NCBI RefSeq assembly: GCF_000294655.1
Contig: NZ_CAHP01000035.1
Location: forward strand, 1 to 38,549
DNA length: 38,549 nucleotides
DNA from: Magnetospirillum molischianum DSM 120
Lineage (GTDB): Bacteria > Pseudomonadota > Alphaproteobacteria > Rhodospirillales > Magnetospirillaceae
Direction: 5' to 3'
Below the pieces are notes generated by a model. That model saw only the letters and a program-made list of their open reading frames with translations, was not told the DNA's origin and did not search any database. The position numbers were made by a program, and so were the translations under genes. This document shows, piece after piece, positions 1 through 38,549 of the stretch. The first letter of the stretch is position 1. Every line of letters starts with the position of its first letter.

Positions 1-450
1 ATGACTGAAGCGGATCGACCCGAGACCGGGGCGTTGGCACTCGTGGTGTTTTCCGGTGAGTTCGAGAAGGTTCATTACGCTCTGGCGATGGCCGCCGCCG
101 CACTGGCCTGTAACCGCGCCGTTACCCTCTTTTTTACCATGGCAGCCACCCGCGCCCTGGAACGGAGTGCGGCGGACGGACATCCGGGCTGGGCCAAGCT
201 CGCGACGGGACAAAGCGGGCAAACCGCGCCAGACATCGACACCGCCTTTCGCGCCAGAGGCATCGCCGGATTCGAGGATCTGCTGGCTGCCTGCGTCGCA
301 TTGGGAGCACAGGTGATGGTGTGCGAGATGGGGTTGCGCGCGCTTGACCTCGGTCAAGATACGCTACGAAGCGACGTTCCGCTCCGTCCCGGTGGCCTCG
401 TCACCTTTCTGGCCGAAGTCCGGGCCGATGGGACAGCCCTGTTCATCTAG
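1..450 (+). CDS. DsrE/DsrF-like family protein
   Basis: This 149-residue protein resembles the DsrE/DsrF/peroxiredoxin-like family of small alpha/beta proteins linked to sulfur relay. The N-terminal beta strand (ALVVFSGEFEKVHYAL), the alanine-rich helix after it, the strand AVTLFFTMAATRAL, and the later GAQVMVCEMGLRALDL segment with one cysteine (about residue 108) follow the family pattern. In true sulfur-relay members that cysteine carries persulfide; whether it does here is inference. The ATG is the first base of the window, so the real start could lie upstream and no ribosome binding site can be judged. It converges on the small minus-strand gene that follows. The family call is fairly good; the specific function is unknown. 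Confidence 0.7.
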   Translation: MTEADRPETGALALVVFSGEFEKVHYALAMAAAALACNRAVTLFFTMAATRALERSAADGHPGWAKLATGQSGQTAPDIDTAFRARGIAGFEDLLAACVALGAQVMVCEMGLRALDLGQDTLRSDVPLRPGGLVTFLAEVRADGTALFI

Positions 451-476
451 GTTTTTATCAATGACCCTCGCCGGGC

Positions 477-492
477 GCGGGCATCCGCCCGC
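477..492. terminator. GC-rich hairpin between convergent genes
   Basis: GCGGGC and GCCCGC form a 6-bp stem around the loop ATCC, between two genes that end facing each other. There is no T-run on either side, so it is at best a weak or Rho-assisted terminator. Confidence 0.25.
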
Positions 493-591
493 TTGGCCGC
501 CGCCGCAATGGCGGCTGGAGCGCCTTGCTTCAGATTTAAAAGCGATCAGACGATCGCAGACGTCTCCAGGACCAAAGGCAAGACCGATCCC

Positions 592-825
592 CTACACATC
601 TCGCTCGGGATCGATGTCGAGGTGGCGTTTGCCATATTTCCCGGTAAAGGTCGGTCCGTCATCGATCTCGACACGAGAGCGGGCCAGACGATCAGCCTGC
701 CCCACCAGACGTTCGTTAAGCTCGAAAAGCTGCTCCCACGACCGCATCACCATCGCGGTCGAACTCAACCAGCTTTCCAGAATAGCCTGTTGGAAGGCCA
801 GGATCGCACTGAACGGATCGGCCAT
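592..825 (-). CDS. Small helical protein of unknown function
   Basis: I chose the ATG at 825 because AGGGGAGAA lies just upstream of it; the frame runs further upstream but without a better signal. The product is 77 residues. It opens with a helical stretch (MADPFSAILAFQQAILESW) rich in Ala, Leu, Glu and Gln, continues with SWEQLFELNERLVGQ, and ends in a charged tail. The amphipathic helix recalls short phasin-like proteins that coat granules, but that is only an impression from composition. It lies 132 bp downstream of the secreted-protein gene on the same strand and may be co-transcribed with it. I do not recognise the family. Confidence 0.5.
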   Translation of the reverse strand: MADPFSAILAFQQAILESWLSSTAMVMRSWEQLFELNERLVGQADRLARSRVEIDDGPTFTGKYGKRHLDIDPERDV

Positions 826-957
826 GGCGGGTTCTCCCCTGTGCTCCCGTGACCGAAGCGATCCGGGGCGACTGCTATCGTAGACCGCAGCGCCCCGAGA
901 TGCCACCCCCACGCAAACTCGGGTAGAAAATATAGAAGAGATATGCGCCCTTGCGGA

Positions 958-1503
958 TCAGTTCGCCTGAGCGGTCTGGTTCTTTTTAGGCGAATTATGC
1001 TGCGTTTTGCTCGCCGCCTTGGTCGTCCGGGTCGCGCAATCCGGTATATGATCGGGACGGCCCACCGTTTGACCGGCAAAGGCGATCAGCTGCGGCGGGC
1101 TCATCGTCATCACCTGATCGAAAATCTGGGCCCGAGTCTCGCAATAAGAATCGACCTCGTGCACCCGCACCGATTCACGATTGGTGACCTGCGTATTATA
1201 GCGATCGAAGGCCGCTGCGCTTTTGAAATGGGTCCGCAGGACCTGGGCATTGTCGGACAAGGTCGAACCGAAACGGCCGACATAACCACCCCACTTCGCA
1301 TGCAGGGACGAATCCTCGCCCCGGCAGTTCAGTGCCGCGACCTGGAGCTGGTTATGCAGCTGACGCAATTGGGCGGCTTGAATTTGTTCAGGATTGGCAC
1401 AAGATCCGCCGGTTTTTCCGGTGCTGCGGGCATCGGCGGCGAAAGAGGGAATGACGAAACAGCAGGCGACAGCAAGGACGCGGATCCGATTCACGGCCGA
1501 CAC
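958..1503 (-). CDS. Secreted cysteine-containing protein of unknown function
   Basis: The 181-residue product starts with a typical signal peptide: Arg near the N-terminus, hydrophobic VLAVACCFVIPSFA, then a likely cut after ADA near residue 25. The mature part has four cysteines (in GGSCANP, LNCRGED, SYCETRA and PDCATR), suggesting two disulfides in the periplasm. The middle is a Gln/Leu-rich helical region (QIQAAQLRQLHNQLQ), and the C-terminal tail is rich in Lys, Gln, Asn and Thr. No enzyme motif is visible and I do not recognise the family. The next gene on the strand is the small helical protein. Confidence 0.6.
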   Translation of the reverse strand: MSAVNRIRVLAVACCFVIPSFAADARSTGKTGGSCANPEQIQAAQLRQLHNQLQVAALNCRGEDSSLHAKWGGYVGRFGSTLSDNAQVLRTHFKSAAAFDRYNTQVTNRESVRVHEVDSYCETRAQIFDQVMTMSPPQLIAFAGQTVGRPDHIPDCATRTTKAASKTQHNSPKKNQTAQAN

Positions 1504-1560
1504 CTCCAGGGAACAGGGATTAGAAAATCGGCGTCATTATCTGCCGCTCGTCCCCAAGAC

Positions 1561-2598
1561 TCAACTGGCTTGAACCACATGAGGAGATTTAGTGCCGCAA
1601 TCGCCAAACGGGCGTAGGTGTCCGAGAAATTCGCGCGCCACGGTAGACCAGGAAAACCGGGTAGCATGAGCCCGACAGATTTCGGGCGATAGCTCAAGCG
1701 CCGCCCGCGCCGCCGCCGCCAGATCTTCGGACAGCACGCCAACAGGAGCATCGCCCACGACGTCACGAGGGCCGGTAACCGGAAAGCCCGCGACCGGAAC
1801 CCCGCAGGCCAGCGCCTCAAGCATCACCAGACCGAACGTGTCGGTACGGCTGGGGAAAACGAACACGTCGCCGTCGCTATAAGCCCGCGACAATTCATCG
1901 TCACCGTTAACGATGCGGAAATGGACGTCGGGATAGCGCTTCATCAGCACAGCCCGCGCCGGACCATCGCCAACCACCAGTTTCGACCCTGGCAGATCGA
2001 GATCAAGAAACGCAGGCAGATTCTTCTCGACCGCTACACGCCCAACATAGAGGAACACGGGACGGGGCAGATCGAACATTCCCTTGCCGCGTGGACGAAA
2101 AGCGTCGGTATCGACTCCGTGCGACCATTCGACCGCCCCGGTGAAATCGCGCTCGCGCAGTTCGCGATAGACCGAGGGAGACGGGCACAGAGTCGCCGCC
2201 GCAGGCTGATGAAAATATCGGATCAGCGCATAGGACCAATCGAGCGGTAATCCGGTGCGGGCGGTAACGTAATCGGGAAATTTGGTGTGATAGGCGGTGG
2301 TGAAAGGCAGCGAACGCTCCAGGCACCAGGACCGCCCGGCCCAACCCAGCGGCCCCTCGGTGGCGAGATGGACCGCATCGGGAGCAAAGGCGTCGAGCAT
2401 CGCCGCCAGCCGCGTAGCAGGAAACAATGCCAGCGGAATTTCGGGATAGCTTGGGCACGGAATATTCGGAAACGCCCCCGGCTCGAAAATTCCGATCTCG
2501 TGGCCCATCGCTTCCAGCGTGGCGGTCAGCGCCGTCAGCACTCGGACCACTCCGTTGCGCTGCGGGCTCCAGGCGTCGGTGACCATCGCGATACGCAT
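1561..2598 (-). CDS. Glycosyltransferase, GT4 family
   Basis: This is a GT-B fold glycosyltransferase of family 4, resembling the MgtA-like alpha-mannosyltransferase branch that adds sugars to diacylglycerol or other lipid acceptors. The start MRIAMVTDAWSPQRNGVVR is the usual opening of this branch; the ATG at 2598 follows GGGGGAGAG, and the frame extends only to a TTG upstream. YHTKFPDYV (about residue 105), FLYVGRVAVEKNL (about 180), SRTDTFGLVMLEALACGVPV (about 255, the E-x7-E nucleotide-sugar site) and AGFPVTGP are all present. The length (345 residues) is normal. Donor and acceptor cannot be told from sequence. It runs in the same direction as the histidine kinase upstream, about 90 bp away. 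Confidence 0.85.
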   Translation of the reverse strand: MRIAMVTDAWSPQRNGVVRVLTALTATLEAMGHEIGIFEPGAFPNIPCPSYPEIPLALFPATRLAAMLDAFAPDAVHLATEGPLGWAGRSWCLERSLPFTTAYHTKFPDYVTARTGLPLDWSYALIRYFHQPAAATLCPSPSVYRELRERDFTGAVEWSHGVDTDAFRPRGKGMFDLPRPVFLYVGRVAVEKNLPAFLDLDLPGSKLVVGDGPARAVLMKRYPDVHFRIVNGDDELSRAYSDGDVFVFPSRTDTFGLVMLEALACGVPVAGFPVTGPRDVVGDAPVGVLSEDLAAAARAALELSPEICRAHATRFSWSTVAREFLGHLRPFGDCGTKSPHVVQAS

Positions 2599-2689
2599 CG
2601 GCGCACTCTCCCCCAATCCAGACTCGCAGGGTTAGGCCCAGCGGTGCATCGAAGGCAAGTGACGAGACAATGACAGTGAGGGGAACCCC

Positions 2690-5251
2690 TTATGCCACAG
2701 GCAGGGTGAACGAAAACACCGATCCCTCGTTCGGAACGGATTCGACCCAGATCCGACCGCCATGGCGATCGACGATCCGTTTGCAGATCGCCAGCCCGAT
2801 CCCGGTACCGTCATAGCGATCCCTGGGGTGCAGCCGTTGGAAAATACGGAAAATCCGCTCGTAATAGTCAGTTTCAATCCCGATTCCGTTATCGGCGACG
2901 TCAAAGCGCCATTCGTCCGCCTGGCGAGAGCAGGAGATGCGGATATCCGGCGGGCGAGAGGGCAGATGGTACTTCAGGGCATTGCCGATCAAATTCTGGA
3001 ACAGCCGCGTTATCTGCACCCCGTCGCCCATCACACGAGGTGCCTCGGCGGATTCCTCGATCGTGATCCGGGCACCGGTTTCGGCGATAGCGGAACCGAG
3101 ATCGCCGATTGCCCGATCGATCGATGACCGGACAGAGACCGGAACGATTGGATCGCCGCCGCGTTCGATGCGGGCGTAGTCAAGCAATTCAAGGACCAGC
3201 CGGTCCATCCGGCGGGCACCGTCGCGGGCATAATCCAGGAACTGGCGGCCGTCTTCATCAAGGGAAGCGGCGTGTCGCCGTTCGATCAGAGACAGATAGC
3301 TGCTGATCATCCGAAGCGGTTCGCGCAAATCGTGGCTGGCGACATAGGCGAACTGTTCCAGTTCTTCGTTCGAGCGCTGGACCTCGGCGATATGGCGGAC
3401 GATCCGAGCCTCGGCCTCGGTCTGGTCGGTAATATCGCGCGAGAATACCGCCACCCGAGTCACCCGGCCCTCGCTGTTGACGACGGGATGAATGGTGTTG
3501 TCGAATACCCTTCCATCACGGCGATCGACGATCCGGCCGGGATGGCCCGTCTCGATCACGGTCGTAACCACGATGTGGCGTTGGGCCGATACGTCTGACG
3601 GAAACAGGTTCCACAGATTGCTTCCCAAGAGGAACTCGACCCTCGTCCCCAGCCGGTCGGCCAGGACGGCATTGCAGGCGAGCAGAGTGCCATCGGCTTC
3701 GATCAGCAGCGTCGCGTCGCCCGAACAATTGATCAGTACCTGGATCAGCGCCTGACTTTCCTGCAACACCGCCTCGGCCCGCTTGCGGTCCTCGATCAGA
3801 CGCAGCGTGCCCTCGCTACCGGAAAACTGGCCGGGGACATCTTCGAACAGATGGGTACTGGCGGAAACCCATACCGCGTGACCGTCTTTGTGGCGCATCT
3901 GGAATTCGTAATCGGTGACGGAGCCACCGTTGGCCAACATCGCCCCCAATATCGCCGACCGAAGCTTGGGGTCGATCAGCGCCACACTGGTCGGCTGTCC
4001 CAGCAATTCCTCGACGGAATAGCCCAGCACCGTCTCGACCGAGCGTGACAGCATCGAAATCCGGCCGTTCAAGTCCGAGCGGTAAAAAACGTCGGTCATA
4101 TTATCGAGAATCGCGCGCAGGTCGGATTCGGACCGGCGCAGTTCGTCAGTGACCCGTGACAATTCAGTGATATCGGTCATCGCCCCGACGATTCCGGCGA
4201 CGGTGCCATCGGCGTCAAAAAAGCGCGCCTTACTGAACAGCATCCGATGCAGGGTTCCGTCGGCGAACCGGATCGGCGATTCATAGCTCTGATGAATATC
4301 ACCGGCCAACACGTCCCGGTCGGCCTCGACATGAAGCGCGGCCAGATCAGGAGGATTGAAGTCAAAACTGGTCTTGCCGACCAGACAATCCCGGCTGAGA
4401 CCCAAGGCTTGTTCGAAGGCTTTGTTGACGGTCAGAAAGCCGCCATCGACGTTCTTGGCGAACACCGGCCCCGGCAAAGTGTCGATCAGGGCGTTACGCA
4501 GGGCAAGCTGGCTGCGTATCACCCGCCGCGCCGCGTCGTGCTGGGAAATACGGCGTTCCAACGCCTCGGTCTGGCGGGCAACTTGGGCCGACAACGCGGC
4601 CGAAACCATCTCGCCATCCATCCGCAGCAGAGCGATGGCGATCAGCAGGTTGCCGAAACTGCTGACGGTATAATAGAGCGCTTGCGCCCCATCCATCGTC
4701 GTAAAGTCCGAGATCGGCCCCTCGATCGTCAGCACCGCGACTCCGCGCAACAGCAAGACCACGCTCCACACGCCCAACACCGCCGCGATCAGCGGCGACC
4801 CGGCGGCAGGATCGGCGCGGCGAGCCTGAAGCAGAATCCAGGTGGCATGAAACAGGATCGGCACCCGAGCCAACGAGACCAGGGCGATACGGCCATTAAC
4901 ACTGTCCCAAGGGCCGATGGTAACGAACTCAGCGGCAAGGAACAGAGCCAGAATGGCCGCATGAGGCCACCACACCACACGGCGACCAGCCAGCACACTG
5001 GCCCCGACATGAACCGCCAATGCCGATAGAATCACCAGGAAATTGCCGAGGATGAGCGCAGCCTCCATCGTCAGAGGATCGCGCAGCAGAACCAGGATCA
5101 GACCGACGCCATACAACCCGGTCGAGGCAGCAAAGGCGACCCAGCGGCGATCGTCACGACGGGCCCAACCGAACACCAGAATGACCAGACACGCGGCCAG
5201 CGACAAGGTTGCTGCCGAGAAAGCCAGGGTTCCGACATCCAGTCTCAGCAT
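2690..5251 (-). CDS. Membrane-bound PAS sensor histidine kinase
   Basis: An 853-residue hybrid of a multi-helix membrane sensor, PAS domains and a kinase core. Residues 1-215 contain about seven hydrophobic helices. Three PAS domains follow (about 250-370, 375-495 and 497-620), then HisKA with the phospho-accepting histidine in ASHDLREPLRM (about 640). The ATPase domain ends the protein: N box NLIGNALKYH, G1 box DNGIGIE, G2 box GTGIGLAICKRIVDRHGG. The HisKA/ATPase pair resembles phytochrome-like kinases. The ATG at 5251 is preceded by AAGGAAAG. No response regulator gene lies nearby, so it is an orphan kinase whose partner and signal are unknown. The membrane domain may be the sensor, but I cannot name its family. 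Confidence 0.9.
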   Translation of the reverse strand: MLRLDVGTLAFSAATLSLAACLVILVFGWARRDDRRWVAFAASTGLYGVGLILVLLRDPLTMEAALILGNFLVILSALAVHVGASVLAGRRVVWWPHAAILALFLAAEFVTIGPWDSVNGRIALVSLARVPILFHATWILLQARRADPAAGSPLIAAVLGVWSVVLLLRGVAVLTIEGPISDFTTMDGAQALYYTVSSFGNLLIAIALLRMDGEMVSAALSAQVARQTEALERRISQHDAARRVIRSQLALRNALIDTLPGPVFAKNVDGGFLTVNKAFEQALGLSRDCLVGKTSFDFNPPDLAALHVEADRDVLAGDIHQSYESPIRFADGTLHRMLFSKARFFDADGTVAGIVGAMTDITELSRVTDELRRSESDLRAILDNMTDVFYRSDLNGRISMLSRSVETVLGYSVEELLGQPTSVALIDPKLRSAILGAMLANGGSVTDYEFQMRHKDGHAVWVSASTHLFEDVPGQFSGSEGTLRLIEDRKRAEAVLQESQALIQVLINCSGDATLLIEADGTLLACNAVLADRLGTRVEFLLGSNLWNLFPSDVSAQRHIVVTTVIETGHPGRIVDRRDGRVFDNTIHPVVNSEGRVTRVAVFSRDITDQTEAEARIVRHIAEVQRSNEELEQFAYVASHDLREPLRMISSYLSLIERRHAASLDEDGRQFLDYARDGARRMDRLVLELLDYARIERGGDPIVPVSVRSSIDRAIGDLGSAIAETGARITIEESAEAPRVMGDGVQITRLFQNLIGNALKYHLPSRPPDIRISCSRQADEWRFDVADNGIGIETDYYERIFRIFQRLHPRDRYDGTGIGLAICKRIVDRHGGRIWVESVPNEGSVFSFTLPVA

Positions 5252-5345
5252 ATGACGCTTTCCTTCTAGCCTGGAGTTCCCAGACTACCGGCTGGTCCCG
5301 CTTCGCCAAAAGGCCTATGTTACGGTATTATACTTTATCGCTCGA

Positions 5346-6896
5346 TCACTGTTTTGCTCGCACCGCTTCGGCCGCCAGGGCGCGGGCAAAAGTGGGAGAA
5401 TCGCCTAGCAGACGCAAGGCCAGCGCCATGTCCTCGGGCGCATCGGTGCGCCGGGTCGGGGGGCAAAGATCGCGCAGATGGCGACGCAGGTCGGTCTCCT
5501 CCAACCCCACCTGACGCCAGATATCCAGGGTGCGGGCAACCCGGCCCCAATCGCCGCCACGCTCGGTCCCCTTTTGGCCGGGCGAAGTGCACAGAACGGG
5601 AAACACCCCCAACCCATGCAGCGCATAGCCGCTGGGAGCGTGAAAGCGCGACCAAGTTAGGGTGATCTCGCCATCGTTAGGCAGACGGATCACGGTCTGG
5701 ACCGTTCCTTTGCCATACGAATTGGTCCCGATCACCACGGCACGACCGGAATCCTGCAAGGCCGAAGCGAGAATCTCGGCGGACGAGGCCGACCGCCCGT
5801 CGATCAGCACCACGACCGGCAAATCCTCGGCCAGATCGCCGGGGCGCGCGGTCAGAACGGCGTTGGCGGCGGGATTACGTCCGCGAGTCGAAATGATCGG
5901 GCCGTCGGCGATGAACAGGTCTGCAACCGCCACCGCCTTGTCGAGTAATCCGCCTGGATTGCCGCGCAGATCGAGGACCACCCCTTTCAGCCGCGCTCCC
6001 ATTCGTTCGCGGGTCTCGCGCAGCTTGGTTTCCAGACTGCTGGCCGTGCGCTGATTGAAGCTGCTGATACGATAGATCGCGATCGGGCCATCCAACGTCT
6101 CGGTAACGGTTTTCGGGACGATCAGCGACCGTTGCACCTTCGCTTCGACTATCTTCCCGGCTCGGCGCAAGGTCACGATCAGAGCGCTGGCGACCGCACC
6201 GCGCAGGCGGGCAGAGATCTCGGTTCGCTCCAGCCCCCGCACCGGCTTGCCGTCGATCAGAACAATCACGTCGTCGGCCTGCAATCCCGCTCGCGCCGCC
6301 GGAGTGTCTTCGACCACATCGACGATCAACGCCTCGCCCTCGACCAACTCGAAACGAATGCCGATGCCGCCAAACCCATTGCGGCTGGCCCGGTTGTCGC
6401 GGGCCTCGGCCGCCCCGGCATAGCGGGAATACAAGTCGGCGGTGCCCAGAGCGCCTTCGAACACCGCCCGAAACAATCGCTCGACATCGGCGTCGCGCAC
6501 CAGCGGCGACACCTCGCCCGCATCCAACGCCACGCTGATCACCAGCCGCGCCCAGGATTCAACATCGTCGGTGGCGGGGGCGGGATAATCGGCGACCACC
6601 CGTTCGGCCGTGCTCAACCGCACCCGCCCGCCCTGGAAGGCAATGGCGAATTGCGGATCGATGTCGGCCAGCCCACGCATCGCATCGAGCGCGACGGTCG
6701 AGGCCGGAACCTGCTGAAGATGGCGTTCGACAATCGCCGCCAGGCCATAGGCGACAGTTCGTTGCGCTTCGACAACATCCCAACCCGCCTGCGCCGAAAA
6801 CGGCATGAACAAAACTATCGCGACAGCCAAACACCGCCACCCCGCGCGCCGGGTCACCCCCCACAATACGACAGCATAGACGTGGAGCGTGGACAC
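5346..6896 (-). CDS. S41 family C-terminal processing protease
   Basis: A CtpA/Prc-type serine protease acting in the periplasm. A GTG start at 6896 gives 516 residues with an N-terminal signal/anchor (CLAVAIVLFMPFSAQA, about 22-37). The PDZ domain follows (about 170-240, with GIGIRFELVEGEALIVDVVEDTP and GLQADDVIVLIDGKPV). The S41 core has LRGNPGGLLDKAVAVADLF, then SASSAEILASALQD with the nucleophilic Ser, and NSYGKGTVQT with the general-base Lys. This Ser/Lys dyad is diagnostic. It starts 39 bp after the RNase R stop, so the two are probably co-transcribed. AAGGAA lies about 12 bases before the GTG, a rather long spacing, so the exact start is less certain than the identity. Confidence 0.9.
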   Translation of the reverse strand: MSTLHVYAVVLWGVTRRAGWRCLAVAIVLFMPFSAQAGWDVVEAQRTVAYGLAAIVERHLQQVPASTVALDAMRGLADIDPQFAIAFQGGRVRLSTAERVVADYPAPATDDVESWARLVISVALDAGEVSPLVRDADVERLFRAVFEGALGTADLYSRYAGAAEARDNRASRNGFGGIGIRFELVEGEALIVDVVEDTPAARAGLQADDVIVLIDGKPVRGLERTEISARLRGAVASALIVTLRRAGKIVEAKVQRSLIVPKTVTETLDGPIAIYRISSFNQRTASSLETKLRETRERMGARLKGVVLDLRGNPGGLLDKAVAVADLFIADGPIISTRGRNPAANAVLTARPGDLAEDLPVVVLIDGRSASSAEILASALQDSGRAVVIGTNSYGKGTVQTVIRLPNDGEITLTWSRFHAPSGYALHGLGVFPVLCTSPGQKGTERGGDWGRVARTLDIWRQVGLEETDLRRHLRDLCPPTRRTDAPEDMALALRLLGDSPTFARALAAEAVRAKQ

Positions 6897-6935
6897 GGCG
6901 ACGTCAGTTTCCTTCCATCATCCAGAGACCCTTAC

Positions 6936-9197
6936 TCACCGCCCCCGACGACGGGGAAGCAGCGGCGGACGACGAGGCGGACGAACCGGTCCAGCCCCCT
7001 GCCCCGCCAGTCCGAACACCATCGAACCTGTCAGCACATTGGCCTCGCGCAACGAAATATCGATCTGCTGACCGAGTTGGAAGCTCTTGCGGCTGCGCCG
7101 TCCGGTCAGGCAATGGCGGGCCTCGTCATGATCGTAGTAATCATCGGGCAGGCTGGAGATTGGCACCAACCCATCGGCACCGCTGCCATCCAGCGTCACA
7201 AACAGACCAAAGCGGGTTACCCCCGACACCCGGCCCGCGAACTCGGCTCCAACCCGGTCGGCCAGGAACAGAGTGACGGCACGATCGACCGCCTCGCGCT
7301 CGGCGGTCGAGGCACGTCGTTCCGTAGCCGAAATGTGTTGCCCCCAATCTTCATATTGTCCAACCGCATCCGCAGGCAATCCACCCTCGCCCAACCCCAA
7401 TCCAGCGACCAGGGCGCGATGCACCAGCAGGTCGGCATAGCGGCGAATCGGTGAGGTGAAGTGAGCGTAGCGGGCGAGACCAAGACCAAAATGTCCAAGA
7501 TTTTCAGGGGAATAAGCCGCCTGCGCCTGCGAACGCAGGATCACTTCGTTGACCAGGGAGGAATGTTCGGTCCCCGCCACCGCCGCCAGGATGCGGTTGA
7601 AGTGCTCGGGCTTCATCACCTGCCCTTTGGCGAGCTTGAGGTCGAGGCCGCGCAACACCTCTCGCAGGCCATCGAGTTTTTCCGCCGATGGCTGGTCGTG
7701 AACCCGATACATGCAGGGCTGCCCCAGCTTCTCCAGCGTCTCGGCCGAGCAGACGTTGGCGGCAATCATGAAATCCTCGATCAGCCGGTGGCTGTCAAAG
7801 CGTTCGCGTTCGACCACCGCCGCGACCCGGCCCTCATCATCCATCACCACCTTGCGCTCGGGCAGGTCGAGCTCCAGCACGCCGCGCTGCTTGCGCGCCC
7901 GGCTCAACGATTCCCACGCGCCATAAAGCGGCGCGATCACCGCCCCAACCAGCGGCGCGGTCTCGTCATCGGGCTGTCCATCGCGGGCGGACTGGACCCG
8001 CGCATAGGTCAACCGCGCCGCCGAAAGCATCAGCCCGCGCAGGAAGCGGTGACGACGCTTGTGACCGTCGCGGTCGATCCAGAATTCAACGGCAAGGCAG
8101 GGGCGTTCTTCGGCGGGCTTCAGCGAGCACCAGCCGTTCGACAGGTCCTCGGGCAGCATCGGCACCACCCGGTCGGGGAAATAAACCGAATTGCCGCGCC
8201 GGAATGCCTCGCGATCCAGCGCATCGCCGGGACGGACGTACCAGGAGACATCGGCAATAGCGACCAGGCAATGCCAGCCGCCAGGATTGCCCGGATCGGA
8301 ATCGGGTTCGGCCCATACCGCATCGTCGAAATCACGGGCATCCTCGCCGTCGATCGTGATCAGCGGCACCTTGCGCAGATCGGTGCGGGCAGCCAGCGGA
8401 GCGGGACCGGCGGCGGCGGCCTGCGACAGCGCTTCGGGTGAAAAATCGAACGGGATGTCGTTGGTGTGGATTGCCACCAGACTGATCGAGCGCGGCCCGC
8501 CCAGCGGCCCCAGCCGCTCCTTCACCACCGCCTGACGGAGGCCGTACAGCCGACCGGGCAGGATGTCGGCCAGCACGAGTTCGCCGGTCACGGCCCCCCC
8601 GCTTTCGCCTTTCGGCACCATGTAATCGGCTTTCTCGCGACGGCTGGTCGGGCGGATTCGCCCCGACCCGTCGGGAAGCGGTTCGAACACCCCCAGCACG
8701 CGGGCGCGGGCCTCGCCGATAATCTTGATCGGCCGTCCCTCGAAGGTATCGTCCCTCATGCGGCGCAGACGGCACAGCACCTTGTCACCGATCCCGACCG
8801 CAGGCTGTCCGGGACGGAATGGGGCCAGGAAAATTCGAGGCGGCCGTCCGTCCTGCTCCCACACCACAGGCCGGGCCAGCAACTCGCCATCGGAATCGGT
8901 GCCGATGACCTCGACCACTCCGGTTTCAGGCAGCGAACCGGGCAGGGAAAAACGGCGGGGCTGGTCGCGGCGCACCGCGCCCTCGCCTTCAAGTTCGCGC
9001 AGGATCGCCTTGAGATCGATGCGGTCGTCGCCGCGCAGGCGAAAGGCGCGGGCCAACTCGCGTTTGCCCACCCGTCCAGGCTGGGCGCGGATGAAGTCGA
9101 GGATATCTTGTTTCGACGGAACCGGAGCAGGCCGAGGCGCAGGACGCGCCTTGGGGGCCTTGCCGGATTTCGGGGCTTTGGGGGGAAGTTTGCTCAT
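6936..9197 (-). CDS. rnr: Ribonuclease R
   Basis: RNase R is a processive 3'-5' exoribonuclease that degrades structured RNA and takes part in rRNA quality control. The 753-residue product has a basic, proline-rich N-terminus, a winged-helix domain (about 35-100), cold-shock domains, the RNB catalytic domain and a C-terminal S1 domain (GRVSGVTRFGLFVTLD). The RNB domain carries DGEDARDFDDAVWAE (about 285-300), whose acidic cluster binds Mg, then FPDRVVPMLPEDLSNGWCSL, YRVHDQPS and HFTSPIRRYADLLVHRAL. I placed the start at ATG 9197 (MSKLPPKAP) rather than the TTG 21 bases upstream; the ribosome binding site is weak at either. The basic tail ends RRGR, as is common for RNase R. The protease gene follows after 39 bp. 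Confidence 0.95.
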   Translation of the reverse strand: MSKLPPKAPKSGKAPKARPAPRPAPVPSKQDILDFIRAQPGRVGKRELARAFRLRGDDRIDLKAILRELEGEGAVRRDQPRRFSLPGSLPETGVVEVIGTDSDGELLARPVVWEQDGRPPRIFLAPFRPGQPAVGIGDKVLCRLRRMRDDTFEGRPIKIIGEARARVLGVFEPLPDGSGRIRPTSRREKADYMVPKGESGGAVTGELVLADILPGRLYGLRQAVVKERLGPLGGPRSISLVAIHTNDIPFDFSPEALSQAAAAGPAPLAARTDLRKVPLITIDGEDARDFDDAVWAEPDSDPGNPGGWHCLVAIADVSWYVRPGDALDREAFRRGNSVYFPDRVVPMLPEDLSNGWCSLKPAEERPCLAVEFWIDRDGHKRRHRFLRGLMLSAARLTYARVQSARDGQPDDETAPLVGAVIAPLYGAWESLSRARKQRGVLELDLPERKVVMDDEGRVAAVVERERFDSHRLIEDFMIAANVCSAETLEKLGQPCMYRVHDQPSAEKLDGLREVLRGLDLKLAKGQVMKPEHFNRILAAVAGTEHSSLVNEVILRSQAQAAYSPENLGHFGLGLARYAHFTSPIRRYADLLVHRALVAGLGLGEGGLPADAVGQYEDWGQHISATERRASTAEREAVDRAVTLFLADRVGAEFAGRVSGVTRFGLFVTLDGSGADGLVPISSLPDDYYDHDEARHCLTGRRSRKSFQLGQQIDISLREANVLTGSMVFGLAGQGAGPVRPPRRPPLLPRRRGR

Positions 9198-9255
9198 CCC
9201 GGCAGGGTATCCCGCCAAGGGTCATCGGAGCAATCGTCCCCTCGTAACCGGACCC

Positions 9256-9280
9256 GATCGGGGGGTATCTCCCCCCGATC
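9256..9280 (-). terminator. Strong GC hairpin between fdxA and rnr
   Basis: GATCGGGGGG and CCCCCCGATC form a perfect 10-bp stem with the five-base loop TATCT. It lies 24 bp after the fdxA stop and 59 bp before the rnr start. It lacks a T-run, so it may terminate with Rho, or act as a processing or attenuation element ahead of rnr. Confidence 0.45.
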
Positions 9281-9303
9281 CCCCCCAGGGCCCCATCATC
9301 TGG

Positions 9304-9633
9304 TCAGTGCGCGGGCTTGGACGACAACAGAGCCTTCTTGCCTGGCTTGCCCTTCCACTCAGCCGCGTCGGCGGGAACATCGCTCTTGCGGGTGATGTTG
9401 GGCCACTGCCCCGCGTACTGGCGGGCGATTTCGACCCATTCGGCCGCACCGGGATCGGAATCGGGAACGATAGCTTCGGCGGGGCACTCTGGCTCGCACA
9501 CGCCGCATTCAATGCATTCGTCCGGATTGATGACCAGAAAGTTCTCGCCTTCATAGAAACAATCGACCGGGCAAACCTCGACGCAATCCTGGTATTTGCA
9601 CTTGATGCAGTTCTCGGTGACGACGTAAGCCAT
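9304..9633 (-). CDS. fdxA: 7Fe ferredoxin, FdxA family
   Basis: A soluble electron carrier with one [3Fe-4S] and one [4Fe-4S] cluster. With the ATG at 9633 (GGAGA eight bases upstream) the product has 109 residues, the normal family size. Cysteines fall at 9, 12, 17, 21, 25, 40, 43, 46 and 50, matching the Azotobacter ferredoxin I pattern CxxC...CxxxCP and CxxCxxCxxxCP. The C-terminal extension ([15 protein letters not shown]) is typical of the FdxA group. An upstream extension to 9708 is possible in frame, but that region is not family-like. Its electron partner cannot be read from the neighbours, which are rnr downstream and the TerC gene upstream. Confidence 0.93.
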
Positions 9634-9778
9634 CTCACTCTCCAGTTTCCCGTTCGCCCCACGGACTGTCCCGCCGGGCCTCACCATGGCGAAATTGAGC
9701 GATAGCACAGCGCCCCCTAAGGCTCAACGCGCCAGTCGCTAAGGATTACAATCGTCTTTTCCGCCTACACGTTTCGCG

Positions 9779-10573
9779 TTACCGCAACGGCGTCCGCAGA
9801 CGAACCGGCTTACGCCGTCCTTTGCGGACCATCAGGTTCAGAACCTCGATCCCCAACGAGAATGCCATCGCGAAATACAGATAGCCCTTCGGGATATGGA
9901 AGCCGGTTCCATCGGCGATCAACGCCACCCCGATCAGCAGCAAAAATGCCAGAGCCAGCATTTTGATGGTGGGATGATGTTCGATCAGCCGCGAGACCGG
10001 CCCCGACGCCAGAACCATCACCAACGCGGCCAGCAGCACCGCCGTCACCATCACCCACAGATTGTTCGCCATGCCGACAGCGGTAATCACCGAATCGAGC
10101 GAGAAGACGATGTCGAGAACGGCGATTTGGGCCGTGATCGCCAACAGACCGGCAGTCGCGGGCGCCGCAACCGACGCGACCGAGGAGGCCGAAGCGACGG
10201 GAGTGGCGGGAGTGGCGGCGCGGTCGATCTCGTCGTCCTCGCCTTCCAGACTCCCGTGAATTTCATGGGTGGCCTTGGCGACAAGGAACACGCCGCCACC
10301 AATCAGGATGATGTCGCGCCAGCTGACAGGATGCTGCCAGACCGTGAACACCGGCTCGACCAAGCCCGCGATCCAGGTCAGCGAACCGAGCAGCGCCACC
10401 CGCGTCACCACCGCGAAAGCCAACCCCAGCCGCCGCCCCAGCGGACGCAGATGCTCGGGCAACCGATTCGAGATGATGGAGAGATAAACCAGATTATCGA
10501 TGCCAAGTACGATTTCGAGTAGGGACAATGTGGCCAAACTCAGCCAGATTTCGGGGTTGGTAAGCCACTCCAT
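9779..10573 (-). CDS. TerC family integral membrane protein
   Basis: The 264-residue product starts MEWLTNPEIWLSLATLSLLEIVLGIDNLVYLSI, which carries the TerC hallmark LEIVLGIDN. The second hallmark (LDIVFSLDSVITAVGM, about 155-170) holds the paired acidic residues that line the transport site. Seven or so hydrophobic helices are visible. An acidic and Ala/Val-rich cytoplasmic loop (about 105-140) separates the two halves. TerC-family proteins export metal ions, best documented for manganese, and have been linked to metallation of secreted enzymes; the substrate here is inference. The start has GAGGAGGA about ten bases upstream. It is transcribed away from the GGDEF/EAL gene. Confidence 0.88.
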   Translation of the reverse strand: MEWLTNPEIWLSLATLSLLEIVLGIDNLVYLSIISNRLPEHLRPLGRRLGLAFAVVTRVALLGSLTWIAGLVEPVFTVWQHPVSWRDIILIGGGVFLVAKATHEIHGSLEGEDDEIDRAATPATPVASASSVASVAAPATAGLLAITAQIAVLDIVFSLDSVITAVGMANNLWVMVTAVLLAALVMVLASGPVSRLIEHHPTIKMLALAFLLLIGVALIADGTGFHIPKGYLYFAMAFSLGIEVLNLMVRKGRRKPVRLRTPLR

Positions 10574-10623
10574 GGAAACGGATCCTCCTCGCTGCGATTC
10601 TAACGGCTGAGTGTAAGGGAAAA

Positions 10624-10651
10624 TTGACCTCTTTCCACCTCATGTTAAATA
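10624..10651 (+). promoter_or_regulatory. Possible promoter for the GGDEF/EAL gene
   Basis: TTGACC (10624-10629) is followed 15-16 bp later by TTAAAT/TAAATA. It lies in the divergent spacer and points toward the gene at 10777. The spacing is slightly short, so this is tentative. Confidence 0.3.
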
Positions 10652-10776
10652 GAGGAAAACCGAGTCACCTAAGACCAACTCATGGGTATCGGTTGCCTGC
10701 GGGACGACACACCGATACCATTACCATTCTAGACGAGTCGGCCATTCGCGGCCCGATTCGGGAATGAGGAACCAGG

Positions 10777-13290
10777 GTGAGCGATAGACTCGAAGCCAGT
10801 GCGGCAACAGTTCCGACAGGATCGCTGGAGGAGGCCCAGATACGCCTGAAAGGGCTGGTCGCCTGTATTCCAGGTATCGCCTTCATTCGCCGCCTGTCGC
10901 CCAACGGCACGATCAATTACCCCTGGTTCAGCGATGGGGTGCGGGCAATCCTGGGATTTTCACCCCAGACGATGGGGGTCAACGCCAAAGGCTGTCTTCA
11001 CGTCATCCACTGGGCCGACCGCGACCAGCATGTCGATGCGATGCATCGCTCGGCCCAGACGATGGAACCGTGCCGCGATGAATACCGCGCCATCACCGCC
11101 GCAGGCGAAGTGCGCTGGATGCGAGGCCAGTCGATTCCCCACCGCGGCGAGGATGGCGGCGTGGAGTGGAACGGTCTGGTGATCGACGTCACCGACGAAC
11201 GCCGGGCCGAGTTGCGTCTCGACATGCTGATGGACCATGCCGAGGATTCGATCCTGATCCTCGACACCCAGGGTCGGATCGATACCGCCAACGCCGCCGC
11301 CCAACGGCTGTTCGGCCGCAGCAACGACTCCCTGATCGGCCAACCGCTGGCTGCTTTACTCGCCCCGGAACACCGTCATCCCGAATTGCTCGATTCCGCG
11401 GATATCTCGTCGGCCAGCATCGTCGGCGGCGGCCCGCGCGACCTGACCGGCCTTAATCAGGACGGAACCACCTTCGCCCTCGAACTTTCGACCAGCGAAG
11501 TCCGCCTCGACGGCCAACGCCTGTTCGTCGGCATCGGCCGCGACGTCACCCGCCGCCGCCAGACTGAAGCCGCTCTGCGCGAGACCGAACAACGGCTGCG
11601 CGCCATCGCCGCCAACATGCCGGGAATCGTGTTCCAGCGGGTGCTGTGGCCGGACGGACGACTGGAATTCACCTATGTCAGCGAGGGCTGCCGCTCGGTC
11701 CTCGGCATCAGCCCGGAAGATCTGCTGGCTGAACCGGATCGCTTCCTCCAGATGCTGACCGAGGATGAGCGTCTGGCGTTCATGACCGGGCTGGGCCGAT
11801 CCGCCCGCGCGATGGAGCCGTTCGACGAGGAGATCTCGGTTCTAGGCCCCGATCGCCGCCGCCGCTGGCTGCGCGGACAGTCCCGCCCGACCCGACGCGC
11901 AAGCGGGGAAGTGGTCTGGGATGGCGTCATCATCGATGTCACCGACCGCAAATTAGCCGAACAGCGCCTGTCATTCCTGGCCTATCACGATCCACTGACC
12001 CGGCTCCCCAACCGGACCGCGTTCCTGGAGCGATTCGAGACCGCCCGCGACGAAGCCAGGCGGCAATCCTCTCTGTTGGGAATCGTCAGTCTGGGACTGG
12101 ACCGATTGGGGGTGATCAACGCCACCATGGGCCACGATGTCGGCGATCAGGTGCTGATGGGGGTGGCCGATCTGATCCGCGCCTCGATCGGTCCCTCCGA
12201 CATGATGGCCCGAGTCTCGGGCGATCACTTTCTGTTGCTGCTGACCGGCTATGACAACCGCCGCATTCTTGAGGACGCACTCGACCGGCTGCACGCCCAG
12301 GCCCAGACCACCGTCTCGGTCGGCGGGCAGGATTTCGACGTTTCCGCCGCAACCGGTGTCGCCCTGTTCCCCCGCGATGGCGAGGACGCCGAAACCCTGA
12401 TCAAAAACGCCGACGCCGCCCTGCAACGAGCCAAAGGACAGGGAACCGCCAGCTTCCAGATGTTCACCAAGGAACTGAGCACCCGCGCCACCAAAACGCT
12501 GTCGATGCAGAACCGGCTCCGTCGCGCCGTCGATAACGGTGAATTGTCGGCCCATTACCAGCCCCAGGTCGATCTGATCAACGGCGGGATCGTCGGAATG
12601 GAAGCACTGGTGCGCTGGACCAGCCCCGAACTGGGGCCGGTCTCGCCCGGCGACTTCATCCCTGTCGCCGAGGAATCCGGCCTGATCGACGTTATCTGCG
12701 AGTTCATGCTGGACACCTGCACCCGTCAGACGCGGGATTGGCAACTTGAAGGATTGCCGTCCGTGCCGGTCGCGGTCAATGTTTCAGGCCGTCAGTTCCA
12801 ATATGCCCGTCGCCTGATCGGTGCCTGTGAGCGGGTATTGTCCGATACCGGACTGGAAAGCCATTGGCTGGAACTGGAATTGACCGAGACGTCGGCGATG
12901 CGCGATGCCGATAACGCCATCGCCGTGGTGCAACGCCTGAAGGAGATGGGAATCGGCTGCGCCATCGACGATTTCGGCACCGGCTATTCATCGCTGTCGG
13001 TACTGAAGCGTTTCCCGATCCAGAAGCTGAAGATCGACCGCTCGTTCGTGATGGATGTCGCCACCGATCCCAACGACGCCGCCATCGTCGATGCCATCAT
13101 CGCGATGGCCAAGGCGCTGAAGCTGACGGTGGTGGCTGAAGGCGTCGAGCGGCAAGAAGATCTGGACTTCCTGCGCAAGCTCGGTTGCGACCAGATCCAG
13201 GGCTATATCTTCAGCCGCCCGTTGCCCGCCGAAGCAATGCGCGATCTGCTGGTGCGGGGCCATCGCCTCGGCGCATCGATCCAGAGATAA
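10777..13290 (+). CDS. Triple-PAS GGDEF/EAL signalling protein
   Basis: A cytoplasmic cyclic-di-GMP protein of 837 residues with a GTG start (AGGAA upstream). Three PAS domains occupy about 25-140, 150-265 and 270-395. The first and third are close copies (VACIPGIAFIRR versus AANMPGIVFQRV), a visible internal duplication. The GGDEF domain (about 400-560) has RVSGDHFLLLL where GG(D/E)EF is expected, so diguanylate cyclase activity is probably lost. The EAL domain (about 575-825) is intact: MEALVRW, NVSGRQF, ELTETSAM, IDDFGTGYSSL, KIDRSFV, VVAEGVE and QGYIFSRPLP. I infer a PAS-regulated c-di-GMP phosphodiesterase. No transmembrane segment is seen. A hemerythrin gene follows 93 bp later. Confidence 0.92.
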   Translation: MSDRLEASAATVPTGSLEEAQIRLKGLVACIPGIAFIRRLSPNGTINYPWFSDGVRAILGFSPQTMGVNAKGCLHVIHWADRDQHVDAMHRSAQTMEPCRDEYRAITAAGEVRWMRGQSIPHRGEDGGVEWNGLVIDVTDERRAELRLDMLMDHAEDSILILDTQGRIDTANAAAQRLFGRSNDSLIGQPLAALLAPEHRHPELLDSADISSASIVGGGPRDLTGLNQDGTTFALELSTSEVRLDGQRLFVGIGRDVTRRRQTEAALRETEQRLRAIAANMPGIVFQRVLWPDGRLEFTYVSEGCRSVLGISPEDLLAEPDRFLQMLTEDERLAFMTGLGRSARAMEPFDEEISVLGPDRRRRWLRGQSRPTRRASGEVVWDGVIIDVTDRKLAEQRLSFLAYHDPLTRLPNRTAFLERFETARDEARRQSSLLGIVSLGLDRLGVINATMGHDVGDQVLMGVADLIRASIGPSDMMARVSGDHFLLLLTGYDNRRILEDALDRLHAQAQTTVSVGGQDFDVSAATGVALFPRDGEDAETLIKNADAALQRAKGQGTASFQMFTKELSTRATKTLSMQNRLRRAVDNGELSAHYQPQVDLINGGIVGMEALVRWTSPELGPVSPGDFIPVAEESGLIDVICEFMLDTCTRQTRDWQLEGLPSVPVAVNVSGRQFQYARRLIGACERVLSDTGLESHWLELELTETSAMRDADNAIAVVQRLKEMGIGCAIDDFGTGYSSLSVLKRFPIQKLKIDRSFVMDVATDPNDAAIVDAIIAMAKALKLTVVAEGVERQEDLDFLRKLGCDQIQGYIFSRPLPAEAMRDLLVRGHRLGASIQR

Positions 13291-13383
13291 TCCGTTAACA
13301 CCACCTTTGGCCGTAAAAGCCACCCATCCATGCGCCCCGAGCATGCTATTCTGGTCAAGAGGCCAGCGAGCGGAGCCGAGGCG

Positions 13384-13776
13384 ATGCCCCTTCCCCAATG
13401 GATCGAAACCCTCAGCGTTGGCGTGCCGCTGATGGATTTACAGCACCGCACGATAATCGACATGCTGAACCGGCTGGCCGGATCGCTGGAGGCCGGGACC
13501 AGTGCGATGATCGAACAGGGGCTGGACGACCTGATCGAGTATACCCGGTTTCATTTCGATGCCGAGGAACGGCTGATGCGGTCCTGCAACTACCCAGGAT
13601 TGGACGAGCACCAGGCTGAGCACCAAAGACTCATCACCGAAATACAGGCACTGCGATGGCGCGGTGGTAACGCCAAGATGGCACGCACAGAAATCATCGA
13701 GATTCTGTCAAAATGGGCGATACACCATATCGTCGATAAAGATCTGGCGTATCGCCCTTATATTGTCGCGCCATAA
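13384..13776 (+). CDS. Bacteriohemerythrin
   Basis: A single-domain hemerythrin of 130 residues that binds oxygen at a non-haem di-iron site. The expected ligands are present: His21 (DLQH), His57 and Glu61 (FHFDAEE), His76 and His80 (EHQAEH), and the closing HHIVDKD with His and Asp. The ATG at 13384 gives the family's usual MPLPQW start with GGAG/GAGG upstream; an in-frame ATG at 13330 would add an unrelated N-terminus. Such proteins buffer or deliver oxygen in microaerophiles and some sense oxygen for chemotaxis. Its position behind a PAS-EAL protein fits an oxygen-related role, which is inference. It ends 19 bp from the convergent dehydrogenase gene. Confidence 0.93.
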   Translation: MPLPQWIETLSVGVPLMDLQHRTIIDMLNRLAGSLEAGTSAMIEQGLDDLIEYTRFHFDAEERLMRSCNYPGLDEHQAEHQRLITEIQALRWRGGNAKMARTEIIEILSKWAIHHIVDKDLAYRPYIVAP

Positions 13777-13795
13777 AGAAGGCCGGGTAACGGCG

Positions 13796-14536
13796 TCAGT
13801 ACAGGTGCTGACCGCCGGTCACGAACACTTCAGTGCCGGTAACATAGGCGAAATCGTCACCGCACAGCCGAAAAACCGTCCCGGCAACGTCGCCGGTGGT
13901 CCCCATCCGCTCCAACGGAATCCGCGGCACCAAAGCCTCGTACTCAGCCGAAATCATCTCGGTGCGGATTTCGCCGGGAGCGACAGCATTGACCCGAACG
14001 CCCAACTGAGCCATCTCGGCCGCCATTTCTCGGGTCAGGCCAGACAGGGCCGCCTTCGAAGTCGAATAGGCCGACCCGGCGAAGGGATGGACGTAATGCC
14101 CGGCGATCGAGGTGATGTTGACGATCGCCCCCTTGCCCCGATGCAGGGCGCTGGCAAAGCCCCGAGCCAGACGGAGCGGCGCAAAGAAATTCAGCTCGAA
14201 CACATCTTTCCACCCGTCGATCGGGCCGTTCAAAACCCCCAGGCGCTCTTTATAAGGTGTCTTGGGGCTGACCCCGGCATTGTTGACCAAGGCATGCAGC
14301 GGCGCCGACCCCAGGACGGCGTTAGCCTTGGCGATGAACGCCTCGGCCCCGGCGGGGTCTCCCAGATCGGCCGCGATATGACATATCCAGTTGCGGTCGA
14401 TCTTGCACGCTTCGGGCACCTCGACGCGGGCGCAGGTGATGACCCGCCAGCCTTCAGCCAGAAAACGCTGGGCGATGGCGTGGCCGATCCCCCGGCTCGC
14501 CCCGGTCACAACGACGGTGCGGGTTTCGCTGCTCAT
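13796..14536 (-). CDS. Short-chain dehydrogenase/reductase
   Basis: A classical SDR of 246 residues. The cofactor motif TGASRGIG (about 11-18), NNAG (about 90), the catalytic Ser in ITSIAGHY, the YSTSK Tyr-x-x-x-Lys pair (about 158-162) and NAVAPGEIRTEM are all present. The arginine after the first glycine motif (CARVE) may favour NADP. The ATG at 14536 overlaps the sppA stop as ATGA, so translation should be coupled. The frame is open upstream into sppA but that part is not SDR-like. The substrate cannot be told; the 3-oxoacyl reductase type (FabG/PhaB-like) is the nearest broad class. Confidence 0.88.
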   Translation of the reverse strand: MSSETRTVVVTGASRGIGHAIAQRFLAEGWRVITCARVEVPEACKIDRNWICHIAADLGDPAGAEAFIAKANAVLGSAPLHALVNNAGVSPKTPYKERLGVLNGPIDGWKDVFELNFFAPLRLARGFASALHRGKGAIVNITSIAGHYVHPFAGSAYSTSKAALSGLTREMAAEMAQLGVRVNAVAPGEIRTEMISAEYEALVPRIPLERMGTTGDVAGTVFRLCGDDFAYVTGTEVFVTGGQHLY

Positions 14537-16317
14537 TGCGCCACACCGGCCGGGCTGACCGGCATCATCCGCAGGGTGGCCGCGCCGCCATCGCGCGGCG
14601 TGGGGAGAGCGGCCAACGGTGCCAACAAGGGATCGAGCACCGACACGGCCCGCAGCAGAGCCTTGCGTTCGGCCAGCGAACCACCCGACACGGCTTCGGC
14701 CAGAACCTCCCACGGCTTACGCGGCTGAGGGAACTCAACCAGATTGATGGGATCTTGCGGCTTCAGATGGGCAAGTTCGCGGATTGCGGCGACGGCTTCA
14801 TACCAGCCACCCAGCCCGTCGACCATACCGTGAGTGCGGGCATCTTCCCCGCTCCACACCCGGCCCCGCGCCAGTTGATCGATCCGCTCGGCGGGGATGG
14901 AGCGACCTTCAACCGCCTTGCCGGTGAAATCGGCATAAATCGCATCCAGCATCGTGTTAATCCGGGCCTGGGCCTCGGGCGGGAACGGGCGGTTCATGCT
15001 CCACATCGCCGCATTGTCGCCGCGATGCAGTTCATCCCAGCTAATCCCCAATTTGTTCCAGAATTCGTCCAGGATCACTTTGCCGGTGAACACCCCGATC
15101 GAACCCGTCAGGGTGCCGGGCTGGGCCAAAACCCGGTCGGCTCCCATCGCGACGAAATAGCCGCCCGAGGCGGCGACGTTACCCATCGACACCACGACCG
15201 GCTTGCCTGCGGCGCGGGCCAGAGCCACCTCGTGCCAAATCGTATCGGACGCGGTGTAAGAGCCGCCAGGGCTATCGATACGGAACAGGATCGCCTTGAC
15301 CGACTTGTCCGCGACGGCATCGCGGAAAGCCTCGGCGATTGTGGTGGCACCGAAACCGCCGTCATCGTCGAAACCAGGGCTGGACTCGCCGCGATGAATG
15401 GCGCCAAGCCCGGAAATCAGCGCCACCTTAACCCCATGCGAGGACGGCAGGCGCGCGACATAATCGGCGATATCGACTTCCTCGGCGGCAGCATCGCCGG
15501 TTCCGGCGACGGCGGCCCAAGCCTCATCCCGATAGCCAACCCGATCGATCAGACCGGCGGCCAGCGCTTCGGAGGGGAGATAAGGCCCCTTGCCGATCAA
15601 CGCCTGCACCCGCTCGACCGGCAGCTTGCGCCCGCCAGAGATGCCCGCAACGATCTGGTTCGTCCAGGAATCCAGCAGACGCTCCAGAGTCTCGCGATGC
15701 GACGCGCTATAGGAGGATTGGGTAAAGGTCTCGATTGCCGATTTATATTCGTGGCGGGCGAAGAACTGAGTCTTGATCCCCAGCAGGTCCAAGGTGCCCT
15801 TGACGAACGGGCTTTCGGCAAGCAGCCCGGTCAGCCCGACATCACCCGAAGGCTGAAGCCAGACTTGGCCGAAGGCCGAGGCGAGGTAGTAATCCAGCGT
15901 GCCGACTCCCCCGTCGCCCAGAGTTTCGGCGAACAGCACCGCCGGTTTGCCCGAGGCGCGGAAGCGGGTGATGGCATCGCGGAGTTCCTGACCGTCGGCC
16001 AGCCCCAGAGAGGCATGCCCCAGCGTCGCGAACAGCCCGACCACTTTACGGTCGGCGGCGGCGGCGTCGATCGCCTCGATAACCTGGCGGAGCACATACG
16101 AAGGCTCGCCCGACAGCGCCGCCATCGGATCGCCATCGGGAGCATTGCGAAAGCGCGATTCAAGATCGAGCGTGACGACCCCGCGGTCGGGGGGCGTGGC
16201 GACCGTGCCGCCGGTCGCCAGTTGATAGGCGACCAGACCGGTCAATCCGACCCCGACGAGGGTCAGGAATCCAGTAACGGCAAGGAGGATGACCAGGACA
16301 CGGCCCAGGCGACGCAT
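14533..16317 (-). CDS. sppA: Signal peptide peptidase SppA, 67K type
   Basis: A membrane-anchored serine protease that clears cleaved signal peptides. The 594-residue length marks the long, double-domain form. An N-terminal anchor spans about residues 8-32 (VLVILLAVTGFLTLVGVGL). The general-base lysine is in FFARHEYKSAIETFTQSSYS (about 215), and the nucleophilic serine is in GNVAASGGYFVAMGADRV (about 390), as expected for the Lys/Ser dyad split between the two halves. FRIDSPGGSYTASD and GSIGVFTGK are also typical. AAGGGAAAAA precedes the ATG. The stop overlaps the start of the SDR gene. The extreme C-terminus is proline/alanine-rich. Confidence 0.94.
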   Translation of the reverse strand: MRRLGRVLVILLAVTGFLTLVGVGLTGLVAYQLATGGTVATPPDRGVVTLDLESRFRNAPDGDPMAALSGEPSYVLRQVIEAIDAAAADRKVVGLFATLGHASLGLADGQELRDAITRFRASGKPAVLFAETLGDGGVGTLDYYLASAFGQVWLQPSGDVGLTGLLAESPFVKGTLDLLGIKTQFFARHEYKSAIETFTQSSYSASHRETLERLLDSWTNQIVAGISGGRKLPVERVQALIGKGPYLPSEALAAGLIDRVGYRDEAWAAVAGTGDAAAEEVDIADYVARLPSSHGVKVALISGLGAIHRGESSPGFDDDGGFGATTIAEAFRDAVADKSVKAILFRIDSPGGSYTASDTIWHEVALARAAGKPVVVSMGNVAASGGYFVAMGADRVLAQPGTLTGSIGVFTGKVILDEFWNKLGISWDELHRGDNAAMWSMNRPFPPEAQARINTMLDAIYADFTGKAVEGRSIPAERIDQLARGRVWSGEDARTHGMVDGLGGWYEAVAAIRELAHLKPQDPINLVEFPQPRKPWEVLAEAVSGGSLAERKALLRAVSVLDPLLAPLAALPTPRDGGAATLRMMPVSPAGVAQ

Positions 16318-16508
16318 GCTTTTTCCCTTCGGCAGAACAGTTCGCTATAGGGGAGTATCCCTTCCACCGGGACGAAAGCAACCGGCGCAAGATCCTCCGT
16401 CGGGAAACCCCCATATACGCCCTCAGTGTACCTCACTCTTTCGTCGTACCGCAGAGCAAAACGGATGGTGTACAGGGGCGAGGAAATTTTCTAAGCTCCG
16501 CCGCGATC

Positions 16509-17009
16509 ATGCACGTTCTTGCCGCCCTCGTGACGGTGCTGCTGTTGGCGGTGCCTTCCTCCCTCGCTTTCGCACAGGAAGATGGCCCGTTGGCCGCTCT
16601 GGTGGCGTTGCAACCCCTGCCCGAGCCCACGCCCGACGATATCGACGCGGTGCTGAAGCAGCAATGGCCGGCCTATTACCGTTCGACGGGCGAATTAGGC
16701 TTTGGCCCCGATCAGATCCGCGCTGGACGCATCGACCTCGATCAGGACGGGCGGGCCGAGTTGTTTATTTTGCTCGATTCCCCGGATTGGGCCACCGACA
16801 GCGGCGGGCCGCTGATGGTGGCGCGCTGGACCGGCAAAGCCTGGGCTCCTGTCGGCTGGAGTTATGCCGAAGCCGAGGACGTCTACCTTACCGCCGAGCG
16901 GTCCAGCGGATGGTCCACCATCCGCACGCCTGCCTACTGGCTGCGCTGGGACGGCAAGGCATACCGCGCCATCCCCCGAACCGCCGAAACCCCGGCTCCC
17001 GCGCCCTGA
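16509..17009 (+). CDS. Small secreted protein with a calcium-loop-like motif
   Basis: A 166-residue protein with a clear signal peptide (MHVLAALVTVLLLAVPSSLAFAQ, cleavage near 23). The mature part has RIDLDQDGRAELFILLDS (about 75-92), a DxDxDG motif like that of EF-hand or VCBS/FG-GAP calcium loops. It also has several tryptophans (WTGKAW, WSYAEAED, YWLRWDGKAYR) that suggest a small beta-rich fold. It ends in a Pro/Ala tail. I do not recognise a named family; periplasmic location is inferred. It is transcribed divergently from sppA and is followed by the cold-shock gene. Confidence 0.65.
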   Translation: MHVLAALVTVLLLAVPSSLAFAQEDGPLAALVALQPLPEPTPDDIDAVLKQQWPAYYRSTGELGFGPDQIRAGRIDLDQDGRAELFILLDSPDWATDSGGPLMVARWTGKAWAPVGWSYAEAEDVYLTAERSSGWSTIRTPAYWLRWDGKAYRAIPRTAETPAPAP

Positions 17010-17130
17010 CCCACTCGAACGGTCAAGTCATAAACCATCCGGTCGGGTAGCGGTAAACAAAACTCGCCGAATACGCTTGTGTTCTTGGAACCGCTAGAAC
17101 ATCCTTGGTTGATCTTTCTACCTACCAAAA

Positions 17131-17209
17131 GGGTTCCTTCACGGAACCTGGCGCCGTTGCCGGTGTCACTGAGGGTCGATCGATCAGATCCCGCATGAGG
17201 CCATGCGGG
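17131..17209 (+). promoter_or_regulatory. Structured leader of the cold-shock mRNA
   Basis: Two hairpins lie ahead of the cold-shock start: GGTTCC/GGAACC (17132-17148, loop TTCAC) and the perfect 7-bp CCCGCAT/ATGCGGG (17190-17209). Cold-shock mRNAs commonly have long structured leaders that control translation by temperature. That this one does so is inference, and the transcription start is unknown. Confidence 0.4.
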
Positions 17210-17238
17210 CTGGACTTGTTTCTACGTGGAGATCCCCA

Positions 17239-17448
17239 ATGCCGACTGGCACCGTGAAGTGGTTTAACAGCACCAAGGGTTATGGCTTCATCCAGCCCGA
17301 CGACGGCACCGCCGACGTTTTCGTTCACATTTCGGCGGTTGAGCGCGCAGGCCTCAGCAACCTGAACGAAGGCCAGAAGCTGACCTTCGAGACCGAACGC
17401 GATCCCCGTAAGGGCAAGACCGCAGCGGTCAATCTGAAGGCCATCTGA
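17239..17448 (+). CDS. Cold-shock domain protein
   Basis: A 69-residue single cold-shock domain that binds single-stranded RNA or DNA. RNP1 (KGYGFIQP, residues about 15-22) and RNP2 (VFVHIS, about 30-35) are intact, and the start [10 protein letters not shown] is canonical. I chose the ATG at 17239, with GGAG nine bases upstream, over the in-frame ATG at 17203. An inverted repeat without a T-run follows at 17475. Whether it is induced by cold cannot be told from the coding sequence, because many CspA paralogues are growth-phase regulated. Confidence 0.95.
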
Positions 17449-17474
17449 CCCTCTGGTACAGACCTGACGATCGT

Positions 17475-17499
17475 GGGCGCGGCCTCATCCGCCGCGCCC
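17475..17499 (+). terminator. Hairpin after the cold-shock gene
   Basis: GGGCGCGGC and GCCGCGCCC form a perfect 9-bp stem with a 7-base loop, 27 bp after the stop. The tail (CTTGAGG) is poor in T, so this is a strong hairpin but an imperfect intrinsic terminator. Confidence 0.55.
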
Positions 17500-17533
17500 C
17501 TTGAGGTCACCCTCCCCCGCCACAATCCCACCC

Positions 17534-17574
17534 AGACCAAGCTGCGATGAGATTTACTCAATGCAGCTTGGTCT
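17534..17574. terminator. 12-bp inverted repeat between convergent csp and aroA
   Basis: AGACCAAGCTGC and GCAGCTTGGTCT are perfect complements separated by 17 bases. The repeat sits 16 bp beyond the aroA stop. It could terminate transcription from either side, or be a relic of a mobile repeat; no T-run follows on either strand. Confidence 0.45.
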
Positions 17575-17589
17575 CAGATAGCCGCCCGT

Positions 17590-18933
17590 TCAGGCTCTCT
17601 GCTCTTCTTCGGCGGTAATCGCGGCTCCAAGCCCGTTCATCAGCGCGACGAAGCCGGGGAAGCTGGTATCGATTGCCTCGGCCTCATCGACGGCGACAGG
17701 ACGCTCTGCGGCCATCCCCAGGACCAGAAAGGCCATCGCGATGCGATGATCGAAGTGAGTGGCGATCAGGGCGTCTCCGGCGGGCGCACGGCCCTTGCCG
17801 TGGACAATCAGCGCATCCGCCTCTTCCTCGACCACAACGCCACAGGCGGCCAGCCCACGCGCCATAGCGGCCAACCGATCGCTTTCCTTGACCCTCAGTT
17901 CAGCCAGCCCGCGCATCCGGGTCGTTCCCTCGGCAAAGGCAGCGGCCACCGCCAGGATCGGATATTCGTCGATCATCGACGGTGCCCGCTCGGCAGGGAC
18001 GTCGATGCCTTTCAGACGCGAGGCCCGCACCCGCAGATCGGCAACCGGCTCACCGGCCTGGTCGCGACGATTCTCGAAGCTCAGATCGGCCCCCATCTCC
18101 CGCAGGGTTTGATAGAGACCGATGCGCAGGGGATTGATGCCGACCCCGGTCAGAACGATCTCCGACCCTTCGACCAGCAGCGCCGCGACGGCGGGGAACG
18201 CCGCCGAGGACGGATCGGCCGGAACGTCGAACTGCCGCCCGGTCAACTCGGGAAAGCCGGTAACGGTAATCGCGCGGCCGCCCGTCTCGGTCGCCTCGAC
18301 CCGAACGTCGGCACCGAAATTGCGCAACATCAATTCGGTGTGATCGCGCGTGGCTTCACGCTCGATCACCGTGGTCTCGCCCGGCGTATTGAGTCCGGCC
18401 AGCAACAGCGCCGACTTGACCTGAGCCGACGCCACCGGCGATTCATAGCTGATCGGCAACGGGCTGGCGGTACCGATCACCGCCAGAGGCAGCCGCCCCC
18501 CCTCTCGGGTGAAGAACCGTGCGCCCATCCGCGTCAGCGGCTCGGTAACCCGGCGCATCGGCCGCGACCGCAGCGAGGCGTCGCCAGTGAAAAACGAGGT
18601 AAAAGGATGCGTGGCGACCAATCCCATCAGCAACCGCGCCCCAGTGCCGGAATTTCCCATGTCGAGCATGTCGGCCGGTTCGGACAGCCCGCCGACGCCA
18701 CGCCCGTACAGATGCCACCGTCCGTCTTCGTGCCGGGTGATCTCAGCCCCCAGCGCCCGCATGCAGGCCGCCGTGCGCAGAACGTCGTCGCCTTCCAACA
18801 GACCGCCGACGACGCTTTCGCCAACCGCCAGCGCACCCAACATCAAAGCCCGGTGTGAAATCGACTTGTCGCCCGGCACCAGCGCCGAACCGGAAAGTGC
18901 CCGGACCCGTCCGGAATGCAGCGTCTTCGCCAT
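17590..18933 (-). CDS. aroA: 3-phosphoshikimate 1-carboxyvinyltransferase (EPSP synthase)
   Basis: AroA joins phosphoenolpyruvate to shikimate-3-phosphate in the route to chorismate. The 447-residue protein has [16 protein letters not shown] near the start, [13 protein letters not shown] (about 93-105), [25 protein letters not shown], and the [21 protein letters not shown] and LRVKESDRL blocks. The RDHTE, GDK and SAQVK motifs fit class II EPSP synthases, like the Agrobacterium CP4 enzyme. However, the residue equivalent to the CP4 alanine in GNAATG is glycine here. ATG 18933 was chosen because GGAGAGAGG lies upstream; a GTG six bases earlier is possible. cmk and rpsA, which often follow aroA in alphaproteobacteria, are not downstream here. 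Confidence 0.96.
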
Positions 18934-19049
18934 GATCACCCTCTCTCCTGCCGTCGCCGCCGCCGTTTCGGCGGGTCCAAAGCTCTACCATAAGCAGCGC
19001 CGACGGCATAGACCGGCAGCGGTTGCAGTGGCATCGCCGCGAATTGGTT

Positions 19050-19077
19050 TTGACACAGGGTGGGGAACATGGCAAAT
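19050..19077 (+). promoter_or_regulatory. Possible promoter of the TIGR02300 gene
   Basis: TTGACA (19050-19055) is a perfect -35 box; GCAAAT lies 16 bp downstream as a weak -10. It lies in the aroA/TIGR02300 divergent spacer, about 50 bp before the GTG start. Confidence 0.35.
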
Positions 19078-19127
19078 GCCCCTCCAGACAGAAAAATCAC
19101 CGGACAATGTTCTAGGAGGACCGCAAG

Positions 19128-19508
19128 GTGGCCAAGCCGGAATGGGGACACAAGCGCACCTGCCAAAGCTGCGGCTGCCGTTTCTATGATCTGAAGCACG
19201 TGCCGATCATCTGCCCGAAATGTGGATCGACGGTCGAACCCGACGTTCCCTTCAAGGTGCGGCGTGCTGGCGGCGTGCCGATCGAGACCAAAGTGGCAAT
19301 TCCCGCGGCCGTCGCCGCCGAGATCATCGAGACTGAAGCCGACGATCTGGTCGAAAGCGTCGCCGACGATGACGCCGTCGATAGCGAAGATGCGGCCGAG
19401 GAAGATGAAGCCAGCCTGATCGAGGATGCCTCGGATCTGGGCGAGGACGACGACGACATGGCCGAGGTCATGGAACACATGGACGAGGGGCTTGAGGACG
19501 AGGTTTAA
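19128..19508 (+). CDS. TIGR02300 family (FYDLN acid) protein
   Basis: A 126-residue protein made of an N-terminal zinc-ribbon (CQSCGCRFYDL...CPKCGS, residues about 13-35) and a long, very acidic C-terminal tail of Asp/Glu/Ala. This is the TIGR02300 family, found in alphaproteobacteria and of unknown function. The family signature FYDLN reads FYDLK here. The GTG start is supported by a strong AGGAGG eight bases upstream. It is divergent from aroA and followed by a tRNA-Ala gene. Confidence 0.88.
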   Translation: MAKPEWGHKRTCQSCGCRFYDLKHVPIICPKCGSTVEPDVPFKVRRAGGVPIETKVAIPAAVAAEIIETEADDLVESVADDDAVDSEDAAEEDEASLIEDASDLGEDDDDMAEVMEHMDEGLEDEV

Positions 19509-19571
19509 GCCTCGCCAAACCGGCCTGGAACAGGGCGTTTTCGGAAGATGAAAAAAAGCGTAATTTTTCGC

Positions 19572-19600
19572 TTGCAAGCTCGGCCCGAAGACAATATGTT
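19572..19600 (+). promoter_or_regulatory. Putative promoter of tRNA-Ala
   Basis: TTGCAA (19572-19577) and TATGTT (19595-19600) are separated by 17 bp and end 45 bp before the tRNA. Spacing and position suit a stable-RNA promoter. Confidence 0.45.
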
Positions 19601-19645
19601 CCGCCTCCACCGACGGAGCCCCAAACCCGCCGGTCCGAAACAAAA

Positions 19646-19721
<76 letters not shown>

Positions 19722-19726
19722 AGATT

Positions 19727-19766
19727 AAGGGCCTAGCTGAGAAATCAGCTAGGCCCTTTCTCTTTT
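19727..19766 (+). terminator. Intrinsic terminator of tRNA-Ala
   Basis: AAGGGCCTAGCTGA and TCAGCTAGGCCCTT form a perfect 14-bp stem with the tetraloop GAAA. TTTCTCTTTT follows. It is the clearest Rho-independent terminator in the window. Confidence 0.93.
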
Positions 19767-20258
19767 CAGGTTCGCACAGGGTTCGTAGTCAGGCGAAATT
19801 CACGGTGCCTTTCGGTAACGTGAATAGAGGTTTTGACTGACGGAGCCTTCTCCCTGTCACCCCCTTGAAGATACCCTCCCGCCAGTCGCCCAGCGGGGGA
19901 GGTGCACCACTGTCTTGCCGATGATCCCGTCAAGCCCGCTCAGGGTGTCGAGGGTAATCGGCAAAGCGATGGCGGCTCTGGTCTGGCTTCACACGATCAG
20001 GTCGGCCAACAATCCAGACCTGCGGATGCTTGGTCGCAAGATGTGGCACCGGCTTGAACGCGGATTTCCGAAGGTCGAGCAAGCCGTAGCCGATCTACAT
20101 TTGATCGGTATACGCCACCTCAAAATAGAGGGGGGGGTACGGCGCGTTCCCCCTCGGCCTATCACGCGTCGATCCGGCGTGACCCCACCGACCTGATCAC
20201 CCACCAGAATCTACCCACGGATCGCGCCATTGGCCGGTTGGTATAAACACAGCCGGCA
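19767..20258. other. Gene-free stretch beside the tRNA; possible degraded DNA
   Basis: About 490 bases without a convincing gene. A plus-strand frame (19915-20196) encodes about 93 residues but has no ribosome binding site or recognisable domain. A minus-strand frame between about 19,790 and 20,130 is broken by stops. A hairpin of GAGGGGG/CCCCCTC lies at 20128-20155. The region looks like decayed sequence at the edge of an inserted segment, but I cannot identify an insertion sequence or an attachment repeat. Confidence 0.4.
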
Positions 20259-20735
20259 TCAAGTATGTTCCATCACACTCGGGGAATGAGTCCCCAGGCA
20301 TCTTGGTCCCGGTCCATTTCGCCCGAGTTCATCGCCGGGATTTCTTAATGGGCAGTCTTCAAGCGAGAGGCAGCCGCATCCAATACAGCTGGTGATCTGA
20401 TCGCGCAATTCGGTCAGGCTGACTATTCGTTTTTCGAGCATGTCCTTCCATGAATTGGCAAACCGAGCCCAATCCTCTGCCGTCGCTTCGTGATAATGGG
20501 GCAGATCGGCCACGGCCTCGCGTATCGTGGACAGGGTAATGCCGGTAAGCTGTGCAACACGGATGATGGCGATACGGCGGAGAACCGAGCGGTGATACCG
20601 TCGTTGATTGCCCTCCGTGCGCCAGCCTTGGATCAGTCCCTTGGCTTCGTAAAAGTGGACTGTTGAGACCGCGACACCGCTTCTCTTCGCGACTTCGCCG
20701 ACCGTAAGGTTTGTTTTGATCGTACTGTCGTCCAT
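20259..20735 (-). CDS. soxR: Redox-sensing MerR-family activator SoxR
   Basis: SoxR is a dimeric MerR-type activator whose [2Fe-2S] cluster is oxidised by redox-cycling compounds such as phenazines. The ATG at 20735 gives 158 residues: a winged helix (LTVGEVAKRSGVAVSTVHFYEAKGL, about 10-34), NQRRYHRSVLRRIAIIRVAQ, a dimerisation helix, and the cluster motif with Cys117, Cys120, Cys122 and Cys128 (CIGCGCLSLEDC). This spacing is diagnostic of SoxR. It follows the pump permease by 65 bp on the same strand, so it may be transcribed from the SoxR-box promoter at 25,111-25,142, giving positive feedback. In non-enteric bacteria SoxR usually controls pumps and redox enzymes directly, without SoxS, and no soxS is seen here. 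Confidence 0.95.
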   Translation of the reverse strand: MDDSTIKTNLTVGEVAKRSGVAVSTVHFYEAKGLIQGWRTEGNQRRYHRSVLRRIAIIRVAQLTGITLSTIREAVADLPHYHEATAEDWARFANSWKDMLEKRIVSLTELRDQITSCIGCGCLSLEDCPLRNPGDELGRNGPGPRCLGTHSPSVMEHT

Positions 20736-20800
20736 TCTTAAAACCTCAGCGTATTCGCATTTCCCCAACCGTGAAGATCGTGAGCGCCAGAGCGACACGA

Positions 20801-23800
20801 TCAATCAGTGGAGGCTTCTGGCGGATTGGTGGGTCTGACGTTGGCGAATGCCTGCTCTCGCTCGCTTGTCTTGCCTGGGCGATGGTCCTTGGCGATCAGC
20901 GTGTAGAAGGTGGGCAGTACGAACAGGGTGAACAGCGTACCGATCAGCATTCCCATCACCACGACGATGCCGATGGCAAAGCGGCTGGCGGCACCGGCGC
21001 CTCCCGCAAACAGCAGCGGCACCAGACCGGCGACCATCGCCGCCGTGGTCATCAGCACGGGCCGCATTCGGACTTTCGCCGATTTCAGAATCGCGTCGTG
21101 CCGGTCGAGTCCCTCGCTGTGCTGGATTTCGTTGGCGAAGGCCACCATCAGGATGCCGTGTTTGGAAATCAGCCCGATCAGGGTGACGAGTCCGATCTGG
21201 GTGTAGATGTTGAGCGTCGTGAAGCCGAGATAGAGCGGCAGCAACGCACCGCAGACGGCCAGCGGCACCGTCACCAGGATCACCAGCGGATCGCGAAAGC
21301 TTTCGTACTGTGCCGCGAGAACCAGGAAAATGACGATCAGCGCGAAGCCGAACGAGACGGTCAGGCGATTGCCTTCCTGCACGTACTGCCGACTGTCGGC
21401 CAGCCAGTCGATAGTCACGCCGGGGCCGCTTGGCTGGGCTTCCATGAACGCCACGGCTTGCCCCATCGTCACGCCGGGTTTCAGCACGCCCGAGAGGGTC
21501 GCCGCATTCATCTGATTGAATTGCGGCAATCGATTCGCCTGCGGCACGACATCGATCTTGATGATGCTGGACAGCGGCATCATCGCGCCCGATTGCGCCC
21601 GGACGTAGAAGCGGCCCAGCGTTTCCGGCGTCAGGCGATCCTGCTGGAGAACCTGCGGGATCACGTCATAGGATCTGTCGTGATAGTTGAAACGATTGAC
21701 GTAATTCTCTCCGACCAGCGTGGCGAGGGTATCGGCGATTTCCTGCATGGTGATGCCCACCATCCCCGCCTTGGCGGTGTCGATGGTGATCCGGGCGGAC
21801 GGGCTATCGAAAGCGAGGTCGCTATCGACAAAGACAAACAAGCCGCTTCGCCATGCCGCCGCTTTCAGGGCGGCCATGTCCTGATAGATAACGCTGAAGT
21901 CGGCGGGGGAGCGCAGCACCATCTGAAAGGGCAATCCTCCGCTGGATGCGGGCAGTGCCGTGGGCTGGAACGGCGTCACCGAAGCGCCGTGTACGCCATT
22001 GGCCTTCCCATAAAGCAGTTTCTGGATATCGGTGGCGCTGCGGGTGCGTTCGTGCCATTCCTTGAGGACGATGCCGCCAAAGGCTCTGTTCTGGCCGTCG
22101 GTTCCGTCAACGAACCAACTGCTGGAAAATTCGGGGATCTCCGTGAAGATGCGGTCCACTTCGCGGGTCGCGACCGAAGTGTAGTCGATACTGGCATATT
22201 GAGGCGCGCGGACTGCCGTGTAGACATAGCCCTGGTCCTCCTGAGGGGCCAGTTCGCGCCGCGATCCCATGAACAACACCACGATTGCCACCAACATGGC
22301 CGTGGCGACCAGCAGGACGACGGGGCGTATCGACAACGTCCAGTCGAGCGCATGACCATAGCCGGAAGACAGTCTTTCGAAACGATGCTCGACGGCTTTG
22401 GCGAAACGGCCTTCGGTGACTTTGCGGCTGAGAAGCAGCGAACTCATCATTGGCGACAGAGTGAGTGCGATGATCCCCGACACCACCACCGAACCGGCCA
22501 GCGTGAACGCGAACTCGCGGAACAGACTGCCCGTCAGGCCGCCCATCATTCCGATCGGCGCATAGACGGCGGCCAGCGTGATCGTCATCGCGATCACCGC
22601 ACCGATAATTTCGCGTGCACCGACCAGGGACGCTTCGATCGGGGATAACCCATCTTCGATATGGCGGTGGATGTTCTCGACCACGACGATCGCATCATCG
22701 ACCACCAATCCAATCGCCAGCACCATTGCCAGGAGCGTCAGCAGGTTCAAGGAGAAGCCGCACATCAGCATCAGCGCCGCCGAGCCGATCAGCGACAGCG
22801 GGATGGTGACAACCGGGATCACAACCGCGCGCGGCGAACCAAGGAACAGGAAGATGATGATCACGACGATCACAACCGCTTCGATCAGCGTCTGCTTGAC
22901 CTCCGCAATCGAGGCATTGACGAAATGCGCGACGTCGAACGTACTCTTCACGATCAGCCCTGGCGGTGCCGACTTCTGAATCTGCGGAATCAGCTCCATG
23001 GCCGCATCGACGATATCCAGCGGGTTGCCGTCCGGTGTCGGCGTGAGGGCGATGAAGACGCCCTTGTGGCCCGAGGCACGCGCACCGCTATTGTAATTCT
23101 GCCCCCCCAATTCCAGCGTCGCGACATCGCTCAACCGGACCAATCCGTCCGAACCGGTCTTGATCACCATGTTGCGGAAATCGTCGATGTTCGCGATATC
23201 GGTCGATGCGGTGATGTTGGTAACGGTCGCGCTATCCTTCAACTGACCGGGGGCCGCCTGGACATTATTGGCTTTGAGAGCGGCGGCAATGTCGCCGGCG
23301 GTGAGGCTGCGGGCGGCGAGTCGGACGGGATCGATCCACACCCGCATCGAAAGGGTCTGCCCGCCCAGAATATCGGCCGCAGCCACCCCCTTGATCGAGG
23401 TGAACAATGGCTGCGCAACGCGGGTGGCGAAGTCGGTGATCTGGGGAATCGCCAGCGTATCGCTGGTGAACGAGATGTACTGAACCGCCGAAGCGCCGTC
23501 GGTCACCTTTTCGATGACCGGATCGTAAGCCCCTTGGGGAAGGCGGTATTTGACCTGTTGTACCTTGGCCAGAATCTCGGTCATCGTGCGGTCGGCATCG
23601 GCGTTGATCACCAGCTTCGCCTTGATCTGGCTTCGGCCCATCGTCGATATCGAGGTCAGATATTCGATTCCGCTCGCCGTCGCGACCGACTGAGCGATGG
23701 GTGTGGTGACAAAGCCCTGCATGACGTCTTGGGTTGCACCAGGAAAGCTGGTGTTGACCGTGATCGTCGCACTTTGCAGATTCGGATATTGCCGCACCGG

Positions 23801-23896
23801 CAATGAGAAAAGCGCACTCAGGCCCGCCAGCAGAATCAGCAGGCTGACGACAACAGACAGGATCGGTCGGCGGATGAACAGATCGGTGAACCGCAT
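20801..23896 (-). CDS. RND efflux permease, MexI-like
   Basis: A 1031-residue inner-membrane proton-driven pump of the hydrophobe/amphiphile RND family. The start MRFTDLFIRRPILSVVVSLLIL at 23896 (AGAGG upstream) is typical; the open frame before it belongs to the fusion-protein gene in another frame. Twelve helices and two large periplasmic loops are evident. The proton-relay pair is in GLVVDDAIVVVENIHRH and the TM10 lysine in GLISKHGILMVAFANEI. From memory the N-terminal third is closest to Pseudomonas MexI, the pump component that handles phenazines with MexG, MexH and OpmD. It starts 10 bp after the fusion-protein gene. No outer-membrane channel gene is nearby, so a TolC-like protein encoded elsewhere must be used. 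Confidence 0.95.
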   Translation of the reverse strand: MRFTDLFIRRPILSVVVSLLILLAGLSALFSLPVRQYPNLQSATITVNTSFPGATQDVMQGFVTTPIAQSVATASGIEYLTSISTMGRSQIKAKLVINADADRTMTEILAKVQQVKYRLPQGAYDPVIEKVTDGASAVQYISFTSDTLAIPQITDFATRVAQPLFTSIKGVAAADILGGQTLSMRVWIDPVRLAARSLTAGDIAAALKANNVQAAPGQLKDSATVTNITASTDIANIDDFRNMVIKTGSDGLVRLSDVATLELGGQNYNSGARASGHKGVFIALTPTPDGNPLDIVDAAMELIPQIQKSAPPGLIVKSTFDVAHFVNASIAEVKQTLIEAVVIVVIIIFLFLGSPRAVVIPVVTIPLSLIGSAALMLMCGFSLNLLTLLAMVLAIGLVVDDAIVVVENIHRHIEDGLSPIEASLVGAREIIGAVIAMTITLAAVYAPIGMMGGLTGSLFREFAFTLAGSVVVSGIIALTLSPMMSSLLLSRKVTEGRFAKAVEHRFERLSSGYGHALDWTLSIRPVVLLVATAMLVAIVVLFMGSRRELAPQEDQGYVYTAVRAPQYASIDYTSVATREVDRIFTEIPEFSSSWFVDGTDGQNRAFGGIVLKEWHERTRSATDIQKLLYGKANGVHGASVTPFQPTALPASSGGLPFQMVLRSPADFSVIYQDMAALKAAAWRSGLFVFVDSDLAFDSPSARITIDTAKAGMVGITMQEIADTLATLVGENYVNRFNYHDRSYDVIPQVLQQDRLTPETLGRFYVRAQSGAMMPLSSIIKIDVVPQANRLPQFNQMNAATLSGVLKPGVTMGQAVAFMEAQPSGPGVTIDWLADSRQYVQEGNRLTVSFGFALIVIFLVLAAQYESFRDPLVILVTVPLAVCGALLPLYLGFTTLNIYTQIGLVTLIGLISKHGILMVAFANEIQHSEGLDRHDAILKSAKVRMRPVLMTTAAMVAGLVPLLFAGGAGAASRFAIGIVVVMGMLIGTLFTLFVLPTFYTLIAKDHRPGKTSEREQAFANVRPTNPPEASTD

Positions 23897-23906
23897 GATG
23901 ATCCTC

Positions 23907-25019
23907 TCAGGGCGACGGACTTGATACGACCGTCGGCTGGGCGATGCGGACTGCCGCGCCCGGCTGGACGCGGAGCTGGCCGCTGGTGATAACGCTGTCG
24001 CCAGGGGCAAGCCCTGTTTCGATGACGATACGGTCGCCGTGACGCTGCCCGGTAATCACCGGCAGAAGCTCGGCCTTGCCATTTCGGACGACAAAGACGC
24101 TATCACCCGATGCGCTGGTCTGGACGGCGGTCGTCGGGACCAGAATCGTCTCCGGGCGCATCGGCTGCATGATCCCTGCGGTTACATAAAGGCCAGGGCG
24201 CAGGATTTGATTGGGATTGGCGAGTGTCGCCTGAACGCTGATATTGCGCGTGTCCTGTCCGACCTTGGGTTCGATCGCATTGATACGGGCTGGAAAGAGC
24301 CGATCCGGGTACGCGTCGGTGCGAACCGTGACATCGCCGCCAAGGCGCAGCTTCGACAGATCCTGTTGCGGCACGGTGAAGTTTACGTAGAGCGGATCGA
24401 GCGCTGTCAATGTCGCCAAAGGATCGCCCGCATTGACATATTGGCCCAGATTGACCCGTCTGATCCCGATCAGACCCGCGAACGGTGCCCGGATCGCTTT
24501 CTGGGCAATGCGTGCGTCGATTCCCTGAATAGCGGCGTTGGCCTGTGTCAGCTCGGCCTCGCGCTGTTGTAAAAGCTGCTTCGGTTCGGCGCCAATCGGG
24601 ACAAGCCCAACCGAACGCTCATGCTGTAACCGCGCAAATTGGGCACGCGCTACGGCTTGCGCACGATCCGCCCGTTCCGGCGCGTCGTAGAGCTGTACGA
24701 GCGGAGTCCCGGCCGTAACCGACGACCCTGCTTCGAAATGGATCGCAACCACGCGACCCGCGACTTCTGGGGCCAGGGTTACCTCGCGTACCGCCTGTAG
24801 CGAGCCGGTCGCTTCGAGCGATTGAGGCAGCGTTTCCGGCTGAACCGTCTGGGCTGAGACTTCCACCGGCGGGGGGGCATGGCCGCCCGCATTCGTTGAA
24901 AGCCGGGCACCGCGCCAAAGGTAAATCCCCGTAAAGATCGCGAGAAGGATGAGAGTCGCGAAAACCAACGGCACACGGTACCGCCGAGGCTTAGGCAACC
25001 GTTCCAAGGTGTCGGGCAT
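23907..25019 (-). CDS. RND membrane fusion protein, MexH-like
   Basis: The periplasmic adaptor that joins the RND permease to an outer-membrane channel. With the ATG at 25019 (GGAG eight bases upstream) the product has 370 residues. An N-terminal anchor (VPLVFATLILLAIFTGIYLW, about 14-33) comes first. The lipoyl/barrel-sandwich half-motifs follow (EVTLAPEVAGRVVAIHFEAGSSV and IRAPFAGLIGIRRVNLGQYV), with a short helical hairpin between them rich in Ala, Gln and Arg, then the beta-barrel. An alternative ATG at 25058 lacks a good ribosome binding site. It is the first gene behind the SoxR box and is followed by the permease after 10 bp. Confidence 0.94.
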   Translation of the reverse strand: MPDTLERLPKPRRYRVPLVFATLILLAIFTGIYLWRGARLSTNAGGHAPPPVEVSAQTVQPETLPQSLEATGSLQAVREVTLAPEVAGRVVAIHFEAGSSVTAGTPLVQLYDAPERADRAQAVARAQFARLQHERSVGLVPIGAEPKQLLQQREAELTQANAAIQGIDARIAQKAIRAPFAGLIGIRRVNLGQYVNAGDPLATLTALDPLYVNFTVPQQDLSKLRLGGDVTVRTDAYPDRLFPARINAIEPKVGQDTRNISVQATLANPNQILRPGLYVTAGIMQPMRPETILVPTTAVQTSASGDSVFVVRNGKAELLPVITGQRHGDRIVIETGLAPGDSVITSGQLRVQPGAAVRIAQPTVVSSPSP

Positions 25020-25110
25020 GTCGGCTCCAGATCGGATTTGCGGGCATTCCCAGCCCATGAGAGTGACTCATGGCGCAGCCGTGGGGGGCTTGGGCGCGCA
25101 GGCCGACTCC

Positions 25111-25142
25111 ATCCTTACAACCTCAACATTAGTTGAGGTCAA
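25111..25142 (-). promoter_or_regulatory. SoxR box and stretched promoter of the efflux operon
   Basis: CCTCAACATTAGTTGAGG (25121-25138) matches the classic SoxR operator CCTCAA-N6-TTGAGG, with arms ACCTCAAC/GTTGAGGT. On the minus strand TTGACC (25142-25137) is the -35 and TAAGGAT (25117-25111) the -10, separated by 19 bp. The over-long spacer is the hallmark of MerR/SoxR-controlled promoters, where activation untwists the DNA. It lies about 90 bp ahead of the membrane fusion protein start. Confidence 0.92.
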
Positions 25143-25230
25143 GAGCCTTAATGTCATAAATGGTTGGGGGTGACGCAAAGCACAGCGTTACCGCCGTGGC
25201 GAATACAACAGGTGGCGACGGTTGTTCTGA

Positions 25231-25269
25231 CCGTCAAGATGGCTTGGATCATCTCGGCCATCTTGACGG
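25231..25269 (-). terminator. 13-bp inverted repeat after phzG
   Basis: CCGTCAAGATGGC and GCCATCTTGACGG are perfect complements with a 13-base loop. The repeat lies 22 bp beyond the phzG stop and ahead of the efflux promoter. No T-run follows on the minus strand. It is probably the 3' end of the phz transcript; an operator role is possible. Confidence 0.5.
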
Positions 25270-25291
25270 CAGGTTGCATGACAATTGGGCC

Positions 25292-25927
25292 TTACGGCTG
25301 TAAACGGCGGGCTTTCCACACATCGCCGTCGCGGTCATACCGCAAGCGTTCATGAAGCCGCTCGGTGCCGTTGCTCCAGAACTCAATCGATGTGAGACGA
25401 AGCTCGAACACGCAATAGCTTGGCGGGCGTGGCAAGGGGCCATCGTTTTTTGCCAGGAGCCGGGCTTCGGCCAGCAATGCCTCGATATCCAGCAAGTCCT
25501 CGCTTTGCCGTGAAACGGTTGTCATCGGGTGGGTGAGATACGAGCGCGCCATCCAAAGGGCATCCGCCTTGCTGTCGGGGAGACGTGCGGCAACGCCGTT
25601 AAGACTGATCTGCTGGCACGTCTCACGCCAGTACAGAACACCTGAGCAAAAGGGATTCTGCGCGAGATCTCGGCCCTTCTGACTTCCGGCATGCGTGGAA
25701 AACAACACGCCATTTTCGGAGATTTCATTAATGACGACAATTCGTGTCGATGGGTGGCTGTTGTGATCGACGGTGGCCAAGGCCAGCGCCTTGGGTTCGC
25801 GGACATAGCTTTCGGCTTTTTCAAACCAAGCGCGAAGAAGATCGATTGGATTGTCGGGCGGTGCCAAGAATTCTGGAAAAGGGATTTCGATCATGCCAGT
25901 GAGCGATTCCGACATATTCAGTCCCAT
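25292..25927 (-). CDS. phzG: Phenazine biosynthesis flavin oxidase PhzG
   Basis: PhzG is an FMN enzyme of the pyridoxamine-phosphate oxidase fold that oxidises late tricyclic intermediates to the aromatic phenazine. With the ATG at 25927 (GGAG eight bases upstream) it has 211 residues, close to known Phz[24 protein letters not shown] (about 43-65) and [19 protein letters not shown] form the FMN-binding sheet, and RLHERLRYD...WKARRLQP is the PNPOx-type C-terminus. A genuine pyridoxine oxidase (PdxH) would look similar, but its position 26 bp after phzF makes PhzG much more likely. It is the last biosynthetic gene of the cluster. Confidence 0.92.
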
Positions 25928-25953
25928 TGTTAGTCTCCTGACAGATTTATTGA

Positions 25954-26790
25954 TCAAACGAAAGCGATGCACTCTGCGAAAGGAACGCCGTTCCCGGAGA
26001 CCTCCACCTCCGTTACCCACTCATCGTTGCCTTTGATGCGGGCATACATCCGGGATGGGCGGCCAATCTCGACGCCTTGAAGAATCTCGATCTGGTCACC
26101 GTAGGAAATTTGTCCGTGACGCGCCAAATGGATGGCAAGAGGACCGGCGGCGGAGCCGGTTGCGGCATCCTCCACCACTCCGTAGGCGGGTGAGAACATG
26201 CGGGTGCGCCAATTCAACCCGGCTCCGGCAAAGCAATTTACGGCGACATCACGGAAGTTCGATAGGGCGCGGTGGTCGGGATGAAGCGCCGACAGCGCCG
26301 CAATACTCTCTAGCCCGACGAACACATGTCGCGGGCCATTGCGGTAAATTTCGATCGGAAACGTCGATGACGACACACCAATCGCGGCGAGCAAATCATC
26401 CGGTTGATCGAACACTTCCCAAATGGGAACCGGCTGTCGCATTTTGCAAGCGATTACTTTACCTTCCTCCCGCTGAAGCTCGAATGGTACATTTCCCATT
26501 TGTGTTTCGATGTGTAATTTAGGCTTTTCGGTCAGGGCGCCAAGCGCGATTGCCGTGCCCAAGAGGGGGTGTCCCGCGAACGGCAATTCATTCACCGGCG
26601 TGAAAATACGAACCCACCAGTCACCGCCATTGCGCGGCTTCATGACAAAGGTCGTTTCCGACAGGTTCATTTCTCGCGCGATGCTTTGCATGCGTTCACT
26701 TGATAAATCGTCGCTATCAAAGAACACCGCCACGGGATTTCCCTTCAGCGGTTCAGTCGCGAACGCATCAATCACAATATAGCGGCGCAT
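25954..26790 (-). CDS. phzF: Phenazine biosynthesis isomerase PhzF
   Basis: PhzF isomerises trans-2,3-dihydro-3-hydroxyanthranilate to the reactive aminoketone that dimerises into the phenazine skeleton. The product has 278 residues, the usual size, and with ATG 26790 the catalytic residues fall at their textbook numbers: Glu45 (NLSETTF), His74 ([10 protein letters not shown]) and Asp208 ([12 protein letters not shown]). GNPVAVF at 17-23 is also typical. These agreements confirm both the start and the function, since PhzF-like proteins of other roles are common but lack this context. GGGAAGG precedes the ATG. The first 23 bases overlap the end of phzE, so translation is likely coupled. Confidence 0.96.
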
Positions 26791-28696
26791 CAACCTTCCC
26801 TTTCTCCCGAAACGTTTTATAGGTCAGGGCATGACGCAGCAGAGCCGCGATGATACGAGGCCCATCCTGAGTAAGAACAGATTCAGGATGAAATTGTATC
26901 GACGCAAAACCAGGCCCTCGGAGGGCATGCACTTCCCCCGTATTCTGGTCGCGGCTGATATCAACCACGCCGATATTATCATTCTCGAGGAAGTCACGGC
27001 CGCTCTGTGCAGCGAATGTATTGTAGAACCCGACATTCTCTTCGGCGCCGAACAGGCCGATCGATTTTTGAACGCCTTGGTTGGGAACCTTTCGACGTTG
27101 CAGGTCCAGGCCAAGGCACAAGCTGAGCACCTGATGGCTCAGGCAGACCGCAAGAAAAGGCCGACGATCGGAAAGTAAAGAGCGGATCGTTCGATGAAGA
27201 AAACTGATTTTCGGGTGGCCGATATCCGTTGGGTCTCCCGGCCCAGGTCCCATGATGACAAGATCGTTGTCGTCAAAGGATAATTTTTCGCGGAAGCTGC
27301 GGACGTCCACGATCAATCCCAAAGACTGTAATTGTTTGGCGAACATCATCGTGAAGGAGTCTTCGGCATCCACGATTATTGCTTTGCAACCGTATAGGTC
27401 GTCCTCGGTACGCTGACGCTCCTTCGGGCCGCTCAGCCAGAAACTTGAAATAGGCGCATTCCGACTTTCCAAAGCGGAAAGAACGCGGGGATGTGTGGCA
27501 AAGCGGGCTCGGCTCTGGCATTTCAAAGCGGCAATCAGTCCCATCGCTTTGGCGCGTGTTTCAGCGGCTTCGCTCATGGGATCAGAATCGCGCACGATCG
27601 TCGAACCTACGGCGATCCGCATCTGTCCCGTGGCGCTGATATCCGCGGTGCGGATCAATATTGCCGAATCGAGGGAACGTCCGCCGGCGATGTCTCGTCC
27701 AATCAGCGCCGCCACTCCACTATAATAGGCACGACCCTGTGGCTCATAGCGACGGATCACACGGCATGCGCTTTCCAATGGGCTGCCCGTGACGGTGGGA
27801 GCAAACAAAGTTTCCCGAAGGATGTCGCGCACATCTCGGTATGTCAGCCCTTCAATGAGATACTCGGTATGAGCAAGGTGCGACATTTCTTTGAGGTGTG
27901 GCCCAAGAACTCGCCCGCCATCTTCGCAAAGGCGGGACATCATTTTAAGTTCTTCATCCACAACCATATAAAGCTCATTGGATTCCTTTTGGTTTTCAAG
28001 GAACTCCATGACCTCGTTCAGGTTTGGGCCAGAGGGCGGATAACGATACGTCCCACTGATCGGATTCATCACCGCGAGATTTTCCTGCACGCTGATGTGT
28101 CGTTCTGGTGACGCACCAACAAAGGTTCGCGTGCCAGTGTGTATGATAAATGTCCAGTAGGCTCCTCTCTCCGCATTTAGCAGGCACCGGAAGAAAGAGA
28201 GCGCATTCGTCAGCGTATAACCTTCAATTTCGGCCATGAATGTTCGCTTGATGACGAAGTTTGATCCTTCGCCGGAGCCGATTTCTTTGCAAATTACATC
28301 TTTAGCGATCGATGTATAATCTTGATCGTCAAGATCAAAATGTTCGCCGGTGATGTTGATTTTATCGTTCGGCAATAGATTCAGGGCATCGTTGAGATTG
28401 ATCAAATCCTGGTCGATGATTTCAAGCGCGAGAAGGGGGGCGCCATCGTCCACCACGTCAAAGCCGCGTTCGACAATCTGTCGATAGGGGATCACGACGA
28501 GAAGTTCGTGATGCGGCCCGCCATGCGACGGCCCCGGGAGGGGGAGATCGACGAGGCTGGATGGTTCGGCCATCTTGCCAACAATGACATCGATCATCCC
28601 GCCACTATTTTCCTCGGCTCGGTAGAGAAGCGCGAATGGCTGCGGAGATTCTGATAAGATACGCCGCAGCAAGACGTCAGATGTTTCCTTCATCAT
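26768..28696 (-). CDS. phzE: 2-amino-2-deoxyisochorismate synthase PhzE
   Basis: PhzE converts chorismate and glutamine to 2-amino-2-desoxyisochorismate, the committed step of phenazine synthesis. The 642 residues fuse an anthranilate-synthase-like chorismate domain (about 1-400) to a class I glutamine amidotransferase domain (about 430-630). The first has [40 protein letters not shown] and [10 protein letters not shown]. The second has [11 protein letters not shown], the nucleophile in [14 protein letters not shown] and the His/Glu pair in QFHPESVL. The ATG at 28696 overlaps the phzD stop (ATGATG, sharing ATGA). AT-rich codons are visibly more common than in the flanking core genes. Confidence 0.96.
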
Positions 28697-29313
28697 AAGG
28701 CCTCATCGGTAGTAATGACCATGGCGCAACGTCTCGCAGCATATTCCATCGCCATCCAGTGATCTTTCTGACTGAAATCAGCGATGGCATCGGCGACTAA
28801 AAAGGGCTGGATATCATTCGAGTATGCGTCAACTGTCGAAATCAGAACCCCGATGTGGGCATACACTCCGCACAGGATGATCTGGTCCCGACCCGCTGCT
28901 CGCATTCGTTCGAGTAAATCTGAGTGAAAGAAAGCGCTATAGCGCCACTTTGTCAGTAACCAGTCATCTCGCCGTGGCCTGAGTTCTTCGATGATCTCGC
29001 GATCGGCCGGGCTTGCTTGCATGCCCGGTCCCCAGAAATCTTTGAGCAGGCCGCGCTGTTCATTGGTCATGTTGCCGGGTTGGGCGGTATAGGCAACCTG
29101 GACCCCTTGTTCCACGCATTTCTGTAGTAAACGGGCGGCATTGCCGACGAGTTCTGCCCGTAAACTCTCGGGAAGAGGCCGCAAGAAGTAATGCTGCATG
29201 TCATGCACAAGGAGGACTGAACGACGAGGATCTGGAATCCATTTCGCTCGATTGGCCGGCAAGTCATTGAGCTTTGGCAGTGAATACGCTTCGATGGTGG
29301 GGATAGCGTTCAT
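28693..29313 (-). CDS. phzD: Phenazine biosynthesis isochorismatase PhzD
   Basis: PhzD hydrolyses 2-amino-2-desoxyisochorismate to trans-2,3-dihydro-3-hydroxyanthranilate and pyruvate. The 206-residue protein carries Asp38 ([17 protein letters not shown]) and Lys122 ([13 protein letters not shown]) exactly at the numbers known for PhzD. CGVYAHIG replaces the nucleophilic cysteine of ordinary cysteine hydrolases of this fold, as expected for PhzD and EntB-type isochorismatases. GGAGA precedes the ATG. In Pseudomonas, phzC lies between phzB and phzD; here that place is a 164-bp gap with a long palindrome. The stop overlaps the phzE start. Confidence 0.96.
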
Positions 29314-29356
29314 CGCGACAATCTCCGGTCAATAGATTGAAATAATCAGACTCCCT

Positions 29357-29384
29357 ATTCAGACTGATGATCATCAGTCTGAAT
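29357..29384. promoter_or_regulatory. Perfect 28-bp palindrome between phzAB and phzD
   Basis: A perfect palindrome made of ATTCAGACTGATGA and its complement, centred on GATC. A further half-site, AATCAGACT (29344-29352), lies next to it. It stands 44 bp before the phzD start. It could be an operator for a dimeric regulator or an intercistronic RNA hairpin. The regulator is not identifiable. Confidence 0.7.
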
Positions 29385-29477
29385 TTTGGACGTGCTTATG
29401 CTTATCCGCGTTAATGTTTCGCAGAGAAGGTGATTGATTCTTCCAAGGCACGCCGATTTTTCAGGAATTTGACCTGA

Positions 29478-30488
29478 TTACGTCGGAATACCTTCGCGTT
29501 TAACTTCTGGGACAGGAATGCCAAGCGCACGCAACTGCTGGCAGACGTTCATGAACTCACGGTTACGAACAATCTTTCCGTTATCGAGTTCAAATGAGTG
29601 GAGGAAGTGGTTCTCGTAATATCCTTCTGGATATCCGGGAAACAGGATCTTCCCGTGACCGTCGCATTCTACCCAAAAATGATTGGGGTCATCAGTTCCA
29701 AATATCTTAATATTGTACCATTCCCAATCGGGGAAGCACTTCAATGACCATACCGCATGCTCTGCGAGTTTATCTTTTCCTTTTATTACGATCGGCAATC
29801 CTGTATCTGTGGTCCACAGGCCGCCACAACCATCATCGACAAAAAGTTCGTGTCTCTTGAGGCGGTCTTGTCCCTTTGTGTTCATATATTTCTCGACTGT
29901 AATACGGTTCAATTCCCGTATTTTTTCAGAGTCTCCGGGTATTTTAGCCGTGTTTACGCTGTTCATTCTACTGCCCCCCGTCTCAAAAGGAACATTTTCC
30001 CATACGGGAACGTTCGTGCGGTTTATTGTTGGGAACTTCATGCCCAAAGAACGCATCTTCTGTGAAACGTCCATGAATTCCCGAACACTTTTTATCTTTC
30101 CAAAATTAAGTTCAAAAGAATGAATATAATGAATATTGCAGTGGATTTCCTTAAAACCGGCTTTTTTTATAGTTCCTTGCCCGTCGCTTTCAACTAAAAA
30201 GTAATCATCAAATTGTGTCTCAAAAATTCTTACGTTTTTCCATTCCCAATCTGGAAAGTATTCCTCAAGCCAGATGCCGAGCTTGGCCAGCCTCTCGTGC
30301 CCCTGAAGAATGAGAGGCGTACCCGTCGTTGTCGTCCAATTACCGCACGAGCCATTCTCTGAAAATAGAGTGTGACGAAGCAGGCGATCCCTGCCCTTCA
30401 TATTCATGTAGCACTCTACAGCAGACCTATTGATGGATCTGAGTTCCACTTCTTTTTTATTTGATACAGCCTCTTCCTGTTTTTTCAT
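29478..30488 (-). CDS. PhzA-PhzB fusion protein (tandem NTF2-like domains)
   Basis: Two PhzA/B-type domains of the NTF2/SnoaL fold joined in one 336-residue frame. PhzA/B promotes condensation of two PhzF products into the tricycle. Domain 2 (residues 175-336) is extremely like Pseudomonas PhzB (DPNHFWVECDGHGK, REFMNV, EGIPT end) and keeps the catalytic histidine (AEHAVWSL, His244) and glutamate (REFMN, Glu311). Domain 1 (1-174) resembles PhzA and has Leu70 (AKLGIW) where the histidine should be. An internal ATG at 29966, behind purine-rich GGGGGGCAGTAGA, would by itself give a 162-residue PhzB, the normal length, so the fusion looks like loss of the phzA stop. The gene is strikingly AT-rich (19 of 60 G+C in 30121-30180). 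Confidence 0.93.
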   Translation of the reverse strand: MKKQEEAVSNKKEVELRSINRSAVECYMNMKGRDRLLRHTLFSENGSCGNWTTTTGTPLILQGHERLAKLGIWLEEYFPDWEWKNVRIFETQFDDYFLVESDGQGTIKKAGFKEIHCNIHYIHSFELNFGKIKSVREFMDVSQKMRSLGMKFPTINRTNVPVWENVPFETGGSRMNSVNTAKIPGDSEKIRELNRITVEKYMNTKGQDRLKRHELFVDDGCGGLWTTDTGLPIVIKGKDKLAEHAVWSLKCFPDWEWYNIKIFGTDDPNHFWVECDGHGKILFPGYPEGYYENHFLHSFELDNGKIVRNREFMNVCQQLRALGIPVPEVKREGIPT

Positions 30489-31135
30489 TAATCGATCTCT
30501 ATATAAATTTGAATTATCTGGCCTCTCAGAGAGAATCTACCTGTCATGCGGAGCATTTCCGCTCCGGTCGCGGGATATCGAGTCGTTCATGAACTGCCCC
30601 ACTGATACGACATCGCCTTCCTTTGCCATGCACGTTCTCGCTGAGCATCATCCTGCTGTGCCCCCGTCAGCTTTCCCTCTGCTTGTACGGTGCAGAAGCT
30701 TGTGAGACTGCTCTTTTAGCGTGCTTCTTGTGATTTTACCGCCATTTACGCGCTTAAAATGCACCTAAAAAACGATATGGCACAATTAAAATCTTGTTAC
30801 AGTACCTTTCGTTATATGGGCTCTCCAGAAAATAGTCATATTTTACAGCATGTATTGAAGCTATGGCTGTTGCCGCATCACACCCGCAAAAGAGGAAATT
30901 ATTGCCATGTAAGCGTTATTTTATGAGGCTGGGATCGCCTGATCGGACGCCAAGATTATTAATCCTTGAGATTGCCTTACCCCTGATTTGTTCCCTCAAG
31001 GGGCGTCGGTCGCGACCAGTCCCGCTTTCGGCGCGTGGGAGAGTTTCGCCAACATATTGATATCGAGAAGGACTCTATCTCGTTGCGCATCCTGTGGCAT
31101 AAGGAGCCAACCACGCCACGGGAACCCAGCCGCAC
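30489..31135. other. AT-rich gene-free region upstream of phzAB
   Basis: Nearly 650 bases without a credible gene between the divergent phzAB and ABC-F genes. It must hold the phz promoter. Near phzAB there are two small inverted repeats: CTCTCAGAGAG (30522-30532) and CGGAGC/GCTCCG (30549-30566). TATATA-like stretches lie directly before the start. Farther right, 30,750-30,950 is very AT-rich and shows no domain in any frame. It probably contains the right edge of the acquired segment; no integrase, insertion sequence or tRNA-end repeat was found. Confidence 0.5.
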
Positions 31136-32758
31136 ATGATACGTTTAGAAAACATCAGCAAGCAAAACAGTCACCGGATCCTCTTCTTCGAAGCTTCCGC
31201 GGCGCTGAACAGAGGCGAAAAAGTTGGCCTCGTCGGTCCTAACGGGGCTGGCAAGACAACGCTTTTCCGGATGATCACGGGCGAAGAATCGCCCGACGAT
31301 GGGCAGGTGGCGATCGAGAAGCAGGTCTCGATCGGCTATTTCAATCAAGATGTCGGCGAAATGTCCGGCCGTAGTGCGGTCGCGGAAGTGATGGATGGTG
31401 CCGGGCCAGTCAGCACCGTGGCGGCGGAATTGGCCGGTCTCGAAACCGCTATGTGCGATCCCGACCGCGCCAACGACATGGACGAGATCATCGAGCGCTA
31501 TGGCGAGGTGCAGGCACGGTTCGAGGAGTTGGGCGGCTACGAACTGGAAGGACGGGCGCGAGAAGTGCTCGCCGGACTTAGCTTCAGCCAAGAGATGATG
31601 GAAACAGACGTGGGAGCGCTGTCGGGCGGTTGGAAGATGCGGGTCGCGCTCGGCCGTATCCTGCTCATGCGCCCCGACGCCATGCTTCTCGACGAGCCCA
31701 GCAACCATCTGGACCTCGAAAGTCTGATCTGGCTGGAGGAATTCCTGAAGGGTTACGAGGGCGCTCTCTTGATGACCTCACATGACCGCGAGTTCCTCAA
31801 CCGAATCGTCACAAAGATCGTCGAGATCGACGGCGGATCGCTGACAAGCTACTCCGGCGATTACGCGTTCTATGAACGGCAGCGGGCGTTGAACGAGAAG
31901 CAGCAGCAGGCCCAGTTCGAACGGCAACAAGCGATGTTGGCGAAGGAACTGAAGTTTATCGAGCGCTTCAAGGCCCGCGCCTCGCATGCCAGCCAAGTTC
32001 AAAGCCGGGTCAAGAAGCTGGATAAAATCGAGCGTTTCGAGCCGCCCAAGCGCCGTCAAACGGTGTCGTTCGATTTCCCGCCCGCACCGCGCTCGGGCCA
32101 GGACGTCGTGATCCTGAAGAACGTGCACAAAAGCTATGGCAGTCGGACCATATATCAGGGGCTCGACTTCATGATCCGCCGCAAGGAGCGCTGGTGTGTC
32201 ATGGGTGTCAACGGCGCGGGCAAATCAACGCTGTTGAAGCTGGTGACCGGCTCGACCGAACCGGATGTCGGGACCGTTGCTGTCGGCGGCAGCGTCAAGA
32301 TCGGCTATTTCTCCCAGCACGCGATGGAATTGCTTGATGGCGACAAGACCGTGTTCGAGTCTCTGGAAGATTCTTTCCCGCAGGCGGGTCTGGGATCGCT
32401 CCGGGCGCTTGCGGGCTGTTTCGGCTTCTCCGGCGATGATGTGGAAAAGAAATGCCGCGTCCTGTCCGGTGGAGAAAAGGCCCGGCTCGTGATGGCGACG
32501 ATGCTCTTCAATCCGCCAAATTTCCTGGTGCTCGACGAGCCGACCAACCATCTTGATCTTGATACCAAGCAGATGTTGATCACGGCGCTGGCCAATTACG
32601 AGGGCACCATGCTTTTCGTATCGCACGACCGGCATTTTCTGGCAACGCTCTCTAACCGGGTGCTTGAGCTGACTCCAGAGGGAATTCACCAGTATAGCGG
32701 CGGCTATACAGAATACGTGGCGCGCACCGGGCAAGAAGCCCCAGGTTTGCACAGCTGA
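31136..32758 (+). CDS. ABC-F family ATPase, YbiT-like
   Basis: A cytoplasmic ATPase with two nucleotide-binding domains and no membrane part, 540 residues. Domain 1 has Walker A GPNGAGKTT (about 36-44), signature LSGGWKMRVALGRILL and Walker B AMLLDEPSNHLD. Domain 2 has GVNGAGKST, LSGGEKARLVMA and FLVLDEPTNHLD. A charged linker (about 240-320, rich in Gln, Arg and Lys) joins them. ABC-F proteins act on ribosomes; some relieve stalling and some give antibiotic resistance. The length and VSIGYFNQD suggest the YbiT branch, not a dedicated resistance factor. The ribosome binding site is weak. It is divergent from the phz genes and a functional link to them is unproven. Confidence 0.92.
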   Translation: MIRLENISKQNSHRILFFEASAALNRGEKVGLVGPNGAGKTTLFRMITGEESPDDGQVAIEKQVSIGYFNQDVGEMSGRSAVAEVMDGAGPVSTVAAELAGLETAMCDPDRANDMDEIIERYGEVQARFEELGGYELEGRAREVLAGLSFSQEMMETDVGALSGGWKMRVALGRILLMRPDAMLLDEPSNHLDLESLIWLEEFLKGYEGALLMTSHDREFLNRIVTKIVEIDGGSLTSYSGDYAFYERQRALNEKQQQAQFERQQAMLAKELKFIERFKARASHASQVQSRVKKLDKIERFEPPKRRQTVSFDFPPAPRSGQDVVILKNVHKSYGSRTIYQGLDFMIRRKERWCVMGVNGAGKSTLLKLVTGSTEPDVGTVAVGGSVKIGYFSQHAMELLDGDKTVFESLEDSFPQAGLGSLRALAGCFGFSGDDVEKKCRVLSGGEKARLVMATMLFNPPNFLVLDEPTNHLDLDTKQMLITALANYEGTMLFVSHDRHFLATLSNRVLELTPEGIHQYSGGYTEYVARTGQEAPGLHS

Positions 32759-32975
32759 GTCTCTCTCATTAACAGTCCACCATCTGGCCTAAATACCATC
32801 GGCAGAGCGTCTTCTTTACGATTCACAACATGCGAGCCGCCAATACCAGGAGAGGCGGCTCGTGACATCGCTCTGTCGCGCCGGACGCGGGAAAAGATGC
32901 CGTTGCGCCTGCGGCTCGATCGTGTCCCGGCTGTCTCGACCGATTTCTGACCATTTTGGGCCTTGCCTGGGGCTC

Positions 32976-33011
32976 TTGGGCGATGGCATCATTTTCTCAT
33001 ATAAGAAAATG
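32976..33011 (+). promoter_or_regulatory. ars promoter with ArsR operator
   Basis: CATTTTCT and AGAAAATG (32990-33011) are perfect 8-bp arms around CATATA, a typical ArsR/SmtB-type operator. TTGGGC (32976-32981) and TATAAG (33000-33005) are spaced 18 bp as -35 and -10, so the operator covers the -10. Arsenite binding to ArsR should release it. Confidence 0.75.
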
Positions 33012-33028
33012 AGAGTGATGTCCCTCCC

Positions 33029-33418
33029 ATGCTTGAAACCTTCGAGACCGTTGCCAAAGCTGTTGCCGATCCAACCCGCATCCGCATTCTGAAGGTGCTG
33101 GAAGGCGGCGAATTGTGTGTGTGTCAGATTACCGCAGTGCTGGATCTTGCGCCTGCCACCGTATCCAAACATCTGGCGGCGCTGAAGGTCGCCGGACTGC
33201 TCCAGCAGCGCCGGGATGGCAAGTGGATCTATTACCGGCTCGCCGAACGCGACCTTAATCCCTACGCCCGTGCATTCCTGGCTTTGGTTGCAACCGCGCT
33301 CGACGACGATCAGACCATTGCCGTTGATGCCGAAGCCCTGGCTCGGGTTTCTGCGGCTGACCTCGCTGTGCTCTGTGAGCGGGCGCGGGCGACTTTTGTG
33401 CCCGAGGAAAAACCATGA
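33029..33418 (+). CDS. arsR: Arsenic-responsive repressor ArsR
   Basis: A winged-helix ArsR-family repressor of 129 residues that senses trivalent arsenic. VADPTRIRILKVL, the DNA-recognition helix region APATVSKHLAALKVAGLLQ and the wing RRDGKWIYYRLA are typical. Cys30 and Cys32 in ELCVCQI form the arsenic site of the ELCVCDL type. It is the first gene of the operon and its last codons overlap the arsC start as ATGA. A near-perfect operator lies just upstream, indicating autoregulation. The ribosome binding site is poor (GAGAGTGATG), which may keep repressor levels low. Confidence 0.93.
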   Translation: MLETFETVAKAVADPTRIRILKVLEGGELCVCQITAVLDLAPATVSKHLAALKVAGLLQQRRDGKWIYYRLAERDLNPYARAFLALVATALDDDQTIAVDAEALARVSAADLAVLCERARATFVPEEKP

Positions 33419-33873
33419 CCGACAAAATCACCACCGTCCTGGTCCTGTGTACTGGCAACAGCGCCCGCTCTGTGCTGGCCGAAGTCCTGATCAACGCTTT
33501 GGGGGAGGGACGGTGGCGGGCATTCAGCGCCGGCAGCCACCCCGCCGGGGCGGTTAATCCGCTCACGCTGGCGGTGCTGGCGGAGAAGGGGCATTCGGTC
33601 GAGGGCTTGAGATCCAAATCCTGGGACGAATTCGCCGATCCCGATGCGCCCCGGATCGATCTGATCATCACTGTTTGCGACAATGCGGCGGGCGAGATGT
33701 GCCCGATCTGGCCGGGTCGTCCCTCGAAAATCCATGTCGGTTTTCCCGATCCGGCGGCGGCGACCGGCACCGATTCTGAGCGGCTGGCCATTTTCCGTGA
33801 GGTCTACGGCCAGATCGAAGCAAAAATCCGCCGCTTGATCGCGTTGGGGCCCGAGCGAGCAGGAGAGGTGTGA
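33415..33873 (+). CDS. arsC: Arsenate reductase, LMW phosphatase type
   Basis: Reduces arsenate to arsenite, probably with thioredoxin. The 152-residue protein has the phosphatase-type P-loop CTGNSAR (Cys12 to Arg18), and the resolving cysteines Cys88 and Cys96 in TVCDNAAGEMCPIWPG, then FPDPAAATG. These three cysteines carry out the disulfide cascade known from Bacillus and Staphylococcus ArsC. It is coupled to arsR by ATGA and followed by the efflux gene after 4 bp, so its arsenite product is handed to ACR3. Confidence 0.95.
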   Translation: MTDKITTVLVLCTGNSARSVLAEVLINALGEGRWRAFSAGSHPAGAVNPLTLAVLAEKGHSVEGLRSKSWDEFADPDAPRIDLIITVCDNAAGEMCPIWPGRPSKIHVGFPDPAAATGTDSERLAIFREVYGQIEAKIRRLIALGPERAGEV

Positions 33874-33877
33874 CGCC

Positions 33878-34906
33878 ATGAATCTGTTCGAACGGTTTCT
33901 GACCCTATGGGTTGGGCTGTGCATCATCGCCGGGGTGGCTCTGGGACATTTTTTCCCGGCACTGTTCCATGCGGTCGGTGGGATGGAGATCGCAAAGGTC
34001 AATCTGCCCGTCGCCGGTCTGATCTGGCTGATGATCATCCCGATGCTGCTGAAAATCGATTTCGGCGCGCTGACGCGGGTTCGCGAGCAGTGGAAGGGGA
34101 TCGGGGTCACCCTGTTCATCAACTGGGCGGTTAAGCCGTTCTCGATGGCGTTACTGGGCTGGGTGTTCATTAGTCATCTGTTCCAGCCCTATCTGCCGCC
34201 CGCGCAGATCGACAGCTATATCGCCGGGCTGATTTTGCTGGCTGCCGCCCCCTGTACCGCGATGGTGTTTGTGTGGTCGAATCTGTGCAAGGGTGAGCCG
34301 CATTTTACTCTATCCCAGGTGGCGCTGAACGACCTGATCATGGTGTTTGCCTTTGCGCCTCTGGTCGGGCTGTTGCTGGGGCTGTCGGCGATCACGGTGC
34401 CGTGGGACACGTTGCTGATCTCGGTCGGGCTTTATATCGTCGTCCCGGTGATCGTGGCGCAGATCTGGCGACGGACGTTGCTAGCGCATTCTCCGCAGGC
34501 TCTAGCTGCGACCCTGGCGAAATTGGGGCCGCTGTCTCTGGTGGCGTTGTTGGCCACCCTGGTTCTGCTGTTCGGGTTCCAGGGCGAGCAAATCATCGCC
34601 CAGCCTCTGGTGATTTTGATGCTGGCGGTACCGATCACCATCCAGGTCTATTTCAATAGTGGACTGGCATATTGGCTGAACCGGCGTTTTGGCGTCGCCC
34701 ATTGTGTTGCCGGGCCATCGGCGCTGATCGGTGCCAGTAATTTCTTCGAACTGGCTGTTGCCGCCGCGATATCCTTGTTCGGCTTCGAGTCAGGCGCGGC
34801 GCTTGCCACCGTCGTCGGTGTCCTGATCGAGGTGCCGGTGATGCTGTCGGTGGTCAAAATCGTCAATGCCAGCAAGGGTTGGTACGACGCTGGACGAACA
34901 TCATGA
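33878..34906 (+). CDS. Arsenite efflux permease, ACR3 family
   Basis: A 342-residue inner-membrane carrier of the ACR3 (BASS superfamily) type, with about ten helices, that expels arsenite. The conserved cysteine in LAAAPCTAMVFVWSNL (about 128) and the GASNFFELAVAAAISLFG segment (about 285) are diagnostic and separate it from the unrelated ArsB family. The third gene of the operon; GGAGAGG lies just before its ATG. Together with arsC it gives resistance to arsenate and arsenite. No arsA, arsD or arsH is seen after it. Confidence 0.95.
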   Translation: MNLFERFLTLWVGLCIIAGVALGHFFPALFHAVGGMEIAKVNLPVAGLIWLMIIPMLLKIDFGALTRVREQWKGIGVTLFINWAVKPFSMALLGWVFISHLFQPYLPPAQIDSYIAGLILLAAAPCTAMVFVWSNLCKGEPHFTLSQVALNDLIMVFAFAPLVGLLLGLSAITVPWDTLLISVGLYIVVPVIVAQIWRRTLLAHSPQALAATLAKLGPLSLVALLATLVLLFGFQGEQIIAQPLVILMLAVPITIQVYFNSGLAYWLNRRFGVAHCVAGPSALIGASNFFELAVAAAISLFGFESGAALATVVGVLIEVPVMLSVVKIVNASKGWYDAGRTS

Positions 34907-35053
34907 AGTTCATGTCTCTTTAGTTCTCGCTCACGACACCACCCCATCCTCATGGAGTGACTCTAAAGATATATTGATGTAGAGTTATTCATAAGCCACA
35001 TGACCTAGACGTAAGGCGGCGTCAAGTCCGCCGCTGCAACGAGGGGGAGAGGC

Positions 35054-37237
35054 ATGAAGCTGACATCGATCAAAGCGAAAATTGCGATCTTCGCCGGACT
35101 CTGCCTGGTTGGAGCCATTTCTGTCCAGGTGATCTACGGCGTTATCACGACTAAAGCTGGCAACGACCTCGTCGTCAGCCGAACGTCGGAAATTCTCGAT
35201 TCCAAGACTCGCGAGTCGATGAATAATCTGGCCAACGCCCAAGCCGGTTTATTGCGGTCGGAGTTCGATTCCGCCCTGATCGCGGCACGCACGATGGCCC
35301 ACAGCTTCGCCATGGTCGTCTCGTCTTCCACCGAGGGAGGCATACCCCCTGATATTCGTCGTCGGCACATCAACGAAATCCTGTTGAATGTGCTGAAACA
35401 GAATGAGTTGTTCAACGGCACCTATACGGCGTGGGAACCCAATGCCCTTGACGGCAATGACGATGCGTTCCGCAATCGCCGGGAGACGGGAACCGACTCG
35501 ACTGGTCGCTTCATCCCCTATTGGAACCGGGACCAGTCCGGCAAGATCGCGATGCAGTCCCTGGTCGAGTATGACAGTCGAGACCTTCATCCCAACGGCG
35601 TAATGAAGGGGGGCTGGTATATCGGTCCTCAGACCAACGGCCGGGAAAGCGTTCTCGACCCGCTCCCCTATATCGTGCAAGGACGTCAGGTCTACCTTGC
35701 CACATTGTCGGTGCCGATTGTTTCCAAGGGGAAATTCCTGGGCGTGGCCGGAGCCGATTTCAACCTTGAATTCGTCCAGAAGCTGGCTCTGGACGTGAGT
35801 CGCAGCTTGTTCGGTGGCAAAAATCGGGTGGTGATCCTAAGCAACATGGGGCTGATCGTTGCCGACAGCGCCCGGCCTGAACTGATCGGCCAGTCCTACG
35901 CGGCCCAGTCGCAGACGTGGCGAACCGATTTGTCCACCATCCAGTCGGGGCAAAACAGTTCCGAATGGCAGGGGGATACCCTGCGTACCTTCGCCGCGAT
36001 CCGGTTGGGGAGAACCGAAAAACCGTGGTCGGTTCTGATCGAGGTTCCGCGCGACGTCGTGATGGCCGAGGCCAACACACTGGGGCAGAGTCTCACGGCG
36101 CGGGCTTCCAGCTCGGTTATGTGGTCCGCCATCACCAGTGTGATGGTGGCCGTGGTGGCGATTGCGATCATGTGGCTGGCCGCTGGCGGTGTCGCCCGTC
36201 CGATCGTGGCGATGACCGAAGCAATGAAGCGTTTAGCTGCGGGCGATAAATCGATCGAGGTTCCCTCGCGCGATCATGTCGATGAAATCGGCCAGATGGC
36301 TCAGGCGGTTCAGGTGTTCAAGGACAACGCGATCCGTATCGAGGCGTTGCAGGCCGAACAGACCGAAGCCTCCGCTCGCGGCGCTGCCGAGCGCAAGCAG
36401 GCCCGCGAAACTCTCGCCAACAGTTTCGAGGCCAGCGTGATGGGGCTGGTCCGCGAGGTCGCCAGTTCGGCCGAGGGGATGCAAGTGACGGCGCAATCGA
36501 TGTCGGCGGCGGCCCGGCAGGCCAGCACACAGGCGAATTCGATCGCATCGGCGGCGGATTCCGCCACCGAGAACGTCCAGACCGTTGCGTCTGCCGCCGA
36601 GGAACTGTCGGCTTCGATCACCGAGATCAACCGTCAGGTCAGCGAAGCGGCGAAAATCTCCAAGACCGCTTCAGAAGAAGCGGGGCGGACCAACGTGATG
36701 GTGCAGACCCTGGCGACGGCTGCCGACCGCATCGGGGAGGTGGTCAAGCTGATCAACGATATTGCGGCCCAGACCAATCTGTTGGCCTTGAACGCCACCA
36801 TCGAGGCGGCACGGGCGGGCGACGCGGGCAAGGGCTTTGCCGTCGTTGCGGGCGAAGTCAAGCACCTCGCCAATCAGACGGCTAAGGCAACCGAGGAAAT
36901 CGGTACCCACATCGGCGCGGTCCAGGAAGAGACGCGCCGCGCTGTCGCCGCGATCAAAACGATTGGTGAGGTCATCGATAATGTGCGGGAGATCTCGTCC
37001 GGCATCGCGGCCTCGGTCGAACAGCAAGGTGCGGCCACCAAGGAAATCGCCCGTAATGTCCAGCAGGCGGCGCAGGGAACCCAGGATGTGTCGGCGAATA
37101 TCGGTGGCGTCACCAGTGCGGTGACCACCACCGGACAGGCTGCGGAAACCGTTCTGATCTCGGCGGATTCGCTGACCGGCAGCGCGGATCGGCTGCGTAC
37201 CGAAGTTGCGAGTTTTCTGGCAGGTATTCGCGGTTAA
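35054..37237 (+). CDS. Methyl-accepting chemotaxis protein with dCache sensor
   Basis: A 727-residue chemoreceptor. TM1 lies at about 10-30, then a large periplasmic domain (about 35-345) of dCache_1 type, with TYTAWEPNALDGNDDAF, a W-N-R stretch (YWNRDQSGKIAMQSL), DPLPYIVQGRQVYLATLSVPI and GVAGADFNLEFVQKL. TM2 (about 355-378) leads to HAMP (ARPIVAMTEAMKRLAAGD). The signalling tip (INDIAAQTNLLALNATIEAARAGDAGKGFAVVAGEVK, about 573-609) is intact. dCache domains commonly bind amino acids or other small organics; the ligand is unknown. GGGGGAGAGG precedes the ATG. There is no CheR-binding pentapeptide at the end. Confidence 0.95.
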   Translation: MKLTSIKAKIAIFAGLCLVGAISVQVIYGVITTKAGNDLVVSRTSEILDSKTRESMNNLANAQAGLLRSEFDSALIAARTMAHSFAMVVSSSTEGGIPPDIRRRHINEILLNVLKQNELFNGTYTAWEPNALDGNDDAFRNRRETGTDSTGRFIPYWNRDQSGKIAMQSLVEYDSRDLHPNGVMKGGWYIGPQTNGRESVLDPLPYIVQGRQVYLATLSVPIVSKGKFLGVAGADFNLEFVQKLALDVSRSLFGGKNRVVILSNMGLIVADSARPELIGQSYAAQSQTWRTDLSTIQSGQNSSEWQGDTLRTFAAIRLGRTEKPWSVLIEVPRDVVMAEANTLGQSLTARASSSVMWSAITSVMVAVVAIAIMWLAAGGVARPIVAMTEAMKRLAAGDKSIEVPSRDHVDEIGQMAQAVQVFKDNAIRIEALQAEQTEASARGAAERKQARETLANSFEASVMGLVREVASSAEGMQVTAQSMSAAARQASTQANSIASAADSATENVQTVASAAEELSASITEINRQVSEAAKISKTASEEAGRTNVMVQTLATAADRIGEVVKLINDIAAQTNLLALNATIEAARAGDAGKGFAVVAGEVKHLANQTAKATEEIGTHIGAVQEETRRAVAAIKTIGEVIDNVREISSGIAASVEQQGAATKEIARNVQQAAQGTQDVSANIGGVTSAVTTTGQAAETVLISADSLTGSADRLRTEVASFLAGIRG

Positions 37238-37317
37238 CGCAAAACACAGGGGGCAGGCCCTTCCGTTTTTCTGGTGCGGTATCCAGATTTGGTTCGTGTC
37301 CTGCCGCCCTCACCGGG

Positions 37318-37656
37318 CTAAACCTCGATCTTGACCGAGCCGTCTGCGGGCGGCTCGCACAGCCCTTTGATCCGCAAAGCCACGGAGCGAGCCTGTTCAA
37401 CTTCCGATGGGTAACGGGTGGCTGTCCCGTCATTGAGAGTCTGGACAATCCGTAACGCCTCTCCGGCCAAGGCATTCATCCGTTGCAGGTTTCCTGTCGC
37501 GGCTTCGATGCGGACGGTTTGCAGCAGGGATTCAAGTTGGGATTGCGCCCGGACCAGACGGGTGGCGTGATCGATCCGTGTCAAATCGACTCGGGCGGCG
37601 GCCAGTTCGGCCAGCAGGTCTTCGGTTCGGGGGGTGTTGTTGATGCGCTCGACCAT
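37318..37656 (-). CDS. Small helical protein of unknown function
   Basis: A 112-residue, mostly helical protein (LLAELAAARVDLTRIDHATRLVRAQSQLESLL, rich in Ala, Leu, Arg and Glu) with no cysteine motif, signal peptide or membrane segment. The C-terminus has LRIKGLCEPPADGSVKIEV. I chose the ATG at 37656, with CGAGG upstream; an in-frame ATG 30 bases earlier is the alternative. It converges on the chemoreceptor gene and is divergent from the sigma factor. I do not recognise it. Confidence 0.55.
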   Translation of the reverse strand: MVERINNTPRTEDLLAELAAARVDLTRIDHATRLVRAQSQLESLLQTVRIEAATGNLQRMNALAGEALRIVQTLNDGTATRYPSEVEQARSVALRIKGLCEPPADGSVKIEV

Positions 37657-37888
37657 GGCCTCGCCCCTGTTTGTCGCGCAAAACAAAATTATCCTTAAAC
37701 CTTACACGGACTCCATTCTTTGATCCATGCGCGAGAAAAGACCTGTTCGGCATTTAGTGCCTAATAACTCGGTATAATTTGCCGGGCATTTGGCAAAAAA
37801 TTCTCTATCAACCCATTGTTTAAAAAAGTTATTTTCTCCGCCTGATCGGCGTTGGGCGGCCGTGTAAGCCATTAGACGGAGTGTGCTC

Positions 37889-37930
37889 ATGGATGGGGGC
37901 GCCGTCCTGGCGGTGGAGGCAGGCGAATGA
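37889..37930 (+). CDS. Possible 13-codon leader peptide coupled to the sigma factor
   Basis: ATG at 37889, preceded by GGAG at proper spacing, opens a short frame encoding MDGGAVLAVEAGE. Its stop TGA overlaps the sigma factor ATG as ATGA. The layout suggests translational coupling, with the Shine-Dalgarno sequence of the sigma gene inside the leader. It has no recognisable regulatory residue run and could be chance. Confidence 0.4.
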   Translation: MDGGAVLAVEAGE

Positions 37931-38547
37931 CGATGATGATTCGATCGACGGGTTCGCGGAAGGAGGGGGCGGTTCCTCCCGAGAGTCTGGACGACGAGAT
38001 CCTGCTGGCTCGGATGAAGCTTGACGATGGCGATGCGTACCGTGTCCTGGTCGAGCGTCACGTTGACCGCGCCTATGCGTTGGCGCTGCGGATGTTGCGC
38101 AATGTCGCCGACGCCGAGGATGTAGCGCAAGAATCGATGGTCAAGGCCTGGACCCACCGTCAGTCGTGGGAGCCGGGCCGCGCCCGGTTCAGTACTTGGT
38201 TGTACCGGGTGGTGGTCAACCGTTGCATCGATCTGCGCCGCCTGCCCAGCAACGCCAATATCGACGATGTTCCCGAACCGGCCGAGGATATTCCCGATAC
38301 GACGGAAACCCTGTACCGGCGTGAGGTGTACAGCCGTCTGGAGCGGGCAATCGGCAAACTGCCCGACCAGCAGCGTGCGGCGGTGACGCTGGCTTATTTC
38401 GAGGATTTGGGGAATGGCGAAATCGCCCAAATTCTCGGCACGACCATCAGCGCTGTGGAAAGTCTTCTGAAGCGGGGGCGGCAGGGGCTGCGCCATGCTT
38501 TGCGGGGATCGGAAAGCGAGTTCCGTCAACTTCTCGCCGAAGAGTAA
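37927..38547 (+). CDS. ECF-type RNA polymerase sigma factor
   Basis: A 206-residue sigma-70 family factor of the extracytoplasmic function group. Region 2 (about 35-105) has YRVLVERHVDRAYALALRML and ADAEDVAQESMVKAW, then the DNA-melting helix FSTWLYRVVVNRCIDLRR. Region 4 (about 140-195) has LPDQQRAAVTLAYFEDL followed by the helix-turn-helix GEIAQILGTTISAVESLLKRGRQGL. The gap between the regions is acidic. GGAGGCAGGCGA lies before the ATG. The stop is two bases from the window end, so a cognate anti-sigma gene, expected next, cannot be seen. Confidence 0.93.
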   Translation: MTMMIRSTGSRKEGAVPPESLDDEILLARMKLDDGDAYRVLVERHVDRAYALALRMLRNVADAEDVAQESMVKAWTHRQSWEPGRARFSTWLYRVVVNRCIDLRRLPSNANIDDVPEPAEDIPDTTETLYRREVYSRLERAIGKLPDQQRAAVTLAYFEDLGNGEIAQILGTTISAVESLLKRGRQGLRHALRGSESEFRQLLAEE

Positions 38548-38549
38548 AA

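Follow-up and report, generated by a model that had tools for sequence, protein, structure and literature searches.

Organisation of the locus

The window analysed here is a stretch of 38,549 nucleotides from Magnetospirillum molischianum DSM 120. It contains a block (20259–30488) in which phenazine genes, a resistance-nodulation-division (RND) pump and soxR all lie on the minus strand in the same direction (Table 1). Along that strand the order is phzA-phzB (fused), phzD, phzE, phzF, phzG, RND adaptor, RND permease and soxR, and every frame is open at full length in the ORF list. Profile matches and coordinates bear out the gene set (phzAB, D, E, F, G, pump and soxR) and shared direction of the initial annotation, but the block measures 10.2 kb and not the nine kilobases given there. 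The GC content of the phz genes is 43–56%, that of the two pump genes is 61–63%, and that of the three genes to the left and the three to the right is 61–66% and 59–60%, respectively.

Table 1 Features in and next to the phenazine–soxR block.
Feature	Position	Strand	Evidence or remark
tRNA-Ala (GGC)	19646..19721	+	Adjoins the block
soxR	20259..20735	-	TIGR01950, 212 bits (cut-off 116.9)
DNA common to the window and sister genome G035	20291..25250		About 98% identical (97.9% over 467 and 98.1% over 4505 bases)
RND permease	20801..23896	-	PF00873
RND periplasmic adaptor (MFP)	23907..25019	-	TIGR01730, over cut-off
Predicted SoxR box, CCTCAACTAATGTTGAGG	25121..25138	-	Pump promoter; exact match to CCTCAA-N6-TTGAGG
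Inverted repeat, 13-nt arms, 13-nt loop	25231..25269		Between phzG and the pump promoter
phzG, FMN-dependent oxidase	25292..25927	-	NF038138, 314 bits (cut-off 270); 68% to PA7
phzF, isomerase	25954..26790	-	PF02567, TIGR00654 over cut-off; 76% to PA7
phzE, chorismate-binding and glutamine amidotransferase	26768..28696	-	PF00425, PF00117; 71% to PA7
phzD, isochorismatase family	28693..29313	-	PF00857; 78% to PA7 PhzD
Perfect 28-nt palindrome, phzB–phzD gap	29357..29384		Place where Pseudomonas clusters have phzC
phzA-phzB, fused, 336-residue frame	29478..30488	-	Two PF03284 matches (5.4e-57 and 6.3e-90)
G6 run (29974–29979), Shine-Dalgarno-like, and in-frame phzB ATG (A at 29966)	29966..29979	-	Sequence

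The tRNA-Ala gene was rejected as an attachment site because its 3′ end is not repeated elsewhere in the window with up to three mismatches allowed. A mobile-element protein in 19837–20196 was rejected for want of a Pfam match, and a candidate anti-phage system came down to a single weak model match, of SoxR. Promoter and terminator scans of the block gave counts near shuffle level.

A phenazine core operon with phzA and phzB in one frame

The phzA/B, D, E, F and G genes stand together in open frames. The residues that we take to be catalytic (D38 and K122 of PhzD; E45, H74 and D208 of PhzF; H73, S77 and E140 of PhzB) are all conserved in the window PhzD, PhzF and PhzB half, and with the family matches they uphold the proposal of a core phenazine gene set without phzC in an alphaproteobacterium. 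Both phzA and phzB are present as proposed, but their listing as an ordinary phzAB pair needs mending, since they form a single fused frame. Its first half has the PhzA signature, with Leu replacing His73, as in 19 of the 19 PhzA frames compared, and Leu for Ser77, and its second half has the PhzB residues. The fused protein matches the P. aeruginosa PhzB2 structure 3ff0 (E 3.3e-94). A phzA paralogue that has lost His73, next to a phzB, together with the clade placement below, marks the operon as Pseudomonas-type. Translation from the internal start inside the fused frame may give a separate PhzB as well. This frame is known from one assembly of the species, and a sequencing error at the junction is possible. 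The fusion could have arisen more simply by one substitution that turned a stop codon into TGG than by a single-base change within the G6 run, which we considered and set behind it.

The phzB–phzD gap folds with a z score of −3.86. A tblastx search of the gap found no phzC remnant; the best pair (E 0.012) joined antisense frames at the phzD start and was rejected. According to Dar et al. (PMC7591250), phzA/BCDEFG occurs in every producer genome, although non-producers often have similar phzC copies too. This cluster has no phzC of its own, which counts against the composite reading given below. The cluster could be a decaying one making no phenazine, with phzC and the phzA stop lost and the run-together phzA and phzB halves at a GC content of only 43–45%. 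We regard this as extremely improbable: the frames are open over their full length and keep their presumed catalytic residues, Roseospira marina DSM 15113 also lacks phzC between phzB and phzD, and phzA-phzB is likewise one open frame in P. aeruginosa PA7.

The block itself showed no methyltransferase, and methyltransferase, flavin monooxygenase and asparagine synthase gave no Pfam match in the 18 window ORFs scanned outside it (10 of them at E 1e-10).

A soxR–RND module with a SoxR box

SoxR combines its equivalog score with a C-x2-C-x-C-x5-C arrangement (by eye) of the 2Fe-2S cysteines. Searching the window for CCTCAA-N6-TTGAGG with at most one mismatch returned a single, exact match (0.07 expected; at least one match in 7 of 100 shuffles). 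The predicted box overlaps a TTGACC placed 19 nt before a weak −10 (spacing by eye). It is the only box in the window, hence none lies upstream of phz. The exact box and the TIGR01950 match thus agree with the annotated pump, SoxR box and soxR beside phz.

No outer-membrane channel gene occurs in the block: ORFs of at least 100 aa in 20259–25292 leave no room for one, and all 20 OEP-domain matches of the genome fall outside the window. By the same ORFs and matches, the pump operon has neither the mexG-like nor the outer-membrane gene of MexGHI-OpmD. The gap and OEP searches therefore confirm two absences that had been noted, of phzC from the cluster and of an outer-membrane channel from the block.

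Separate relatives of the phz genes and the pump

To place the phz genes, a tree of PhzB-D-E-F-G was built with FastTree from the 67 of 85 loci with all five proteins. It joins the window to P. aeruginosa PA7 with a support of 0.997 and sets both within the Pseudomonas clade (0.999); Roseospira falls outside that clade. PhzB, D, E, F and G are 67–83% identical to their PA7 counterparts. The Roseospira marina cluster has the same order (phzA and phzB-D-E-F-G) at 60% identity overall, but its phzA and phzB are separate, the stretches fetched hold no soxR or RND match, and other transporter-like genes adjoin (by eye). PhzE had no match in phage records (E 1e-50) or viral contigs. A P. aeruginosa record of 5.8 kb with DNA resembling phz, CP124645, carries no annotation and was uninformative.

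The initial annotation described phz, pump and soxR as scattered in P. aeruginosa. The PA7 locus contradicts this for the pump: a MexH/MexI-like pair, of the mexGHI-opmD pump, is encoded on the phz strand; its permease gene stops some 3 kb short of phzA, and an exact SoxR box, CCTCAACTTAAGTTGAGG, lies upstream of the pair. The 20-kb PA7 locus has no soxR match. The CCTCAAC/GTTGAGG arms of this box are those of the window box, which would fit inheritance of phz and a MexHI-like pump as a single self-protecting production unit, from an ancestor that already had the two side by side. The closeness of the phz genes to PA7 points the same way, as does a first RND tree with fewer relatives, in which the window pump stood beside MexI (100/99). 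Such inheritance is nevertheless very unlikely. In a tree of 16 rows, which does not fix the join with the MexI group, the window and G035 pumps group with those of Novosphingobium, Burkholderia and Acidovorax (97/100), and PA7 MexI with Xenorhabdus (100/100). The pumps of these three genera are the nearest sampled permease relatives outside the genus (67–69% identity, against 57% for PA7). Gene order also differs from PA7, where the pump lies upstream of phz, the adaptor is only 38% identical and a phzC-size gap separates phzB from phzD. Within the window, pump and phz differ in GC content.

The sister genome G035 argues in the same direction. It carries the same soxR, permease and adaptor genes (permease 99% identical) between flanks that do not match the window. 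The shared DNA ends at 20291, in the last codons of soxR, and at 25250, in the loop of the inverted repeat. Elsewhere, the stretches compared between G035 and the window genome show identities of 85.4%, 89.4%, 94.3% and 95.9%, of which the last two overlap. PF03284 (PhzA/B) has no match anywhere in G035, and phzD–G have none in the 40 kb around its pump. The description of the block as physically one module is hence not supported for an inherited unit, given this pump module without a PF03284 match and the different nearest relatives of phz and pump. A simple empty site in the sister genomes was rejected, since in both G035 and G036 the two flanks of the block fall on separate contigs.

A probable composite locus in a phototroph

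Because the sister genome has the pump at 98% identity without a PhzA/B match, and because the nearest sampled relatives of the pump differ from those of phz, we think that the locus was probably assembled from two imported components. The first would be a pseudomonad-type phenazine operon without phzC and with phzA and phzB in one frame, fed with chorismate from the host shikimate pathway and predicted to yield phenazine-1-carboxylic and perhaps 1,6-dicarboxylic acid. The second would be a self-contained soxR–adaptor–permease module, passed between related species, that came to lie right behind phzG. Oxidised SoxR would turn on the pump from the box at 25121–25138, and the pump, with a TolC-type channel of the host, would expel redox-cycling compounds, of which the phenazine of the operon is the most likely local substrate. 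Against this account, near copies of the pump stand without phz, so that nothing binds it to phenazine, and the Novosphingobium, Burkholderia and Acidovorax loci gave no match to the SoxR-box pattern.

Alternatively, phz and the pump may be chance neighbours in the same foreign stretch with no working link, the pump serving against redox cyclers from outside. The absence of a SoxR box upstream of phz fits this reading, as do near copies of the pump without phz, in G035 and on a plasmid of Novosphingobium sp. RL4. The latter has soxR, adaptor and permease (69% identity), but its soxR is divergent and its 19-kb locus holds no SoxR-box or phz match. We find chance possible but somewhat unlikely, since phzG is followed on its strand, after 272 bp, by the adaptor gene, and since PA7 has a MexI-type pump, one from another group, close to phz; the pairing therefore seems to have arisen more than once.

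Under the composite reading, the operon's own phenazine may plausibly induce the pump. In the parts of the literature used here, the natural phenazines named as SoxR inducers, pyocyanin and 5-methyl-PCA, are both methylated (PMC9272787, PMC8466533, PMC7927275), and the lack of a methyltransferase in the block weighs against self-induction. In Lysobacter antibioticus, which makes a phenazine, the RND pump LexABC is induced by that compound and protects the producer (PMC7927275); this pump, however, lies far from the phz cluster and is adjoined by a LysR-type regulator.

The host is an anoxygenic phototroph, since its genome codes for a photosynthetic reaction centre (PF00124). Among the 55 genomes of its family that were searched it alone has PhzA/B. 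The order and class counts, its own genome included each time, are 3 of 297 and 3 of 385, with one order match and two class matches weak, in keeping with the earlier judgement that such clusters are uncommon outside a few groups. Three features are unusual: soxR itself adjoins phz, which it does in 0 of 91 comparison loci; the host is a phototroph; and phzA is fused to phzB. It is doubtful, yet conceivable, that the imported phenazine serves this host as a redox shuttle or electron sink, that the phototroph recruited a SoxR-governed exporter independently of P. aeruginosa in a convergent coupling, and that fusion made PhzA and PhzB an obligate pair.

Phenazines have been studied mostly in pseudomonads and actinomycetes. 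A phz operon in a phototroph, with a neighbouring redox sensor and pump that seem to come from another source, would offer a natural test of whether SoxR-controlled exporters have been acquired repeatedly, with the sister species, which has the pump and no PhzA/B match, as a ready natural control. The same system would test whether a phototroph can balance its redox state with a phenazine.

Gene content of the phenazine block

The phenazine, pump and soxR genes that the initial annotation described are present and lie in one row on the minus strand, with a 272-bp gap separating phzG from the RND adaptor gene. PhzG and SoxR pass the NCBI curated equivalog cut-offs; the RND permease falls under the cut-offs of all 16 NCBIfam models listed for it. 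PhzD, PhzF and, within the fused PhzA-PhzB protein, the PhzB half all keep the presumed catalytic residues. In the first half of the fusion, leucine stands at the position of PhzB His73 and in place of Ser77. Leucine at the His73 position recurs in all 19 PhzA frames compared, from Pseudomonas-type clusters and Roseospira.

Features in and around the phenazine block (window coordinates)
Feature	Position	Strand	Remark
Fused phzA-phzB, phzD, phzE, phzF, phzG, RND adaptor, RND permease, soxR	20259-30488	minus	Transcription order
Predicted SoxR box	25121-25138		Pump promoter
Perfect 28-nt palindrome	29357-29384		phzB-phzD gap, position of absent phzC
arsR-family regulator, low-molecular-weight phosphatase family protein, SBF-family transporter	33029-34906		Consecutive
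aroA (EPSP synthase, PF00275)	17590-18939		~1.3 kb off the soxR end

The 18-nt core of the palindrome is found in 2 of 207 loci, both from the same genome as the window. The arsR-family gene and its two companions look like an arsenic-resistance set adjoining the block. EPSP synthase, the aroA product, supplies chorismate synthesis; the presence of aroA near the block is probably a coincidence.

The phzA-phzB fusion

Most PhzA frames of the relatives compared end no more than two residues past the last proline. In the window, a TGG codon lies directly past the PhzA end position, where relatives stop, and the frame continues via a 36-nt spacer, including a G6 run, to the phzB ATG at 29966. A separate PhzB could also be produced from this fused frame. 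Among the 90 loci examined, 32 carry PhzA/B twice or as a double frame, and in 21 of those 32 (manual count, including the same Roseospira contig twice) phzA and phzB are neighbours, as is typical of Pseudomonas or Roseospira clusters. One of these 21 belongs to P. aeruginosa PA7, where phzA and phzB likewise form a single open frame (locus L025, 9425-10492). Because the window and PA7 spacers differ, the two fusions look independent of each other.

Linkage and ancestry of the phz genes and the pump

The initial annotation described phz, soxR and the mexGHI-opmD pump as lying apart in P. aeruginosa. For phz and the pump, PA7 contradicts this: its permease gene ends ~3 kb ahead of phzA on the same strand, and an exact SoxR box lies upstream of the adaptor gene. 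At E 1e-5, the window proteins were matched against 91 loci (L014-L104), a set that drew on the best 80 of 207 PhzA/B places, includes loci short at contig ends and holds one Roseospira-type cluster's contig as L019, L020 and L030. Matches to both adaptor and permease were found in PA7 only (1/91) and a SoxR match in none (0/91). Given this composition, soxR may still adjoin phz in other genomes. On a Xenorhabdus sp. TH1 plasmid (L207), a pump of the group of MexI, the P. aeruginosa permease, adjoins an annotated methyltransferase, and PhzA/B lies elsewhere on the plasmid.

A midpoint-rooted FastTree phylogeny of PhzB, D, E, F and G, built from the 67 of 85 loci with all five proteins (18 dropped), places the window with PA7 (0.997) within the Pseudomonas clade (0.999). 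The phz proteins of the window are 73.9% identical to those of PA7 and 60.0% to those of Roseospira. In a 30-row RND tree the window pump adjoins MexI (100/99). In a 16-row tree to which plasmid relatives were added, it clusters instead with Novosphingobium, Burkholderia and Acidovorax pumps (97/100), MexI pairs with a Xenorhabdus pump (100/100), and the junction of both groups stays open.

The sister-species genome G035 carries window positions 20291-25250 at ~98% identity with unmatched flanks, and has no match to PF03284, the PhzA/B profile. Elsewhere, the stretches compared show identities of 85.4%, 89.4%, 94.3% and 95.9%, the last of these overlapping the 94.3% one; on this small yardstick, the pump module was probably shared sideways recently. 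The G035 pump locus (L155, ~6316-6639) also holds a ~300-nt insert with inverted ends in the soxR/permease gap, which the window lacks. SoxR scores above cut-off in 3 of 55 family genomes. The phz genes have a GC content of 43-56%; that of soxR is 56% and that of the pump genes 61-63%, with 61-66% in three left-hand and 59-60% in three right-hand genes. The observation that phz, pump and soxR lie side by side is sound; the reading of the locus as one module is too strong. The origins of phz and pump are apparently separate.

Proposed function

By analogy, the operon product should be phenazine-1-carboxylic acid (PCA), the pattern that excerpts of Dar et al. (PMC7591250) give for pseudomonads, or phenazine-1,6-dicarboxylic acid, that of most other producers. 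The window pump promoter shares the box, TTGACC and 19-nt spacing with PA7, its -10 seeming weaker by eye, and on this likeness SoxR probably controls the pump from the predicted box. The SoxR-box pattern had no match at the Novosphingobium, Burkholderia and Acidovorax pump loci, so the box is no constant mark of the pump group. The outer-membrane channel would be supplied by the host, with candidates among 20 OEP-domain matches in its genome.

The identity of the inducer is the weak link of this scheme. Activators of SoxR or mexGHI-opmD named in excerpts of three papers (PMC9272787, PMC8466533, PMC7927275) are pyocyanin, 5-methyl-PCA and synthetic redox cyclers. No methyltransferase gene was found within the block, and an undecorated carboxyphenazine may be a weak SoxR inducer.

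Host and distribution

A search of 17 genomes of the genus for reaction-centre genes (PF00124) found them in 3, including that of the window; by gene content the host is therefore an anoxygenic phototroph. With the own genome counted at every rank, PF03284 (E 0.001) matched 1/55 family, 3/297 order (1 weak), 3/385 class (2 weak) and 5/398 phylum genomes (1 weak). A profile search of genome contigs confirmed 207 PhzA/B places, the best 80 of which belong to Pseudomonas, actinomycetes and Roseospira. A Roseospira-type cluster in a same-order genome (L019, 7541-13109) lacks phzC and has a divergent phzA and adjoining transporter-like genes. PhzA/B also occurs on 24 plasmid records, 4 of them Rhizobium, and an Agrobacterium plasmid carries PhzE at 48%; phz in alphaproteobacteria is thus, on these matches, rare, with precedents. 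Titles and abstract openings of the papers found in literature searches on phenazine in Phaeospirillum, purple nonsulfur bacteria and alphaproteobacteria, with phototrophy or soxR, do not describe the locus. It sets a phz operon beside a SoxR pump in a phototroph, the two apparently of separate origins.
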